DNA of 64,000 bases from an uncultured cyanobacterium (GTDB lineage: Bacteria > Cyanobacteriota > Cyanobacteriia > Cyanobacteriales > Nostocaceae), in contig CAINGU010000093.1 in the NCBI GenBank assembly GCA_903848645.1, forward strand, positions 1-64,000, written 5' to 3'. The translations under genes were made by a program, and so were the position numbers. The notes beneath the pieces were generated by a model. The model was given only the letters and a program-made list of their open reading frames with translations. It did no database searches and had not been told where the DNA came from. Positions 1 to 64,000 of this stretch are shown in pieces; position 1 is the stretch's first letter, and every line of letters starts with the position of its first letter.

Positions 1-140
1 AGTATTTTGGATTTTGGATTGACTCCACCAAACAAGTGTAGAGCTTGAAAATTTTGGATTTTGGATTGACAATTTTTCCGTCGGAGAAGGACGGGGCTTG
101 TACCAAATTTTTTTAATCTAAAATCTAAAATTCCCGGTCA
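1..140. repeat. AT-rich heptamer-type repeats downstream of the Lin0512 gene
   Basis: The stretch contains runs of TTTTGGA/TTTTGGATTG and a later AATCTAAAATCTAAAATT run. The same unit family (GATTTTA/GATTTTG) appears near 10384-10416 and in frame inside nifJ near 39441-39474. Such short tandem repeats are typical of filamentous cyanobacteria. No gene is seen here. Confidence 0.6.
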
Positions 141-141
141 A

Positions 142-507
142 TTATTCAGTTTCTACTAAAACTGTAACTGCGGCTACAGCTATCAACATTTGATCATTTT
201 TATCGTTGAGAGCAGCAATTGCTAAACCATCAACTACCATTCCTCCTGATTCTAGGATGAGGGTTTTTTGACCAAAGGGAAGGACAGCTAATACTTCTGC
301 TTCCCTGACTTGTTCAGGGTAAGGAACTGCAACTTTTACTTCTACAATCATCTCATTGGGATCTTTTAACCCAGCTACTTCCATAATCCCAAGCAAGGCA
401 TTATGAGCAATGGCATTTCTCACTGCTCTTGCTGCTGCTACTGTCGGTTCTTGTCCATGTTGATCTACGCCCATTCCCATTTCGATAATAAAGCGTTTTA
501 GTGCCAT
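142..507 (-). CDS. Lin0512 family conserved protein
   Basis: A 121-residue protein that opens MALKRFIIEMGMGVDQHGQ, a start I recognise as characteristic of the Lin0512 (TIGR02058) family of small conserved proteins of unknown function. The length fits the family and the frame is intact. There is no signal peptide or membrane segment, so it is probably cytoplasmic. Known members have no established reaction, so none is assigned. The gene stands alone: repeats lie downstream and about 600 bases without a gene lie upstream of its start. Confidence 0.8.
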   Translation of the reverse strand: MALKRFIIEMGMGVDQHGQEPTVAAARAVRNAIAHNALLGIMEVAGLKDPNEMIVEVKVAVPYPEQVREAEVLAVLPFGQKTLILESGGMVVDGLAIAALNDKNDQMLIAVAAVTVLVETE

Positions 508-1106
508 AACTGTTTTTTGTCAATTTTATACTTTTTACTTTAGCGTTTTTATCCTCAAAAATTGTGCTATTTATGATTTAATACTGTTTTTTTCGCTACT
601 ATCTGCTGAGAGTCATTTTTAACTAGTGTCAGTTAAGAAAGTGTCACTCTCTACACTAGCCATTTGATTTTAAACAAGATATCCTGAGTAAATGCAAGGA
701 GTGATACCACTTCACTTTATATTTGTTACAAGTTCCCTCGCACTACTTATACTTCCAGTTATTTGAATTGCGGGTTTTAAATGTTACAAAAATAGTGAAT
801 TGGTAGAAAGTTATACGGGGAAACGCTTGAGTATCTTTTAACTCAAGCGTTTTTTCATGTATAAATTAATTTGACTGATTTGAATAATACCAATTTTATC
901 TAAGGCTGCACAGAATAACAATCATCCGTATTTATCTGCGTTTATCTGCGTTGAATTATTCTGGAAATCTGATTCTATGCAGTTTCATCTGAATTTAGTA
1001 TAAGTAGCATTGGTGTTAAAAATTGTCCTGATGACAAAGCAAAAATTTCTGCGGTGGCAAAACAGCATACACTTTTTGTGAATTAACCTCACAAAAGGAG
1101 TTGACT
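508..1106. other. 600-base gap between divergent genes; possible sRNA region
   Basis: No convincing reading frame. The gap holds a CTAGTGT/ACACTAG inverted pair around 621-660, a strong terminator-like hairpin at 821-855 oriented for the + strand, and a common cyanobacterial repeat motif (TTTATCTGCGTTTATCTGCG) around 930-950. A + strand terminator with no + strand gene before it suggests a small RNA, but no known RNA family was recognised. Confidence 0.35.
821..855 (+). terminator. Orphan rho-independent terminator
   Basis: A perfect 12-bp stem, AAACGCTTGAGT with ACTCAAGCGTTT, encloses an 8-base loop and runs straight into a T tract. The orientation is +. No + strand protein gene lies upstream in the window, so it would end a non-coding transcript, or a minus-strand gene could use the reverse hairpin less efficiently. 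Confidence 0.7.
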
Positions 1107-1853
1107 GTGACTAAGTTCTTATTCGTAACCGATTTAGATCATACCTTCGTCGGCGATGATCAGGGATTATTGGCATTGAGCGATCGCTTGCAAAGTCATC
1201 GTCAACAATATGGTACAAAGATAGTTTACTCTACAGGGCGATCGCCTTTTCTTTACCGCCAACTCCAACAGGAAAAAAATCTCTTCACACCAGATGCTCT
1301 CGTTGCCTCTGTGGGTACGGAAATTTACTTGGATGGCAGTGATAATTCTGACCCGGAATGGTCAAGTATCCTCTCTCAAGGCTGGGATAGTCAAAAAATC
1401 TTATCAATTACTGAGCAATTCCCGGAATTAGTGTTACAACCAGATACAGAACAACGTCCTTTTAAAGTCAGCTTTTTCCTGAAAGCAGAATTGTCGGGGA
1501 TCCTACCACAACTTGAGTCTGAGTTGCAAAAAACTCAACTAAATGTAAAGTTAATTTATAGTAGTGAAATTGACCTTGACATTTTACCCCATACCAGCGA
1601 TAAAGGTCAAGCAATGCAGTTTTTACGACAGAAGTGGAAATTTGCAGCCGAGCAGACTGTTGTTTGTGGCGATTCGGGTAATGATATTGCTTTATTCGCT
1701 GTCGGTAAGGAACGGGGAATCATTGTCGGGAATGCTCGTCCAGAGTTACTGCAATGGTATAAGCAGAATCCTGCGGACTACCGTTACCTGTCCCAAAACC
1801 GTTGTGCTGCTGGGATTATGGAAGGTTTAAAATATTTCGGGTTCTTAGAATGA
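1107..1853 (+). CDS. Sucrose-6-phosphate-phosphatase-like HAD hydrolase
   Basis: A HAD-superfamily phosphatase of about 248 residues. The N-terminus carries the DxDxT nucleophile motif (VTDLDHTF), and the C-terminal part carries the Mg-binding [10 protein letters not shown] motif followed by a GNARPELL stretch, the layout of sucrose-phosphate phosphatases that release sucrose from sucrose-6-phosphate. The exact substrate is inferred; glucosylglycerol- or mannosyl-phosphate relatives are possible. GTG at 1107 is chosen as start because AGGAG at 1096-1100 sits six bases before it; the in-frame TTG at 1101 abuts the ribosome site and is too close. Its stop overlaps the ruvA start in ATGA, so the two are probably co-translated. 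Confidence 0.8.
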
Positions 1854-2488
1854 TTAGCTATCTTAAAGGTATCGTCGCCGGTGTCCAAGCCATTACCCCT
1901 AATCGCGTCATTTTGACGTTAGAAGTTAATGGCACGGGTTACGATTTGCAAATTCCCCAACGTCTGGCCAATCAGTTAACATCAACTGGGGATGTGATCC
2001 AAATCTTTACCCATTACCAAATTCGAGAAGAAATACCCATGCTTTACGGTTTTTCTTCTCCTTCGGAACGGGATTTATTTCGCCATTTGCTCAGTGTTAG
2101 CGGTATTGGTGCTGCCTTAGCGATCGCGCTCTTGGATACAATGGAATTACCAGAGTTAGTCCAAGCTATTGTCGCTGCTAACATCCAAATGCTAATTCAA
2201 GCCCCTGGAGTGGGCAAGAAAACCGCTGAACGCATTTGTTTAGAACTAAAGAGCAAACTCATCGAATGGCGCAAATCAGCGGGCTTCTTCGTGGCTACAG
2301 GCGGACCTGCACCCGGAATTCTAGAAGAAGTGCAAATGACTTTGTTTGCTTTGGGATATACGGCACATGAAGTCAGTCACGCTTTGCACACAGTTAGCGA
2401 AAATATTGGTTTACCCAAAAATGCCTATGTGGAAGATTGGATTAGACAAGCGATCGCTTATCTTAGTAGTAGTGAAGTAGAGTGTTAA
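1850..2488 (+). CDS. ruvA: Holliday junction branch migration protein RuvA
   Basis: RuvA binds four-way DNA junctions and loads the RuvB motor during recombinational repair. The 212-residue product starts MISYLKG and shows the expected domains: an N-terminal OB fold (about 1-65), tandem helix-hairpin-helix motifs ([14 protein letters not shown] and [17 protein letters not shown]), and a C-terminal RuvB-contact domain. ATG at 1850 is chosen because it overlaps the upstream stop (ATGA) and gives the family N-terminus; an earlier in-frame start at 1802 would add 16 unrelated residues. Coupling to a sugar-phosphate phosphatase has no clear functional meaning. Confidence 0.95.
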
Positions 2489-2497
2489 TAATTCACC

Positions 2498-3703
2498 ATG
2501 AATAATAATCCTTATGCTTGGATAAATGAATCTCTTTCCACTATTCATCGGGCTGACTGGTATCGTTCCGTGCAAACGATTCACAGCCGACCCGGTGCAA
2601 CTGTGGTATTATCTGGGCAAGAGGTTATTAATTTTGCCAGTAATGATTACTTAGGACTAGCAGGAGATGAACGCTTACAAACAGCCGCCATTACTGCTAT
2701 TCAAGAATTTGGTACTGGTAGTACAGGTTCTAGGTTACTCAGTGGGCATCGAGAAATACATAGAGAATTAGAACAGGGAATCGCATCTACTAAGCAAACC
2801 GAAGACGCGTTAGTATTTAGTTCCGGTTATTTAGCAAATTTAGGGACAATTGCCGCCATAGTTGGCAAAAGAGACTTAATTTTATCCGATGAATATAACC
2901 ATTCCAGCTTAAAAAAGGGAGCGATTCTCAGCGGTGCAACTGTTATGGAATATCCGCACGGTGGTACTGCAGTACTGCAAGAAAAGTTACGGGAACACAG
3001 GAAAAATTTTCGCCGCTGCTTGATCATTACCGATAGCGTCTTCAGCATGGATGGTGATTTATGTCCATTACCCCAACTCCTCGATTTAGCTGAAGAATTT
3101 AGTAGTATGCTCCTCCTAGATGAAGCTCATGCTACGGGAGTCATGGGCAAAACTGGGGCTGGGTGTGTGGAACATTTCGGCTGTACAGGTAGGGAATTAA
3201 TTCAAATTGGCACATTAAGTAAAGCCTTGGCGAGTTTAGGCGGATATGTCGCCGCCAGCAGCCCTCTAATTGACTTTTTACGCAACCGCGCCCCCAGTTG
3301 GATTTATACCACTGCTCTTTCTCCCGCAGATACAGCAGCCGCTTTAGCTGCCATTAAAATAGTCCAAGAAGAACCCCAAAGGCGATCGCAACTCTGGCAA
3401 AATGTCAATTATTTAAAACAATTAATTCAAGATAATTTACCTAACTTAAAGTTATTACCGACAGAATCTCCGATATTATGTTTTCAATTACCTAGTGCTG
3501 CTGCCGCATTAACAGCAGGAAAGCATTTGCGAACATCAGGAATTTTTGCCCCAGCCATTCGTCCCCCCACAGTTAGCACCAGCCGCATAAGAATATCTGT
3601 GATGGCTACCCATGAGTTAGGACATATTAACAAGTTAGTAGAAGTGATCAAAACAATGAAAGAATTAGAGTCAGCAACAAGTTTTTTAGAAAACAAAGAT
3701 TAA
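2498..3703 (+). CDS. bioF: 8-amino-7-oxononanoate synthase (biotin synthesis)
   Basis: A PLP-dependent alpha-oxoamine synthase of 401 residues that condenses pimeloyl-ACP/CoA with alanine in the first committed step of biotin ring assembly. Visible landmarks are [11 protein letters not shown] near residue 50, [13 protein letters not shown], the PLP-contact DEAHATGV, and the Schiff-base lysine K242 in [12 protein letters not shown]. Length is slightly above the usual 380-390. It begins 10 bases after ruvA and is followed four bases later by a small antitoxin-like gene. Other alpha-oxoamine synthases (Kbl, HemA, SPT-like) are the main alternative, but the overall sequence fits BioF. Confidence 0.88.
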
Positions 3704-3707
3704 CAAG

Positions 3708-3980
3708 ATGTTACCTCATATCAAAGCATTGATTTCATTGATGGAAACTTTACCGTTAAATACTCAAAAACAAGTAGTAGAACATCTTCAGGAGTATATT
3801 CAGCAATTTATCAAAAATTTAGATGTCAATAACTTAGAATCAGCAATTGTTAATAATATTGAAGATAATCAACAGAAAGTTCTCCCAATAGATGATTATT
3901 CATCAGAACTTTCCCCAGAAGAATTGGAAATATTAAATAATTGCGTAGAATATCCTGTGTGGTCCCCCTTTGATTCATAA
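3708..3980 (+). CDS. Small antitoxin-like protein (DUF2281-like)
   Basis: A 90-residue acidic protein. The first 35 residues (ALISLMETLPLNTQKQVVEH and on) form an amphipathic helix that resembles the N-terminus of small cyanobacterial antitoxin-type proteins of the DUF2281 kind. The end (YPVWSPFDS) resembles the VWSPYDS motif that usually precedes further C-terminal residues in that group, so the gene may be cut short. No toxin follows; the next sequence is an xseA fragment. The function is not established and this is a resemblance only. Confidence 0.5.
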   Translation: MLPHIKALISLMETLPLNTQKQVVEHLQEYIQQFIKNLDVNNLESAIVNNIEDNQQKVLPIDDYSSELSPEELEILNNCVEYPVWSPFDS

Positions 3981-4011
3981 CACTTAATAAACTTCCTGAT
4001 ACCGCCCTTTC

Positions 4012-4152
4012 CTATTACAGCGTGCTTATGCCAGAGTGATAACAGAAAATGCTGTAATTCGTCGTTCTGTATCAGAATTAACTATAGGAGAAAATTTAGT
4101 GAATCAGTTGGCACAAGGTAAGGTAACAGTTAAAGTTATAGAAGTTACCTGA
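4012..4152 (+). pseudogene. C-terminal remnant of exodeoxyribonuclease VII large subunit (xseA)
   Basis: An open stretch of 46 codons ending in TGA reads LLQRAYARVITENAVIRR, then SVSELTIGENLVNQLAQGKV and a final VKVIEVT. This matches the pattern of the XseA C-terminus (LxRGYAxV..., V.S...L..GD.L...LADG...V.V...). There is no start codon in frame and a stop lies at 3997-3999, so only the tail survives. It is read from the motif pattern, not from an alignment; the rest of xseA is not in the window. Confidence 0.55.
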
Positions 4153-4226
4153 AGCCTAAGTTATGAGAAAGTATATTTTCAGACTTCAGACTTCTATCCA
4201 GGATGCTCTACTGTACGATGTAAGCT

Positions 4227-5582
4227 ATGTCCTATCATGATTCTGCCTTATTACAAAAAATCTGTGTTCATATTTGTCAATCAATTATTGCTATTCAACA
4301 ACAGCACCCAGAATTATTGATTGCAAAATATCGAACTATTAACTGGCAAATATCTACAAATAAATCCGCTTTAAGTACAAAATTTAGAGATATACTCAGT
4401 CAAACCCAAACATGGGATCAATTATTACAAAAACTGAACTCATCTCTCAAAGCAGTTCTTATTCCCGCAGCTTTTGATTCACAAATAATATCAGATTTAA
4501 TTTCCTCTATTGGGCAGCTAAATCCAGAAAATCCTGATTTCAATACTACGTATTTCTCTCAACGACAATCTATTGGTATAGCTGTTCTACTTTTAGATGC
4601 AGAAAACCTCCAACTTAACACCAATACAGAAAAGTTTTTAACTACAAATTGTAATTGTCCTCTCCAAGTCAAAATTGCTTTTGCTAATTGGTCAAATCGG
4701 GGAAAATTGGATGTAGAATTACATGAACGTGGTTATGATTTAATTCATGTTCCCGCTGGTAGAGACAATGCTGATGGAAAAATGATTGCTGTAGGTTCTT
4801 CTATTCATGAACGCTATCCCAATGTTCAAGAAGTTTTTGTTTGTTCATCAGATAAGGTAATGACAAACTTATGTAATATTTTACAACAAAATGGCATATT
4901 AGTTTATCAAGTTAGTCAGCAAGGGGAAAATATCAAATTATTCAATAGTTCAACTAGTGAAACTCTCAATTATTCCCTGAAGCCTCTGCCAGAAATACCA
5001 TCTATAGAGCAGTTTATTGCCCAAATTAAGATTTTAATCAAATTACAACAAAAACAAACTGCAAGTTATTGGATTAAGCTTTCTATCCTTTCTAAACAAT
5101 TTAAAACCAAACATCAATTAACTATTAGTCAAATTATTGATCATCACTTTCCTGGGAAAAAAGTTAAAGACGTATTTATTAACTATCCATCTGAGTTTGT
5201 AGTCCATCAAATTGACGAAAAATCTGAATTGTATGTCACAATCTTTGAACAGCATCAACGCAACGTAGAAAAGAATCAGGAAAATTCACAACCCCAAACC
5301 ACGACATCAAAAGTATTATCTACTATTAATTCTCCCACAGATTTAGAGCAAGCTATCCATAATATATTGGCTGATTTAAGCAAAGTAGATCATCATAATT
5401 TTTTTGATGTTAGTATTTTGGGAAGTAAATTTTATCAGCAATATGGTAAACCAATAACTGAACAAATCAAACAATTAAAGATTGCTGGTAGTTTTGTTAA
5501 ATTTTTACATTCTTGCAAATCTCTGCAAGTTCAGCAAGTAGGTAAAAAATGGGAAGTGGGGATTAAAAAGTCGGAACTGTGA
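4227..5582 (+). CDS. NYN-domain ribonuclease with LOTUS/OST-HTH domains
   Basis: A 451-residue cytoplasmic protein. Residues about 115-235 form a NYN (PIN-like, LabA/DUF88) nuclease domain: GIAVLLLDAENL with D124 and N127, then D183 in NADGKMIAVG and D209 in VCSSDK, which can supply the acidic metal site. Residues about 262-330 and 372-445 look like two OST-HTH (LOTUS) winged-helix RNA-binding modules, and residues 1-75 may be a third, more diverged one. The family is expected to cut or handle RNA; the target is unknown. It stands alone, with a repeat-bearing gap after it. Codon use is AT-rich, like the neighbours. Confidence 0.75.
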   Translation: MSYHDSALLQKICVHICQSIIAIQQQHPELLIAKYRTINWQISTNKSALSTKFRDILSQTQTWDQLLQKLNSSLKAVLIPAAFDSQIISDLISSIGQLNPENPDFNTTYFSQRQSIGIAVLLLDAENLQLNTNTEKFLTTNCNCPLQVKIAFANWSNRGKLDVELHERGYDLIHVPAGRDNADGKMIAVGSSIHERYPNVQEVFVCSSDKVMTNLCNILQQNGILVYQVSQQGENIKLFNSSTSETLNYSLKPLPEIPSIEQFIAQIKILIKLQQKQTASYWIKLSILSKQFKTKHQLTISQIIDHHFPGKKVKDVFINYPSEFVVHQIDEKSELYVTIFEQHQRNVEKNQENSQPQTTTSKVLSTINSPTDLEQAIHNILADLSKVDHHNFFDVSILGSKFYQQYGKPITEQIKQLKIAGSFVKFLHSCKSLQVQQVGKKWEVGIKKSEL

Positions 5583-5819
5583 TTTGTGTGATTTATTTGA
5601 TTGTTAGCATTCAGCTTTCAGCCGTCAGCGTACAATCAATCTAGTTCTGATTTTTATATATGTCTGATTTGATTCTTTAACTACATTTTTCCTTCAGTAA
5701 TTACAGATTGTGACAGCGAGGGTGCGAAATGTGGGTTAAAGTCAAAAAATGAAAATAATTACGGTAAGCCGATAGATTTATAGTAGTATGGATTTAGAAA
5801 ATTACCTGATGTTGCCAAA

Positions 5820-6035
5820 ATGACTAATACAGCAACCCAAATAGCAATTCGTGCTTCTCACGTCAAAATCTCCAATCAAGATTTACAAAAACACAATATT
5901 CCCCACCAAATTTTTCGCTATCCTGCTGAACACGGCTTTTTCTATGATCATGGTGCTAGTTACAACGCCGAAGTTGCTGCTGATGCTTGGCTCAAAGTTA
6001 AAGAACTCTTTCAAAAACAACTTCATACAGCATAA
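5820..6035 (+). pseudogene. Dienelactone hydrolase gene with in-frame internal deletion
   Basis: This 71-codon frame joins the two ends of a cyanobacterial dienelactone hydrolase. Residues 1-23 (MTNTATQIAIRASHVKISNQ) match the usual N-terminus, which normally continues with a YLAEP-type stretch. From residue 24 (KHNIPHQIFRYPAEHGFFYD, then SYNAEVAADAWLKVKELF) it matches the C-terminus with the catalytic His of the AEHGFF motif. About 170 residues with the nucleophile Cys and Asp are missing. The frame stays open across the junction near 5887, so a short protein could still be made, but it cannot be a working hydrolase. Confidence 0.65.
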
Positions 6036-6111
6036 TCTTTCTCTTTGCGCTTGGAGCATCTTTGCATGAAAGAACATCCGTAGTTTAAGATTTTTTACAC
6101 AGCAGCCAGCC

Positions 6112-8241
6112 ATGAAACTCCTGATTAAAATTGGTGTTTTAGCACATCGAGATCCACAGCATACCCTACAAAATTGGCAAAAAACAGCAGATTACCTTAC
6201 CGCAGAACTGCCTGAATATCACTTTGTCATTGTTCCTCTGAACTTCAAGCAGATTGGGGCAGCAGTGAAAGAGAATGCAGTGGAATTTGTGATTACGAGT
6301 CCGGGGATATATGTGGAATTTGAAGCTCTCTATGGAGTAAATCGCCTAGCGACTTTAAAGCACCTGCGGATGGGACGAGCTTATACCATGTTTGGTGGAG
6401 TAATTTTCTGTAAAGCCGATTGTGACAATATTCAGAGTCTTAGGGATTTACGGGGCAAAAACTTTGTTGCTGTTGCGGAAAATTCTTTTGGTGGTTGGCG
6501 TTCAGCATGGCGAGAAATTGTGGAAGCGGGTATTAATCCTTACCGAGATTTTCAAAGTCTGCAATTTACTAATAGTCATGATGCAGTGATATATGCTATT
6601 GACCAAGGTAAAGCAGATGCGGGAACTATTTCTACCAATGTATTAGAACAGATGGCTTTGGAGGGAAAAATTGACCTGAAAAATTTCAAAATCATCAATC
6701 AGCAGCCGCAGTATGAAGAAAAATTTCCCTTTGCTTTGAGTACCCGGTTATATCCAGAATGGCCTTTTGCTGTCACCGAACAAACCCCAAGTGAATTAGC
6801 AGAACAAGTAGCGATCGCTTTACTAAAATTACCTTCATATCATCCCGCAGCGATCGCCGCAGAATCCGAAGGGTGGACAATTCCCCTCAATTATCAATCA
6901 ATTCATGAATGCTTTCAAGTTTTACAGGTTCATCCTTATAAAGATTTTGGTAAAACAACTTCTAGCTTTGAACTGGCAGTTAAAGGATCAAATGATGGAC
7001 TGTGGGACTGGAATTTAGAAACAAATGAAGTCTTCTTTTCTACTCGTTGGCAAGAAATGTTAGGGTATGCAGAAACTGAGATCCCCAATCACTTTCAAGA
7101 ATGGAAACAGCGGTTACATCCAGATGATAGCGATCGCGTTTTAACAACTTTTCGGCAATACTTTGAAGGGCAACTTTCAACTTACGAACAGGAATATCGC
7201 TTACAACATCGCAACGGCAACTATCTCTGGGTACTTTGCCGAGGGACATTGTTGCGAGATGTTTGGAACAAACCATATCGGATGGCAGGTTCTCACACTG
7301 ATATTACCCGACGCAAACAAGCCGAGGAAGAATTACGACAATCTGAATTACAACTAAAAACCCAAACGCAGCATTTGCAACAGGCATTAAAAGAATTACA
7401 ACAAACGCAAATGCAATTGATTCATAGTGAAAAAATGTCTAGTTTAGGGCAATTAGTAGCGGGAATTGCTCATGAAATTAATAATCCAGTAAATTTTATT
7501 TATGGCAACCTTAACTATCTAGAGGAGTATGTTCAAGGTTTATTAAATATAGTTAAAACTTTCGAGCAATGCTATCCTCAACCTGTAAATGCAGTTCAGA
7601 TAGCAATGGAAAAATTTGAATTTGGCTTTGTCCGTACAGACTTACCAAGACTACTCAATTCTATCCGAATTGGCAGCGAACGAATTAGAGATATTGTGCA
7701 TTCTCTCCGAAATTTCTCGCGGTTGGATGAGGCAGAAATCAAACCAGTTGACATTCATGAAGGAATTGAAAATACATTATTAATTTTGCAGCATCGTTTA
7801 AAGTCCAAGTTTCATAAATCTACTATTATTATTAATAAAGAATATGGTAATCTACCAGTAGTATATTGTTCTCCGGGGCAACTAAATCAAGTATTTATGA
7901 ATATCTTGAGTAATGCCATAGATGCTTTAGAGGAAACTATTACTCATCAGCCAAATAATTTTATTCCTACCATTACTATTCGGACTAATATAATAGATAA
8001 TTGCTGGGTTTATATCTACATTGCGGACAATGGATTAGGCATAAAAGAAGATACAAAACTGCGAGTATTTGACCCATTCTTTACAACCAAGCCAGTTGGA
8101 CAGGGAACAGGACTAGGATTATCAATTAGCTATCAAATTATAGTGGAACGGCATAATGGTAAACTTGATTTTTTCTCAGAACCCGGACAGGGAACAGAAT
8201 TTCAGATTCAGCTTCCCCTTTGTCGAGAGTTGGTGATTTGA
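6112..8241 (+). CDS. PhnD-like sensor / PAS / histidine kinase
   Basis: A 709-residue sensor kinase. Residues about 5-265 are a PhnD-type phosphate/phosphonate-binding fold (HRDPQHTLQNWQKTADYL; VITSPGIYVEFEA; LRGKNFVAVAENSFGG). Residues about 283-400 are a PAS/PAC domain (SNDGLWDWNLETNEV to AGSHTDITRRKQAEE), followed by a coiled coil and a HisKA domain with H454 in GIAHEINNP. The C-terminal HATPase has N (NILSNAIDAL), DNGLGI, FFTTKPVGQGTGLGLSI. No response regulator is adjacent. Oddity: no signal peptide or transmembrane helix is present, and the frame cannot be extended upstream because a stop lies at 6067-6069. So the ligand domain appears cytoplasmic, or the ligand is internal. Confidence 0.85.
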   Translation: MKLLIKIGVLAHRDPQHTLQNWQKTADYLTAELPEYHFVIVPLNFKQIGAAVKENAVEFVITSPGIYVEFEALYGVNRLATLKHLRMGRAYTMFGGVIFCKADCDNIQSLRDLRGKNFVAVAENSFGGWRSAWREIVEAGINPYRDFQSLQFTNSHDAVIYAIDQGKADAGTISTNVLEQMALEGKIDLKNFKIINQQPQYEEKFPFALSTRLYPEWPFAVTEQTPSELAEQVAIALLKLPSYHPAAIAAESEGWTIPLNYQSIHECFQVLQVHPYKDFGKTTSSFELAVKGSNDGLWDWNLETNEVFFSTRWQEMLGYAETEIPNHFQEWKQRLHPDDSDRVLTTFRQYFEGQLSTYEQEYRLQHRNGNYLWVLCRGTLLRDVWNKPYRMAGSHTDITRRKQAEEELRQSELQLKTQTQHLQQALKELQQTQMQLIHSEKMSSLGQLVAGIAHEINNPVNFIYGNLNYLEEYVQGLLNIVKTFEQCYPQPVNAVQIAMEKFEFGFVRTDLPRLLNSIRIGSERIRDIVHSLRNFSRLDEAEIKPVDIHEGIENTLLILQHRLKSKFHKSTIIINKEYGNLPVVYCSPGQLNQVFMNILSNAIDALEETITHQPNNFIPTITIRTNIIDNCWVYIYIADNGLGIKEDTKLRVFDPFFTTKPVGQGTGLGLSISYQIIVERHNGKLDFFSEPGQGTEFQIQLPLCRELVI

Positions 8242-8551
8242 ATCTGTGGCTGTTGTTTAAAACCAATTAAAAATTACAATATCTTCGCCATTTTTTTGTA
8301 GGTTGGGTTGAGCGAAGCAAAACCCAACGCATTTAGTAGGTTGAGGTAGGAAACCCAACCTACGAATTAACGCTTTTTTCAATTTAGCGAAGGTATTAAA
8401 AATTAATCTCCATTTTGTTCTTACCAAAAAGATAGTACCAGTTCATTCCAGACTTTCATATCAATTAAAAATTTAATTTAGATGATTAAACCCAGAATAC
8501 CGAGATAGACTGTATGATAAATATAGTCTGTAAAGAAATGTAAATACTGTA
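8242..8551. other. Gap with GTAGGTTGGGTT-type repeat
   Basis: No gene is seen. At about 8299-8365 lies a common cyanobacterial dispersed repeat: GTAGGTTGGGTTGAGCGAAG, AACCCAACGC, and a reversed copy of the arm, AACCCAACCTAC, so the two ends can pair. The rest is AT-rich and holds the promoter of the SDR gene. Confidence 0.6.
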
Positions 8552-9259
8552 ATGCTACAAGATAAAGTTATTGTCATTGTCGGTGCGACTGGTGGTATTG
8601 GTGCAACCTTAACTCGTCAATTAGCCCCCACAGGTGCGAGATTGGTACTTGCAGCTAGAGACGGGGAAAATTTAGCAGCATTAGCAAATGAGTTATCAGC
8701 AGATGTCTTGACAGTTCCCACAGATATTACTCAACCTCAACAGGTAGACGCATTAATCCAAACGACAATAGCCCAGTTTGGGCAAATTGATGTCTTAGTA
8801 AATGCAGCCGGAGCAGGTCTTCTCAAGGCTTACAACAACATCGAACCGGCAGATTTAGAAAAAATGCTAGATTTGAACTTAAAAGGCTGTTTCTACACCA
8901 CTCAAGCCGCAGCTAAAGAGATGCAAAAACGTAAATCTGGTCATATTTGTAATGTTGTCGGTATTCTTGGTAAACATTCAATGCCCATGGCTGCGGCTTA
9001 TTCTGCTTCTAAATTTGGCGTTGTGGGTTTTAGTAAATGTATAGCAGAAGAACTAAAACGCTTTGGTGTAAAAATTACGCTTTTTTACTTTGGGGGCATA
9101 GATTCCCCTTTTTGGGATAAGGTAAATTTAAAAGTAGATCGCAATAAGATGCTGAGTTGTGAAACTGCGGCAAATGCTATTTTTTATGCTTTATCCGCTG
9201 AACCCCAAGCTATACCCATGGAAATTAATATTCAACCTGAGAGTCATTTATTTTTCTAG
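8552..9259 (+). CDS. Short-chain dehydrogenase/reductase, catalytic Ser replaced
   Basis: A 235-residue classical SDR with a Rossmann fold. The nucleotide-binding motif is GATGGIG (residues 11-17), the structural motif is NAAG (84-87), and the active site holds Y150 and K154 in YSASK. The Ser that normally sits 13 residues before the Tyr is G137 (NVVGILGK where NISSxxGK is usual). The Ser orients the substrate, so activity may be altered; binding or residual reductase roles remain possible. The substrate is unknown. The gene ends 48 bases before hppD on the same strand and may share its transcript. Confidence 0.85.
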   Translation: MLQDKVIVIVGATGGIGATLTRQLAPTGARLVLAARDGENLAALANELSADVLTVPTDITQPQQVDALIQTTIAQFGQIDVLVNAAGAGLLKAYNNIEPADLEKMLDLNLKGCFYTTQAAAKEMQKRKSGHICNVVGILGKHSMPMAAAYSASKFGVVGFSKCIAEELKRFGVKITLFYFGGIDSPFWDKVNLKVDRNKMLSCETAANAIFYALSAEPQAIPMEINIQPESHLFF

Positions 9260-9306
9260 TATGTAACAGATAAAAGTGATAGTAAATACTGGATTTAAAA
9301 TAAATT

Positions 9307-10368
9307 ATGCTGCAAATTGATCACGTTCACTTCTATGTCGAAGATGCCCAAAGGTGGCGAGATTGGTTTGTATATTGTCTGGGTTTCCAAGCAGTAAATG
9401 ATGGCATTTTTCCAAGTCTTTCTCATCATCAAAAATCATTACATACTTGTACAGAAGTTGTGAAAAGTGGATCTGTCTACTTTTTACTTTCTTCTCCCAT
9501 TTTACCGACTAGCCCTGTGGCTGAATTTTTGCGTCAACATCCTCCTGGTGTGGCTGACATAGCTTTTGCTGTTGATGATATAGAAACGTTGATAGTAAGG
9601 GCTATAAGCAATGGGGCAAAAATTCTCCAACCTGTTGAAGATGCTGGATTTTGTAAGTATGCTAAAATTGCTGCTTGGGGTAGTTTAAATCATACATTAA
9701 TTACTAGAAAAAAAGCAAAAATAGAAGATAGGGAAAATATTTCCCATCATGCTATTACGGCCATTGATCATCTAGTTTTGAATGTAGGAGTTGGTGAGTT
9801 AGAAACTACTGTTAATTGGTATCAAAAAATCTTTGATTTTCAACCTCAACAAACTTTTAATATTAAAACTGATCGTTCGGGTTTGCATAGTCAGGTCATG
9901 ATTTCTCCCCATGGAAATATTCAATTACCAATTAATGAACCAGCTTCACCTAGTTCGCAAATTCAGGAGTTTCTAGAGGTGAATCGAGGTGCAGGTATTC
10001 AACATATTGCTTTATTGATACCTGATCTTGTAGATGCAATTGCTCGATTTCGGGCTGCTGGTTTATCCTTTCTTTCTGTTCCCCAAAATTACTATTCTCA
10101 GCTACAACAAAGATATAAATTTCCCCTCTCACCTCAAGAATTAAAAGCCATATCTCACCAGGAAATTCTCGTAGACTGGCATGAAGATGCTCCTTTAGGA
10201 CAGTTATTATTACAAATCTTCAGCCAACCAATTTTCTCCGAACCAACTTTTTTCTTTGAATTTATTGAACGTCGTTCTCTAGCTCAAGGTTTTGGGGAAG
10301 GTAATTTTATGGCTTTATTTCAAGCTATTGAAAACGAACAAATGAAACGCGGTTTTGTTAGCAGTTAG
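9307..10368 (+). CDS. hppD: 4-hydroxyphenylpyruvate dioxygenase
   Basis: A non-heme Fe(II) dioxygenase of 353 residues that turns 4-hydroxyphenylpyruvate into homogentisate, the head-group precursor of tocopherol in cyanobacteria and part of tyrosine breakdown. Two vicinal-oxygen-chelate halves are seen (1-135 and 150-350). The iron ligands are H155 (DHLVLNV), H233 (GIQHIAL) and E318 (FFFEFIERR). Length and N-terminus (MLQIDHVHFYVEDAQRWRDW) fit cyanobacterial HPPD. It follows an SDR gene; whether they work together is unknown. Confidence 0.92.
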   Translation: MLQIDHVHFYVEDAQRWRDWFVYCLGFQAVNDGIFPSLSHHQKSLHTCTEVVKSGSVYFLLSSPILPTSPVAEFLRQHPPGVADIAFAVDDIETLIVRAISNGAKILQPVEDAGFCKYAKIAAWGSLNHTLITRKKAKIEDRENISHHAITAIDHLVLNVGVGELETTVNWYQKIFDFQPQQTFNIKTDRSGLHSQVMISPHGNIQLPINEPASPSSQIQEFLEVNRGAGIQHIALLIPDLVDAIARFRAAGLSFLSVPQNYYSQLQQRYKFPLSPQELKAISHQEILVDWHEDAPLGQLLLQIFSQPIFSEPTFFFEFIERRSLAQGFGEGNFMALFQAIENEQMKRGFVSS

Positions 10369-10383
10369 TAGATTTTGAATTGA

Positions 10384-10416
10384 ATATTTAAAATTCAAAA
10401 TCTAAAATCTAAAATT
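10384..10416. repeat. AAAATCT-type tandem repeat between convergent genes
   Basis: The gap between hppD and the SH3 gene holds AAAATTCAAAATCTAAAATC and a further partial unit. The same family occurs at 100-140 and inside nifJ. Confidence 0.55.
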
Positions 10417-10419
10417 TGG

Positions 10420-10893
10420 TCACTGAGAACGTTTAATATTACCTGATTTTACCCAGCCTTCTTTATCAGTATCAGCAATGCGAACTTTTTGCCATTTTTT
10501 ATCGGCGCTTTCTTCTAAAATAATTACTTTTTTATTACCCCCAACCCCACCTGTAGTAGGAGAATTTGTATCTGGTTCTCCTCTCAAACTTAGCCCTGCT
10601 GCCCAAGTAACAGTTCCTTCGTAAGCACCAGGTGGTAATGACTTGGGTGATTCTGTGGGAGTTGGAGTAGGGCTAGATGTGGGATTAGGAGTAGCTTGTT
10701 TTTTAGCTTGAGTTTTGGGACTGGGTTTAGGCTTTTTAGCTTGTTTAGAAGGATTATCATTAGGATACGTTGGCTTAGGAGGAGTTACAGCAGTACGATT
10801 GACAAAATAAAGCGCAACTGTCAAGCCAGTACCTAATAAAACTGCAAGGGCTAAAACAACACCAAGTATAAATTTAAGTAAGTTGGTAAACAT
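10420..10893 (-). CDS. Membrane-anchored SH3-domain protein
   Basis: A 157-residue protein: a single N-terminal membrane segment (about 5-30, FILGVVLALAVLLGTGLTVA), a Lys/Pro/Thr/Ser-rich linker (about 40-90), and a bacterial SH3-like domain (GLSLRGEPDTNSPTTGGV to WVKSGNIKRS) likely facing the periplasm and binding cell-wall or protein ligands. ATG at 10893 (MFTNLLKF) is chosen as start. The open frame extends 23 codons upstream, but those codons are only the translated GGGAACA tandem repeat (SLFPVPCSLFP), which should not be part of the protein. Confidence 0.7.
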   Translation of the reverse strand: MFTNLLKFILGVVLALAVLLGTGLTVALYFVNRTAVTPPKPTYPNDNPSKQAKKPKPSPKTQAKKQATPNPTSSPTPTPTESPKSLPPGAYEGTVTWAAGLSLRGEPDTNSPTTGGVGGNKKVIILEESADKKWQKVRIADTDKEGWVKSGNIKRSQ

Positions 10894-10955
10894 AGGGAAC
10901 AGGGAACAGGGAACAGGGAACAGGGAATAGGGAATAGGGAACAGAGAATAGAGAA
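10894..10955. repeat. GGGAACA heptamer tandem repeat
   Basis: About seven near-perfect AGGGAAC/AGGGAAT units lie directly against the start codon of the SH3 gene. The same unit is found near 56870-56890 and 59361-59418. The repeat is open in the SH3 frame and creates a false N-terminal extension. Confidence 0.85.
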
Positions 10956-10990
10956 GAAGCAAAAGTTTTTTAATTCTTAATTTTTAATTT

Positions 10991-12508
10991 TTAATTCTTC
11001 TCTTGACGTTGAATGCGATCGCTTAAAGGACTATATTTAGATGCTAGACGCGCCCTACCAGCGGCTGCCCATTCTTGGAGTTTTTGAATCTGCTCGACAG
11101 CAGTTCGCGCTAGGGGGATAATTTGACTAGCAGCTTCTAAAATATCATCAGTTGTAAAATCGCGGTTTTGACTAAAACCTATGTGCATGGCTTCAATTAA
11201 AGTTTGTTCAATTTCTGCACCGGAAAAATCGGGGGTTTCGTAAGCTAACCTCTCGATTTCATAGCTGTTCAAATTGTGGGGACGTAATCGGGATAAATGC
11301 ACATTAAAAATCGCTTTTCTTTCTTCTTGGCTAGGTAAACCGACAAAGAAAATTTCATCAAATCGCCCTTTTCTTAACATTTCCGGTGGTAGTGCTTGAA
11401 TATCATTAGCGGTAGCCACGACAAACACAGGAGAAGTTTTTTCCGCTAACCAATTAATAAAAGTCCCAAATACTCGACTAGTAGTTCCCGCATCACCTTT
11501 GCTACCTAAACCAGAAAAAGCCTTATCAATTTCATCAATCCAGAGTATACAGGGAGCGAGCGCTTCTGCTACTTGAATCATTTGCCGGGTGCGGGATTCC
11601 GACTCACCCACCAAACCCCCAAATAACCGCCCTACGTCTAAGCGTAACAGAGGTAAATGCCAATGGTGAGCGATCGCTTTTGCCGTTAAAGATTTACCAG
11701 TTCCCTGAATTCCCACCAACATTAACCCGCGAGGATGAGGTAAACCATATTGTCGCGCCCTTTCGCTAAAAGCACCACCGCGCCGAATTAACCAATCTTT
11801 TAAATTATCTAATCCACCAATATCAGTAATTTCCTCAGTGGCGGGGTAAAAATCAAGAATTTGGGTTTGGCGAATAGTTTGCCGCTTTTCTGCCAAAACT
11901 AAATCTACATCTTCCGGTTGTAATTGTCCATGAGTTGCGATTCCTCGCGCTAATACCCGGCGGATTCTTTCCATAGATAACCCCTGACAAGAACGCACCA
12001 AATCATCCAAAAACTTACCACCAGGGGGGTTTCCAGTTGCCTGTAATAACCGTTCTACCTCCATTTTGATTTCTGGGGCGTTAGGGAGGGGAAATTCAAC
12101 CACCGTCAGCACTTCCGTTAAATCATCAGGAATGGCGACGCGAGGGGATAATAAAACAATATTTTTCGGTTGTGACTTCAGCAGTCGGGCTAAATTCCGG
12201 AGTTTTCGAGAAATGGCCACATCATCCAAAAACCGATGATAATCCCGCAAAATCAACACCGCAGGGGCAGCAGCATTTAATTTTTCTATAAATTCTAAAG
12301 CCTGTAACGGGTTACGTTTACCAAACCCCACATCATTCGGACTGCCTTGATAACCGTCCACAAAATCCCAAGTATACACCGGACGATTACCTTGATTTAT
12401 CGCCTCTTCGCGAATCGCCGCTTCTACCCGTTCCTCCTCATAAGTGGGAATATAAATCAAAGGGTAACGGGCGCGGAGTAACAATTTAAACTCATCACGA
12501 AAATTCAT
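10991..12508 (-). CDS. ycf46: Ycf46-like AAA+ ATPase
   Basis: A 505-residue AAA+ ATPase of the chloroplast/cyanobacterial Ycf46 type. The N-terminal half (1-225) is the family-specific region ([20 protein letters not shown]). The ATPase core has Walker A GIQGTGKS, Walker [12 protein letters not shown], and the second-region-of-homology arginines ([14 protein letters not shown]). The Synechocystis homologue has been linked to inorganic carbon use; the role here is inferred. No partner gene is adjacent. The start [11 protein letters not shown] agrees with family members. Confidence 0.9.
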
Positions 12509-12796
12509 AAAATTAATAGTTCTTAAATTTAGAAATTCAGGATCTTAAAAAAACTCTAATTCATAATAACTCAAGTTGTCATTCATCTAGTTGAGGCTGG
12601 TAATGGATAATAGGTAATTGGTGATAAAATTCCTATTTTCAATGCCAAAACCGCTACTTTTGAAATTAAAGACAAAAGTTTGTGATTGATTTACTTTTTT
12701 GGCCGATTACTTTGTCCTGGTGTTACAGACTCGATTGCGACATTGATGGTATTTTATATTTGCACAAACTCTTTTATCCCCATCCTCATCCAAACT

Positions 12797-13435
12797 ATGA
12801 CACTCAATTTATATTTACTGCGACATGGCGAAACTACTTTTAGTCAAACTGGTAATTTTTGCGGTGAAACTAATGCAGAATTAACAAAAGAAGGAATGCA
12901 AATGGCATCCAGTTTTGCTGATGTGTATAAAAAATTAAACTGGTCAGCGGTTTATGCTAGTCCGATGAAGCGGGCAATTGCCACTGCAAAGCCATTTTGT
13001 GATGCTACTGGGATGGAGATGCAGGTGCGGGAAGGACTCAGAGAAGGTAGTTATGGACAATGGGAAACCAAGAGTAAATCCTTTGTTCAAGAGAATTACG
13101 CAGAAAACTATGTTAACTGGTTAACAGAACCCGCTTGGAATGCACCCATTGGTGGAGAAACTGCGGTAGATATTGCTAACCGTTCTATGCCTGTAATTGC
13201 GGAAATTCAAGAAAAACATCCCCAAGGTAATGTTTTAGTAGTTTCCCATAAAGCTACGATTCGGATTATGCTTTGCAGTTTACTGGGAATTGATTTGGGA
13301 CGCTATCGTTATCGGGTAAATATTTTGGTCGCTTCGGTAAGTATGGTTAAATTTGACGTTAATGGTCCTTTATTAGAAATACTAGGCGACCGTCATCATA
13401 TACCTGATCATATTCGCTCTCGTCCAGGAACTTAA
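12797..13435 (+). CDS. Histidine phosphatase superfamily protein
   Basis: A 212-residue phosphatase/mutase-like protein. The phospho-histidine motif LRHGET has H10, and the second-half catalytic motif is VVSHKATIRIML. The family includes phosphoglycerate mutase-like and broad phosphomonoesterases; the substrate cannot be read from the sequence. ATG at 12797 is chosen because MTLNLYLLRHGE is the standard beginning; a longer frame from 12686 adds 37 residues with no family likeness. Its stop shares the TTAA tetranucleotide with the stop of the converging GH57 gene. Confidence 0.82.
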   Translation: MTLNLYLLRHGETTFSQTGNFCGETNAELTKEGMQMASSFADVYKKLNWSAVYASPMKRAIATAKPFCDATGMEMQVREGLREGSYGQWETKSKSFVQENYAENYVNWLTEPAWNAPIGGETAVDIANRSMPVIAEIQEKHPQGNVLVVSHKATIRIMLCSLLGIDLGRYRYRVNILVASVSMVKFDVNGPLLEILGDRHHIPDHIRSRPGT

Positions 13436-14919
13436 AGTAATTTCTCTCCCTGGCGGTAAATTTCCTGAGCGTAGTCTGTCCAAGTACCTTGTCCCCAATA
13501 ACGAAAACAGCTAGTTTGTAATAAGAGATTATGTAATAGCAGTTGGCGGTATTGACTGTCTTGAGTCAGATTTACACTGGATTGATCAGATAATAAATTG
13601 TCGAATTTCTCATGAAATAAATTGCTCAATTTGTACATGGGAGATAAAACATTTTCGTATCCTTGCACCCAACTAATATGATTTGTCCATGATGCCCCAT
13701 CAATCTGAAAGTTGGGGTGATTTTTTTTCAATTCTTGAATAGCATTTTCTACAGCATCTGGTTGATAATTATCTTCTGGAATTTGCGCCCAGATTTGATG
13801 TTGTCCACTTGCTTGACAGGTAGGAAAGTCTTCGGGTTGACAACCTGCTGCTGCTAATAATTCTAAATATTCTGTACCGCAAACACCCACAACACCAGTT
13901 TTACCTCCTCCATTTTCCACCATATCCCCCCAAGCTCGTTGAAAACCACCGGGAAATTCATTCATCATTACACCACCATTTTCACCATCACCTATTTGAC
14001 TAACTATGGGAGGGACGACAACATCACCTAATTTTTGTTTAGATAAAGTTTTTGCTTCATAGTATGGCTGCATTTGGGCGACTAATTTAGTGTCTGAACC
14101 TTGGGTTTTTATCAATGCAGTAATACTAATTTCTTCTCCTTGGGAATTGCGAGCTATTAACTGATGTGGTAAATGTTTATAATTTAAAGGCTGACCATTA
14201 ATTGTTTCTACAGTATGTTCTTGCACTAATAACCAACGATAACCACATTCTTTCAAGGCTTTGATAAATGCAAATAAGGTATCTGGATGGTTTGGTAAGT
14301 GCATTTCTGGAGGAGAAAATCCTTTGACTCTTGCTAATGCTTCCCAGCCAAAAATTGCGGCAAAATAATGTTGCCAAGCCATAATGTGTAGTTTAATATC
14401 TGCTATGGGTGTGGAAGGGATGACAGCATGACTCCACATACTCCCCAACCATTCTACATAGGGTTGGTAGGTAGGATTGCAAGTGATGCGTTTAAGATTA
14501 TCTAGAATATCACTTCTGCCCATTTGTTGCAGTCCCCATAAAAGATTACCAGAATAATCCAACATCACACGGGGATTACAACCTTGTGCAACTAATTCAG
14601 GAATAAAATCTCCCATGCGACTATAACAATTAGCAAAAGGGGCAGCATTGTGGTTATCTCCTTCTTGCTGATGGGTAAACATATATTGTAAATTGCTGAT
14701 CAATGAACCATTATTTCCCGCTGGGATAGTGGGTTGGTGCATATGTAGAGCGATCGCAAATACTGCATTAATATCTGTTAATTTAAGATTACTATTTGGT
14801 AAAAAAATAGGTTCATCATGGTTAACTACAGTCAACACTTCTTTTTCCCAACCGCAGATATTTGGCAAATCATCAATAATTGCTGGTAAATTGGGGAGAT
14901 TATCTGGTAATTTAAACAT
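13432..14919 (-). CDS. Glycoside hydrolase family 57 protein
   Basis: A 495-residue protein with the GH57 opening AIALHMHQPTIP, a central SMWSHAVIPSTP and HLPNHPDTLF, and QIGDGENGGVMMNEFPGGF, which contain His and Asp/Glu residues typical of this alpha-glucan-active family. The substrate is likely glycogen or another alpha-glucan, by family knowledge only. It lacks a signal peptide, so it is cytoplasmic. It converges on the histidine phosphatase gene and overlaps it by four bases at the stops. Confidence 0.8.
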   Translation of the reverse strand: MFKLPDNLPNLPAIIDDLPNICGWEKEVLTVVNHDEPIFLPNSNLKLTDINAVFAIALHMHQPTIPAGNNGSLISNLQYMFTHQQEGDNHNAAPFANCYSRMGDFIPELVAQGCNPRVMLDYSGNLLWGLQQMGRSDILDNLKRITCNPTYQPYVEWLGSMWSHAVIPSTPIADIKLHIMAWQHYFAAIFGWEALARVKGFSPPEMHLPNHPDTLFAFIKALKECGYRWLLVQEHTVETINGQPLNYKHLPHQLIARNSQGEEISITALIKTQGSDTKLVAQMQPYYEAKTLSKQKLGDVVVPPIVSQIGDGENGGVMMNEFPGGFQRAWGDMVENGGGKTGVVGVCGTEYLELLAAAGCQPEDFPTCQASGQHQIWAQIPEDNYQPDAVENAIQELKKNHPNFQIDGASWTNHISWVQGYENVLSPMYKLSNLFHEKFDNLLSDQSSVNLTQDSQYRQLLLHNLLLQTSCFRYWGQGTWTDYAQEIYRQGEKLL

Positions 14920-14942
14920 TTATATGCCTCAAAAATAATGTA

Positions 14943-15035
14943 CAACGACGCAACCAAGCCAGTCTGGCTATTCTCATCGGTGGAGTTCTTCCTGATGTTC
15001 CCATATTTGTGTTCTACTTTCTGATAACATCCTGA
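14943..15035 (+). pseudogene. Possible remnant of a membrane-protein gene
   Basis: A 30-codon open stretch reads QRRNQASLAILIGGVLPDVP and then IFVFYFLITS before TGA. It looks like an N-terminal membrane segment with an LPD motif, as in small integral-membrane hydrolase-like proteins, but the rest of such a gene is absent and no start codon with a ribosome site is in frame. The call rests on sequence character only. The remainder of the 350-base gap is AT-rich. Confidence 0.3.
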
Positions 15036-15137
15036 ATTATCATAATATTCCTTAATAAATTTTAATACTTATTGAGCTAATTTTATGCGACCATCTCATG
15101 GTACTATGGGAATAATGTTTGATTTCTAAAAATATAC

Positions 15138-15199
15138 GTAGGGTGTGTAAAGCCCTTGCGGGCATGGCTTCGCTTAGAGCGAAAACGTAACGCACCATT
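15138..15199. repeat. TAGGGTGTGT...GTAACGCACC dispersed repeat
   Basis: The sequence GTAGGGTGTGTAAAGCCCTT, a GCGGGC/GGCTTCGC middle, and GTAACGCACCA at the end have the form of a common cyanobacterial dispersed repeat with pairing ends (GTGTGT and ACGCAC). It lies 75 bases before the restriction-modification locus. Confidence 0.55.
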
Positions 15200-15273
15200 G
15201 TCTTCAAACTTTTCAAATATCATTGATGATTCCTACATATTAATGTCTGAACAATATTTAATAGAATTAAACT

Positions 15274-16482
15274 ATGAATCTAATTAACGAGGGTGTGCAA
15301 AAAGGTCTAATTAAATTTGATGACGAGAAAAAATATATAACTTATCTTCATCAGAATAAACAAAGAAATTATACTAATCCTGAAGAAAGAGTACAAGCAG
15401 AAACTTTTTTAAAATTAATTTTGGTTTATGGTTATTCCCCTGAGAGAATATTACAATTTGTCTCCGTCACAATGGGATCAAGCACTAAAGAAGCTGATAT
15501 TATCGTTTATAATGATGATCAAAAAGAATCTCCCCATATATTAGTTGAATGTAAAAAACAAGAAGTTTCTGAATTAGAATTTAAACAAGCAATTGATCAG
15601 GCTTTTAGTTATGCTGTAGCCGAAGGTGCTAAATATGTTTGGGTAACTTCCGGGATTAAAGATGAATATTTTGAAGTCCCCATTGAAAGACCAAAAGCCC
15701 GTATTTCTATCCCTGATATTCCTCAATTTGGTGTTACTGAATTAGCTAAATATAAATATGCTAAATCTGGAGGAGAAGTTAATGGACAAAGGTTATTTGA
15801 ATTAGAAGTTGTTACAGAAGATGATTTAACCAGAAGATTTAAACAAGCACATAATGCTCTTTGGGGTGGTGGTGAATTAAATCCTTCAACTGCTTTTGAC
15901 GAATTAGATAAATTGATTTTTTGTAAGATTTGGGATGAAAAAAAGCCTCGCAAACAAGGTGAGCCTTATGATTTTCAAATATTTAAAGAAGACAAAGAAG
16001 AAAAAACTGATGAATATTTAATAGAACGAATTAAATCTCTTTATGATGAAGGTAGAAAAAAAGACCCAGAAGTTTTTAAAGATGATATTCGTTTAAGTCC
16101 TGAAAAATTGCGTACCGTTGTTGGTTATTTAGAAGGAATTAATTTAGGAGATACAGACTTAGACAGTAAAGGACGAGCATTTGAGACTTTTATGGGTTCG
16201 TTTTTTAGGGGAGATTTTGGACAATTCTTTACTCCTAGAAATATTGTTAAATTCATTGTTGATGTTTTACCCATAACCAATGATTCCTTAGTTTTAGATA
16301 CCTCCTGCGGTAGTGGTGGTTTCTTACTTCATGCTTTAGATAAAATCAGACAACAAGGTAAGGAATATTATCCAGAAAATTCTATTGAACATTATAAATA
16401 TTGGCATGATTTCGCAGAGAAAAATCTGTTTGGGATTGAAATTAATGAACGATTCAAAAGGAAAAACCATAAAATTATCTAA
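15274..16482 (+). pseudogene. Truncated type I methylase subunit HsdM with HsdR-N-like domain
   Basis: A 402-residue product. Residues about 35-150 look like a PD-(D/E)XK restriction N-domain (ADIIVYND, then HILVECKK). Residues about 165-300 are the helical N-terminal part of type I methylases, and the Rossmann methylase domain begins with PRNIVKFIVDVL and the SAM-binding motif DTSCGSGGF (from residue 342). It then stops after NLFGIEIN: the catalytic NPPF motif and all that normally follows are missing. The final residues read into the start of hsdS in another frame. The truncated protein should have no methylase activity. A separate hsdR gene is not seen. Confidence 0.75.
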
Positions 16483-17740
16483 AGTTTGTACAAAAATTAC
16501 AGATGGAACACATTTTACTCCAATTTATACTGACAAAGGTGTAATATTTTTAAGTGTGAAAAATGTAAGAAAAAATAGAGTATTTTTTGATGATACAAAA
16601 TTCATTTCTGAACAAGAACATAAAAAATTGGTCAAAAGATGTAATCCAATATCAGGGGACATTCTTTTAACAAAAGTCGGTAATACATATGGTTTAGCTG
16701 CTGTAATTCCAGATAACTCTCCAGAATTTAGTATATTTGTTAGTCTAGCTTTACTAAAAATTAATAAATCAAAAATTAATTCATATTTTGTTATGTATTT
16801 TCTAAATTCTCAATTTGGAAAAATACAAATGGATAGATTTATCAAAGGAATTGGACAACCTGATCTTCATCTTGAAGATATAGCTAATATTAAAATACCT
16901 TTATTATCTTTTGATGAGCAAGAAATTATTATTAATAAAATGGATAATGCTTATAATTCTAAAAAACAAAAAGAAGCAGAAGCACAAAGATTACTAGATA
17001 GTATTGATGATTATTTATTAAGAGAATTAGGGATTGAATTACCTCAACCATCACAGAATACTGTGAGTGATCGCATTTTTTACCGTAAATTAAGCGATAT
17101 TTCAGGAGGGAGATTTGATGCAGGAGTTCATCACAAAAAACTATCACTTCAAACTGAACTGCATCCTATGGTTCAATTTAAGAATCACGTATTAATTAAT
17201 CCATTAACAATATTTAGTCAATATAAATTAAGTAATGAAGTATCTTTTATTCCAATGGAAAATATTTCAGAAATTTTTGCAGAAGCTAATACATCTACAA
17301 TTAGAATTGTCAGCGAATCTAAAGGATATACTAAATTTTTAGAAGATGATCTTATTTGGGCAAAGATAACTCCTTGTATGGAAAATGGAAAATCTGCTGT
17401 TGTTACAGAACTAAAAAATAATATTGGCTTTGGATCAACAGAATATCATGTTTTCAGAGCGAAAATAGGTACTAATATTAGATATATTCATGCTTTATTA
17501 AGATTGAAAATTTTAAGAAATTATGCAACTTTATATTTTTCAGGGTCAGCAGGACACCAAAGAGTATCAGATCAATTTTTTAAAAGTTTATTAATTCCAT
17601 TACCCCCAATTGAAAAACAAAATGAAATAGCCGAACATATCACACAAATCAGAGAACAAGCCAAACAACTAAAAGAAGAAGCAAAAAGAGAATTAGAACA
17701 AGCAAAGATAGAAGTAGAAAAGATAATATTAGGAGAGTAG
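16445..17740 (+). CDS. hsdS: Type I restriction specificity subunit HsdS
   Basis: A 431-residue HsdS. Two target-recognition halves are seen: about 8-140 (ITDGTHFTPIYTDKGVIFLS; GQPDLHLEDIANIKIPL) and about 220-395 (GSAGHQRVSDQFFKSLLIPLP), each followed by a coiled-coil spacer (NKMDNAYNSKKQKEAEAQRL and the C-terminal Glu/Lys/Gln-rich helix). ATG at 16445 is chosen as start; it overlaps the hsdM frame by 38 bases because a deletion has joined the two genes. The two halves should specify a bipartite DNA target. Without an intact methylase or nuclease nearby, the subunit can only act with partners encoded elsewhere. Confidence 0.85.
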   Translation: MNDSKGKTIKLSKVCTKITDGTHFTPIYTDKGVIFLSVKNVRKNRVFFDDTKFISEQEHKKLVKRCNPISGDILLTKVGNTYGLAAVIPDNSPEFSIFVSLALLKINKSKINSYFVMYFLNSQFGKIQMDRFIKGIGQPDLHLEDIANIKIPLLSFDEQEIIINKMDNAYNSKKQKEAEAQRLLDSIDDYLLRELGIELPQPSQNTVSDRIFYRKLSDISGGRFDAGVHHKKLSLQTELHPMVQFKNHVLINPLTIFSQYKLSNEVSFIPMENISEIFAEANTSTIRIVSESKGYTKFLEDDLIWAKITPCMENGKSAVVTELKNNIGFGSTEYHVFRAKIGTNIRYIHALLRLKILRNYATLYFSGSAGHQRVSDQFFKSLLIPLPPIEKQNEIAEHITQIREQAKQLKEEAKRELEQAKIEVEKIILGE

Positions 17741-17904
17741 CTGTTCCATGATATAAGATAATTCGTGATAATATCCATATTTTAATCCTGTTCATCCTTT
17801 AATCCTGGACATCCTGATTCAGACAATTAAAAAAATTTCTTTCCCGTGATATAATTACAAAAACTTAAATCAATATTGTACTATTCCAACAATAAAAAAA
17901 CTCT

Positions 17905-19383
17905 ATGCTTACCCAAGAATCTCCCAAAACTCAAACCATAAATTGGAAACCCATAATCAAAAAATTTGTCGCTGTCCTCGGAGAAAAAGGCGTAGTCCAA
18001 CGCAAAGAAGAACTCCTTACCTATGAATGTGATGGTTTAACTAGCTATAAACAACGTCCCCCCGTCGCAGTATTACCCCGCAGCACAGAACAAGTATCAG
18101 AAATTGTCAAAATTTGCAATCAATTCTCAGTTCCTTTTATTGCTAGAGGTTCAGGAACAGGCTTATCAGGTGGTGCTTTACCATCGGAAGATTCCGTTTT
18201 AATTGTCACTTCTTTAATGCGACAAATCCTCAGCATTGACTTAGAAAATCAGCGGGCTGTAGTGCAACCGGGAGTCATTAATAGTTGGGTGACTCAAGCG
18301 GTTAGTGGTGCTGGTTTTTACTTTGCACCTGATCCTTCTAGTCAAATTATTTGTTCCATTGGTGGCAATATTGCCGAAAATTCTGGGGGAGTCCATTGTT
18401 TAAAATATGGTGTTACTACTAATCATGTTTTAGGTTTAAAACTTGTCCTTCCTGATGGTGAAATTGTTGATATTGGCGGACAAATTCCCGAAACTCCAGG
18501 TTATGATTTAACAGGTGTATTTGTGGGTTCAGAAGGAACATTAGGAATTGCCACAGAAATCACTTTAAAAATTCTCAAAAGTGCCGAATCAATTTGTGTC
18601 TTATTAGCAGATTTTACCAGTGTGGATGCTGCTGCTGCTACGGTTTCTGATATTATCAGCGCGGGAATTATTCCTGGTGGGATGGAAATGATGGATAATA
18701 TTAGTATTAATGCTGTAGAAGATGTTGTTGCTACTAATTGTTACCCCCGTGATGCTACAGCTATCTTATTAGTAGAAATTGATGGTTTAGAAGTAGAAGT
18801 TTCCGCCAATAAACAGCGAGTCACAGAAATTTGCCAAAAGAATGGGGCGCGAAATGTCACTAGTGCCAGTGACCCCGAAACTAGATTAAAATTATGGAAA
18901 GGGAGAAAAGCGGCTTTTGCGGCTGCGGGACATATTAGCCCTGATTATTATGTGCAAGATGGGGTAATTCCTCGAACTCAATTACCTTATGTTCTTCAAG
19001 AAATTGAAAGATTAAGTCATGAATATGGTTATCCCATTGCTAATGTTTTTCACGCTGGAGATGGGAATTTACATCCATTAATTTTATTTGATAATTCTGT
19101 ACATGGAGAATTGGAAAAAGTAGAAGAATTGGGAGGAGAAATTCTCAAACTTTGTGTAAGAGTAGGTGGTAGTATTTCCGGTGAACATGGTATTGGTGCT
19201 GATAAAAAATGCTATATGCCAGATATGTTTAGTGAAGCTGATTTAGAAACAATGCAATGGGTAAGACAGGTATTTAATCCCCAAGGTTTAGCAAATCCTG
19301 GGAAGATTTTCCCCACACCTCGCACTTGTGGAGAAGCTGCTAAAGTATCTATTCAACAATTCCCAGGTGTAGAAAGATTCTAA
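17905..19383 (+). CDS. glcD: FAD-linked glycolate dehydrogenase subunit GlcD
   Basis: A 492-residue FAD-binding type 4 oxidase. The flavin motif RGSGTGLSGGALP (about residues 80-92) and GGNIAENSGGVHCLKYG are clear, as is the C-terminal half with HAGDGNLHP and GEHGIG. In cyanobacteria this enzyme oxidises glycolate from photorespiration; D-lactate is a known alternative substrate. No glcE or glcF is adjacent. The gene stands alone downstream of the restriction locus. Confidence 0.9.
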   Translation: MLTQESPKTQTINWKPIIKKFVAVLGEKGVVQRKEELLTYECDGLTSYKQRPPVAVLPRSTEQVSEIVKICNQFSVPFIARGSGTGLSGGALPSEDSVLIVTSLMRQILSIDLENQRAVVQPGVINSWVTQAVSGAGFYFAPDPSSQIICSIGGNIAENSGGVHCLKYGVTTNHVLGLKLVLPDGEIVDIGGQIPETPGYDLTGVFVGSEGTLGIATEITLKILKSAESICVLLADFTSVDAAAATVSDIISAGIIPGGMEMMDNISINAVEDVVATNCYPRDATAILLVEIDGLEVEVSANKQRVTEICQKNGARNVTSASDPETRLKLWKGRKAAFAAAGHISPDYYVQDGVIPRTQLPYVLQEIERLSHEYGYPIANVFHAGDGNLHPLILFDNSVHGELEKVEELGGEILKLCVRVGGSISGEHGIGADKKCYMPDMFSEADLETMQWVRQVFNPQGLANPGKIFPTPRTCGEAAKVSIQQFPGVERF

Positions 19384-19419
19384 AAGGATATTTTAAGGGT
19401 CTAATTTATTACTTGCTTT

Positions 19420-19466
19420 GGCGACTGTAAGTGACGACTACACAGGCAAAACCCGCTCAGGCGGGT
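19420..19466. repeat. REP-like hairpin element, reverse orientation
   Basis: CTACACAGGCAAAACCCGC followed by TCAGGCGGGT gives an ACCCGC/GCGGGT hairpin. Reverse-complemented, it reads GCGGGTTTTGCCTGTGTAG, the same core as the elements at 51013-51124 and 52075-52129. It is probably a small IS200/IS605-type derived or REP-like repeat. Confidence 0.6.
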
Positions 19467-19666
19467 GAAAAATATTTTTAACAAGCGGTAATATTAAATA
19501 CCTATATTCTTAAGTAAAGGCGCAGATATGATACATATAAAAAAGAATTATTAAAATTTGTAAAGTTTTGTGATAATCTTTGTTAAGAGATGAAAACTAT
19601 TTATTTATAGTTCCATCTTTTTACTTTGCCCGTTTAAAAAAAGTTTAGCGAGACTAGGTATCTACT

Positions 19667-20626
19667 ATGGCAATTACGATTGATTCCGCTCGGAGTATTT
19701 TTCCTAACACATTATCTGCTGATGCGGTTCCAGCAACAATCGCCAGATTTAATCAACTCAGTGCTGAAGATCAACTGGCATGGACTTGGTTCGCTTATCT
19801 TGAAATGGGTAAAACAATTACAGTCGCCGCTCCTGGCGCTGCTAGTATGCAGTTTGCAGAAGCAACCTTAAATCAAATTCGGCAAATGAGTTTTCCTGAG
19901 CAAACACAAGTTATGTGTGACTTAGCAAACCATTCTGATACACCGATTTGCCGTACTTATGCTGCTTGGTCTGCGAATATTAAGCTAGGATTTTGGTATC
20001 AACTTGGTATATGGATGGATCAAGCTATTGTTGCTCCAATTCCAGCCGGTTATCAGCTTTCTGCTAACGCCGAAGCAGTTTTACAAGCGGTTAGAGAATT
20101 GGATCAAGGTCAGCAAATTACGGTATTACGCAGTGCTGTAGTTGACATGGGGTTTGATCTGAGCAAATTGGGTGATTACAGCAGAGTGGCTGAACCTGTT
20201 GTTGTCCCCAAGGATATATCACAGCGAACTCAGGTTAAGATTGAAGGCATTACTAATACAACCGTATTAAGCTACATGAACAACTTGAACGCCAATGACT
20301 TTGGCACGCTGATTCAGTTGTTTGCTGCTGACGGTGCGTTGCAACCTCCTTTCCAAAAACCAATTGTGGGTAGAGATGCTGTATTTCGCTTTTTTAATGA
20401 AGAATGTCAGAATCTCAAGTTAATTCCAGAACGCGGAGTTTCCGAACCCGCTGAAGATGGTTATACTCAAGTAAAAGTAACTGGTAAAGTTCAAACTCCT
20501 TGGTTTGGTGCTGCGGTAGGCATGAATATGGCTTGGCGGTTTTTGATAAATCCTGAAGGCAAAATTTTCTTTGTCGCAATTGATTTATTAGCATCTCCTA
20601 AAGAACTTTTAAATTTGGTTCGCTAG
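19667..20626 (+). CDS. ocp: Orange carotenoid protein (OCP)
   Basis: A 319-residue water-soluble ketocarotenoid protein that senses blue-green light and quenches phycobilisome energy. The N-terminal helical domain (about 1-165) opens MAITIDSARSIFPN and contains W41 and Y44 in WFAYLEMG, where Y44 is a known carotenoid contact. A linker (PVVVPKDISQRTQ) leads to the C-terminal NTF2-like domain (about 190-310, VLSYMNNLNANDFG to WRFLINPEGKIFF). Length matches full OCP1, not a helical carotenoid protein. Its recovery partner frp follows 94 bases downstream behind a strong hairpin. Confidence 0.97.
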   Translation: MAITIDSARSIFPNTLSADAVPATIARFNQLSAEDQLAWTWFAYLEMGKTITVAAPGAASMQFAEATLNQIRQMSFPEQTQVMCDLANHSDTPICRTYAAWSANIKLGFWYQLGIWMDQAIVAPIPAGYQLSANAEAVLQAVRELDQGQQITVLRSAVVDMGFDLSKLGDYSRVAEPVVVPKDISQRTQVKIEGITNTTVLSYMNNLNANDFGTLIQLFAADGALQPPFQKPIVGRDAVFRFFNEECQNLKLIPERGVSEPAEDGYTQVKVTGKVQTPWFGAAVGMNMAWRFLINPEGKIFFVAIDLLASPKELLNLVR

Positions 20627-20659
20627 AGAAATATTCGGGTTAGATAAACAGTAATGCTG

Positions 20660-20690
20660 TAAGCGCTCTTCGGTAAAGGGCGCTTAGTAT
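20660..20690 (+). terminator. Hairpin between ocp and frp
   Basis: TAAGCGCTCTT pairs with AAGGGCGCTTA (11 pairs including one G-U) around a five-base loop, followed by GTATTTT. It can end or weaken transcription after ocp, so frp may need its own promoter or rely on limited read-through. The downstream T run is short. Confidence 0.6.
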
Positions 20691-20719
20691 TTTCAAGTAG
20701 TTAGTAAAGGGTAATCCAG

Positions 20720-21040
20720 GTGACAGAGGTTGATTGGGCTGAAGTTGAGAAAAAGGTAGCTAAAGAGGCTTTTGATAGAGCATATCAGCGAGAAATTAAT
20801 GCTTTGCTCCAGGAAGTTCGGCAAAGAGCAAGTACAATTCTAGAGCTTCGTGATATGTGGCAATTGCACGATTTCCTAAGTGCTAGGAGACATGAAATAG
20901 ACGGCAAGTATGACTACAGATATTCAGTTCTTATCTTTGTTTTTGCTGGTTTGGTTAAGGAAGGTTGGTTGGATATTGATGAATTAGCAGGACTACAAAA
21001 AGATAAACTGACTAAGGTAGCCGCTCTTGCACGTATGTGA
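20720..21040 (+). CDS. frp: Fluorescence recovery protein (FRP)
   Basis: A 106-residue helical protein that binds active OCP and speeds its return to the inactive orange form, restoring phycobilisome fluorescence. It shows the FRP signature RDMWQLHDFLSARRHEIDGK followed by YDYRYSVLIFVFAGLVKEGW. GTG at 20720 is the start (VTEVDWAEVEKKVAKEAFDR), with AAAGG about nine bases before. The length is that of the short, active FRP form. Confidence 0.95.
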   Translation: MTEVDWAEVEKKVAKEAFDRAYQREINALLQEVRQRASTILELRDMWQLHDFLSARRHEIDGKYDYRYSVLIFVFAGLVKEGWLDIDELAGLQKDKLTKVAALARM

Positions 21041-21408
21041 TGATTTGAAGAAGGAAATTCACGAAAACTTCCTATAAGTTGGATTTCATTCTTCAATCTG
21101 CTAAAATAGGTCACAAAAATTTTGCAATGGTGATAATACTCTATAGCATTACCCGGTAGACATTGGGTAAAAATTACATCTGACTAATTTAAAAACTTCA
21201 TAGAGACATGATCTATCCAGGATTTTCTTACCTGTTACCTTGTCATAACGACAATTTTCCATGGCAACCTACGGATCATTTATAATTATTATAGGCGTAT
21301 AAATACTTTTTTACTATTTTATAAAAAAATTATATCTTTATCTAATCCCGATAATACAATTACATTTTGTAGTTATATGGATATTAGCAATCTAGACTTA
21401 TTTAACTA
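21041..21408. other. AT-rich gap upstream of the GHL10-like gene
   Basis: No gene or strong hairpin is seen in these 368 bases. They include A/T-rich stretches around 21280-21380 that could hold the promoter of the following gene. Confidence 0.4.
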
Positions 21409-22650
21409 ATGAATTCTGTATTACGGCGGGTTTTTGTGTATTTTTTGTGTTTGGGATTTGTAATCAGTTTAACAATATTTCCAATTTCTGCAAATCCTGG
21501 TTATACTCAAAATTCAAATTCTCTGTCTGTAACTACAGAAATTCGTGGTGTTTGGCTGACTAATGTTGCTAGTGGTGTATTTTATATACCTTGGGGGATT
21601 GAAAGGGCTATAAATCAATTAGCAGCACTGAATTTTAATACTATTTATCCGGTAGTTTGGAATCGGGGATACACTTTTTATAAAAGTCCTTTAGCAAAAA
21701 AAGTGACAGGTTCAGATAGTCAACCTTTACTGGATTTAATCCATAGAAAAAATGATTTTTTAGCCAAGTTAGTAAAATTAGCTAGAAGTAAAAATTTAAC
21801 GGTAATTCCTTGGTTTGAATATGGGTTAATGACTCCTCCTGATTCTGCTTTAGCTAAACTACATCCAGATTGGTTAACTATTGGACAAAAGGGTGTAGAA
21901 TCTATCTCAGAAAATTTGCTAGAAGATATGATTAATGGGGTTTATAAGCAAGCTTGGTTAAATCCTTTACATCCTCAAGTTCAGAATTTTATCCAAGGTT
22001 TAATTTTAGAAGTTATCAAAAATTATAATGTAGATGGAATTCAAATTGATGATCATTTTGGAATGCCTGTACAATTTGGTTATGATGATTTTACTGTGCA
22101 ACTTTATCAAAAAGAACATCAAGGCAAAAAACCACCTATTGATCCTTTTAATCCAGAATGGATGCGCTGGAGGGCTGATAAAATTACTGCATTTATGGAC
22201 AGTGTTTCTAAGTCTGTAAAGGCAATTAAACCCTATGCAAAAATATCTCTTTCTCCCAATTCACAATATTTTGCTTATAAATATTATTTACAAGATTGGG
22301 AAAATTGGGTAAAACAAGATTTGATAGATGAGTTGATTTTACAAGTATATCGCAGTGAAAAAACCTCTTTTATGAGAGAAATATCCAAACCTGCGATAAA
22401 ATTAGCTAAGAGTAAAATTCCCGTAGCTATTGGCATCTCCACAGGAACTTTATTAAGACCTGTAGATATGAATAAAGTTAAGGAACAGATAGAAATAGTC
22501 CGTAATCAAGAACTTTCTGGTTTTTCTTTTTTCTATTGGGAAAGTTTATGGGGTTATATTACTCCTGAATCACCTTATCAACGTCGTCAGGCTTTTTTAA
22601 AGATGTTTAATACTCAAGCCCTTAGACCATTAAAATTAAAGAAGTTATGA
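21409..22650 (+). CDS. Secreted GHL10/DUF187-like family 10 glycosylhydrolase
   Basis: A 413-residue protein. Residues 1-27 form a signal peptide (VFVYFLCLGFVISLTIFPIS ANP). The mature part starts with EIRGVWLTNVASGV and has a TIM-barrel order typical of bacterial GHL10 proteins: NFNTIYPVVWNRGYTFYKS, VIPWFEYG, NVDGIQIDDHFGMP, and SGFSFFYWESLWGY near the end. Likely substrates are envelope or sheath polysaccharides; this is inferred. Its stop overlaps the next gene by four bases, so the two are probably co-translated. Confidence 0.8.
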   Translation: MNSVLRRVFVYFLCLGFVISLTIFPISANPGYTQNSNSLSVTTEIRGVWLTNVASGVFYIPWGIERAINQLAALNFNTIYPVVWNRGYTFYKSPLAKKVTGSDSQPLLDLIHRKNDFLAKLVKLARSKNLTVIPWFEYGLMTPPDSALAKLHPDWLTIGQKGVESISENLLEDMINGVYKQAWLNPLHPQVQNFIQGLILEVIKNYNVDGIQIDDHFGMPVQFGYDDFTVQLYQKEHQGKKPPIDPFNPEWMRWRADKITAFMDSVSKSVKAIKPYAKISLSPNSQYFAYKYYLQDWENWVKQDLIDELILQVYRSEKTSFMREISKPAIKLAKSKIPVAIGISTGTLLRPVDMNKVKEQIEIVRNQELSGFSFFYWESLWGYITPESPYQRRQAFLKMFNTQALRPLKLKKL

Positions 22651-23237
22651 TGCAATTATCACCTATTAAAACTAAATCTAGAACTATAAATTTTACATTT
22701 AAATGGGTTTTTGTGACTTTGATGGGGTTTTTATCTAGTTTATTAATGATTGAAATTAGTGAGAAACCAGATATGAGTTTTGTGGAAGCTGTCATTGGTA
22801 GTTTAACAATTGCTATTCCCCAAAGTTATCTCCTCAGAAAAACCATTTCTCCGGTAAAATGGGTATTATCTACTCTTTTACCCTGGGTAATGATTGCCGC
22901 AATTGGTGCTGGGGTTTTAGGTTGGACTGTGACTACGGCTAATTTTTTACCCATGCGACTTTTTGCTGGGATTATTGTTGGTGGTATTGGTGGTTTATTA
23001 ATTGGGATATCACAATGGTTATTAGCGATTCCTCCATCTTTTTCCTCAGCCTGGAAATGGGTATTTGTGAATATTACAAGTTGGATAATAGCTATACCCA
23101 TTGGTTCAACTATAGGCTTATTTTTGCACAGGATTGCTAATTTATTTTTAGGGGAAGTTGTGGGATTAGCTGTTACCTGGTTATTGGTGGCAATATTCAC
23201 AGGAATTTCTGCTGAGAGAATTATCAAAGATTTGTAA
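22647..23237 (+). CDS. Multi-pass membrane protein of unknown function
   Basis: A 196-residue protein with about five to six predicted membrane helices (FKWVFVTLMGFLSSLLMI; STLLPWVMIAAIGAGVLG; LFAGIIVGGIGGLLIGISQ; FVNITSWIIAIPIGSTIG; VGLAVTWLLVAIFTGIS). The alternating Gly-rich helices and WxxxN/T-type residues resemble many unassigned cyanobacterial membrane proteins. It is translationally coupled to the secreted glycosylhydrolase (ATGATG over the stop), so a role with that enzyme at the envelope is plausible. Confidence 0.7.
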   Translation: MMQLSPIKTKSRTINFTFKWVFVTLMGFLSSLLMIEISEKPDMSFVEAVIGSLTIAIPQSYLLRKTISPVKWVLSTLLPWVMIAAIGAGVLGWTVTTANFLPMRLFAGIIVGGIGGLLIGISQWLLAIPPSFSSAWKWVFVNITSWIIAIPIGSTIGLFLHRIANLFLGEVVGLAVTWLLVAIFTGISAERIIKDL

Positions 23238-23245
23238 TATAGAAA

Positions 23246-23305
23246 GAACTCAGGGCAATGCCCACCAAAACCCCCTACGGTGGGCATTGCCCACCCTACG
23301 TACAT
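23246..23305. repeat. GTGGGCATTGCCCACC dispersed repeat
   Basis: CAGGGCAATGCCCACCAAAA then TACGGTGGGCATTGCCCACC and CTACG form an inverted repeat between two copies of the GGGCAATGCCCACC arm. This is a widespread cyanobacterial dispersed element and not coding. A related GGTGGGCATCTTGCCCGC lies near 42881-42897. Confidence 0.65.
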
Positions 23306-23457
23306 TTCAAAAATCAAATATTAGTCCTATTGAAAGAACTCAGGAGGAAGGAAAAGGGGGATTTAAAAAGAAGTCAGAATAAATAAGACTTGCATTATCA
23401 TTGGTGATACTATGAAGTATATTTACAATTAGTTGATTCGATGGTTTTATAAGTATT

Positions 23458-23491
23458 CTTCCTCCTGACTCCTGACTCCTGACTCCTAACT
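23458..23491. repeat. TCCTGAC heptamer tandem repeat before pgsA
   Basis: About four TCCTGAC units end within a few bases of the pgsA start codon. A complementary-type unit (AGTCAGG) is repeated at 63412-63440. It occupies the position where a ribosome site would be expected. Confidence 0.75.
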
Positions 23492-23492
23492 T

Positions 23493-24008
23493 ATGATGAC
23501 TCTACCTAACTGGATTACTTTTTCTCGACTGCTAGGAATACCTTTTTTACTTTACGGTTTATACAATCCCAGCAATGAAGCTAAATGGATATGTTTAACA
23601 ATATTTTTAATTGCGGCTTTAACTGATTGGTTAGATGGATATTTAGCCAGAAAACTGAACCAAATTAGCGAGTTAGGTAAATTTCTTGATCCTTTAGTAG
23701 ATAAATTATTGGTACTTGCACCATTATTAGTATTAGTAGAATTAGGCAAAATCCCAGCTTGGGCAGTGTTTATAATTTTAGCACGGGAATTAGCGATCGC
23801 AGGTTGGCGAGTTAATCAAACTACCATCACCGGGGCAAATATTTGGGGTAAGCTGAAAACAGTTAGTCAAATTATCGCCATATCTCTCCTAATTGCGCCG
23901 TTATCACCAATTTGGCAAACTCCTGTTTTAATTGCCTTTTGGCTATCTGTAATATTGACGATTATTTCTGGAATCATTTATCTAATCCCCCCAAAAATTA
24001 TTACCTAA
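23493..24008 (+). CDS. pgsA: CDP-diacylglycerol-glycerol-3-phosphate 3-phosphatidyltransferase
   Basis: A 171-residue integral-membrane enzyme making phosphatidylglycerol phosphate, the precursor of phosphatidylglycerol, an essential thylakoid lipid. The CDP-alcohol phosphotransferase signature DWLDGYLARKLNQISELGKF continues to LDPLVDKL, with all conserved Asp and Gly residues. Four or more hydrophobic helices follow. The start is ATGATG; the second ATG is equally possible. A terminator-like hairpin follows at 24062. Confidence 0.9.
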   Translation: MMTLPNWITFSRLLGIPFLLYGLYNPSNEAKWICLTIFLIAALTDWLDGYLARKLNQISELGKFLDPLVDKLLVLAPLLVLVELGKIPAWAVFIILARELAIAGWRVNQTTITGANIWGKLKTVSQIIAISLLIAPLSPIWQTPVLIAFWLSVILTIISGIIYLIPPKIIT

Positions 24009-24061
24009 AAAATAAAAAATTTTAAATTGTTCCTTACATATTTAGGATTTGCTGATAGTGT

Positions 24062-24097
24062 AATCCCTGATTTATTGGAAAAGTCAGGGATTTATTT
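24062..24097 (+). terminator. Terminator after pgsA
   Basis: AATCCCTGA pairs with TCAGGGATT across a 13-base loop, then TTATTTCTT. The T-rich side is on the + strand, so it serves pgsA; hisS converges from the other side. Confidence 0.7.
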
Positions 24098-24114
24098 CTT
24101 GATTAAATTAATTT

Positions 24115-25509
24115 TTAATTATTTAAAATCCTCCGTTTAACTTCCGCTGCTAAATCGCTCAAAGCTACTTCTATTTGTTCACCACTTTGTAAATCTTTTA
24201 ATGATGATTTTTGTGCTGCTGCTTCTTCCGCACCAATAATTACACAAAACCTAATTCCCTGTTTATCAGCGGCTTGAAATTGTTTACCTAATTGCTTTTT
24301 ATCAAAGTTAGTCACAACATTAATTCCCACTTGTCTTAATTGTTGCGATACCTGTAAATAAACAGGCATTAAATCCTCTTGCATATTCACTACTACAACT
24401 TGGGTAGGTGTAGCAGGTAACGTATTCAAAATACCCGCTTTTAACAACCGACTAATTAAGCGAGTTAAACCAATAGAAATACCCACACCAGGCATTTTTT
24501 CACCAATAAACATTCCCACTAATTCTTCATATCTGCCACCAGAACAAATACTCCCTAAAGCTGCATGACCTAATAAAGTAGTTTCATAAACAGTGCCAGT
24601 ATAGTAATTTAAACCACGAGCAATAGATAAGTCAATACAGAAACGTTTATCAGCAACTCCTAAATTCCTAACTCCATTAATTACAGTTTCTAATTCACTA
24701 ACTCCTAAATTAAATTGTTCTGCTTCTGGTAAATTCTCAGCCAGGTGTTTAAGTTTATCTAAAACATCATCAATGCTACCATCAATTTTCACAAACTCAA
24801 TAATTTTCTCCGTTTGTTCTGAAGAAATACCTTCTTTTTCCAACTCTTGTTTAACTTTAGCTTCGCCAATTTTTTCCAAATTATCAATAATACTAATACA
24901 GGTTTTAATTTGGTTTTCAGCAACTCCTACTGACTGAAAAAAGCCTGTCAGAATTTTGCGGTTATTAATGCGAATGACAAAATCACCAATATTAATCGCT
25001 TCAAATATTTCCGTGATAATTGCAGGCATTTGAGCATCATAAAGTAAACTCAGTTTACCACGAGCAACGACATCAATATCACATTGGCGAAATTGTCGAA
25101 ATCGGCCATCTTTTGCCCTTTCCCCCCGAAATACCATGTCCATTTGATAACGAGCAAAAGGAAAAGTTAATTCATTTAAATGACGAGCAATATAAGCCGC
25201 AAAAGGAACAGTTTGATCAAACTTTAAAGCTCTTGCTTCTGAACCAGTTTCTCCAGATTTATCCTTTTCGGCTTGGCGATTTGGTGGTAAAATCGGCTCA
25301 ATACCATAGATAATATTGTCACCTTGATTACCTTTAGCTTGTAACACTTCTAACCGTTCTACTGCTGGGGTTTCAATGGGGGTAAAGCCATAACTTTCAA
25401 AAACTTTACGAATTATATCTAGTAAATATACTTCAAGACGCTTTTCACTAGGTAGAAATTCAGGAAAACCACTAGGAGTAGAAAAGTTTATTTTGTCAAT
25501 TTTAGTCAT
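24115..25509 (-). CDS. hisS: Histidine-tRNA ligase
   Basis: A class II aminoacyl-tRNA synthetase of 464 residues that charges tRNA-His. Visible parts: N-terminal GFPEFLPSEKR, motif 2 FRGERAKDGRFRQFRQ, the histidine-A region LSIARGLNYYTGTVYE, motif 3 PGVGISIGLTRLISRL, and a C-terminal anticodon-binding domain (TQVVVVNMQEDLMP and on). It is longer than the roughly 420-residue bacterial form, with a charged insertion around 215-255. It ends 106 bases after pgsA on the opposite strand. Confidence 0.9.
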   Translation of the reverse strand: MTKIDKINFSTPSGFPEFLPSEKRLEVYLLDIIRKVFESYGFTPIETPAVERLEVLQAKGNQGDNIIYGIEPILPPNRQAEKDKSGETGSEARALKFDQTVPFAAYIARHLNELTFPFARYQMDMVFRGERAKDGRFRQFRQCDIDVVARGKLSLLYDAQMPAIITEIFEAINIGDFVIRINNRKILTGFFQSVGVAENQIKTCISIIDNLEKIGEAKVKQELEKEGISSEQTEKIIEFVKIDGSIDDVLDKLKHLAENLPEAEQFNLGVSELETVINGVRNLGVADKRFCIDLSIARGLNYYTGTVYETTLLGHAALGSICSGGRYEELVGMFIGEKMPGVGISIGLTRLISRLLKAGILNTLPATPTQVVVVNMQEDLMPVYLQVSQQLRQVGINVVTNFDKKQLGKQFQAADKQGIRFCVIIGAEEAAAQKSSLKDLQSGEQIEVALSDLAAEVKRRILNN

Positions 25510-25585
25510 GTTTTTACTTTAATAGAGGGGAAATTAACCACAGAATTTCTATTTTACCCTTTCTTCTTAAATTAGAGTAAGTTTA

Positions 25586-27007
25586 CTAATCTCCATTATT
25601 GAACCACCAAGAGTCTTTATTAGAGTTAGTTTTCATCAAAAATGCTTTTTTTCGTAAGAAGCGATTTAACCCTATTGTACCAATTCGTGAACTTCCTAGT
25701 CCAGAGAATTTAAAAGCATTTCTGTCTCCTTCGTTAATTAATGAACTTAATCCGGCATCATTAATACTAATCACACCAGCTTCTATTTTATCAGCAACTG
25801 CTATTGCTAGTTCTTCTGATTCGGCAAATACAGCAGCACTCAGTCCATAAATAGAATCGTTAGCTAAATCTATCGCTTCTTCTATATTAGCAAAAGACAT
25901 CACAGGCATAATTGGCCCAAATGTTTCTTCAGTCATTATCTTCATAGAATGATCAACTTCAGTGATAACTGTGGGACGACACCACCAACCTCCACCCAAT
26001 TCTTCTACTTTACCACCACAGTGAATTACTGCCCCTTTAGAAACAGCATCTTGCAAATGATCATTAATAATAGCAGCTTGTTTTTCCGAAATAATCGGAC
26101 CAATTTCGCCACTTTCAATAGTTGGGTATGCTAATTTTAATTGATGAGCTTTTGTAACTAATTGATGATAGAATACTTCAAATATAGATTCAGCAACATA
26201 AATTCTTTCAATCGCTGAACATGACTGTCCTGTATTAGCTACCGCAGCCCACAAAATTGCTGAAGTTGCTAAATCTAAATCTGCTGATTCTAAAACAATA
26301 GCTGGGTCTTTTCCTCCTAATTCCAAAAAAGCGGGAATAAAATTAATTGCCGCATTTTCAGCCACTAAACGCCCAGTTTCTACACTACCTGTAAAACAAA
26401 TTAAATCTACATCTTCAATTAAAGCTGCTCCTGTTTGTGCTGCTCCTTCCACAAAGTTTAAAACATCACGTAATTGGGGAATAGTATTGAGAGTTGTCAT
26501 TAAAGGAGCAACAAACCGGGGAGTTATTTCACTGGGTTTAACTATGACAGCGCAACCAGCTAATAAAGCTGGAATTGTATCAATTGTAGATAAGGACAAA
26601 GGAAAATTCCAAGGACTAATTACCCCAACGAGAGGATAAGGAACAGCAGTTTGTTGTAAAGCAATAAAAGGGACAGATGTATTTTTAGCTGTGCTTTGTA
26701 ATAATTGGGGAGCTAGATTACACCATTTATCAATACTAGCAATAAATGAATCTATCTCCATAATTGATGTTGATAATCTCCCTGTATCACTGACTAAAGC
26801 TTCTGTTAATAAATTTCGTTCTGATAATATAGCTTGCTTCCATTCTTTTAAAGCTGTAATTCTCTCCTCAATCCCTAATTTTTGCCAGATAATTTGTCCT
26901 CTTCGCAGACGGTGACATTGTTGGGAAAGTAATTTTGGTGGAGGAGGAACGATGACATAATCAAATTTACCTGTGCGGGGGTTGCGGACTTCTATTGGTT
27001 TACTCAT
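25586..27007 (-). CDS. Aldehyde dehydrogenase family protein
   Basis: A 473-residue NAD(P)-dependent aldehyde dehydrogenase. Key parts: PLVGVISPWNFPLSL, ITPRFVAPLM, FTGSVETGRLVAENAA, the active-site glutamate in LELGGKDPAIVLES, and the catalytic Cys in NTGQSCSAIERIYV. The C-terminal region ends with GLNRFLRKKAFLMK. It resembles the cyanobacterial fatty or apocarotenal aldehyde dehydrogenases; the substrate is inferred. A 14-bp-arm palindrome lies between this gene and the divergent lyase-family gene. Confidence 0.85.
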   Translation of the reverse strand: MSKPIEVRNPRTGKFDYVIVPPPPKLLSQQCHRLRRGQIIWQKLGIEERITALKEWKQAILSERNLLTEALVSDTGRLSTSIMEIDSFIASIDKWCNLAPQLLQSTAKNTSVPFIALQQTAVPYPLVGVISPWNFPLSLSTIDTIPALLAGCAVIVKPSEITPRFVAPLMTTLNTIPQLRDVLNFVEGAAQTGAALIEDVDLICFTGSVETGRLVAENAAINFIPAFLELGGKDPAIVLESADLDLATSAILWAAVANTGQSCSAIERIYVAESIFEVFYHQLVTKAHQLKLAYPTIESGEIGPIISEKQAAIINDHLQDAVSKGAVIHCGGKVEELGGGWWCRPTVITEVDHSMKIMTEETFGPIMPVMSFANIEEAIDLANDSIYGLSAAVFAESEELAIAVADKIEAGVISINDAGLSSLINEGDRNAFKFSGLGSSRIGTIGLNRFLRKKAFLMKTNSNKDSWWFNNGD

Positions 27008-27066
27008 TTGTGATTAATTTAAATGTGAACTTAAAAATATTTAATTTTATTTCGCGCAAAGGAGGA

Positions 27067-27095
27067 AATACAATAAATACCGTATTTATTGTATT
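27067..27095. promoter_or_regulatory. Near-perfect 29-bp palindrome in a divergent promoter region
   Basis: AATACAATAAATAC, a single central C, and GTATTTATTGTATT form two 14-base arms that pair completely. The palindrome sits between the divergent starts of the aldehyde dehydrogenase (27007) and the lyase-family gene (27125). It fits a dimeric repressor or activator operator; the regulator is unknown and not encoded next to it. GGAGG at 27061-27065 sits beside it but is not spaced for any start codon. Confidence 0.55.
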
Positions 27096-27124
27096 CTCAA
27101 AATAGTCCATTTATAGTGATTTGT

Positions 27125-27988
27125 ATGTCTGCTGCTCAAAAACTGCGCGAATTACTTGCACGTCCTGAAATTATCGTTATTCCTGGTGTTTATGACTGTT
27201 TGAGTGCAAAATTGGTAGAAAAGGCGGGTTTTGATGTTGCTGCTACCAGTGGTTTTGGGATTGCTGCTTCTACTTTGGGTTTACCTGACTATGGTTTTCT
27301 CACAGCTACGGAAAATTTATCCACTGTCGGGCGGATTGCCCAGTCAATTAATATACCTTTAATTGCTGATTGTGATACGGGTTACGGTAATGCTTTAAAT
27401 GTGATGCGGACTGTGAAAGATGCGGTGCAGTTGGGTTTAGCTGGGATAATTTTAGAAGACCAAGAATGGCCGAAGAAATGCGGACATTTTGCAGGTAAAC
27501 GGGTAATTTCTATGACTGAACACGCGGGAAAAATCCGGGCTGCGGTGGAAGCGCGTGGTGATAGTGGTTTGGTCATTATAGCCCGAACTGATGCCCGTGC
27601 GCCTTTGGGGTTGGAGGAAGCCATTGCACGTGGTCAATCATACATCAATGCTGGTGCAGATGTCTTGTTTGTGGAAGCTCCCCAATCTGTGAAAGAGTTG
27701 GAAATTATAGCTGCTGCTTTTCCTAATGTGCCATTGGTAGCAAATATTGTTGAAGGTGGGAAAACTCCGGCTATTTCTCCTATTGAATTGCAGAATTTGG
27801 GGTTTAAAATTGTCTTTTTTCCTCTGACTGCACTTATGGCTGTAACTGAGGTAATGAGTGGTTGTTTTCGTCATTTGAAAGCAGAGGGAAGAACTGATAA
27901 TTTATCTGGTTTGATGAATTTTCAGGATTTTCAAGAACTTATGGGTGTTCCCAAATATTTAGCTGTGGAAAAGGAGTATAAGGAATGA
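27125..27988 (+). CDS. Isocitrate lyase/PEP mutase superfamily protein
   Basis: A 287-residue TIM-barrel protein of the PEP mutase/isocitrate lyase superfamily. It has the metal-binding DCDTGYGNA, EDQEWPKKCGHFAGK (KKCGH is the conserved loop), IIARTDAR, and PQSVKELEIIA. Members act as oxaloacetate decarboxylase, carboxyphosphonoenolpyruvate mutase or 2-methylisocitrate lyase; the reaction here cannot be chosen from the sequence. ATG at 27125 (MSAAQKLRELL) is preferred; a TTG at 27089 would add 12 residues and lie inside the palindrome. Confidence 0.8.
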   Translation: MSAAQKLRELLARPEIIVIPGVYDCLSAKLVEKAGFDVAATSGFGIAASTLGLPDYGFLTATENLSTVGRIAQSINIPLIADCDTGYGNALNVMRTVKDAVQLGLAGIILEDQEWPKKCGHFAGKRVISMTEHAGKIRAAVEARGDSGLVIIARTDARAPLGLEEAIARGQSYINAGADVLFVEAPQSVKELEIIAAAFPNVPLVANIVEGGKTPAISPIELQNLGFKIVFFPLTALMAVTEVMSGCFRHLKAEGRTDNLSGLMNFQDFQELMGVPKYLAVEKEYKE

Positions 27989-28047
27989 ATTATTCATTAC
28001 TTCTATGGTTGAAAGTTGATGAATAATGAATTATATTAAAAATAATG

Positions 28048-28060
28048 CAATATAATATTG
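28048..28060. promoter_or_regulatory. Palindrome in the promoter of the RHH/ParE pair
   Basis: CAATAT-A-ATATTG is a perfect 6-1-6 palindrome, 20 bases before the antitoxin start. A GAGG ribosome site follows at 28070-28073. It is a likely autoregulatory operator for the ribbon-helix-helix antitoxin, by analogy with such modules. Confidence 0.5.
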
Positions 28061-28080
28061 TGTATTATTGAGGTAATTTC

Positions 28081-28347
28081 ATGAGTACCACGAGTTTTCG
28101 ACTTGATGATGACTTACAAGAGAAACTTGACAATACTGCTAACCGAATTAAGCGTTCTAAAGGTTGGATAATTAATGATGCTCTCCGTCGGTATATTGAG
28201 CAGGAAGAACTTAAACAAAGGATGTTTGAAGAGACTCAAGAAGCGATCGCTGATATTGAAGCCGGTCGTGTAGTATCAGGAGAAGAGGTGATGAAATGGC
28301 TGGAGACTTGGGGAACTGCTGCGGAAACTAAGGCTCCTTTGCTATGA
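28081..28347 (+). CDS. Ribbon-helix-helix antitoxin
   Basis: An 88-residue antitoxin with the RHH opening TTSFRLDDDLQEKLDNTANR and a helix with RSKGWIINDALRRYIEQEE, as in CopG/ParD proteins, and a C-terminal part (about 50-88) that would wrap the toxin. It should bind DNA at its own promoter and neutralise the toxin. It ends with a four-base overlap (ATGA) into the toxin gene. Confidence 0.85.
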   Translation: MSTTSFRLDDDLQEKLDNTANRIKRSKGWIINDALRRYIEQEELKQRMFEETQEAIADIEAGRVVSGEEVMKWLETWGTAAETKAPLL

Positions 28348-28622
28348 AATTGGAGTTTTCGGAAAGTGCAATTCAAGATTTGATTCGGCTACGGGAGTTT
28401 ATCGCGGTTCATAACCCAAAAGCATCAGAACGTATCTCTCTGCGGCTACGACAGGCTATGGGAAAACTTGTACTATATCCTGATATAGGGCGTTCTGTAC
28501 TGGAGTTTGAAAATGTCCGTGAACTTGTAGCTGGTGATTATGTTGTGCGATATTTACGCCTTGAGGATGTGATTTTTATATTAAGAATATGGCACGGGAA
28601 GGAATTTCGTGATTTTGGGTAA
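28344..28622 (+). CDS. RelE/ParE family toxin
   Basis: A 92-residue toxin of the RelE/ParE fold: LEFSESAIQDLIRLREFI, KLVLYPDIGRSVLEF, RELVAGDYVVRYL and a final ILRIWHGKEFRDFG. The family either inhibits gyrase (ParE) or cuts mRNA (RelE); the sequence resembles ParE more. It is paired with the antitoxin that overlaps it by four bases. Confidence 0.85.
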   Translation: MKLEFSESAIQDLIRLREFIAVHNPKASERISLRLRQAMGKLVLYPDIGRSVLEFENVRELVAGDYVVRYLRLEDVIFILRIWHGKEFRDFG

Positions 28623-28858
28623 GTGGGGAAATGGTGAGAGCGATCCTATTTTTCACCCAAAATCCAAATTATATTGTCCAATACACAGTGAGAATTTAGG
28701 TGCTAAATTAACTCTGTCTGTTCACGTTATCCCTTTATTTGAAACAGTATGTCAGCTTACCATATAGATTAACCATCTTGCCATCGGTAGTTTATTTCTC
28801 ATCAGTAAAATCTTCGCCATCAAGTATAGTTGACCTACAGTGCGATATCATCTAAATA

Positions 28859-28914
28859 TTAAGCTTCCGGTTCAATTCCTAAAGCACGTAATTGTGCGGA
28901 CAAGCGATTTACTG
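28859..28914 (-). pseudogene. C-terminal fragment of a Uma2 endonuclease gene
   Basis: On the minus strand the sequence ends NRLSAQLRALGIEPEA and a stop, nearly identical to the end of the Uma2 gene at 29598-30320 (NRLTAQLRALGIEPEA). Beyond this the match fades and no other part of the gene is present. It is a decayed copy or a partial duplication of the neighbour. The rest of the 28623-28999 gap has nothing recognisable. Confidence 0.7.
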
Positions 28915-28999
28915 TGAGGATAAGGTGCTATTCCTCTTTTTCCTCAATTAAGTTATAATCTATTTAAAGAAAGTCAATTAAATCAAGAGAACCTAAATT

Positions 29000-29221
29000 A
29001 TGGTGACATTAGAAGAGGCAATTTTAACTGTTAATCAACTTCCTTTTGAGCAAAGAGAAATGTTATTAGAAATTATTAAAAATCAAATGATTGAATCTCG
29101 TCGTGAAGAAATTGCTGAAGATGCAAAAAAAGCGATTTTAGCCTTTCACCAAGGAGAGTTAAAACCTCAATCTATGGAGAGTATTATTGTTGAATTACAG
29201 GCAAGTTTAACAGAAGATTAA
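29000..29221 (+). CDS. Antitoxin-like small protein paired with a YafQ/RelE toxin
   Basis: A 73-residue, highly helical acidic protein (EEAILTVNQLPFEQREMLLE; EEIAEDAKKAILAFHQGELK). It lacks a recognisable DNA-binding motif but sits exactly where an antitoxin is expected, with its stop overlapping the toxin start by one base (TAATG). Antitoxin role is inferred from position and size. Confidence 0.65.
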   Translation: MVTLEEAILTVNQLPFEQREMLLEIIKNQMIESRREEIAEDAKKAILAFHQGELKPQSMESIIVELQASLTED

Positions 29222-29505
29222 TGAGAGAATTAGTTTTAACACCTAAATTTAAACGAGCATTTCGTAAATTTGTCAAGCGCGATCCTCAACTTGAGACAAA
29301 AATTATTCAAACATTAGAACTAATGCAAGAAGATGTTTTTACTGCTCAATTAAGCACTCATTCATTGCAAGGAAAATTATTAGGACTAAAAGCTTGTTCT
29401 TGTGGTTATGACTGTCGAATTTTGTTTACTTTAGAAATTGATGAAAATAATACAGAAGAAGTGATTGTTTTACTTGATATTGGCAATCATGATGAAGTTT
29501 ATTAG
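29221..29505 (+). CDS. YafQ/RelE-type mRNA interferase toxin
   Basis: A 94-residue toxin: LVLTPKFKRAFRKFVKRDPQ, then the conserved HSLQGKLLGLKACSCGYDCR and ILFTLEID, ending LLDIGNHDEVY. YafQ-like toxins cut ribosome-bound mRNA. The His of the HxLxG stretch, the YDCRI region and the terminal H..VY are the family positions. It is coupled to the antitoxin before it. Confidence 0.8.
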   Translation: MRELVLTPKFKRAFRKFVKRDPQLETKIIQTLELMQEDVFTAQLSTHSLQGKLLGLKACSCGYDCRILFTLEIDENNTEEVIVLLDIGNHDEVY

Positions 29506-29597
29506 TCTGAGAGCTTGTTTGGTAGTGAAAGGGTGATCGATCATCTATCTCTACTCCCGTTAAATCGAAAATCGTCACCATGACATTTAATTTAATA

Positions 29598-30320
29598 TTA
29601 CGCTTCCGGTTCAATTCCCAAAGCCCGTAATTGTGCAGTTAAGCGATTTGCTCTTTCCTCACCAGTTAATAACAAATTACCTTGCAAATCCCACCACCGC
29701 AACCAGGGTAATTCCATATTTTGATATTCTCCCTGCCATAAACCTAACTCCACACCCATAGCTGTAATTGAATAATGTCCCCGTTCATTTGCTGGTAATA
29801 ACTGATATTGTCCACCCATTAATTCATAAACTTCTATACTGGCTTTATTCACTTCATAAATGCCATAAAACGCAGGTTTAATAACCTGTTCATAAATCCA
29901 GAATTTACCTTTCCAAGGAGTTTTGTCTCTTTCTTCACTACCATTTCCAGAAACAAATTCTAACACAATTAATGGCGAAATATATTCTTGCCAAAGGACA
30001 TAAGAACGTCGGATTTTACCATCTAGTAAAGGTGGGACATTGGGTATATAAAACCAGTCTGGAGCTAGTGCGCCAATTTCTGGTGGCTCGCTAATGCGCC
30101 AATAAATAGCACTATTTTGACCTATGATATATTGCTGGTCTGAATGACGTTTGTGTAATACAGGCTTGATAGAATCGGTTAGTAAAATACCTTGAGGATG
30201 TGCCTGGAAATTTTTTACAAAAGTACCGTTAGAGTCTGGTAGTTGGGTATGATCTGGAAGAGAGGTTTCTGGGTAAGGGCGTAAGTCTGGATCTTCCTGG
30301 ACATCAGTTGTAAAAGTCAT
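29598..30320 (-). CDS. Uma2 family endonuclease (DUF820)
   Basis: A 240-residue member of the very abundant cyanobacterial Uma2 family, with a PD-(D/E)XK-like core: the middle has APDWFYIPNVPP, LIVLEFVSGNGSEERD, KFWIYEQVIKPAFYGIYE, and the tail GVELGLWQGEYQNMELPWLRW. A strong ribosome site (AGGAGG) is four bases before the ATG. Members are putative nucleases of unknown role. A second family gene lies at 47864 and a decayed tail at 28859. Confidence 0.85.
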   Translation of the reverse strand: MTFTTDVQEDPDLRPYPETSLPDHTQLPDSNGTFVKNFQAHPQGILLTDSIKPVLHKRHSDQQYIIGQNSAIYWRISEPPEIGALAPDWFYIPNVPPLLDGKIRRSYVLWQEYISPLIVLEFVSGNGSEERDKTPWKGKFWIYEQVIKPAFYGIYEVNKASIEVYELMGGQYQLLPANERGHYSITAMGVELGLWQGEYQNMELPWLRWWDLQGNLLLTGEERANRLTAQLRALGIEPEA

Positions 30321-30379
30321 ATATCCTCCTGCTGGTGTGAGGTTTATTCTAGTTTAGCAAAATTAGCAATATATGGCGA

Positions 30380-30417
30380 AAAAAGCGATCGCACCTAACT
30401 GAATACGATCGCTTTTT
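30380..30417 (-). terminator. Terminator of the metF-like gene, built from HIP1 sequence
   Basis: AAAAAGCGATCG pairs with CGATCGCTTTTT over a 14-base loop. Read on the minus strand it ends in a T run right after the metF-like stop codon at 30422. The stem is made from HIP1 octamer parts. Confidence 0.75.
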
Positions 30418-30421
30418 ATTC

Positions 30422-31336
30422 TTAACTAACCTTCCCCACTCCTGCTAAATCCAAAATCGGTGCAATCAAATCTTCTCTTTTTACCGCCATAATATGCACA
30501 CCCTGACACAATCCCCGCGCAATTTGCACTTGTTCGGCGGCAATTTTCATGCCTTCTTCTAGGGGATGTTTCGCTTTTGCTAATCTCTCAATAATGTGTT
30601 CAGGAATATTCACACCGGGAACAGCCTTATTAATAAACTGGGCATTTTTTGCCGATTTCAATAGAAAAATTCCTGCTAAAATTGGTTTTTTGTAACCGAC
30701 AGCGATTTGATTCATGAACTTTTCTAGTATGTCAAAATCAGTAATTAATTGACTTTGAAAAAATTGCGCCCCGGCGGCTATTTTCTTTTCAAACCGACTT
30801 TGCAAACCTGACCAACTTTTAGATTGAGGATCTACTGCTGCACCTGCAAATAAATCTAATGCGCCATCAGTGAGGGGTTTCTCATTAAAATCAAAGCCCT
30901 GATTCATGTTTCTAATTAACTGCAATAACCGCACAGCTTCCAAATCAAAAACAGCTTTTGCTTGAGGATGATCACCTGCTTTTACAGGGTCGCCAGTTAA
31001 AGCTAAAATGTTGCGGATACCCAAAGCATGAGCGCCCATTAAATCTGCTTGTAATCCAATTCTATTGCGATCGCGGCAAGCAAACTGACAAATCGGCTCA
31101 ATGCCATTTTGCAATAAAATCACCGAGGCTACTAACGAAGACATTCGCATTACGGCACGGCTACCATCAGTAATATTGACAGCATGAACCCTTCCCTTAA
31201 GAGTCGCCGCCATTTCGATGGTATGGGTAGGATCTCCGCCTTTGGGAGGTGCAACTTCAGCGGTAATTAAAAAGTCACCTGCAAGGGCGGATTTACGGAA
31301 GTTATTAAAAGCACTAAAGCTCTGGGTATCCGGCAT
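30422..31336 (-). CDS. metF: Methylenetetrahydrofolate reductase-like protein
   Basis: A 304-residue FAD/TIM-barrel reductase that makes 5-methyltetrahydrofolate from 5,10-methylene-THF for methionine synthesis. Landmarks: LITAEVAPPKGGDP near the start, AVNITDGSRAVMRM, QFACRDRNRIGLQADLMGAH, NILALTGDP, GAQFFQSQLITD and KPILAGIFLL. It is of the short cyanobacterial type. trpS lies 59 bases upstream on the same strand and may be in the same transcript. Confidence 0.85.
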   Translation of the reverse strand: MPDTQSFSAFNNFRKSALAGDFLITAEVAPPKGGDPTHTIEMAATLKGRVHAVNITDGSRAVMRMSSLVASVILLQNGIEPICQFACRDRNRIGLQADLMGAHALGIRNILALTGDPVKAGDHPQAKAVFDLEAVRLLQLIRNMNQGFDFNEKPLTDGALDLFAGAAVDPQSKSWSGLQSRFEKKIAAGAQFFQSQLITDFDILEKFMNQIAVGYKKPILAGIFLLKSAKNAQFINKAVPGVNIPEHIIERLAKAKHPLEEGMKIAAEQVQIARGLCQGVHIMAVKREDLIAPILDLAGVGKVS

Positions 31337-31395
31337 AATATGATCAGTTCGGTTTTCTAATAGGGTAAAACAAATTACACCTAAAAGCCTAAACC

Positions 31396-32403
31396 TTAAA
31401 GAGGAACAGTGAAACCCAAAGCAGCTTTCACATCTGCTAGAGTTTGATTAGCGATCGCTCTGGCTTTCTCCCCACCATCCCGTAATACTGACTCTAAATA
31501 ACCTTTATCCGCCATTACCTCCTGATATTTGTCCTGAATTGGCTTTAAAGCATGAATCGCTGTTTCTGTCAATAAAGGTTTGAACTGTCCCCAACCCATA
31601 TCTGCACATTCAACCGCTACCTCTGCTTTGGTTTTTCCAGCCAGTAGGGTATACAGAGTTAATAAATTATGACATTCTGGGCGTTCTGGATCATCGAAGG
31701 TTAAACCCCGCACCAAATCAGTTTTACAGCGTTTAATCTTCTTTGTAATCTCCTCTGGTGAGTCTAAAATATTAATGCGGCTTAATTCTGAAGGATCTGA
31801 TTTTGACATTTTCCTAGTTCCATCTGTCAAACTCATCACCCTTGCACCTTCCTTTCTAATTAAAGGATCTGGTAACTTTAATACAGGTGCTTTTTTGGCA
31901 AATTGGTGATTAAACCTATTGACAATATCCCTTGTCAGTTCCAAATGTTGCTTTTGATCTTCACCTACTGGCACTTTATCAGCTTGATACAGCAGAATAT
32001 CCGCAGACATTAGCACGGGATAATCTAACAAGCCAACACCGACATTTTCACCCTGTTTAACGGCTTTTTCCTTAAACTGGATCATATCTTGCAACCAGTT
32101 GAGGGGGGTAATGCAATTTAGTAACCAAGTGAGTTCACTGTGTGCGGAAACGTGGGACTGAACAAAGATATGAGAATGTTGTAAATCAATGCCACAGGCT
32201 AAATATAAAGCAGCAATCTTGTAAGTATCAGCCGCTAAAGTGGCGGGATTATGCGGTACAGTGATGGCGTGTAAATCTACCACACAAAAGAAATTTTCAT
32301 ACTGGTCTTGAATGTCTACCCAGTTGCGAATCGCACCTAAATAGTTACCTAAGTGTAAGTTACCAGTTGGTTGAACTCCCGACAAAACGCGCTGCTTACC
32401 CAT
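31396..32403 (-). CDS. trpS: Tryptophan-tRNA ligase
   Basis: A class I synthetase of 335 residues that charges tRNA-Trp. It has the HIGH-type motif GNLHLGNYLGA near the start and the KMSKS motif RKMSKSDPSE. ATG at 32403 (MGKQRVLSGVQPTG) is chosen as start since this is the standard N-terminus; the frame extends 17 codons further but with no family likeness. It sits upstream of metF with 59 bases between. Confidence 0.93.
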   Translation of the reverse strand: MGKQRVLSGVQPTGNLHLGNYLGAIRNWVDIQDQYENFFCVVDLHAITVPHNPATLAADTYKIAALYLACGIDLQHSHIFVQSHVSAHSELTWLLNCITPLNWLQDMIQFKEKAVKQGENVGVGLLDYPVLMSADILLYQADKVPVGEDQKQHLELTRDIVNRFNHQFAKKAPVLKLPDPLIRKEGARVMSLTDGTRKMSKSDPSELSRINILDSPEEITKKIKRCKTDLVRGLTFDDPERPECHNLLTLYTLLAGKTKAEVAVECADMGWGQFKPLLTETAIHALKPIQDKYQEVMADKGYLESVLRDGGEKARAIANQTLADVKAALGFTVPL

Positions 32404-32579
32404 AATTATCAGTGTAACGAGAACTTGCTCAATTTTATAGACCCTAACCGTCAAGTCAAACCCCTGAAAACCGTCCTAAGTAGATAGGAGAGGTTTATTA
32501 GAAAATATGATCAACAACATTTTCTCATCATCTTCTACAATTAATAATAGGTGTATTAACAACTTGGATATTATTAGTT

Positions 32580-32828
32580 ATGCCCCCAGTTAACATTGAT
32601 GTAAATCAATCCAATATCAGTATTAAAGAGTTGTTATCTCTAGTGCTTGCAGGTAAAGAAATTGTTTTAACTGATGGTAGCATCCCCCAAGCACGTTTGA
32701 TATCAATGTCTTCCGAAAAAATTTCAAGTTCTCAATCTCGCACAGCCGGATTACATTCTGGAGCTATTTGGACAAGTGAAGATTTTGATGAGCCACTACC
32801 TGAAGATTTCTGGACAGGAAATCTATGA
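32580..32828 (+). CDS. Phd-like antitoxin
   Basis: An 82-residue protein whose first half (VNIDVNQSNISIKELLSLVL AGKEIVLTDGSIPQARL) follows the Phd/YefM antitoxin pattern of helix, Gly-containing turn and basic strand. The C-terminal acidic part (AIWTSEDFDEPLPEDFWTG) is typical of toxin-wrapping tails. It overlaps the PIN toxin by four bases. Confidence 0.75.
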   Translation: MPPVNIDVNQSNISIKELLSLVLAGKEIVLTDGSIPQARLISMSSEKISSSQSRTAGLHSGAIWTSEDFDEPLPEDFWTGNL

Positions 32829-33211
32829 ATTTACTTTTAGATACTCATACCTTCATTTGGTGGGATAGCGAACCTGGGAAACTTTCACAACAGGCTTTGA
32901 TACTGTGCGAAAATCCTACGAATACTCTCTTGCTAAGTATGGTGAGTATTTGGGAAATGCAAATTAAGATTCAATTAGGTAAATTAACTCTGAATCTGCC
33001 GTTATTAGAGATAATTCAACATCAGCAACAAAAAAATAATTTGAAAATTCTTCCGATTAGCATCACTCATATTTTAGCATTAGAGAATTTATCTAATCAT
33101 CACAAAGATCCTTTTGATCGCTTATTAATTGCTCAAAGTAATATTGAAGATGCTGTGTTAGTTAGTTGTGATCCTATGATTGCTAAATATCAAGTTAAGC
33201 TAGTTTGGTAA
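32825..33211 (+). CDS. PIN-domain toxin (VapC-like)
   Basis: A 128-residue PIN-domain ribonuclease. The acidic residues are visible: D6 in LLLDTHTFIWW, E in SIWEMQIKIQLGKL, D in HKDPFDRLLIAQ and D in VSCDPMI. Such toxins cut structured RNA such as tRNA or rRNA. It is coupled to the Phd-like antitoxin that overlaps its start. Confidence 0.85.
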   Translation: MNLLLDTHTFIWWDSEPGKLSQQALILCENPTNTLLLSMVSIWEMQIKIQLGKLTLNLPLLEIIQHQQQKNNLKILPISITHILALENLSNHHKDPFDRLLIAQSNIEDAVLVSCDPMIAKYQVKLVW

Positions 33212-33422
33212 GCAGTTTAATTTGAGTTTCGATAGCAAAATTAATAATACCAATTATACTGAGTACATGGCTATTAAAGCACCTCTCTGTTACTCTGTTT
33301 TGTTGCTTAAAGATAAAACTAAAATAATCTGTACCTCCAGAGAGATAAAAACCAACTGATCTAGCTTTTATAGTTCAAATTAAATAGGTTTTGATCAAAA
33401 ACAACTCAGGGAAATATACTTA

Positions 33423-35000
33423 ATGAAAGCTTTATTAATCTGGCCGATAATGCCTAATTCTTTTTGGTCTTATCAGGAAACCATTGATTTAGCTGGTTTA
33501 CGTGCTACCAATCCCCCATTAGGTTTAATCACGGTTGCAGCGATGTTACCCAGTGATTGGGAATTCAGATTGAGCGATCGCAATGTCCGTCTAGAAACAG
33601 ATGCAGATTGGGAATGGTGCGATATAGTCATCATCTCTGCAATGATTATCCAAAAACAGGATTTTGGGGACTTAATTAGAAAAGGCAAAACGTTAGGTAA
33701 AAAAGTCGCGGTAGGTGGACCATTTGCCACATCTGTACCAGAATTTGTTTTAGAAGCAGGAGCAGATTATTTAATTTTAGACGAAGGGGAAATCACTCTT
33801 CCCATGTTTGTAGAGGCTTTAGAAAAGGGAGAAGAAAAGGGGATTTTTCGTGCTACAGAAAAACCAGATGTCACCACAACTCCCTTACCCCGGTTTGATT
33901 TATTAGATTTCAATGCTTATATCGCAATGACGGTGCAATTTTCCCGTGGTTGTCCATTCCAATGTGAATTTTGCGATATTATTACCCTTTTTGGTCGCAA
34001 GCCTCGCACGAAAACACCTGAACAAATTCTGGCAGAATTAGATGCTTTATATAAGATGGGTTGGTGGCGTTATGTGTTTATTGTTGATGATAACTTTATT
34101 GGCAATAAACGCAATGCTAAAGTCTTTTTAAGGGCATTAATTCCCTGGATGGAAGAACGTAATTATCCTTTTGCTTTATTAACAGAAGCTTCTTTGAATT
34201 TAGCTGAAGATGATGAATTACTAGAATTGATGGTGAAAGCTGGTTTTGTCCAGGTATTTATGGGAATTGAAACTCCTGATGTAGATAGTTTAGTCGGAAT
34301 TAATAAACCACAAAATACTCGCAGTTCCTTAGTTGAATCTTGCAATAAAATTACCAAGGCTGGATTGCAAATTATGTCCGGTTTTATCTTAGGATTTGAT
34401 GGTGAAAAACCAGGTGCAGGTAAACGAATTCAAGAGTTTGTAGAAGCTACCTGTATTCCCCAAGCTCATCTTAACTTATTGCAAGCATTACCGAATACAG
34501 CTATGTGGACTCGTTTGCAAAAAGAAGGACGATTAAGGGATGGTTTAGGTGAATTTATGGGTTCTCAAAAAGCCTTGATGAATTTTGTTCCCACTCGGCC
34601 AATGTCGGAAATTGCGAAGGAGTTTATTGATGCTTTTTGGAATTTATATGAACCTATGCCATACCTAAAACGGACTTTTAAACATTTTATGATGATGGAA
34701 GGTTGGCGAGCTAAATATCAACGGACTTTAACAAAACCAGAGTTCCAATTTTTAATGTCTATTTGTTGGCGACAGGGATTTTTACGTTCTACAAGGTTTG
34801 TTTTTTGGCAACAATTAATAACAATGGTAAGGCAGAAACCCAATCTATTATATGATTATTTAATTGCGTTGGGTGTGGGTGAACATTTTTTCAAGTTCCG
34901 TCATGAGGTAAGAGCAGAAATAGAATCAGAATTAGCAGAATTTCAGCAGCATGAACGGGAGCAGGAAGCAATCAATTTACAGTTAGAAACTGTGATTTAA
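33423..35000 (+). CDS. B12-binding-domain radical SAM protein (DUF4070)
   Basis: A 525-residue radical SAM enzyme. Residues about 1-130 form a cobalamin-binding-like Rossmann domain (MKALLIWPIMPNSFWSYQE; VAVGGPFATSVPEF). The iron-sulfur loop is RGCPFQCEFCD (CxxxCxxC), followed by the SAM barrel (VFIVDDNFIGNKRN; VFMGIETPD). The C-terminal DUF4070 region (about 410-510) ends in a Glu-rich helix. Members include methyltransferases such as the hopanoid C-2 methylase HpnP, but the substrate here is not determined. The gene stands alone, with a terminator after it. Confidence 0.85.
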   Translation: MKALLIWPIMPNSFWSYQETIDLAGLRATNPPLGLITVAAMLPSDWEFRLSDRNVRLETDADWEWCDIVIISAMIIQKQDFGDLIRKGKTLGKKVAVGGPFATSVPEFVLEAGADYLILDEGEITLPMFVEALEKGEEKGIFRATEKPDVTTTPLPRFDLLDFNAYIAMTVQFSRGCPFQCEFCDIITLFGRKPRTKTPEQILAELDALYKMGWWRYVFIVDDNFIGNKRNAKVFLRALIPWMEERNYPFALLTEASLNLAEDDELLELMVKAGFVQVFMGIETPDVDSLVGINKPQNTRSSLVESCNKITKAGLQIMSGFILGFDGEKPGAGKRIQEFVEATCIPQAHLNLLQALPNTAMWTRLQKEGRLRDGLGEFMGSQKALMNFVPTRPMSEIAKEFIDAFWNLYEPMPYLKRTFKHFMMMEGWRAKYQRTLTKPEFQFLMSICWRQGFLRSTRFVFWQQLITMVRQKPNLLYDYLIALGVGEHFFKFRHEVRAEIESELAEFQQHEREQEAINLQLETVI

Positions 35001-35028
35001 GTAGTTCAATTTAAAATATTTAATACCC

Positions 35029-35066
35029 AGATCCTTGACTGTTCAGAGAAGTCGGGGATCTATTTC
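35029..35066 (+). terminator. Hairpin terminator after the radical SAM gene
   Basis: AGATCC, GACT and the matching AGTC, GGATCT pair around GTTCAGAGA, followed by TATTTCTATT. The same ATCCC...GGGAT style recurs after pgsA, near 48637 and near 53459. It separates the radical SAM gene from the converging PIN toxin. Confidence 0.6.
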
Positions 35067-35470
35067 TATTCCTGTAACCAATTCTCTAAACTTAATCCTT
35101 CAACTGTCAATAAATCACTATCATTAGAAACTAGAATGAAATCTTTAACAATAGCAGTAGCAGCAATTAAAATATCTTCTGTTTGGATTGGTAATCTTCT
35201 TAATCTGAGATTTTCATGAATTTCTGCTGCTTTTTCCACAATTGCTAAATCATCCAAGAAAATGATTTGATAATCCTTACAGAAATTATCAAATCTTTCT
35301 AATTGTTTAATTGCGTTGACTGCAAATAAACCTCTTTTAACTTCAAAGTAAGTAACGCAACTGATACTTAATAATCCTTCTTGAGATTGAAATTCTTTTA
35401 ATCTTTGCTTAATTTTGGGATTATTTTTCAGTTCTAAGGAGACAATATTGGTATCTAATAAATATGTCAT
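35066..35470 (-). CDS. PIN-domain toxin (VapC-like), second pair
   Basis: A 134-residue PIN-domain protein: MTYLLDTNIVSLELKNNPKI with D6, E in SCVTYFEVKRGL, D in LPIQTEDILIAATAI and D in VSNDSDLL. This is the complete set of acidic positions. It is likely an RNA-cutting toxin. The antitoxin gene lies five bases upstream on the same strand. Confidence 0.85.
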   Translation of the reverse strand: MTYLLDTNIVSLELKNNPKIKQRLKEFQSQEGLLSISCVTYFEVKRGLFAVNAIKQLERFDNFCKDYQIIFLDDLAIVEKAAEIHENLRLRRLPIQTEDILIAATAIVKDFILVSNDSDLLTVEGLSLENWLQE

Positions 35471-35475
35471 GTTTT

Positions 35476-35772
35476 TTATTTCCGTTTAATCATTTCATCA
35501 AAAATTGCTATTTGTTCGGGAGTTAATTCATTTAAAGTTCCTGCTACTGCTTCTGTCACCATAATCCCGCTACAACGTGTTTTTAAGTCCTGATCTTTCA
35601 TACTATTAAACTCATCAATAGGTAAGTTTTGCTGAAATAGATTACATAACTCTTGAATCATTTCCTCTGCGTTAAGTTCTTCCTTAAATAAAGGACGTTC
35701 TTCCATCAAAATATTCACAATTCTCTCGATTCTTGTTTTCATTGATTCTTGTTGAAGTTCTGTTGATAACAT
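35476..35772 (-). CDS. Putative antitoxin to the second PIN toxin
   Basis: A 98-residue acidic protein (KTRIERIVNILMEERPLFKE; DEFNSMKDQDLKTRCSGIM; TLNELTPEQIAIFDEMIKRK). No family was recognised. ATG at 35772 (MLSTELQQES) is chosen because GGAGG lies seven bases before it; the longer frame from 35829 has no ribosome site. Antitoxin role is inferred from its place ahead of the PIN gene. Confidence 0.65.
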   Translation of the reverse strand: MLSTELQQESMKTRIERIVNILMEERPLFKEELNAEEMIQELCNLFQQNLPIDEFNSMKDQDLKTRCSGIMVTEAVAGTLNELTPEQIAIFDEMIKRK

Positions 35773-35978
35773 AATATTTCCTCCGTGAGAAATGTAAATG
35801 ATATTCATGAATGTTATACATTGTAGCATTTTTTAGTTTTGTGATGTCTGTTTATTACTCCAGTGTTAATTTATAAGTAATAAATTGTGTCAGATTTTGA
35901 AGTTAATTGTTTAAGTATTAAATTTTACATTTTTCAATTAATTAAAAAATTATTTGATATTCCTAGACACACTTAAAG

Positions 35979-38120
35979 ATGCGTGTTATATTTATAATCG
36001 TATCTATTTTAGATTGTGTTATCAAAGGATGCAAAGATATTATGGAGTGGTTATTTGGGGGCGTTGCTAAAAAATTTGACAGTGCAACCAAAGAGGTTGT
36101 CAAAGAAGGTAGCCATAATATAAACCGTCGGATGTTTTTAAATCTGATGGCTTCGGGTGCTATGGTTTATCTGGCTAAAGATTTGATATATCCAGAAATT
36201 GCTAGTGCTAATGGTGAGAGTATCAATGAAAAATATCACGTCTTTATACCTTATGAAATTGCTAAAAGAGGTGGTATTCAAGAAGTTGCTTTGAGGTCTG
36301 GAAATATTTGTCAGGTAAAAATCCCTGCTAGAATTATAGAAAATTATGAGATTTCTGTTTCTAAAGTTGGTATTCAAGGTAATGATGTTACTTTGATTTT
36401 GCATACATTATACGATTCGCAAATTAGAATTGCTGACAAAATTTATCAAGAAATTGATCAAACTGATTTTATTCGTAAAGATGCGACAAAAACAAAAGCT
36501 AAACAGACTTATGAATTACTTGAAGATGGTGAGTATATAGAAGATATTGCTTCTCTTGATTTATTGCAATATCTTATAGCTTCATCGAAATTAGATGAAC
36601 TAATTAAACTAAGATATGACATAGCTTATCAAAATTGCTTGTTAACTATTATGGAACAAGCAATAGAATCCGCTTTAGCTAAATCGCAGCTTTCTCAAGA
36701 GAAAAAGAAGCAAATTAGAAGTGCATATCAATACGTTCGTGCTTCAGAACCAGTTCCAGATTTTGGCTATCTCAAAGAATTAGATGCTATTATTGTTGGT
36801 TCAAATATGCCCGTAGGAATCAAGCGTGCTTATTCACTCGCTAGTGCTAAATCTAGAGCTTTAACTGTAGACAGAATCATTGTTAATTTAATTACTGATC
36901 CTCAACAACTAAAACCTGAAAATCAAGAAACATACCTAAAAATATATGAAGAAATTAGAGATGGTAAGGAAGTATCTGATCTAGAAACTTTGCCATTACT
37001 AAATTCATTCATTCTCAACTCTAAAATTCTAAATAGTTGCAAGTTAGTTTATTTAATGGCGCAAAATCGCTTTTTTGAAAATACGGAAATTATTGATATC
37101 ATAGCGAAGAATCAGTTAGTTGACGAGACTTCAGAATTAAAGAAAGAAGATTGGGGAAAAATTATCAAGGTAGCTCGTCAAGTAGGCAATCAAGGAGGAG
37201 CTATTCTGCCTACAATAACAGGTACTCTCACTACTTTGGGAGCAGAAACTGCAACAGGTGTAGCTATTAGTAGCTTAAGTGGAGGGGCGGCTACTACAGC
37301 AAGTTTAGCCTATTTAGGGGGTGGTTCTGTAGCTGCTGGTGGATTAGGTATGCTAGGTGGTTTAGCAGTAGTCACAGGTGGAGCAGCTTTAATTGGAGCA
37401 GCAGGACTAGTATCTGTTGCGCTTGTTTCTGAAATGGACGGAGAAGACCTCCAAAATTTAGGAATTGCAGCAGTAACAGGAACTTTAGCGGGTGCTGGTG
37501 CTGTTTTCATTGCTTGGACTGGTGCTTCTGCTTTGGGTGTAGCAGGTACATTATCAGGAGCAGCCGCTATTACCTCTATTATCTCAACATTAGGTGGAAT
37601 GAGCGTTATTACTGGAGGAGCATCTTTAATAGCATTTGGTGCTGGTTTTGTTGTTTGGTCTTTTCTGAAAGGAAAAAAAGGTCGAGACTCAAATATACTA
37701 CATCAGTTTGAGTCTCGATTGTACGCTTTAACGGAAATGCCAACATCTCCTCAGTTAGTAAGATTTATTGATTTTCTCAATGACAAGTTGCCTGAAAAAT
37801 TTAATACTGAAGAAGTATTTATTGCACCGAATATTCCTTTAGATAAATTTACAAATGCTTTATCTGATTATGCAATTGTTAATGCAGGTGAGCAGATATT
37901 AGCTTTAATAGATACGAGTTCTTGGAATGATGCAAAAGAAGGCATTTTATTAACTACTAATAGAGTTATTTGGAAACGTGGATGGTCAAGTCCTAATTTT
38001 ATTAATTATGTTGATGTAACCGATGAAAAGAAGGAAATTCCAGAACTTTCTCATATTCGGGATAGTGTTAAATTTTATCTACTATTACAAGAAATAGGAG
38101 AAAAATACAGTTCTATTTAA
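35979..38120 (+). CDS. Unrecognised 713-residue protein with Gly/Ala-rich membrane-active core
   Basis: I do not recognise the whole protein. N-terminus: the ATG at 35979 gives a hydrophobic start; an in-frame ATG at 36042 gives MEWLFGG. Near residue 48 there is NRRMFLNLMASGAMVYLA, which fits a twin-arginine (Tat) signal with a likely cut after ASA. Residues 80-160 resemble a substrate-binding beta domain of DnaJ type (VFIPYEIAKRGG; VKIPARI). Residues 170-400 are mostly helical. Residues 407-567 are a long Gly/Ala-rich hydrophobic region with a repeated pattern (GVAISSLSGGAATTASLAYL; GGLGMLGGLAVVTGGAAL), often seen in membrane-disturbing proteins. Residues 580-713 end in a possible PH-like fold (EGILLTTNRVIWKRGW). 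It lies between toxin-antitoxin genes, alone. Confidence 0.6.
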   Translation: MRVIFIIVSILDCVIKGCKDIMEWLFGGVAKKFDSATKEVVKEGSHNINRRMFLNLMASGAMVYLAKDLIYPEIASANGESINEKYHVFIPYEIAKRGGIQEVALRSGNICQVKIPARIIENYEISVSKVGIQGNDVTLILHTLYDSQIRIADKIYQEIDQTDFIRKDATKTKAKQTYELLEDGEYIEDIASLDLLQYLIASSKLDELIKLRYDIAYQNCLLTIMEQAIESALAKSQLSQEKKKQIRSAYQYVRASEPVPDFGYLKELDAIIVGSNMPVGIKRAYSLASAKSRALTVDRIIVNLITDPQQLKPENQETYLKIYEEIRDGKEVSDLETLPLLNSFILNSKILNSCKLVYLMAQNRFFENTEIIDIIAKNQLVDETSELKKEDWGKIIKVARQVGNQGGAILPTITGTLTTLGAETATGVAISSLSGGAATTASLAYLGGGSVAAGGLGMLGGLAVVTGGAALIGAAGLVSVALVSEMDGEDLQNLGIAAVTGTLAGAGAVFIAWTGASALGVAGTLSGAAAITSIISTLGGMSVITGGASLIAFGAGFVVWSFLKGKKGRDSNILHQFESRLYALTEMPTSPQLVRFIDFLNDKLPEKFNTEEVFIAPNIPLDKFTNALSDYAIVNAGEQILALIDTSSWNDAKEGILLTTNRVIWKRGWSSPNFINYVDVTDEKKEIPELSHIRDSVKFYLLLQEIGEKYSSI

Positions 38121-38146
38121 AAGTGGAAGGATTCTCATTTTTTTAA

Positions 38147-38192
38147 CTTAACTCGTTCCTTTATTCTATCTAGAGAATAGGAACGAGTTAAG
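38147..38192. repeat. Perfect 14-bp-arm hairpin between accessory genes
   Basis: CTTAACTCGTTCCT and AGGAACGAGTTAAG pair completely around an 18-base middle (which itself contains ATTCT/AGAAT). It follows the 713-residue gene by 26 bases but lacks a T run, so it is more like a small mobile palindrome or processing hairpin than a standard terminator. Confidence 0.55.
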
Positions 38193-38268
38193 CTGATTTG
38201 GATGTTGATTTAAAAAACTCTGCTATAATATAATAACTATATCAAAATCAAATAAAAACAACTAACTC

Positions 38269-38346
38269 ATGAAAAAAATAGAAATCGAACTTGATCAAGA
38301 AACCTATGACAAAATAGAAATAATAGAGATTCATAAACAATGGTAA
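38269..38346 (+). pseudogene. Cut ribbon-helix-helix antitoxin fragment
   Basis: A 25-codon frame reads MKKIEIELDQETYDKIEIIE and then IHKQW and stop. It has the beta-strand opening of small RHH antitoxins but lacks the second helix. It is probably the remnant of a toxin-antitoxin module. Confidence 0.4.
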
Positions 38347-38379
38347 ATAATAATGTATCAAAAAAGGAGAATTGACACT

Positions 38380-38616
38380 ATGTTAAAAAATACCTATCAA
38401 CTTCCTTTGACATTTGATCAAATTCTTAGCTTAGTTAAACAACTGTCTAATTCTGAAAAATTGTTACTTAGTGAAGAGTTGGAAAAAGAAACATTGAATA
38501 ATAAATTAACAGAGTTACTAGAAATATTTCAAACTGATGAATTGTCATTAGAGGAAATTACTGAAGAAGTTGAAATTGTCCGTTCTCAAATTTATGACAT
38601 AAAACAACCAAATTAG
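38380..38616 (+). CDS. Antitoxin-like small protein without a toxin
   Basis: A 78-residue acidic helical protein (PLTFDQILSLVKQLSNSEKL; LEEITEEVEIVRSQIYDIK). It has the look of a cyanobacterial VapB-type antitoxin. ATG at 38380 is chosen; AGGAG lies ten bases before it. No toxin gene follows, so it is an orphan or has another role. Function is not established. Confidence 0.55.
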   Translation: MLKNTYQLPLTFDQILSLVKQLSNSEKLLLSEELEKETLNNKLTELLEIFQTDELSLEEITEEVEIVRSQIYDIKQPN

Positions 38617-38649
38617 ATGCTAATTATTACTATTTAATTTTCAACATAA

Positions 38650-38770
38650 CCCGCCCAGAACTTAAGTTCTGGGCTAATAAATAAAGTCCGTTAAAACGGA
38701 CTATAAAATCTTATTTAGTCGTCTTTAGACGACTTTTGCTATTAGCCTCAGAATTCATTCTGAGGCGGGC
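38650..38770. repeat. Four-hairpin composite element closed by CCCGCC/GGCGGG
   Basis: Four consecutive hairpins stand at 38653-38674 (11-bp arms GCCCAGAACTT), 38685-38702 (AGTCCGTT/AACGGACT), 38717-38734 (AGTCGTCT/AGACGACT) and 38745-38766 (GCCTCAGAAT/ATTCTGAGGC), and an outer pair CCCGCC with GGCGGG closes the set. This looks like a REP/MITE-type element related to IS200/IS605 ends. It lies just after the nifJ stop and could also act as its terminator. Confidence 0.6.
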
Positions 38771-38776
38771 TATCAA

Positions 38777-41700
38777 TTACCTATTCGCCAAATATTGATA
38801 CATTTCCCATCTTGCATTAACTTCCATTTGCGCTTGTTCTAGCAACAACTTGGCAACCTCCGGTTTACTCTTCGTCAACATCTTAAATCGGTTCTCTTGA
38901 TACATTGACTTTTCCACCGATTCAGAAGGCGCTTTCATATCCAATTGTAAGGGATTTTTACCCTGTGATTGTAATGCCGGATTATAGCGATATAACAACC
39001 ATCTTCCTGAGTCTACTAGAGCCTTTTGCTGATGTAAACCTTTAGTCATATCAATCCCGTGAGCAATACAATGACTGTAAGCAATTATGATTGATGGACC
39101 ATCAAAAGCTTCCGCTTCTAAAAATGCTTTGAGTGTATGTTCATCCTTCGCACCTAACGCCACACTCGCCACATAAACATTACCATAAGTCATCGCCATT
39201 AAACCCAAATCTTTCTTGGGTGCAGGTTTTCCACCGGTCGCATATTTAGCAACTGCGGCTTTGGGAGTAGCTTTAGAAGATTGTCCTCCAGTGTTAGAAT
39301 AAACTTCTGTATCCATGACCAAAATATTCACATTTCGTCCTGTGGAAATCACATGATCAATTCCACCAAAATCTATATCATACGCCCAACCATCACCCCC
39401 AACTATCCACACACTTTTCTTGACTAAATAATCAGCGAGGGATTTTAGATTTTGGATTTTGGATTTTAGATTTGCGTCTTTTGTAGTTTCTGCAATCTCA
39501 TCTAATTTATGTTTGAGAATAACAATTCTTTCCCGTTGGTCCCAAATATCAGCTTCAGTTTTTTGTTCAGCTTTGAGAATTGCATTAACTAAATTATCGC
39601 CAATTTCACTACTTAATTGTGACAATAATTCCGCTGCAAATTCCGCTTGTTTGTCTATAGATAAACGATAACCAAAACCGAATTCGGCGTTATCTTCAAA
39701 TAAACTATTGGACCATGCGGGACCTCTTCCCTCTGCGTTTTGACTCCAAGGAGTTGTGGGGAGATTTCCCCCGTAAATGGAAGAACAACCGGTGGCGTTG
39801 GCAACGAGTGAGCGATCGCCAAATAATTGTGTTAATAATTTAAGGTAGGGTGTTTCTCCACAACCAGCACAAGCACCAGAAAATTCAAACAATGGTTCTT
39901 GCAATTGTTGTTGCCGAATTTGGTTTACTTTCAAAGTTTTCCGGTCAGGATTTGGTAAACTCAAAAAGAAATTCCAATTTTCCCGTTCCTGTTCCCGCAA
40001 TGGTAACTGCGGACTCATATTAATCGCCTTCAGGGTGGGTTCTGCCTTGTTTTTGGCAGGACAGACACTCACGCAAATTTCGCAGCCTGTACAGTCTTCT
40101 GGGGCTACCTGAATGGTAAATTTCTGGTTAGCAAAGCTCTTATCTTTGGCGTTAGTGGATTTAAAAGATATGGGTGCGTTGACTAATTCACTGGGTTGAT
40201 AAGCTTTCGCACGAATAGCAGCGTGAGGACAAACCATCACACATTTACCGCATTGAACGCAGACATCAGCCTCCCAAACGGGGATTTCTTCCGCAACGTT
40301 GCGTTTTTCCCATTTTGCAGTTCCACTAGGAAAAGTTCCGTCAGCAGGTAAAGCACTGACAGGTAAATCATCACCTTCCCATACCATAATTTTTTCAAGC
40401 ACATTCTCGATAAATTTGGGTTTGGTAATTGATAATTGCTGTTCTTCCCTATTACCAATGACCAATGACCTATTACCAACTTCATGGAGATTTTCTAGGG
40501 TGTTGTCTACCGCTTTTAAATTCATGCTGACAACTTCCGTGCCTTTTTTACCATAGGTTTTTTCTATGGCTTGTTTGATTTTAGCAATTGCTTCTTTTTC
40601 TGGTAAAACTCCTGCTAAAGCAAAGAAACACACCTGCATGATAGTGTTAATTCTATGTCCCATGCCACTATTTTTTGCTACTTGACTAGCGTTAATAGTG
40701 TAAACTTTCAGGTTTTTGTCAATAATTTGCTGTTGAACTTTTGGGGGTAGATTTTCCCAAACATGATCAGCATCATAAGGACTATTTAACAGCAAAGTTG
40801 CCCCCGGTGCAGCAGCTTTTAAAATATCAATGCTTTCAATAAATCCCCAATGGTGACAACCGATAAAATTAGCTTTGTCTATGAGGTAAGTTGAGCGAAT
40901 TTTTCCAGCACCAAAACGCAGGTGAGAAACTGTCATTGAACCGGATTTTTTAGAATCATAAACAAAGTAACCTTGGGCGTTATTTTCTGTGCCTTCACCG
41001 ATGATTTTGATCGAGTTCTTATTTGCACCAACTGTACCATCTGAACCTAAACCATAGAACATTGCGCGAACTACATGATCTGGTTCTGTAGAGAAATTCT
41101 GGTCAAAATTCAAAGAGGTGAAAGTGACATCATCATTAATCCCAATTGTGAAATGATTCTTGGGTTTAATTTGACTGAGATTATCAAATATACTCTTCAC
41201 CATAGCGGGAGTAAATTCTTTAGAAGAAAGCCCATATCTTCCCCCGACAATTTTTGGAAATGTAGTTTTTTTCCAGCCTTCATAAATTGCTGTCACCACA
41301 TCTAAATATAATGGTTCTCCTGCGCTTCCGGCTTCTTTGGTTCTATCAAGAACGGCAATAGATTTGACACTATTAGGTAATGCTTCTATAAATCTAGCCA
41401 CATCAAAAGGACGGAAAAGCCGCACTTTGATAACTCCGACTTTTTCCCCTTGATTGTTGAGATAATCCACTGTTTCATGGACAGTTTCACAACCAGAACC
41501 CATAATCACAATTACTCGTTCTGCGTTAGGTGCGCCATGATATTCATAAAGTTTGTAATATCTGCCTGTGCGTTCTCCAAATTTGTCCATTGTTTTTTGG
41601 ACAATATCAGCACAAACATTATAATAAGGATTTGCACCTTCACGAGATTGAAAATAAACATCAGGATTTTGTGCCGTTCCTCTTAATACTGGTTTATCTG

Positions 41701-42328
41701 GAGTTAAGCAGCGTTGACGATGTGCTAATATTGATTCAAAAGGAATAAGTTCCTGTAAATCTTCATCAGATAATAACTCAACTTTCTGCACTTCATGGGA
41801 AGTTCTAAACCCATCAAAAAAGTGCATAAATGGCACTCTTGCTGCTAAAGTTGCTGCATGAGAAATCAGTGCAAAATCATGACTTTCCTGGACAGAAGCT
41901 GAACACAAAAAAGCGAAGCCAGTCGCCCTTGCAGCCATGACATCACTATGATCACCGAAAATAGATAAGGCGTGGGTAGCTAAAGAACGGGCGGAAACAT
42001 GAATGACAAAACTGGTTAATTCTCCGGCAATTTTGTACAAGTTAGGAATCATTAATAATAATCCCTGGGAAGCGGTGAAAGTTGTACTTAATGCCCCTGT
42101 TTGTAATGCCCCATGGACAGCAGCAGCAGCCCCTCCTTCGCTTTGCATTTGGGTGACACTGGGAACAGTTCCCCAAAGATTTGGTTTATTTTCTGACATC
42201 CAAGCATCAGCCCATTCACCCATATTTGAAGATGGGGTGATCGGATAAATAGCGATAACTTCGTTTAATTTGTAAGCTACACGCGCAACGGCTTCGTTAC
42301 CATCTATTGTGGCATAAGATTTGGTCAT
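38777..42328 (-). CDS. nifJ: Pyruvate:ferredoxin (flavodoxin) oxidoreductase NifJ
   Basis: A 1183-residue fused enzyme that oxidises pyruvate to acetyl-CoA and CO2 and reduces ferredoxin or flavodoxin, which can feed nitrogenase. Domains in order: pyrimidine half (EVIAIYPITPSSNMGEWADA; ASQGLLLMIPN), middle CoA/TPP-linked domain (YFVYDSKKSGSMTVSHLRFG), an 8Fe ferredoxin part (CVQCGKCVMVCPHAA; CTGCEICVSVCPAKN), and the TPP half (CAGCGETPYLKLL; GGDGWAYDIDFGG; NTGGQSSKATP). Two stretches are translated genome repeats in frame: residues about 614-640 (GNRSLVIGNREEQ) and about 949-963 (NLKSKIQNLKSL). Both lie at likely surface loops. No nif genes are adjacent. Confidence 0.93.
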   Translation of the reverse strand: MTKSYATIDGNEAVARVAYKLNEVIAIYPITPSSNMGEWADAWMSENKPNLWGTVPSVTQMQSEGGAAAAVHGALQTGALSTTFTASQGLLLMIPNLYKIAGELTSFVIHVSARSLATHALSIFGDHSDVMAARATGFAFLCSASVQESHDFALISHAATLAARVPFMHFFDGFRTSHEVQKVELLSDEDLQELIPFESILAHRQRCLTPDKPVLRGTAQNPDVYFQSREGANPYYNVCADIVQKTMDKFGERTGRYYKLYEYHGAPNAERVIVIMGSGCETVHETVDYLNNQGEKVGVIKVRLFRPFDVARFIEALPNSVKSIAVLDRTKEAGSAGEPLYLDVVTAIYEGWKKTTFPKIVGGRYGLSSKEFTPAMVKSIFDNLSQIKPKNHFTIGINDDVTFTSLNFDQNFSTEPDHVVRAMFYGLGSDGTVGANKNSIKIIGEGTENNAQGYFVYDSKKSGSMTVSHLRFGAGKIRSTYLIDKANFIGCHHWGFIESIDILKAAAPGATLLLNSPYDADHVWENLPPKVQQQIIDKNLKVYTINASQVAKNSGMGHRINTIMQVCFFALAGVLPEKEAIAKIKQAIEKTYGKKGTEVVSMNLKAVDNTLENLHEVGNRSLVIGNREEQQLSITKPKFIENVLEKIMVWEGDDLPVSALPADGTFPSGTAKWEKRNVAEEIPVWEADVCVQCGKCVMVCPHAAIRAKAYQPSELVNAPISFKSTNAKDKSFANQKFTIQVAPEDCTGCEICVSVCPAKNKAEPTLKAINMSPQLPLREQERENWNFFLSLPNPDRKTLKVNQIRQQQLQEPLFEFSGACAGCGETPYLKLLTQLFGDRSLVANATGCSSIYGGNLPTTPWSQNAEGRGPAWSNSLFEDNAEFGFGYRLSIDKQAEFAAELLSQLSSEIGDNLVNAILKAEQKTEADIWDQRERIVILKHKLDEIAETTKDANLKSKIQNLKSLADYLVKKSVWIVGGDGWAYDIDFGGIDHVISTGRNVNILVMDTEVYSNTGGQSSKATPKAAVAKYATGGKPAPKKDLGLMAMTYGNVYVASVALGAKDEHTLKAFLEAEAFDGPSIIIAYSHCIAHGIDMTKGLHQQKALVDSGRWLLYRYNPALQSQGKNPLQLDMKAPSESVEKSMYQENRFKMLTKSKPEVAKLLLEQAQMEVNARWEMYQYLANR

Positions 42329-43058
42329 GATTTTCCTTTTTGTGTCTTTTGTGGTTGTTTAAACTGTATGCAGAGAAACCAAAAAGATAAGCATTGAAAA
42401 TATCTAAGCTTAGGAACTTAATTTGTAATATTTATGACAGTTTTATGAATTATTAATTATTTAGACTTCTAGCCAATCTTTAAAATTTTACCTTCTTGTT
42501 AATTTCCCATCTATCTAATATTAATCATGTACTCAAGATTGCTCATCTTTAATTAATCAGGGTTTGAAGATTTTTTCCCTGGTTGTTAGGGTAGAGGTAC
42601 GGGAGTTTTTTTTATTTCTTAGAGGTTGTTTAAAAAGTATTATATGAAACCCATAATCTCCAAAAACCTAACCCCCCTTCCCTACCTCTCCCTAACCCTC
42701 TCCTAAGAGGAGAGGGAAGCGGAAAAACTTTTGTTAGCTGGAATGGGGGTTTTAAAGCCTCTCCCCTGGCAGGGGAGAGGTTTACCAGAGGGGTCTGTTT
42801 ACACATTAAAAACTTTTCAAACATCCTCTTAGTTTAAAGCAGTATAAATACAGCCGATTACAGGTAAAACTCTTGTGAGGTGGGCATCTTGCCCGCTACC
42901 GTCTACCGCACCATGATAAAATTTGTATAAAATATGCTCTCGTCTCTTATCTCACCCTTTCCGACCGGCAAAGGAAAAAAATTCATAGAAATTTAACAAT
43001 GTGTACCAACAATTTGGTAACTTAGTACATAGTTCGCAACAATTAGGGAAAAATTACG
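42329..43058. other. 730-base gap with a direct-inverted repeat and the sat promoter
   Basis: No gene was recognised. At about 42655-42800 lies a dispersed repeat (CCTAACCCCCCTTCCCTACC, CTCTCCTAAGAGGAGAGGG and CTCTCCCCTGGCAGGGGAGA) whose ends pair. A GGTGGGCATCTTGCCCGC fragment follows at about 42881-42897. A smaller inverted repeat near the sat start is listed separately. Confidence 0.5.
43004..43019. promoter_or_regulatory. Inverted repeat ahead of sat
   Basis: TACCAA-CAAT-TTGGTA is a 6-4-6 inverted repeat 40 bases upstream of the sat start. It could be an operator or the half-sites of a LysR-type regulator, but this is only position and symmetry. Confidence 0.3.
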
Positions 43059-44246
43059 TTGAGTTACCATCCAGATGCTATTGCCCCCCACGGTGGAGAG
43101 TTAATTAACCGGGTTGCTTCCTCAGCACAAAGAGAACTATTTCTCTCCAAAGCTGACTTTTTACCGCGTGTGGAACTTGATGAGCGAGCAGTTTCTGATT
43201 TAGAAATGATTGCCATTGGTGGTTTTAGTCCTCTCAAAGGTTTCATGAACCAAGCAGACTACAACCGAGTCGTCACAGAAATGCGGTTAGCTAACGGTAT
43301 TGTCTGGTCAATTCCCATTACACTGTCTGTAACTGAAGAAGTAGCAGCCCCTCTACAAGAAGGCAGTTTGCTGCGTCTGGATAACCCCAGAGGCGAGTTT
43401 ATTGGGGTATTGGAACTGAGTGAAAAGTATACCTACGACAAACAACGAGAAGCCATCAATGTTTATCGTACCGATGAGGCTAAACATCCTGGGGTGCAGG
43501 TAGTATATAACCAAGGTTCTATTAACTTGGCTGGTGATATCTGGTTATTACAACGCGATTCTCATCCCCATTTTCCCAGCTATCAAATTGACCCTGCGGC
43601 CTCACGGGAAATGTTTCGAGAAAAAGGCTGGAAAACGATTGTTGGTTTCCAAACCCGCAATCCTATCCACCGCGCCCATGAATATATTCAAAAGTGCGCG
43701 TTAGAAACCGTAGATGGTCTATTTTTGCACCCATTGGTAGGGGCAACTAAAGAAGATGACATCGCCGCGGATGTGCGGATGCGTTGTTATGAAATTTTAA
43801 TAGAACACTATTACCCCCTAGACAGAGTAATTTTGGCCATTAACCCGGCAGCCATGCGTTATGCAGGGCCTAGAGAAGCAATTTTTCATGCTTTAGTTAG
43901 AAAAAATTACGGGTGTACACATTTTATTGTCGGACGTGATCATGCTGGTGTAGGTGACTATTACGGCACTTATGACGCTCAGTATATCTTCGATGAATTC
44001 GCTCCTGAAGAATTGGGGATTGTACCAATGAAGTTTGAACACGCCTTCTATTGTAAGCGCACCAAACAAATGGCGACAACCAAAACCAGTCCTAGTAAAC
44101 CAGAGGAACGGGTTCACTTGTCGGGAACAAAGGTGAGAGAAATGTTACGTCGGGGTGAGTTACCACCACCAGAATTTTCTCGTCCAGAAGTAGCGGCTGA
44201 GTTAACGCGGGCTATGCGGATTTCACCTGTATTAGTTGAGATTTAG
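43059..44246 (+). CDS. sat: Sulfate adenylyltransferase
   Basis: A 395-residue ATP sulfurylase that makes adenosine 5'-phosphosulfate at the entry to sulfate assimilation. Landmarks: [43 protein letters not shown] (the QxRNPxHRxHE ATP loop), [18 protein letters not shown], and [20 protein letters not shown] at the end. The start is TTG at 43059 with AGGGA nine bases upstream; [13 protein letters not shown] is the standard opening. No other sulfur genes are adjacent. Confidence 0.93.
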
Positions 44247-44319
44247 ATTAAAAAAACTTTACTCTACAGACTTCACCCTTTAAGCTATTAACTAATGGGC
44301 TGGGGTCTGATAGTTAATT

Positions 44320-46449
44320 ATGAAACGGCGTAAGTTTTTACAACGGATTAGCGGCTTATTAGCAGCATTGGGGTTAGCTGAAACTCAGTGGTTAAGTTTG
44401 GGAAATCGCTATTACCAAGCTTTAGCACAACCTAACTCGCGTAAGTTGGCATTGTTGATAGGGATTAATCAATATCCACAAAGTCCCACTCTTGCTGGTT
44501 GTGTCAATGATGTGGAATTACAAACAGAACTGTTAATTAATCGTTTTGGCTTTGCAGCATCAGATATTCTGACTTTAACTGAAGAACAAGCCAGTCGAAA
44601 ATTTATTGAAAATGCTTTTTTAGATCACTTGGGTAAGCAAGCTAAACCTGGAGATGTGGTGATTTTCCATTTTTCCGGCTATGGTACTCGCGTTAATTTG
44701 GGAACGGGAATATTACAAAATGCCATAGTTCCTGTTGATGAAAATAACTTACCAGGAACAAAATCTAGAAACTATTTATTAGCAGAAACTCTGTTACTCT
44801 TATTGCGATCGCTCTCTACGAATCAAGTCACAGCAGTATTAGATACCAGTTACTATTATCCTAGTGAATCAAAACCTACAGGTTTGCGAATTCGCACCCG
44901 TCCAGAATTATCATTAGCAAATTTACAAATAGAAGAATTAGAGTTTCTATCACAACTGAAAACTCAGAAATCACTTACTAACAATCCTCTGATTATTAAT
45001 GCTACCTCACAACTAAATCAGCAAGCAGGAGAATTTCTTTTCTCTAATTGGAGTGCGGGATTATTAACTTATGCTTTAACTCAATATTTGTGGGAAACTA
45101 CCCCAGCCACAACCATCCCAGTTTTCCTTTCTAGTGTTGCTACTTCAATGTATCAGCTAGGTGGAAAACAACAACCAAGTTTATTCAGTGAAGCCAAAAA
45201 ATCTCCAAATGCTTTAATCATTGATTACTTCCCTCTTGATAATTTAAAAAGTATTGGCGTAGTTAAAGCCATCGAAGAAGATGGGAAAACAGTCAAGTTA
45301 TGGTTAGGAGGATTACCTCCCCAAGTTCTCACAAATTATGGCGTAAATTCTCACTTAACTTTAGATACCGGAACAGAGTTATTGATTAAATCACGGAATG
45401 GGTTAATAGCTAAAGCCCAATTTACCAATAAAGAAATTACTAACTTACCCCAAGTTGGGCAAATAGTCCAAGAATCTATCCGTGTATTACCTCGGAATAT
45501 TCATATTAATGTGGCTTTAGATCAAGGTTTGGAAAGAATTGAACGGGTAGATGCTACTAGTGTTTTTTCCGGTATTAGTCGCATTGCTAATATTGCCAGC
45601 ATAGAAGAAACCGCTGATTATGTGTTTGGTAAAGTTGCCCAAGTACCCAGCCGTTATGGTCTTTTTTCCCTGGGTGGTGAACTAATTATTAACACTATTG
45701 GGGAAGTTGGGGAAGCCTTGAAGGTGGCTGTACAGCGATTGACACCAAAATTCTCCACTTTGTTAGCATCAAAGTTGTGGCAGTTGACAGAAAATCAAGG
45801 TTCTTCACGTTTACCTGTGAGGGCAACTTTAGAGATTGTTAACAACATTTTACCCCGTGTCTTTATGGTGAAGGACACTTTGAGAACTGACAGTAAAGAT
45901 AACATTTTTCAGACACCTAGCTATGAAGAAATAGCGATGCCGACAATTCCCGTTGGTAGTCGCTGGCAGTATAAAATCGAAAATTTGAGCGATCGCCCGA
46001 TATACTTAATATTAGTGGGTTTAAATAATTCTCAAAATGCCTTCGCTTTTTATCCTTGGGAAGTTTTTTATAAGACAGATATTCCTCCTAGCAAACCCCC
46101 ATTGAGAGAAATCCTAATTCCTCCCGGTAAAACTCTCAAAATTCCAGACAATCAACCTATAGACGGCTGGTTAATTCCCACAGGTTATACTTTTTGTGAA
46201 CACCAAATTACGCTGAGTACAGCACCGTTTACAGAAACTCTCACAGCATTAGCTATCGCTAAATATCCTACCACGGATCAACAAGCTATTGCTCCCATAG
46301 TCAACCCTTTAGAAGTTGCCCAAGCCTTATTACAAGACTTACATAACGCCAGTCAAGTCAAAACTGATATTAATGTTAATCCGACTGATACCTATGTTTT
46401 GGATGTTAATAATTGGGCAAGTTTGAACTTTAGTTTTCAGGTTGTTTAG
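44320..46449 (+). CDS. Caspase-family (orthocaspase) protein with YS active site
   Basis: A 709-residue protein. Residues 1-37 are a Tat-type signal (MKRRKFLQRISGLLAALG), so it is likely exported. Residues about 41-260 form a caspase/peptidase C14 fold (KLALLIGINQYPQSPTLAGC; VIFHFSGYG; AVLDTSYYYPSES). The catalytic His is replaced by Y121 (HFSGYG where HFSGHG is usual) and the Cys by S177 (DTSYY where DCCHS is usual). These are the so-called YS orthocaspases found in some cyanobacteria; they cannot use the usual Cys-His dyad. The C-terminal half has a DUF4384-like beta domain (about 535-630, SRWQYKIENLSDRPIYLILV). Its neighbours are sat and an ArsR regulator. Confidence 0.8.
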   Translation: MKRRKFLQRISGLLAALGLAETQWLSLGNRYYQALAQPNSRKLALLIGINQYPQSPTLAGCVNDVELQTELLINRFGFAASDILTLTEEQASRKFIENAFLDHLGKQAKPGDVVIFHFSGYGTRVNLGTGILQNAIVPVDENNLPGTKSRNYLLAETLLLLLRSLSTNQVTAVLDTSYYYPSESKPTGLRIRTRPELSLANLQIEELEFLSQLKTQKSLTNNPLIINATSQLNQQAGEFLFSNWSAGLLTYALTQYLWETTPATTIPVFLSSVATSMYQLGGKQQPSLFSEAKKSPNALIIDYFPLDNLKSIGVVKAIEEDGKTVKLWLGGLPPQVLTNYGVNSHLTLDTGTELLIKSRNGLIAKAQFTNKEITNLPQVGQIVQESIRVLPRNIHINVALDQGLERIERVDATSVFSGISRIANIASIEETADYVFGKVAQVPSRYGLFSLGGELIINTIGEVGEALKVAVQRLTPKFSTLLASKLWQLTENQGSSRLPVRATLEIVNNILPRVFMVKDTLRTDSKDNIFQTPSYEEIAMPTIPVGSRWQYKIENLSDRPIYLILVGLNNSQNAFAFYPWEVFYKTDIPPSKPPLREILIPPGKTLKIPDNQPIDGWLIPTGYTFCEHQITLSTAPFTETLTALAIAKYPTTDQQAIAPIVNPLEVAQALLQDLHNASQVKTDINVNPTDTYVLDVNNWASLNFSFQVV

Positions 46450-46471
46450 AGAGTCACCGAGTCAGGATGTA

Positions 46472-46530
46472 GGGGCGCAGGGACTGCTCCCATGCGCCCA
46501 TTCAGGATTCATACCCTACGCTATCAGCAA
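46472..46530. repeat. GTAGGGGCGCAGGG-type repeat
   Basis: TGTAGGGGCGCAGGGACTGC, then CCCATGCGCCCATTCAGGAT, has inner GGGGCGCA/TGCGCCC pairing. It is a common cyanobacterial dispersed repeat. It lies between the caspase gene and the converging ArsR gene. Confidence 0.45.
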
Positions 46531-46537
46531 GCCCTAT

Positions 46538-46900
46538 TTAAAATACTGTATTTTTACTATGAAAAGCTTTCAAACTTTCAGCTTGCTGTTGTATGCGTTC
46601 ACTAATCCGCTCACACACTAATTCACAAAGCTCAAAAATAATCGGGTCTGCAATCTCATAATAGGCACTCGTCCCTTTCGGTTGACGAAATAAAATCCCC
46701 GCTTGAGTTAAAACTTTCAAATGCTTAGACAGATTGGCCTGTCCCAACCCAGTCGCTTCCCCAAGCTCCATTACATTCATCGCACCTGACTTGAGACAGG
46801 TTAAAATCTGTAAGCGACTTCCTTCCGATAGCACCTTGAAATAGTCAGCCACCGCTGCAATAATAGCTGGATCAGTTGTAGAGGGCTTTGTTTTTGGCAT
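46538..46900 (-). CDS. ArsR-family transcriptional regulator
   Basis: A 120-residue winged-helix regulator. The recognition helix lies in ATGLGQANLSKHLKVL, and the wing is GILFRQPKGTSAYYEI. The metal-binding CxCxxC motif of ArsR/SmtB is absent. Cys35 (in the alpha-2 helix ILTCLKSG), Cys92 and Cys96 (ELCELVCERI, alpha-5) could instead respond to redox or sulfane sulfur, as in BigR/SqrR-type proteins; this is a guess. It reads toward the caspase gene and is divergent from the pentapeptide gene. Confidence 0.85.
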   Translation of the reverse strand: MPKTKPSTTDPAIIAAVADYFKVLSEGSRLQILTCLKSGAMNVMELGEATGLGQANLSKHLKVLTQAGILFRQPKGTSAYYEIADPIIFELCELVCERISERIQQQAESLKAFHSKNTVF

Positions 46901-47095
46901 TATGGCAACTCAATCATCAGCACAACAATTCATCACTATTTAGGATTATAACTAAATATCAATTATTATATCAATAAACGGATGAATCACTTGCATGATG
47001 CGTAAGTTATCAAGAAAATGCTAAAATTACTCTAAAGTTATTTAGTTAATTAACGAATAATTTTACCTTCTGCTTAATCAATAACAAATTTATTT

Positions 47096-47809
47096 ATGAA
47101 TGTAGATGAAATTATCAAACGCTATGCTGCTGGAGAAAGAAATTTTCAGCGAATTAACCTCCAAGACGCAGAACTAACCAACGCAAATTTAGAAGGTGTA
47201 GATTTTAGCTATGCTGATTTACGTCAGACAAGATTGGGTAAAACTAATTTTAGCCATGCTTGTTTAAGAGAAGCAAATTTAAGTGAAGCGATTCTTTGGG
47301 GCATAGATTTAAGTTCAGCCGATTTATATCGCGCAATTCTACGAGAAGCAGATTTAACAGGGGCAAATTTAGTTAATACCAAACTAGATCAAGTTAACTT
47401 AATCAAAGCTAGTTTATGTGGTGTGAATTTGCATGGTGCAAAACTTTCTGATTCCCTGTTAATTAAAGCAGATTTACGTCCTAGTTCCAACCAACGCACA
47501 GATTTAGGATATGCAGATTTGAGTGGAGCAGATTTAAGTTATGCTGACCTCCGAGCCGCTATTTTACATCATGCTAATTTAGATAATGCCAAATTATGTC
47601 GAGCTAATTTAGGTCAGATTTTGCAATGGGGAGATTTAACAACAGACTTAACAGGAGCTAGTTTAAAAAATGCAGATTTAAGTTATGCAAATCTCGCTCA
47701 AGTCATCTTCAGAAATGCCAATTTACAAGGAGCAGATTTAACCGGAGCAATTCTTACAGATGCAAATTTTGAAGGAGCAATTATGCCAGATGGAATAATA
47801 TTTAGTTAA
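47096..47809 (+). CDS. Pentapeptide-repeat protein
   Basis: A 237-residue protein built mostly of A(D/N)Lxx pentapeptide repeats (ANLEGVDFSYADLRQTRLGK; LDNAKLCRANLGQIL), with about 35 to 40 units that should fold as a right-handed beta-helix. There is no signal peptide. The role is unknown; DNA-mimic, gyrase-protecting and scaffold roles have been found in the family. The Uma2 gene starts right after its stop. Confidence 0.85.
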   Translation: MNVDEIIKRYAAGERNFQRINLQDAELTNANLEGVDFSYADLRQTRLGKTNFSHACLREANLSEAILWGIDLSSADLYRAILREADLTGANLVNTKLDQVNLIKASLCGVNLHGAKLSDSLLIKADLRPSSNQRTDLGYADLSGADLSYADLRAAILHHANLDNAKLCRANLGQILQWGDLTTDLTGASLKNADLSYANLAQVIFRNANLQGADLTGAILTDANFEGAIMPDGIIFS

Positions 47810-47863
47810 TTGTCCTATCCATCACCAGCTATACTAAGATTTAATCCCTTATTTGTGTTTTCT

Positions 47864-48628
47864 ATGGTTGTAAGTGCTTCGACCACCAAAATCACTTGGG
47901 AACTCTTACCCGAAGACTTCGTTTTAGACGATGAACCTGTGGATAATGTCAATCAACCCAGTCTAGCAGCAGCACTCACGGAAAGCCTAGAACTCGCTGG
48001 CAAGCTTCCAGAAACTGCCCTTGCTACCACTAATTACGGCATCTGCGCCACAGTAAATGGTAAATTTGTCATCAAAGCCCCTGACTGGGCTTACGTGCCG
48101 CAAATTACAGTGCCTAGAGAACAAATTCAACGCAGTTACACCCCCCATAAACAGGGAAAAATTCCTGCGGTGGTAATGGAATTTCTTTCCGATACAGATG
48201 GTAGTGAATATTCTAATAAACATACCTATCCCCCAGGAAAATGGTTTTATTATGAACAAGTTTTACAAGTTCCTAACTACATCATTTTTCAACCAGATAT
48301 CGGTGAATTAGAAATATATTACTTGCATGAAAATGGACACTATAAATTGCGTTCTCCAGATGAAAATAACCGTTACTGGTTAAGTGAAATGGAATTATTT
48401 ATTGGTGTTTGGCAAGGAAAACGCGAAAACCGTCAAGGTTACTGGTTACGCTGGTGGAATCAAGATGGTAATTTGCTACTTTGGGGTTCTGAGTTAGTAC
48501 AGCAAGAACGACTTGCTAAGGAAACTGCTCAACAACAAGTTAATCAAGAACGACTTGCAAAAGAAACTGCCTTAAAACGCTTGGAAGAGTTAGAGAAACG
48601 CCTTCGAGATGCTGGCATTTCTGACTAA
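47864..48628 (+). CDS. Uma2 family endonuclease with coiled-coil tail
   Basis: A 254-residue Uma2 (DUF820) putative nuclease: WELLPEDFVLDDEPVDN, FVIKAPDWAYVPQI, KIPAVVMEFLSDTDGSEYSN, KWFYYEQVLQVPNYIIFQ, and a Trp-rich WLRWWNQDGNLLLWG. The tail (SELVQQERLAKETAQQQVNQ and on) is a coiled coil with repeated ERLAKET units. ATG at 47864 is chosen; a TTG at 47810, which directly follows the upstream stop, would add 18 residues without likeness. It may be co-transcribed with the pentapeptide gene. Confidence 0.8.
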   Translation: MVVSASTTKITWELLPEDFVLDDEPVDNVNQPSLAAALTESLELAGKLPETALATTNYGICATVNGKFVIKAPDWAYVPQITVPREQIQRSYTPHKQGKIPAVVMEFLSDTDGSEYSNKHTYPPGKWFYYEQVLQVPNYIIFQPDIGELEIYYLHENGHYKLRSPDENNRYWLSEMELFIGVWQGKRENRQGYWLRWWNQDGNLLLWGSELVQQERLAKETAQQQVNQERLAKETALKRLEELEKRLRDAGISD

Positions 48629-48636
48629 CTTCTATA

Positions 48637-48670
48637 GAGATCCTCTACTTCTTAAAAAGTTGGGGGTCTT
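48637..48670. terminator. Imperfect hairpin between Uma2 and acsF
   Basis: AGATCCTCTACTT and AAGTTGGGGGTCT pair imperfectly over CTTAAA, followed by TTCATTTT on the + strand. It has the style of the ATCCC...GGGAT terminators elsewhere in the window and lies between converging genes. Confidence 0.5.
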
Positions 48671-48675
48671 TCATT

Positions 48676-49752
48676 TTAACGGACAGTTCCCCGCAAATTC
48701 TCAGTATCAATAGGTTTAATTAAATAAACCAACAATAAATTCCCAACAATGCCCATAAATAAAGGAATTTTCCGCAGCAATTTTACTAATTTAGATTGAG
48801 AACTGCGGTCAATTTCTGATATTTTTAAATTGTAATCTGAGCATTTTTGTAACCGGGGGAAAAACTGCGGATGTTCAGTATTTAACATGACTGGAAAAGC
48901 CCTTCCAGCAGTTTCATTAGTGTTACGAACGACATCTTGATCAAATTGCGTTGGTTCAAGTCCTAATAAATAATAAAAACTACCTCTTTCATGAACCGTC
49001 AAAGTGTGAGTAGCAAATACTGATAATAGGAAAAAACGACTCCATAAGCGTGATTGCCAATTATTCCAGAGTTTGGGTTGCGATCGCAATAAAGCCTTAA
49101 AAATATCTCCATGTCGGTTTTCATCTTGACACCAACTTTCAAATTTACGGAAGATAGGATAAAACTGATGTTCTGGATGTTTTTGCAAATGATGAAAGAT
49201 AATAATATAACGCCAATAACCTATTTTTTCTGATAAATAAACACTGTAAAGCACCCACTCCAGCGGGAAAAATGTATAGGTGCGGGTTTTGGTAACTTCA
49301 CCCAAATCTAAAGAAAGTTTAAAATCACCCATAGCTTTATTTAAAAAGCCCGCATGACGCGCTTCATCACGCGCCATTAATTGAAATATTTCTGCTAATA
49401 AAGGATTCTTTGCTTTTACCTTTCGTGATAATTCCTTAAATAACAAAAATCCCGAAAACTCGGAAATGCAAGAACGTTCCAAATATTCAATAAAAGCTCG
49501 TCTTGCTTCCCCGTCAATATGCTCCCAAGATTGCTCAAATTCCTCATCTCTGACAAAATGATGACGGTTATAATCAGCCCGCATTTCCGTTAACAGGGCT
49601 TGTAACTGCGCTTCTTGGCTGGAAAGGTCTAAATTAGCTGCTGTTTCAAAGTCTGTGGTGTAAAACCGAGGAGTCAGGGCTGTTTCTTGACTTGGCTGCT
49701 TAATTCCTAGTTTAGGGGCTTTGATAGTTGATGGGGATACGCTCTGAACCAT
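48676..49752 (-). CDS. acsF: Mg-protoporphyrin IX monomethyl ester oxidative cyclase
   Basis: A 358-residue di-iron enzyme that closes the fifth ring of chlorophyll using oxygen. The two iron-binding motifs are DEARH (129-133) and DENRH (210-214). The N-terminus (TPRFYTTDFETAANLDLSSQ) and the C-terminal membrane-associated segment (LFMGIVGNLLLVYLIKP) fit AcsF. Cyanobacteria can carry two forms for high and low oxygen (ChlAI and ChlAII); the sequence alone does not settle which this is. It is divergent from hemF, 196 bases away, and both genes need oxygen. Confidence 0.95.
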   Translation of the reverse strand: MVQSVSPSTIKAPKLGIKQPSQETALTPRFYTTDFETAANLDLSSQEAQLQALLTEMRADYNRHHFVRDEEFEQSWEHIDGEARRAFIEYLERSCISEFSGFLLFKELSRKVKAKNPLLAEIFQLMARDEARHAGFLNKAMGDFKLSLDLGEVTKTRTYTFFPLEWVLYSVYLSEKIGYWRYIIIFHHLQKHPEHQFYPIFRKFESWCQDENRHGDIFKALLRSQPKLWNNWQSRLWSRFFLLSVFATHTLTVHERGSFYYLLGLEPTQFDQDVVRNTNETAGRAFPVMLNTEHPQFFPRLQKCSDYNLKISEIDRSSQSKLVKLLRKIPLFMGIVGNLLLVYLIKPIDTENLRGTVR

Positions 49753-49892
49753 GATGCCTCTCTCGATTAGCTAAATACTTAGATAACTAACAAGTTATAT
49801 TAGCTTTGTGCATTTGGCTAGTCTTTGATTGGAAAGTTTTGTTAAGCTAGTCTGGATTTATTAAGTTTTTTAACAAAATATAGTTTTCCAGC

Positions 49893-49914
49893 TTAATAAC
49901 TATAGAGTTATTAA
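49893..49914. promoter_or_regulatory. Inverted repeat in the acsF-hemF intergenic region
   Basis: TTAATAACT-ATAG-AGTTATTAA pairs perfectly over nine bases and ends 34 bases before the hemF start. It may be an operator controlling hemF or both divergent genes. No regulator is adjacent. Confidence 0.4.
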
Positions 49915-49948
49915 TCAGTAATATATTTTTCCTTAACGGTCTTCAACT

Positions 49949-50998
49949 ATGACACGGAATCAAAGCGTATTAGTTACACCTTCTGCAACCAATAACAGTA
50001 TACCTAGAGATTCACGCCAACGAGCAAAAGAGTTTGTGTTGGCTTTGCAGGATGAAATTTGTAATGGCTTAGAAGCACTTGATGGAAAAGCCAAATTTCA
50101 TCAAGATATATGGCAACGTGCAGAAGGTGGAGAAGGACGAACTCGCGTCATTCGAGAAGGAAGAGTATTTGAACAAGGTGGAGTCAACTTTTCCGAAGTT
50201 TGGGGAGATACATTACCTCCTGCTATTTTAACACAACGTCCAGAAGCAGCAGGACATGGATTTTATGCCACTGGTACTTCAATGGTACTACATCCTCGGA
50301 ATCCTTACGTACCAACAGTACATCTTAATTACCGTTATTTTGAAGCAGGTCCAATTTGGTGGTTTGGTGGTGGTGCTGATTTAACACCCTATTATGCTTT
50401 TACTGAAGATGCGGTTCATTTTCATCAAACTTTGAAAAATGCTTGTGATCAACATCATCCAGAATATTATCCCACATATAAACGTTGGTGTGATGAATAC
50501 TTTTATTTACGCCATCGTCAAGAACAACGGGGCATAGGTGGGATTTTCTTTGATTATCAAGATGCTCATGGTAACTTGTATGCAGGTTCAGAACCTGATA
50601 GTCCTGCGGCTATTTACAGTCAAAAAGTAGGGAGAATAAATCATAGTTGGGAAGATGTATTTGCTATGGTGCAATCTTGCGGCAAAGCATTTCTACCTGC
50701 TTATGCTCCTATTGTAGAAAGAAGACAAGATACAGAATATAGCGATCGCCAGCGTCAGTTCCAATTATACCGCAGAGGTCGTTACGTTGAGTTTAATCTG
50801 GTATATGACAGAGGTACAATATTTGGTTTACAAACCAATGGTAGAGCAGAATCTATTCTCATGTCCTTACCACCTCTAACCCGCTGGGAATATGGTTATC
50901 AACCAGAACCAGGAAGCCCCGAAGCGCAACTTACTAAAGTTTTTCTCCAACCCCAAGATTGGGTAAATGCTTCTATAAATGCAGAATACAACATTTAG
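49949..50998 (+). CDS. hemF: Oxygen-dependent coproporphyrinogen III oxidase
   Basis: A 349-residue enzyme that decarboxylates coproporphyrinogen III using oxygen, on the route to heme and chlorophyll. Landmarks: [55 protein letters not shown], and [20 protein letters not shown]. Length and order fit HemF. It is divergent from acsF. Confidence 0.95.
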
Positions 50999-51012
50999 CG
51001 GTGTTGATTACC

Positions 51013-51124
51013 TACAGAATAGAATTCTGTGGCTATATAAACAAAGTCCACCTGCGTGGACTAACAAAAATTTAACCCACGCAGGTGGGTTTTGCCTGTG
51101 TAGACGCGATTTATAATCGCCGAA
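51013..51124. repeat. REP-like multi-hairpin element, left of desC
   Basis: Three hairpins stand in a row: ACAGAAT/ATTCTGT, AGTCCAC-CTGC-GTGGACT (51045-51062) and AACCCAC-GCAG-GTGGGTT (51074-51091), then TGTGTAGACGCGATTTATAA and TCGCCGAA. The ending TGTGTAGA.GCGATTT.TAATCGCC recurs in the same orientation at 52102-52129, so desC is bracketed. Confidence 0.7.
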
Positions 51125-51159
51125 AAATCTCTAAAAATTTTTCTGGTTAAGGAATACTT

Positions 51160-52011
51160 GTGACTAATTCAATATTAAATTTGCCAGAGAAACCCAAACC
51201 TCTGCGTCTTGATTGGGTATCGGTGGCATTTTTCGCCACTATTCATATACTAGCATTGCTGTCTTTTTGGTGTTTTTCCTGGGGTGCATTAGGTGTAACG
51301 GTGTTTCTGCACTGGTTATTTGGGAGTATCGGAGTTTGTTTAGGTTATCATCGGTTATTGAGCCATCGTAGTTTTAAAGTACCAAAATTATTGGAATATG
51401 CGATCGCTATTTTAGGAGCATTATCCATCCAAGGCGGACCCATCTTTTGGGTAGCTGGACATCGCTTACATCATGCCCACACAGAAGATGAAGAGAAAGA
51501 TCCCTATTCAGCGCGGCGGGGTTTTTGGTGGAGTCATATGTTATGGATATTTTATCCGCGTTCTGAGTTTTTTGATTATGATTTATACCAGCGATTTGCC
51601 CCCGACTTAGCGCGAGACCCTTTTTATGTGTGGCTAAATCGGTACTTTCTCCTCTTGCAAATTCCTCTGGCATTGTGTTTATATGCCCTGGGAGGATGGT
51701 CATTTATCATTTATGGTGTGTTTTTGAGGTCTGTGATTCTTTGGCATACCACATGGTTCATTAACTCAGTCACGCATATTTGGGGATACCGCACCTTTGA
51801 CAGTGATGATAATTCCTGTAATCTTTGGTGGGCGGCGATTCTCACCTATGGAGAAGGGTGGCATAATAATCATCATGCTTATCCTCACGTTGCTAAGTGT
51901 GGCTGGCGCTGGTGGGAAATAGATATGACTTGGTGGGCGATTACGTTATTGAAAACCGTTGGTTTAGCAAAGAATGTTAATTTACCACCGGAGCAAGCGA
52001 TGAAAGTTTGA
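51160..52011 (+). CDS. desC: Acyl-lipid delta-9 desaturase (DesC-like)
   Basis: A 283-residue membrane desaturase. The three His boxes are HRLLSH (64-69), HRLHH (101-105) and HNNHH (235-239). Several hydrophobic helices (FFATIHILALLSFWCFSWGA; YFLLLQIPLALCLYALGG) fit the four-helix topology. Likely makes oleate-type chains in membrane lipids; the exact position and substrate are inferred from the DesC family. GTG at 51160 is the start, with AAGGA six bases before. Confidence 0.9.
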   Translation: MTNSILNLPEKPKPLRLDWVSVAFFATIHILALLSFWCFSWGALGVTVFLHWLFGSIGVCLGYHRLLSHRSFKVPKLLEYAIAILGALSIQGGPIFWVAGHRLHHAHTEDEEKDPYSARRGFWWSHMLWIFYPRSEFFDYDLYQRFAPDLARDPFYVWLNRYFLLLQIPLALCLYALGGWSFIIYGVFLRSVILWHTTWFINSVTHIWGYRTFDSDDNSCNLWWAAILTYGEGWHNNHHAYPHVAKCGWRWWEIDMTWWAITLLKTVGLAKNVNLPPEQAMKV

Positions 52012-52074
52012 ATTGATACTAGCCTGAGAAATCACAACACTTTCCAAAAAAGCCACCTGCTGATGTGAGATTTT

Positions 52075-52129
52075 TATGAGTCCACGCAGGTGGACTTTGT
52101 TTGTGTAGATGCGATTTGTAATCGCCGAA
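52075..52129. repeat. REP-like element, right of desC
   Basis: AGTCCAC-GCAG-GTGGACT is a hairpin (52079-52096), then TGTGTAGATGCGATTTGTAA and TCGCCGAA. It matches the tail of the left element with two changes in 28 bases. It lies between desC and the converging mtnP. Confidence 0.7.
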
Positions 52130-52137
52130 TACTTTAT

Positions 52138-53010
52138 TTACAAATACTTCTCTAACAACAAAGCCAACTTCTCCTTAGTCGCTGCTGGTGCTTTCTCCAA
52201 ATTCGTCAAAATCGCATACTTCAAAGCCGAATGAGCCTCACTAGAGGGGGGATTTGCACTCAACCGCTGCACAGTTTCTTGAATTACCTTTTGAGCATTT
52301 ACCGCATTTTTGTGTAAATTCCCAATCACCATTTCCACCGTCACACTATCATGATCAGGATGCCAGCAATCATAATCCGTCACCAGCGCCAAGGTTGCAT
52401 AAGCAATTTCCGCTTCCCTGGCTAACTTCGCTTCCGGTACATTTGTCATCCCAATCACCGTTGCATCCCAACTCCGATAGAGATTAGACTCAGCTTTAGT
52501 GGAAAATGCGGGTCCCTCCATACATACGTAAGTTCCCCCATTATGTAACGTCACATCTGGTAAACTTAAAGAAGCGATCGCCTCAGCTAAAACCCCAGCT
52601 AAATTCTGACAAATCGGCTCACCAAAAGCAATATGCGCCACAATTCCCTCACCAAAGAAGGTAGAAATGCGATTCTTGGTTCTGTCAATAAACTGATCGG
52701 GAATTACCATATCCAGGGGTTTAGCTTCAGCCTTCAAAGAACCCACAGCACTAGCAGAGATTAAGTATTCTACCCCCAATTGCTTCATAGCGTAAATATT
52801 AGCCCGAAATGGCAATTCAGAAGGTAATAACGTATGATTACGACCATGACGCGCTAAAAACGCCACTCTTGTTGCTTCCAAAGTTCCGAGAATAATCGCA
52901 TCTGACGGTGAACCAAAAGGTGTAGAAATTTCTATTTCCTCCACATCTTTAAGTGCTTCCATCTTATATAACCCACTCCCACCAATGATTCCAATCTTAG
53001 CTACAGTCAT
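52138..53010 (-). CDS. mtnP: S-methyl-5'-thioadenosine phosphorylase
   Basis: A 290-residue purine nucleoside phosphorylase-type enzyme that cleaves methylthioadenosine from polyamine or ethylene-type reactions to adenine and methylthioribose-1-phosphate, feeding methionine salvage. It shows [71 protein letters not shown] and VTDYDCWH. Start ATG at 53010 (MTVAKIG) is chosen over 53019, which adds MII. It converges on desC across a repeat. Confidence 0.9.
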
Positions 53011-53196
53011 AATTATCAACCTTGTGATGAATTGGTCTAACAGGTAATTTTACTGGAAATCCGCTTAATTTAAAATGCACAAAACATATAAATACTGATT
53101 TTTCATAATTCCGTAGAGATACGAGTACAAAAAATATCTAAATTAATATACCTTAGTTTTATAGGTAATAAAAAATAAATTTTTTTGGTGAAGAAT

Positions 53197-53400
53197 ATGC
53201 GGAATCATAATAACTCTGGTCAAATGCTATTAGAAACAGTATTGGAGCGCATATTTTCAATTCGCAGAATTACACGACAAGATCAGCATCTACTCATGTC
53301 TACTCTCCTATCAAAAGAAGGATTAGATGAAAATGAACGCACACAAATCACCCGTGTATTTGACGGTTTACGCAGTGGATTTATTAAAGTAATAGATTAA
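53197..53400 (+). CDS. Small conserved cyanobacterial protein
   Basis: A 67-residue helical protein (MRNHNNSGQMLLETVLERIF; RITRQDQHLLMSTLLSKEGL). It has the look of a conserved small cyanobacterial protein of unknown function. ATG at 53197 is preferred; TTG/GTG codons at 53185 and 53188 would add three or four residues. No function can be assigned. Confidence 0.6.
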   Translation: MRNHNNSGQMLLETVLERIFSIRRITRQDQHLLMSTLLSKEGLDENERTQITRVFDGLRSGFIKVID

Positions 53401-53458
53401 CTTTTATTGCTGAATAAATGAACAGAAATATATACAGCTATTTTCAATAATGTGGATA

Positions 53459-53503
53459 AAAGATCCCCAATTTTTCTGAAATTATAAAAGTTTAGGGATC
53501 TTT
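53459..53503. terminator. Bidirectional hairpin terminator
   Basis: AAAGATCCC pairs with GGGATCTTT across 27 bases, in which CAATTTTTCTGAAATTATAA can form a second weak stem. Both sides have A/T runs, so it can end the small gene on the + strand and the pentapeptide gene on the - strand. Confidence 0.6.
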
Positions 53504-53506
53504 AAT

Positions 53507-55795
53507 TTATTTCAGATAAATCAATAAATTCAATCCGGGAATCGTCCGCGAGAGAGTCCAACCAGCTAAAATAATATAAAGTAAACCTAAACTCCATTGA
53601 TACCAAGCCAAAGTAGAGATAATTCCTGGTAAATGTTCATCTCGCAAACGAATATCATTAAATCCTAATCGCACCAAATTATTTAAACTAAAATCATAAT
53701 AATTCAGCCAATTCCAGCGTCTATCCCATAATAGCGGCATATATCTTTCCCGAAAACTGGGATTTCTGGGAATAACTGGTAATCTCCCAATTAATAATCT
53801 TAACTGCCTTAATGTCCCATCTTCTGTAAGATAAGATATATCCATTAAATCATGATAACGTCCTTGTTGATAAAGTCGCCATAATAAAATTCCAGGTATG
53901 GGAAAAATAATCATTAATAAACATAATAAAGTTAACCAAGGACTCCCAGAATTCCGAAAAATTGCTAATAAACTACCAGATATTAAACAGATAAAACTAA
54001 ATAATATCCAAACAGTTTCATAATATCGAGGAACAATCGGCACAGGACACAAACGACGATAGCGATCAACTAACCAAAATAATACACCAAAACAGGAAAT
54101 AAGTACACCACCCACGCCAAATACTAACCAAAAATTTGTACCATAACCACTTAATAATAATAATAAACTTAATAACAACCAACTTAAAGATTTAACTACC
54201 CACCTACTTAAAACCATTGGTTCAGTTGCAATCATTCTATCACTTAACTTATTATATATTTCTAAATCCACATCTGGTAAAGCCAATAATTCCCTGACAT
54301 TCCGAAAATATTTGATTTGACGACTTTGGCTAATTTCAGTCGCTTGAATTTCCGAAAAACCCAAATTCATCAACCTATTAATAGAAGCAGTATTAATATT
54401 AATAGCTACTAACTGATTACTCAATTCAATTAACTTTAAACGTTGTTTTGTATATTCCAACTGATTTGCGTCACTAACCTGTTGCTGAAGCCGGAAATTT
54501 TGACTTAAATTCCGCAAAATATTTTGATTACCTTGTAATGTGGGTACAATCAACTTTTTGCCAATTTCCCCCACATTACCTAAAATTTTTGCTTGGTTAG
54601 AATTAAATACCAACCCAGGAACATTTAAAAATGCTATTTCTGCAAACTTAACATCACTAAAATCAGCTTGATTAAGAATACTTGCACCCTGCAAATCCAC
54701 CAATTGATTAAACTCAGATTCTCTAAAAATAAGTGCTTGTTTAAAAACAGTATCTTTCAGAAATACAGATTGATGAAAATTAACCTTATTAAAATTCACC
54801 TGATTATTAAAAATTACACTAGAAAAATCAGAATTTCCTTGCCAAAAACTATTATTAAACTTCACCAATTGCTGAAATTTTCCTTGAGTAAATTTTGCAT
54901 CATTACAAAATACATCACCTTGAAAATTAGCAGAATCTAGAAATTTTATATCTTGAAAATTAGCCTTTTCAAAAAAAATACTTCCTTGAAAACTACTAGG
55001 TGCGTGAAAAACAGCACCACTAAAACTCACATTTCGACCAAATCTAGATTCGTCCCAATTAGTAGGTTTTAAAAAATTTGCTCCTTGAGCATTTACAGAT
55101 TGAAGAAAGAACGTATTCGGGAATTTTACCTCCCCATTAAAACGGCTTTCTACCATGATTAAAGCCCCACGAAATACAGCAATACTGCTAGAATTATTTG
55201 ATTGATTATTCAACAAAAATTTACAATCTTTAGCATTAGGAAAAGCTGTTGCTAAAGATTGCAAACATACAGAACGGAGATTTTCTAACTGTTCCTGTTC
55301 AAGAGGTGTAAAAATTTGAGCTATACCTTGAGCATAAAGAGGAGTTCTTAAACCTAAATCACTCCCATAAAAATCACCTTCAATTACAGAATTACTCAAA
55401 TCTAACCCCAAAGCCTTCGCACCAGTTTTTTGTAGTTCTTTTCTGAGTAATTGATAAAAATTATCCCGAAAAATAGCATTTTCAGTCCGTAAATCAATCA
55501 CCATTTTTCTTAAATCTACCGTTAAATTACCATCTCGTAAAATAGGTGATTTAACTCGTTCTTGTAACAATTCCCAAGTTAAATTTATGGGTTGATTTTG
55601 TACTGCAAAACTAGGAACAGGAAATAAAAATATAGCAAATATGCAAATAAACAATACCAATAGGAGTTTAGATATTAGGCTTTTTCCCAACTTTGCATAA
55701 AAGAAATTTATTTGTTTAATCGTGTTTTTTATGTGCCAAAGTTGAGTAAATCCCCATCTTTGTAAATATCTCAATTGATAAAATAATCTCAACAA
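53507..55795 (-). CDS. Exported pentapeptide-repeat protein with HhH motif and membrane domain
   Basis: A 762-residue protein with an unusual order. Residues about 40-65 are a membrane/signal segment (LLLVLFICIFAIFLFPVPSF AV). Residues about 80-400 carry degenerate, Phe-rich pentapeptide repeats (FRGALIMVESRFNGEVKFPN; NFNKVNFHQSVFLKDTVFKQ). Residues about 460-525 hold a ComEA-like helix-hairpin-helix (NINTASINRLMNLGFSEIQA; VRELLALPDVDLEIYNKLSD). Residues about 540-760 contain four or five membrane helices (LSWLLLSLLLLLSGYGTNFW; LTLLCLLMIIFPIPGILLW). The HhH usually binds DNA, but here it would sit outside or at the membrane. The role is unknown. Confidence 0.75.
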   Translation of the reverse strand: MLRLFYQLRYLQRWGFTQLWHIKNTIKQINFFYAKLGKSLISKLLLVLFICIFAIFLFPVPSFAVQNQPINLTWELLQERVKSPILRDGNLTVDLRKMVIDLRTENAIFRDNFYQLLRKELQKTGAKALGLDLSNSVIEGDFYGSDLGLRTPLYAQGIAQIFTPLEQEQLENLRSVCLQSLATAFPNAKDCKFLLNNQSNNSSSIAVFRGALIMVESRFNGEVKFPNTFFLQSVNAQGANFLKPTNWDESRFGRNVSFSGAVFHAPSSFQGSIFFEKANFQDIKFLDSANFQGDVFCNDAKFTQGKFQQLVKFNNSFWQGNSDFSSVIFNNQVNFNKVNFHQSVFLKDTVFKQALIFRESEFNQLVDLQGASILNQADFSDVKFAEIAFLNVPGLVFNSNQAKILGNVGEIGKKLIVPTLQGNQNILRNLSQNFRLQQQVSDANQLEYTKQRLKLIELSNQLVAININTASINRLMNLGFSEIQATEISQSRQIKYFRNVRELLALPDVDLEIYNKLSDRMIATEPMVLSRWVVKSLSWLLLSLLLLLSGYGTNFWLVFGVGGVLISCFGVLFWLVDRYRRLCPVPIVPRYYETVWILFSFICLISGSLLAIFRNSGSPWLTLLCLLMIIFPIPGILLWRLYQQGRYHDLMDISYLTEDGTLRQLRLLIGRLPVIPRNPSFRERYMPLLWDRRWNWLNYYDFSLNNLVRLGFNDIRLRDEHLPGIISTLAWYQWSLGLLYIILAGWTLSRTIPGLNLLIYLK

Positions 55796-55811
55796 ATTCC
55801 CTACTTAATTA

Positions 55812-56804
55812 TTAATTCAATAAAACAACCTTACCCAGCACAGAACCAGTTTCAACTAAAGCGTGTGCTTTTGCTGCTTCTGCTAACGTAAACGTTTGGC
55901 TAACTTCAATTTTTAACTTACCTTCATCTATCCAAGTAGCACACTGTTGCAGAATTTCCCCATGATGTATTAATGCTTCTATATTTCCTAACAACATTGG
56001 TGTGAGCATTAATTCTAAACCAATGCGGAGATTTCTATTTCTAGCAACTTTCCAAACAGTATTAGCTTTCGGTTCAAGGATAGTCACAATATCCCCATAA
56101 ACTCGCACAGCGGGAAAAGATTTTTCAAAAGTATCACCACCAACAGTATCAAAAACTAAATCTACACCTTCACCATTAGTCCAGTCTAATACAGAGGTGA
56201 CAAAATCAGTTTCTTGATAAAAAATTACTTTATCCGCACCCAGTTTAGTCACAAAATTAGCCTTTTCTGGAGAACTAACCGTAGTTGCTACCTCCGCACC
56301 TTTAAGTTTAGCTAATTGAATAGCGACATGACCAACACCACCAGCACCAGCATGAATTAATACCTTTTCTCCTGGTTCAAGTCTTCCCCGTTCATATAAA
56401 GCTTCCCACGCAGTGATTAAAACTAAAGGTGCTGCGGCTGCTTCCGCAAAAGAAACTGATTTGGGTTTAAAGGCCACAAATCTTTCATCAACAGTGATAT
56501 ATTCAGCATAGTTTCCTGGTTCTGCACCTAAACCACCATAGCAAAAATATACTTCATCACCAACGCCAAACTTTTGCACATCAGTACCCACAGCCTCTAC
56601 TATACCCGCACCATCACATCCTAAAATCGCCGGCATTTGTTCAGGGTAAAATGTCCCCCGTTGCCTTAATTTAGTATCAATAGGATTAACACCAGCCGCT
56701 AATATCCTAATTAAAACTTCTTTGTGTGTTGCTATGGGTTTGCTCACTTCTTGTAACTCTAAAACTTCCGGCTTACCCGCTACTGTCATTAATATCGCTT
56801 TCAT
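55812..56804 (-). CDS. Quinone oxidoreductase-like zinc-type alcohol dehydrogenase family protein
   Basis: A 330-residue medium-chain dehydrogenase: MKAILMTVAGKPEVLELQEV, LAAGVNPIDTKLRQRG, GCDGAGIVEAVG, the nucleotide motif AGAGGVGHVAIQLAKLKGAE, and a C-terminal LAEAAKAHALVETGSVLGKV. The zinc-binding Cys cluster is absent, so it is of the NADPH:quinone reductase type. The substrate is unknown. ATG at 56804 (MKAILM) is chosen over the earlier in-frame start at 56819, which adds five residues. It ends 16 bases after the pentapeptide-HhH gene start on the same strand. Confidence 0.82.
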   Translation of the reverse strand: MKAILMTVAGKPEVLELQEVSKPIATHKEVLIRILAAGVNPIDTKLRQRGTFYPEQMPAILGCDGAGIVEAVGTDVQKFGVGDEVYFCYGGLGAEPGNYAEYITVDERFVAFKPKSVSFAEAAAAPLVLITAWEALYERGRLEPGEKVLIHAGAGGVGHVAIQLAKLKGAEVATTVSSPEKANFVTKLGADKVIFYQETDFVTSVLDWTNGEGVDLVFDTVGGDTFEKSFPAVRVYGDIVTILEPKANTVWKVARNRNLRIGLELMLTPMLLGNIEALIHHGEILQQCATWIDEGKLKIEVSQTFTLAEAAKAHALVETGSVLGKVVLLN

Positions 56805-57246
56805 GGTTTTTTCCCTCAATATATTTCTTTAAATAAAGTAAGTTGGCGTTGAAAATTGTCGTTATGACAAGGGAACAGGGAACAGGGAAGAGGTTTTGGG
56901 AGATTTTACTTTTCTTTACACAGTTTGGTTTTATGATGTTGACCTACTAAAACTAAAAACTACAAAACATGAACAACCTTCAATAATCAGGATAGCGACT
57001 CCGTTTTGTTTACAAAAGTTTACGATCTCTACTTTAACTACAGTCACAAGGTAGGGAATAGGGATTTTCCCAATGACCAATTACCAATTACCAATGACCG
57101 ATTTTTTAGAGTCAGTCATGACTAACCAAAGAAATACGCTACACTCATCTTAGGGGCGAACTAATACAGTTCGTCACAAGACTTCTTGGAAGATATCCCT
57201 ATCGCAGGAAGTGGGTTTAAGCCCACTTTTTTTATTGAATTCTCCC
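56805..57246. other. Repeat-bearing gap and leader of the rimP operon
   Basis: No gene is seen in these 440 bases. They hold GGGAACAGGGAACAGGG (about 56871-56890), AATTACCAATTACCAATGACC-type repeats (about 57069-57098), and the operon leader with two hairpins described separately. The leader should run from a promoter somewhere before 57150 to the rimP start. Confidence 0.5.
57157..57235 (+). promoter_or_regulatory. Attenuator-like leader of rimP-nusA-ylxR-infB
   Basis: CGAACT-AATAC-AGTTCG (57157-57173) forms an early hairpin. AAGTGGG-TTTAAG-CCCACTT (57209-57228) followed by TTTTT has the shape of a full intrinsic terminator, only 12 bases before the rimP ATG. A terminator this close to the operon start suggests transcription attenuation. 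The hairpins are seen; the control is inferred. Confidence 0.55.
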
Positions 57247-57708
57247 ATGACTCATCCTTTAATACCACAAATTATTGATTTGGCGACACCAGTAGCAGCA
57301 GAACTAGGATTGGAAGTGGTTAGTATAGTTTTTCATACCAACCAAAATCCCCCAGTCTTGCGGGTAGACATCTTTAATCCTCTACAGGACATTGGACTGG
57401 ATGATTGTGAAAGGATGAGCCGTGCCTTAGAAGCCTCATTAGATGCGGGAGAGATCATTCCAGATGCTTATGTATTGGAAGTATCTAGTCCTGGTATTTC
57501 GCGGCAACTGGTAACAGACAGGGAGTTTATTTCCTTCAAAGGATTTCCTGTAATTATTTCCACTTCCCCACCTTACGAACAACAGCAAGAGTGGATAGGT
57601 CTATTGATTCGTCGAGACCAAACAACAGTTTACCTTAATCAAAAAGGTCGTGTAGTGAAAATTCCCCGTGACCTCATTACCAGAGTACAAATGGATGAGG
57701 GTCGCTAA
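57247..57708 (+). CDS. rimP: Ribosome maturation factor RimP
   Basis: A 153-residue factor for 30S subunit assembly. It shows [40 protein letters not shown] and [14 protein letters not shown] (the family signature), then an Sm-like C-terminal domain. ATG at 57247 ([13 protein letters not shown]) is chosen; a GTG at 57211 lies inside the terminator hairpin. It opens the operon with nusA, ylxR and infB. Confidence 0.93.
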
Positions 57709-57847
57709 TCAATTTTAGATTTTAGACTTTGGATTAGGGACTGGTAACTGGTAATTGGTAAGGAGTAATTGGTTGTGGAAAAACAATTACTTCTGATCAG
57801 TTATCTAATTGTGCTGAATGCTTACATAAAATTTTAGGAGACTGCGT

Positions 57848-59125
57848 ATGTCAATGGTGACTTTATCTGGATTAAAAAACCTCATCGAAAGTATCAGCCT
57901 AGAACGAAATTTACCCCGTTTAGCCGTCCAGGCAGCTATTAGAGAAGCCTTAATTAAGGGTTACGAACGTTATCGTCGCGCCCAAAATTTAGAACGCAGA
58001 CAATTTGATGAAGAGTATTTTAATAATTTTGAAGTAGAACTAGATATTGAAGGCGAAGGATTTCGGGTTCTTTCCACCAAAACCATTGTCGAAGCAGTTA
58101 GTAATACCGATCATCAAATTTCCTTAGATGAAGTCCAGCAAGTAGCCCCAGAAGCCCAATTGGGAGATTCTGTAGTCTTGGATGTCACCCCAGATCAAGG
58201 AGAATTTGGGCGCATGGCAGCCATGCAAACTAAGCAAGTATTGGCGCAAAAACTGCGAGATCAACAACGCCAAATGGTGCAAGAAGAGTTTCAAGACTTA
58301 GAAGGCACGGTTTTACAAGCCAGAGTATTGCGATTTGAACGCCAATCTGTAGTTTTGGCAGTTAGTAGCGGATTTGGACAACCAGAAGTAGAAGCAGAAT
58401 TACCCAAGCGAGAACAGCTACCTAACGATAACTATCGAGCTAATGCAACTTTTAAGGTATATTTGAAAAAAGTTTCCCAAGGGCAGCAACGCGGTCCACA
58501 ATTGATGGTATCTCGTGCTGATGCCGGTTTGGTAGTTTATCTATTCGCCAACGAAGTCCCAGAAATTGAAGATGAGGTAGTGCGAATTGTGGCTGTAGCG
58601 CGAGAAGCCAATCCCCCATCTCGTTATGTTGGACCCCGAACCAAAATCGCCGTTGATACCCTAGATAGAGACGTAGACCCCGTTGGCGCTTGTATTGGTG
58701 CGAGGGGATCACGAATCCAAGTGGTAGTTAATGAATTACGCGGTGAAAAAATTGATGTGATTCGCTGGTCCCCAGATCCAGCCACCTATATTGCCAATGC
58801 TTTGAGTCCAGCCCGGGTGGATGAAGTCAGGCTCATGGACCCAGAAAGTCGCCAAACCCACGTTTTAGTCGCTGAAGATCAACTTAGTTTAGCCATTGGT
58901 AAAGAAGGGCAAAATGTGCGGTTAGCAGCCCGTCTCACCGGTTGGAAAATTGATATTAAAGATCAAGCTAAATATGACGAGGAAGCCGAAAATACTAAAT
59001 TTGCAGCGGTAAGGGCGCAATATCAATCACAAAACGACAAAGATGACAGATCGGAACGAGAAAATGAAATCCAAGAACAATTAGAATTAGATGAAGATAG
59101 TTTTGATAATAGTGAGGAAGATTAA
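57848..59125 (+). CDS. nusA: Transcription termination/antitermination factor NusA
   Basis: A 425-residue RNA polymerase accessory factor. The N-terminal domain (about 1-130), S1 domain (about 135-200), and two KH domains (GPRTKIAVDTLDRDVDPVGA; HVLVAEDQLSLAIGKEGQNV) are seen, and the C-terminus is acidic (EENEIQEQLELDEDSFDNSE-like). No AR1/AR2 repeats, as usual outside proteobacteria. AGGAG lies seven bases before ATG. The 140-base gap to rimP holds repeat units. Confidence 0.95.
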   Translation: MSMVTLSGLKNLIESISLERNLPRLAVQAAIREALIKGYERYRRAQNLERRQFDEEYFNNFEVELDIEGEGFRVLSTKTIVEAVSNTDHQISLDEVQQVAPEAQLGDSVVLDVTPDQGEFGRMAAMQTKQVLAQKLRDQQRQMVQEEFQDLEGTVLQARVLRFERQSVVLAVSSGFGQPEVEAELPKREQLPNDNYRANATFKVYLKKVSQGQQRGPQLMVSRADAGLVVYLFANEVPEIEDEVVRIVAVAREANPPSRYVGPRTKIAVDTLDRDVDPVGACIGARGSRIQVVVNELRGEKIDVIRWSPDPATYIANALSPARVDEVRLMDPESRQTHVLVAEDQLSLAIGKEGQNVRLAARLTGWKIDIKDQAKYDEEAENTKFAAVRAQYQSQNDKDDRSERENEIQEQLELDEDSFDNSEED

Positions 59126-59224
59126 TTCCCAGAGTTGTCGAAACTAATTTTAGCAGGCAAGAGGCAAAAGGCATGGGGCAAGCAGGTTTCATGAACGGAT
59201 TAATAGCCTAGTACCGCAGGGCGG

Positions 59225-59257
59225 AAGTCAAAAGTCAAAAGTCAAAAGTCAAAAGTA
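59225..59257. repeat. AAAAGTC heptamer repeat
   Basis: Four to five AGTCAAA/AAAAGTC units stand in a row. The position is between nusA and ylxR. Confidence 0.8.
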
Positions 59258-59360
59258 ATATACAGTAGGCTTTTTAGCGATTGAAAATGGTTTCTTTATT
59301 TACGCCGTGCTGTACTAGTTTCTTATAACTAGGTAAAACTTGGACTAAATACAACTTTAT

Positions 59361-59418
59361 CTCCCTTGTTCCCTGTTCCCCGTTCCCTGTTCCCTGTTCC
59401 CTGTTCCCTGTTCCCTGA
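59361..59418. repeat. TTCCCTG heptamer repeat between nusA and ylxR
   Basis: About eight TTCCCTG units, one changed to TTCCCCG. It is the reverse complement of the GGGAACA family at 10894. The nusA-ylxR gap of 366 bases holds two such repeat blocks, both in the middle of an otherwise conserved operon. No other gene is present in this gap. Confidence 0.85.
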
Positions 59419-59491
59419 TAAAGACAACAGGTAATCAAAAATACATTATTTAACATCCAAAAGATATCTGATTTAATCTGGCAAAAGACTG

Positions 59492-59761
59492 ATGAAACCG
59501 AACTATCGGCGTTGTATTAGTTGTCGTCAAGTAAACTTGAAACAAGAGTTTTGGCGGATTGTCCGCGTCTTTCCATCTGGAAAGGTACAATTAGATCAGG
59601 GCATGGGGCGTTCTGCCTACATTTGTCCCCAAGAGAGTTGCCTGCAAGCAGCTCAGAAAAAAAATAGACTAGGGAGATCGCTCCATGGGGCAGTGCCAGA
59701 TACAGTGTATCAAACATTGTGGCAACGTCTAAATCACAGCGATCGCCAAGATCGTATTTAA
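59492..59761 (+). CDS. ylxR: YlxR family protein
   Basis: An 89-residue RNA-binding-type protein: MKPNYRRCISCRQVNLKQEF (the RRCxxCR opening), GRSAYICPQESCLQAAQKKN and a C-terminal helix. YlxR proteins sit between nusA and infB in many bacteria. The molecular role is not fully settled. Order and position fit the operon. Confidence 0.9.
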   Translation: MKPNYRRCISCRQVNLKQEFWRIVRVFPSGKVQLDQGMGRSAYICPQESCLQAAQKKNRLGRSLHGAVPDTVYQTLWQRLNHSDRQDRI

Positions 59762-60199
59762 TGGTAACAACTAAAATTGCGATAATCTTTAAAGAGATTA
59801 TGACAAAACCCGAATTATTCGCGCTCTGATCATAACCTTTAGTATCGCTCAAGTTAGTGCCAAAATAGTAAATGGATGTAAACAGCTTTCTCGATCTCCC
59901 TTTTTTGGAGAGACTCAAGGAATTACTTCCAAGAAGTTTTTCTTGATTGTGTTGTGAAAGACTCACAAATCAGCAAAACCAAAAATCAACCATGGCAACC
60001 TGGTAGCGCTAAAGCGCAATTGGGCATTAACCATCATTTCTGGTGGAGATGCCAGCCTTAAACCGAAACATCTCTCTTTCCTAACTGGAGGCACCGGCAA
60101 TATCACCAAGGGCAACCGAAAAAACAGTGATCAAAGGGTGGAGATGTCACAAACCAGGCAACCATCCGTTAAAACTGTAAATTAAAGGGGAAAGAGTGG
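59762..60199 (+). promoter_or_regulatory. Long structured leader of infB
   Basis: These 438 bases hold no convincing gene. A hairpin is formed by GGCAT/ATGCC and ACCA/TGGT (60023-60053). The sequence GGTGGAGATG occurs at 60042-60051 and again at 60137-60146, and ACATCTC (60068-60074) can pair with either copy. The alternative pairing could control infB translation or transcription; this is inferred. A ribosome site (AAGGGGAAAG) precedes the infB ATG. Confidence 0.4.
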
Positions 60200-63100
60200 A
60201 TGAACAACGGCAAAGTTAGAATCTATGACTTATCAAAGGAATTGAATTTGGATAATAAAGAGCTATTAGCAATTTGCGACCAGCTCGATATTGCGGTCAA
60301 AAGCCATAGTAGTACAATTTCAGAATCAGAAGCTGAACAAATTCGTACCGCAGCCGAAAAGGTTGCTGCCACGAATTTAGCCGCCAAAAAGGAACAAGGT
60401 ACAAACGGCCATAGACCAAATTCATCCGCAAACGGCGCTCAGAACCGACAAGGAAGCGCTAATCACAAACAGCAAATTCTGGAAATTCGCAAACCGAAAA
60501 TATTGAGAAACACTACTACCAACTCACAAGATGCCTCAGTTGCTACTGCTGCGACTGACGATAATCATCCTTTACCACCAAAGCCTTTCGCTACACCAGT
60601 CTCACCCATGAAGCCGACGGCACCAACTCGACCAGTACCCCGGAATCAATCTGAGACTCCGCAGAAGCCTAATCTTAACCAGCCGGAACAGGTATCTCAT
60701 CCTCAACCGGTAGCGGAGAAGCCAACAGCGGAAAAATCAGAAAAAATATCTACGCCCAGACCCAAGCCTGAAAAACCTCAAAAAGCCCAATTAGTTTCTC
60801 CTCCTGCCAGAGTAGATGGGACAAAACCCCCAGAAACACAAGCTGTAGGAACATCGGAAAAACCACTTCTCAAACGCGATCGCCCACAGCGCGTCGAAGA
60901 AGATTCGCAACCAGTGCGAGGTAAAGTCAGTAAACCCTCAACAGACCAAGGTTCACCATCTGCACCACCCAAACCCAGTCGAGCTAATCCTTCAGCCCCG
61001 ACAAGACCAGAACAGCGCAGTGGTAGACCATCCGGTGGCGGAGATATCCAACGTCCTCGGCCTGCACGTCCCGGTGAAGCAGTGGCTATGCCCATTGCCA
61101 CTCCACCTAGACATAATGCAGGTGGAGCGAAAAAAGAAGCATTGGATGAAACACCAGTAGCACCCGATCTTCTCGATTTAAAACGCCCAACCCCCCCTCG
61201 TCTGAACAAAGGTGGGAAAAAATGGCAAGAAGAAGAAATCATTGACGAAATCAAAGAAAAGGCTAAGGTTGGACCCAAGGGCAAACGGGTCAAACCAATT
61301 GTCGAAGATGATTTAGATGAAGATGATTTACTCGATGAAGATGGTCTAGAAATTTCCACAGCCGTCCAAGTTAGTCTCTCTATTGCCCGTCCTCCCAAAC
61401 CTAAAGGGACTCGTTCCGGTGCGCCAACCGTAGCGGTTGTGGCTGCTCCCACCACCAGAGGCAAAAAATCTAGTTCTTCCCGTGATCACAATCGTCGTCA
61501 AGAAAATAATGTAGAGCAAAAACCAGATCGTCCAGCCACACTAGCTGTCACAGGTCCCCTAACAGTCCAAGAGTTGGCTGAGTCCCTAGTAATTGCTGAT
61601 ACAGAGATTGTCAAAATCCTGTTTATGAAGGGCATGGCCGTCAGCATCACCCAAAATCTGGATATTCCGACCATTACTTTAGTAGCCAAAGAACTAGAAG
61701 TAGAAGTCGAAATCGTCGAACGGGAAGCTGAAGCTCGGAAAGTCACAGAAATGATCGACGTGGCTGACTTAGATCACCTGATTCGTCGTCCCCCAGTTGT
61801 CACCATCATGGGTCACGTAGACCACGGTAAAACCACTCTCCTCGACTCGATTCGCAAAACCAAAGTTGCGTCTGGAGAAGCCGGCGGTATTACCCAGCAT
61901 ATCGGCGCATATCATGTTGATATCGTCCATGAAGGCAAACCACAGCAGATTGTTTTCCTCGATACTCCTGGTCACGAAGCTTTTACAGCGATGCGTGCTA
62001 GAGGAGCTAGGGTGACAGATATTGCCGTGCTAGTCGTAGCTGCTGATGACGGTGTTCGTCCCCAAACCATCGAAGCTATTAGCCACGCTAAGGCCGCAGA
62101 TGTTCCCATTGTTGTTGCTATCAACAAGATTGATAAAGAAGGCGCACAGCCAGAACGGGTTAAACAGGAACTCACCAATTACGGTCTCACCGCTGAAGAT
62201 TGGGGTGGTGAAACCATCATGGTTCCCGTCAGTGCCATTAAGGGCGAAAATCTCGATACCCTCCTAGAAATGATTATGTTGGTGTCGGAAGTAGCCGAAC
62301 TATCCGCTAATCCAGATCGGGTCGCCAAAGGAACAGTCATTGAGGCTCATTTGGATAAAGCGAAGGGTGCAGTTGCTACCTTGCTGATTCAAAACGGTAC
62401 TCTCCACGTTGGAGATATGCTGGTCGCTGGTTCAGCCTTCGGTAAAGTCCGCGCGATGGTGAATGATCGAGGCAAGCGTGTAGATGTCGCTAGTCCATCC
62501 TTTGCTGTGGAAGTATTGGGTTTAAGTGATGTCCCTGCTGCTGGTGATGATTTCGAGGTCTTTGAAAACGAAAAAGAAGCTCGTGCATTAGCAAGCGATC
62601 GCGCCGACAAACAACGTCAGTCTCGTTTGTTGCAAGGTCGTGTTACCCTCACAACCCTGTCAGCACAAGCACAAGAAGGCGAGTTGAAAGAACTCAACTT
62701 GATCCTCAAGGGCGACGTGCAAGGTTCTGTGGAAGCTATTATCGGCTCTCTGCGCCAAATTCCGCAAAACGAAGTCCAAATTCGGATGCTCTTGGCTACG
62801 GCTGGAGAAATCACCGAAACAGACATCGACTTGGCTGCGGCTAGTAACGCTGTTATCATTGGTTTCAACACTACCTATGCCAGTGGCGCTAGACAAGCTG
62901 CGGATGAAGCAGGTATAGATGTCCGGGAATATAACATCATCTACAAACTCTTGGAAGATATCCAAGGTGCTTTGGAAGGTTTACTCGAACCAGAGTTGGT
63001 GGAAGAACCCTTGGGACAAACAGAAGTCCGTGCTGTCTTCCCAGTTGGCCGTGGCGCAGTTGCCGGTTGTTATGTGCAATCTGGTAAGCTCGTTCGTAAC

Positions 63101-63307
63101 TGCAAAGTGCGCGTGCGTCGCCATAACAAGGTGGTTTACGAAGGTGTTCTCGATTCCCTTAAACGTATGAAAGAAGATGCCCGCGAAGTCAACTCAGGTT
63201 ATGAATGTGGTATCGGCATTGATAAGTTCCATGACTGGGTGGAAAATGACATCATTGAATCCTACCAATTGGTAACTAAGCGTCGGACTCTGACTATGAC
63301 TAAGTAG
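60200..63307 (+). CDS. infB: Translation initiation factor IF-2
   Basis: A 1035-residue GTPase that places initiator tRNA on the 30S subunit. The N-terminal domain (about 1-60, [20 protein letters not shown]) is followed by a long Pro/Lys/Arg-rich disordered region (about 70-440) with acidic patches ([19 protein letters not shown]), a second IF2-N domain (about 450-510), the GTPase with G1 GHVDHGKT (from residue 538), DTPGHEAF and NKID, and the C-terminal domains to the end ([20 protein letters not shown]). The length fits other filamentous cyanobacteria. It ends the rimP operon. Confidence 0.95.
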
Positions 63308-63325
63308 TGACGTGCATCCAGCGTT

Positions 63326-63398
63326 GAGTGCTGAGTTGATGAGTGTTGAATTGAGACTGTTTCGAGTTCAACACTCAAATAATGTAAACTCAGCACTC
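63326..63398. repeat. Nested hairpin downstream of infB
   Basis: Outer arms GAGTGCTGAGTT and AACTCAGCACTC (12 bp) enclose inner arms TGAGTGTTGAA and TTCAACACTCA (11 bp). It has no T run. It may be made from diverged tandem repeats (GAGTGTTGA). It could protect the infB mRNA 3' end. Confidence 0.6.
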
Positions 63399-63411
63399 CG
63401 TCCGATAGAGT

Positions 63412-63440
63412 CGAGGAGTCAGGAGTCAGGAGTCAGGAGT
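63412..63440. repeat. AGTCAGG heptamer repeat
   Basis: About three and a half AGTCAGG units end in GAGTTAATG. The same family as TCCTGAC at 23458. The rest of the 530-base gap after infB (63308-63836) has another AAGGAAG run and AT-rich sequence, and no gene was seen. Confidence 0.75.
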
Positions 63441-63836
63441 TAATGAACCAAGTTCGCGTAGCATCTCGGAGAGATAGAACACGAAGGAAGAAGGAAGAAT
63501 AAATAAAATCCTATTTTAGTCGGAGTTTCATTATCCATTGATGTCTTAACCCGCTGGGTTGCTATAAATTTAAAAAAAATTCTCTGTTTAATTAAAAACA
63601 AGTTGTTTTAGAAATTTCTCGCAGAAAATTCCGCATTTAGTAATGAATGAGACAGAATTTTCCGGTATAAAACCATTATCTTGAGAAAAGATTAAACAAA
63701 AATTTTCAATTTTAGGTTTGGGTGACTAGATTTACGTCTTACCCCTTGAGTGTGAAATAAATTATCAATCTAAAATTCTAAATCCCAAATCCCAAATTGT
63801 CTAACTCTGGAAGTGAAAAATAAGGAATGAGGAATT

Positions 63837-64000
63837 ATGGCTCAATTTCCAACTTCTAGCGATTACGCGCATAGTACCGACCACAAAGGCTATGTCAGCG
63901 GTGAGCGTAGAAATCACCAATTATCTGCTAATACTCAATTTTGGCATAACCTGAAATATGTAATCTCTGCTAGTTCCGGTTTTCAAAGATGGCAACTAGA
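63837..64000 (+). CDS. Start of an unidentified gene (cut by window end)
   Basis: The first 54 codons of an open frame: MAQFPTSSDYAHSTDHKGYV, then SGERRNHQLSANTQFWHNLK and YVISASSGFQRWQL. GAGG lies just before the ATG. No stop is met before the window ends. The FQRWQL-type end of this stretch looks conserved, but I do not recognise the family. Confidence 0.6.
   Translation, partial: MAQFPTSSDYAHSTDHKGYVSGERRNHQLSANTQFWHNLKYVISASSGFQRWQL

Follow-up and report, generated by a model that had tools for sequence, protein, structure and literature searches.

A pseudo-orthocaspase with a Tyr-Ser dyad in a nostocacean cyanobacterium: constant pocket residues, a drifting dyad and retention in reduced endosymbionts

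Introduction

What does a caspase-fold protein do once its catalytic pair has been replaced? The question is raised by a gene in a 64,000-nucleotide stretch of DNA from an uncultured member of the Nostocaceae (contig CAINGU010000093.1; this whole stretch is referred to here as the window). A first-pass annotation, made from the letters alone, took the product to be an exported pseudo-caspase with Tyr and Ser in place of the catalytic His and Cys and with a scaffold, binding, or regulatory role. Pseudo-orthocaspases occur in most cyanobacteria, and photosynthesis is the leading published proposal on their function; those of the YS type are found in nearly all cyanobacteria that have thylakoids, picocyanobacteria excepted (Klemencic et al. 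2019, PMC6426788).

Gene and domain layout

The 709-residue translation contains the motifs HFSGYG (with Y121) and LDTSYY (with S177), and the features of the gene are collected in Table 1. Pfam assigns residues 41-290 to Peptidase_C14 with an E-value of 2.3e-20 and 73.7 bits (cut-off 21.4). An AlphaFold2 model (mc373373d0f47; 59 homologs as input) reached a mean pLDDT of 82.4, and a Foldseek search of the PDB ranked plant metacaspases 9 and 4 first, with Arabidopsis metacaspase 9 (9n3e) matching over 329 columns at an E-value of 7.9e-16; metacaspases were also retrieved by a profile search. As for the p10 half, the C14 match extends through residue 290, and the Foldseek match spans the p10-like part.

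Table 1. Coordinates in the window of the pseudo-orthocaspase gene, its parts and its upstream neighbor
Feature	Coordinates	Strand	Remarks
YS pseudo-orthocaspase CDS	44320..46449	+	709 aa; full-length orthologs found
Putative twin-arginine (Tat-like) signal MKRRKFLQ...ALAQP, aa 1-37	44320..44430	+	R3/R4 invariant; low model confidence over 11-38
Peptidase_C14 fold (p20 plus p10-like half), aa 41-290	44440..45189	+	Pfam and Foldseek
D64, acidic substrate-pocket residue, kept	44509..44511	+	79/79 pseudo, 18/18 His-Cys
Y121 at catalytic His position	44680..44682	+	Alignment to His-Cys relatives
D175, acidic substrate-pocket residue, kept	44842..44844	+	79/79 pseudo, 18/18 His-Cys
S177 at catalytic Cys position	44848..44850	+	Alignment to His-Cys relatives
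C-terminal region, aa 311-709: two beta/alpha modules, DUF4384-like beta-sandwich, C-terminal strands	45250..46446	+	Predicted structure
Putative DUF4384-homologous segment, approximately aa 541-640	45940..46239	+	PF14326 matches of homologs at same place
sat (ATP sulfurylase)	43059..44246	+	Conserved upstream neighbor, ends 73 bp before start codon

Two assignments made at first pass need qualification. The DUF4384-like C-terminal domain finds no Pfam match to PF14326 in the protein itself, even at E-values up to 10, but 46 of 59 homologs match this family (best E 4.7e-20) at their C-terminus, for example at residues 548-640 of L016, and by way of these relatives the segment is probably homologous to DUF4384. 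Likewise, Pfam TAT models gave no useful E-value, but the arginine pair is invariant among pseudo-type relatives and stands in an RRxFLQ sequence, which together suggest a Tat-type signal. TatC was found in the host genome and in three diatom spheroid bodies (endosymbionts discussed below).

The Tyr-Ser dyad

When the protein is aligned with dyad-bearing relatives (L064-L073; HFSGHG...LDSCHSG), Y121 occupies the position of the catalytic His and S177 that of the catalytic Cys, confirming the replacement within a C14 fold that had been read from the letters; the alignment with His-Cys relatives places no alternative His or Cys at the catalytic positions. Sequencing error at the two codons is excluded, since all same-genus orthologs in the alignment (L002-L015, L017) carry the same Tyr and Ser. 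Chance origin is likewise excluded: among 129 family members, YS is the commonest state (89, beside 17 HC and 15 YG).

Where active orthocaspases have a His-Cys dyad, this protein has Y121 and S177. It belongs to a clade apart from the His-Cys forms, its N-terminus carries the arginine pair, and D64 and D175 are kept. The proposed link to cyanobacterial orthocaspases holds: judged by its sequence, the protein is an ordinary member of the YS pseudo-orthocaspases described in 2019, a kind already known.

Constant pocket and drifting dyad

Ninety-seven relatives of the same architecture, 79 pseudo-type and 18 His-Cys, were aligned and placed in a quick tree, which leaves out the dyad columns and has several long branches. 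A branch with SH-aLRT support of 100 parts the 18 His-Cys rows from the 79 pseudo-type rows; because the two groups lie on opposite sides of this one branch, a single loss of the dyad suffices. R3, R4, D64, S119, G120, G122, and D175 are unchanged in all 79 pseudo-type rows, and R3, R4, D64, and D175 are also constant in the 18 His-Cys relatives.

The dyad positions themselves vary. Position 121 is Tyr in 68 of the 79 pseudo-type rows, with Cys (3), His (3), Phe (2), Leu (2), and Lys (1) in the others, and position 177 is Ser in 54, Gly in 24, and Cys in one. The variants found in pseudo-forms include YS, YG, FS, CS, KS, and LG, and the tree requires no fewer than 21 changes of dyad state. At L054, a pseudo-type locus, the pair is Tyr-Cys. 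Three pseudo-clade members of one family (code f39; L112, L120, L121), placed near the clade base in the quick tree, read His-Gly, which may reflect either the order of loss, with Cys going before His, or reversion. A constant pocket and export motif combined with a drifting dyad is the pattern that would be expected of a protein that binds but does not cleave.

Pairwise estimates (NG86) over the full length give dN/dS of 0.14-0.29 within the genus, so that the purifying selection on which the first-pass annotation had wanted evidence is borne out.

Linkage to sat

The ATP sulfurylase gene, sat, lies directly upstream on the same strand at 85 of 111 pseudo-type loci, with a median gap of 124 bp, and at none of 21 His-Cys loci (deduplicated loci with enough upstream sequence); the corresponding Fisher value of 1e-11 overstates the contrast, as the loci are not independent. 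The linkage was seen in Nostocaceae, Crocosphaera, Leptolyngbya-like forms, and the deep loci L235 and L250 (gaps of 16-17 bp), and it has been lost in spheroid bodies. No terminator-like site was found between sat and the pseudo-orthocaspase gene in the window, and a promoter scan around the gene returned sites no more frequently than in shuffles. An ArsR gene at 46538-46900 was dropped as a candidate conserved downstream neighbor, being found beside only a few relatives. Linkage to sat that is specific to the pseudo clade provides a lead on regulation or pathway.

Distribution and persistence in endosymbionts

A match is present in every one of the 60 nearest genomes, which answers the first-pass call for the distribution across related genomes. 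The 5.4-Mb host genome has a single other C14 match (L032, C86:55643-56251), whose motifs, FFSGYG and FDIN, make it a YN pseudo-type; the C14 search detected no His-Cys orthocaspase there. Several congeners of the host do have one. In a sample of 386 genomes from the phylum, 136 had a match and 187 had PsaA/PsaB. Nearly all carriers also have PsaA/B, which are missing or left as weak remnants in only three (G181, G212, G294). Most genomes of family code f36 (presumed picocyanobacteria, judging by size), many of them photosynthetic, are without the gene, and a photosynthetic order-mate of 2.2 Mb with PsaA and PsbA (G399) has no C14 protein; given these absences, the gene is dispensable in some settings.

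The three carriers that lack intact PsaA/B are spheroid bodies, nitrogen-fixing endosymbionts of diatoms; their hosts are Epithemia turgida (NZ_AP012549.1), Rhopalodia gibberula (NZ_AP018341.1), and Epithemia clementina (NZ_CP123991.1). A fourth spheroid-body genome, 'uoEpiScrs1' (NZ_OX373462.1; 82% identity), probably also comes from an Epithemia host. In the first three, PsbA/D and CP43/47 are absent or reduced to short fragments, mostly with stops; in the fourth, the search covered PsbA/D, which are absent. In agreement with this, published work describes EtSB and RgSB as non-photosynthetic (PMC5638926). All four genomes encode a full-length pseudo-orthocaspase, free of stops, that keeps YS and the arginine pair and is the only C14 protein. 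Among the first three, dN/dS is 0.147-0.149 (NG86), beside 0.05-0.17 for the icd, acpP, and fabF neighbors (named from sequence); comparison of these three with the fourth gives 0.119-0.145, and YN00 gives 0.23-0.24 for two spheroid-body pairs. At the spheroid-body loci (L155-L157; L198/L210 in NZ_OX373462.1), the gene lies near icd and acpP-fabF and does not adjoin sat.

Two small genomes, G420 (1,443,806 bp) and G419 (1,491,611 bp), were assigned to UCYN-A1 and UCYN-A2; both lengths agree with UCYN-A1-ALOHA1 and UCYN-A2-CPSB1 (PMC12234771, Table 2). Their orthologs, of 744 and 742 aa (L208, L209), are intact and retain the arginine pair, YS, and the two pocket residues; comparing the two gives a dN/dS of 0.144. 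The gene adjoins sat in both genomes and encodes the only C14 protein of each. PsbA/D are absent from both, and PSI is reported to be retained in UCYN-A (PMC11070190).

Discussion

The reading that we favor, with moderate confidence, is that of an exported protein that binds a basic ligand without cleaving it and has a housekeeping function in the periplasm or thylakoid lumen. The protein would travel, probably already folded, by the Tat route to one of these compartments, and its caspase/metacaspase fold would have lost peptide-bond cleavage while keeping the acidic pocket. In active relatives, this pocket accommodates the side chain of Arg or Lys. Here it would most likely bind a basic partner, either a peptide or a protein, and leave it uncut, with the C-terminal part of approximately 400 residues, including the DUF4384-like beta-sandwich, probably serving as a second interaction surface. 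Such a function of the envelope or lumen would proceed without a photosystem and without an active orthocaspase. A more pointed version, for and against which we see about equal weight, makes it a core housekeeping protein of envelope or lumen that is independent of photosystems and proteolysis, tied to sat, and kept as the only caspase homolog in spheroid bodies and the UCYN-A nitroplast. A role at the thylakoid membrane or in the lumen may apply, as spheroid bodies keep thylakoids (PMC11070190).

The chemistry of the dyad and the company that the gene keeps bear on the alternatives. That Tyr-Ser forms a new catalytic pair, as in a serine-type hydrolase, would agree with YS being the commonest state, but Ser177 has become Gly in 24 of 79 pseudo-type rows, position 121 is Cys, His, Phe, Leu, or Lys in 11, and the states change repeatedly on the tree. 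Because the twin arginines and D64/D175 never vary while the dyad drifts, new chemistry seems highly improbable and binding likely. As a counterpoint to our preferred explanation, Tyr stands at position 121 in 86% of pseudo-forms, and Y121 may itself contribute to function. Decay of a functionless paralog could be argued from the lost dyad, but it is refuted by the selection data, and the full length, the invariant motifs, and retention in genomes of 1.44-1.49 Mb leave it next to no probability. A regulator of active orthocaspases, acting cFLIP-like through heterodimers or substrate competition, would make sense of the shared fold and pocket and has animal and trypanosome precedents (cited in PMC6426788); it is very unlikely, however, as no C14 protein with a His-Cys dyad was detected in spheroid bodies, in UCYN-A, or in the host, which has only the YS protein and the YN form. 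Of the roles suggested at first pass, the evidence favors binding, with the pocket Asp residues invariant and the dyad drifting, and speaks against regulation of active orthocaspases.

Spheroid bodies and UCYN-A amount to natural gene-loss experiments, in which both photosystems or PSII have gone, every other caspase homolog has gone, and this gene has been kept under purifying selection. The proposal made for the family, that oxygenic photosynthesis or a photosystem requires it, draws on a correlated distribution and light-regulated expression (PMC6426788), and on the presence of PsaA/B in nearly all carriers of our sample. The spheroid-body genomes largely refute a photosystem requirement, the gene being intact and constrained where PsaA/B, PsbA/D, and CP43/47 are missing or survive as remnant fragments; it is also intact in UCYN-A without PsbA/D and missing from many photosynthetic f36 genomes, and we regard this proposal as improbable. 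Persistence without a photosystem and as the lone C14 protein therefore makes it unlikely that the protein is required for a photosystem or serves solely to regulate other caspase homologs, and it shifts the question from photosystems and death cascades to housekeeping at the membrane or in the lumen. A part in the oxidative-stress response or a pro-death pathway is the least improbable of the alternatives, although still unlikely. Deletion of sll0148, which encodes SyOC, the only pseudo-orthocaspase of Synechocystis sp. PCC 6803, raised tolerance of H2O2 and left growth normal (PMC7889975); no other knockout is described in the literature covered. This result comes from one strain, whose protein has YG, and obligate endosymbionts that have shed every other caspase homolog retain the gene strongly, which is hard to reconcile with a dedicated death factor. 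The normal growth and greater tolerance of the knockout are also not what an important housekeeping function would lead one to expect. For the housekeeping reading that we prefer, the invariant pocket and drifting dyad make binding without cutting directly testable.

Relation to known systems

The best structural matches to the p20/p10-like half, Arabidopsis metacaspases 9 and 4 (9n3e, 8a53, 6w8r), are active His-Cys proteases that have neither a Tat signal nor a DUF4384-like part. SyOC, like the protein in the window, is a pseudo-orthocaspase; it is the sole C14 protein of its genome and has a YG dyad. It is a probable member of the family, and L125 and L126, of a genus presumed from genome size to be Synechocystis, carry YG; L245, of the same genus code, is without a sat neighbor, unlike the locus in the window. 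In Nodularia spumigena M32, the metacaspase-like gene NSP_23610 lies beside sulfate adenylyltransferase, as here, and shows housekeeping-like expression (PMC4933709). That report concerned a single strain and was read as a general link between metacaspases and sulfur, whereas here the linkage is confined to the pseudo clade, and none of the His-Cys loci examined shows it.

Set against the YS pseudo-orthocaspases of Klemencic et al., the protein in the window shows no difference, with the YS dyad, the Tat-like N-terminal extension, and the conserved acidic pocket common to both. No literature linking spheroid bodies to orthocaspases was found in the part covered, and several of the endosymbiont papers searched make no mention of caspases; persistence in spheroid bodies and UCYN-A is thus likely a new observation. 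New relative to that description (PMC6426788) are the His-Cys sister clade that shares the full-length architecture, the homology of the clade's C-terminus to DUF4384, the retention of the gene by UCYN-A and by endosymbionts that do not photosynthesize, and the clade-wide linkage to sat.
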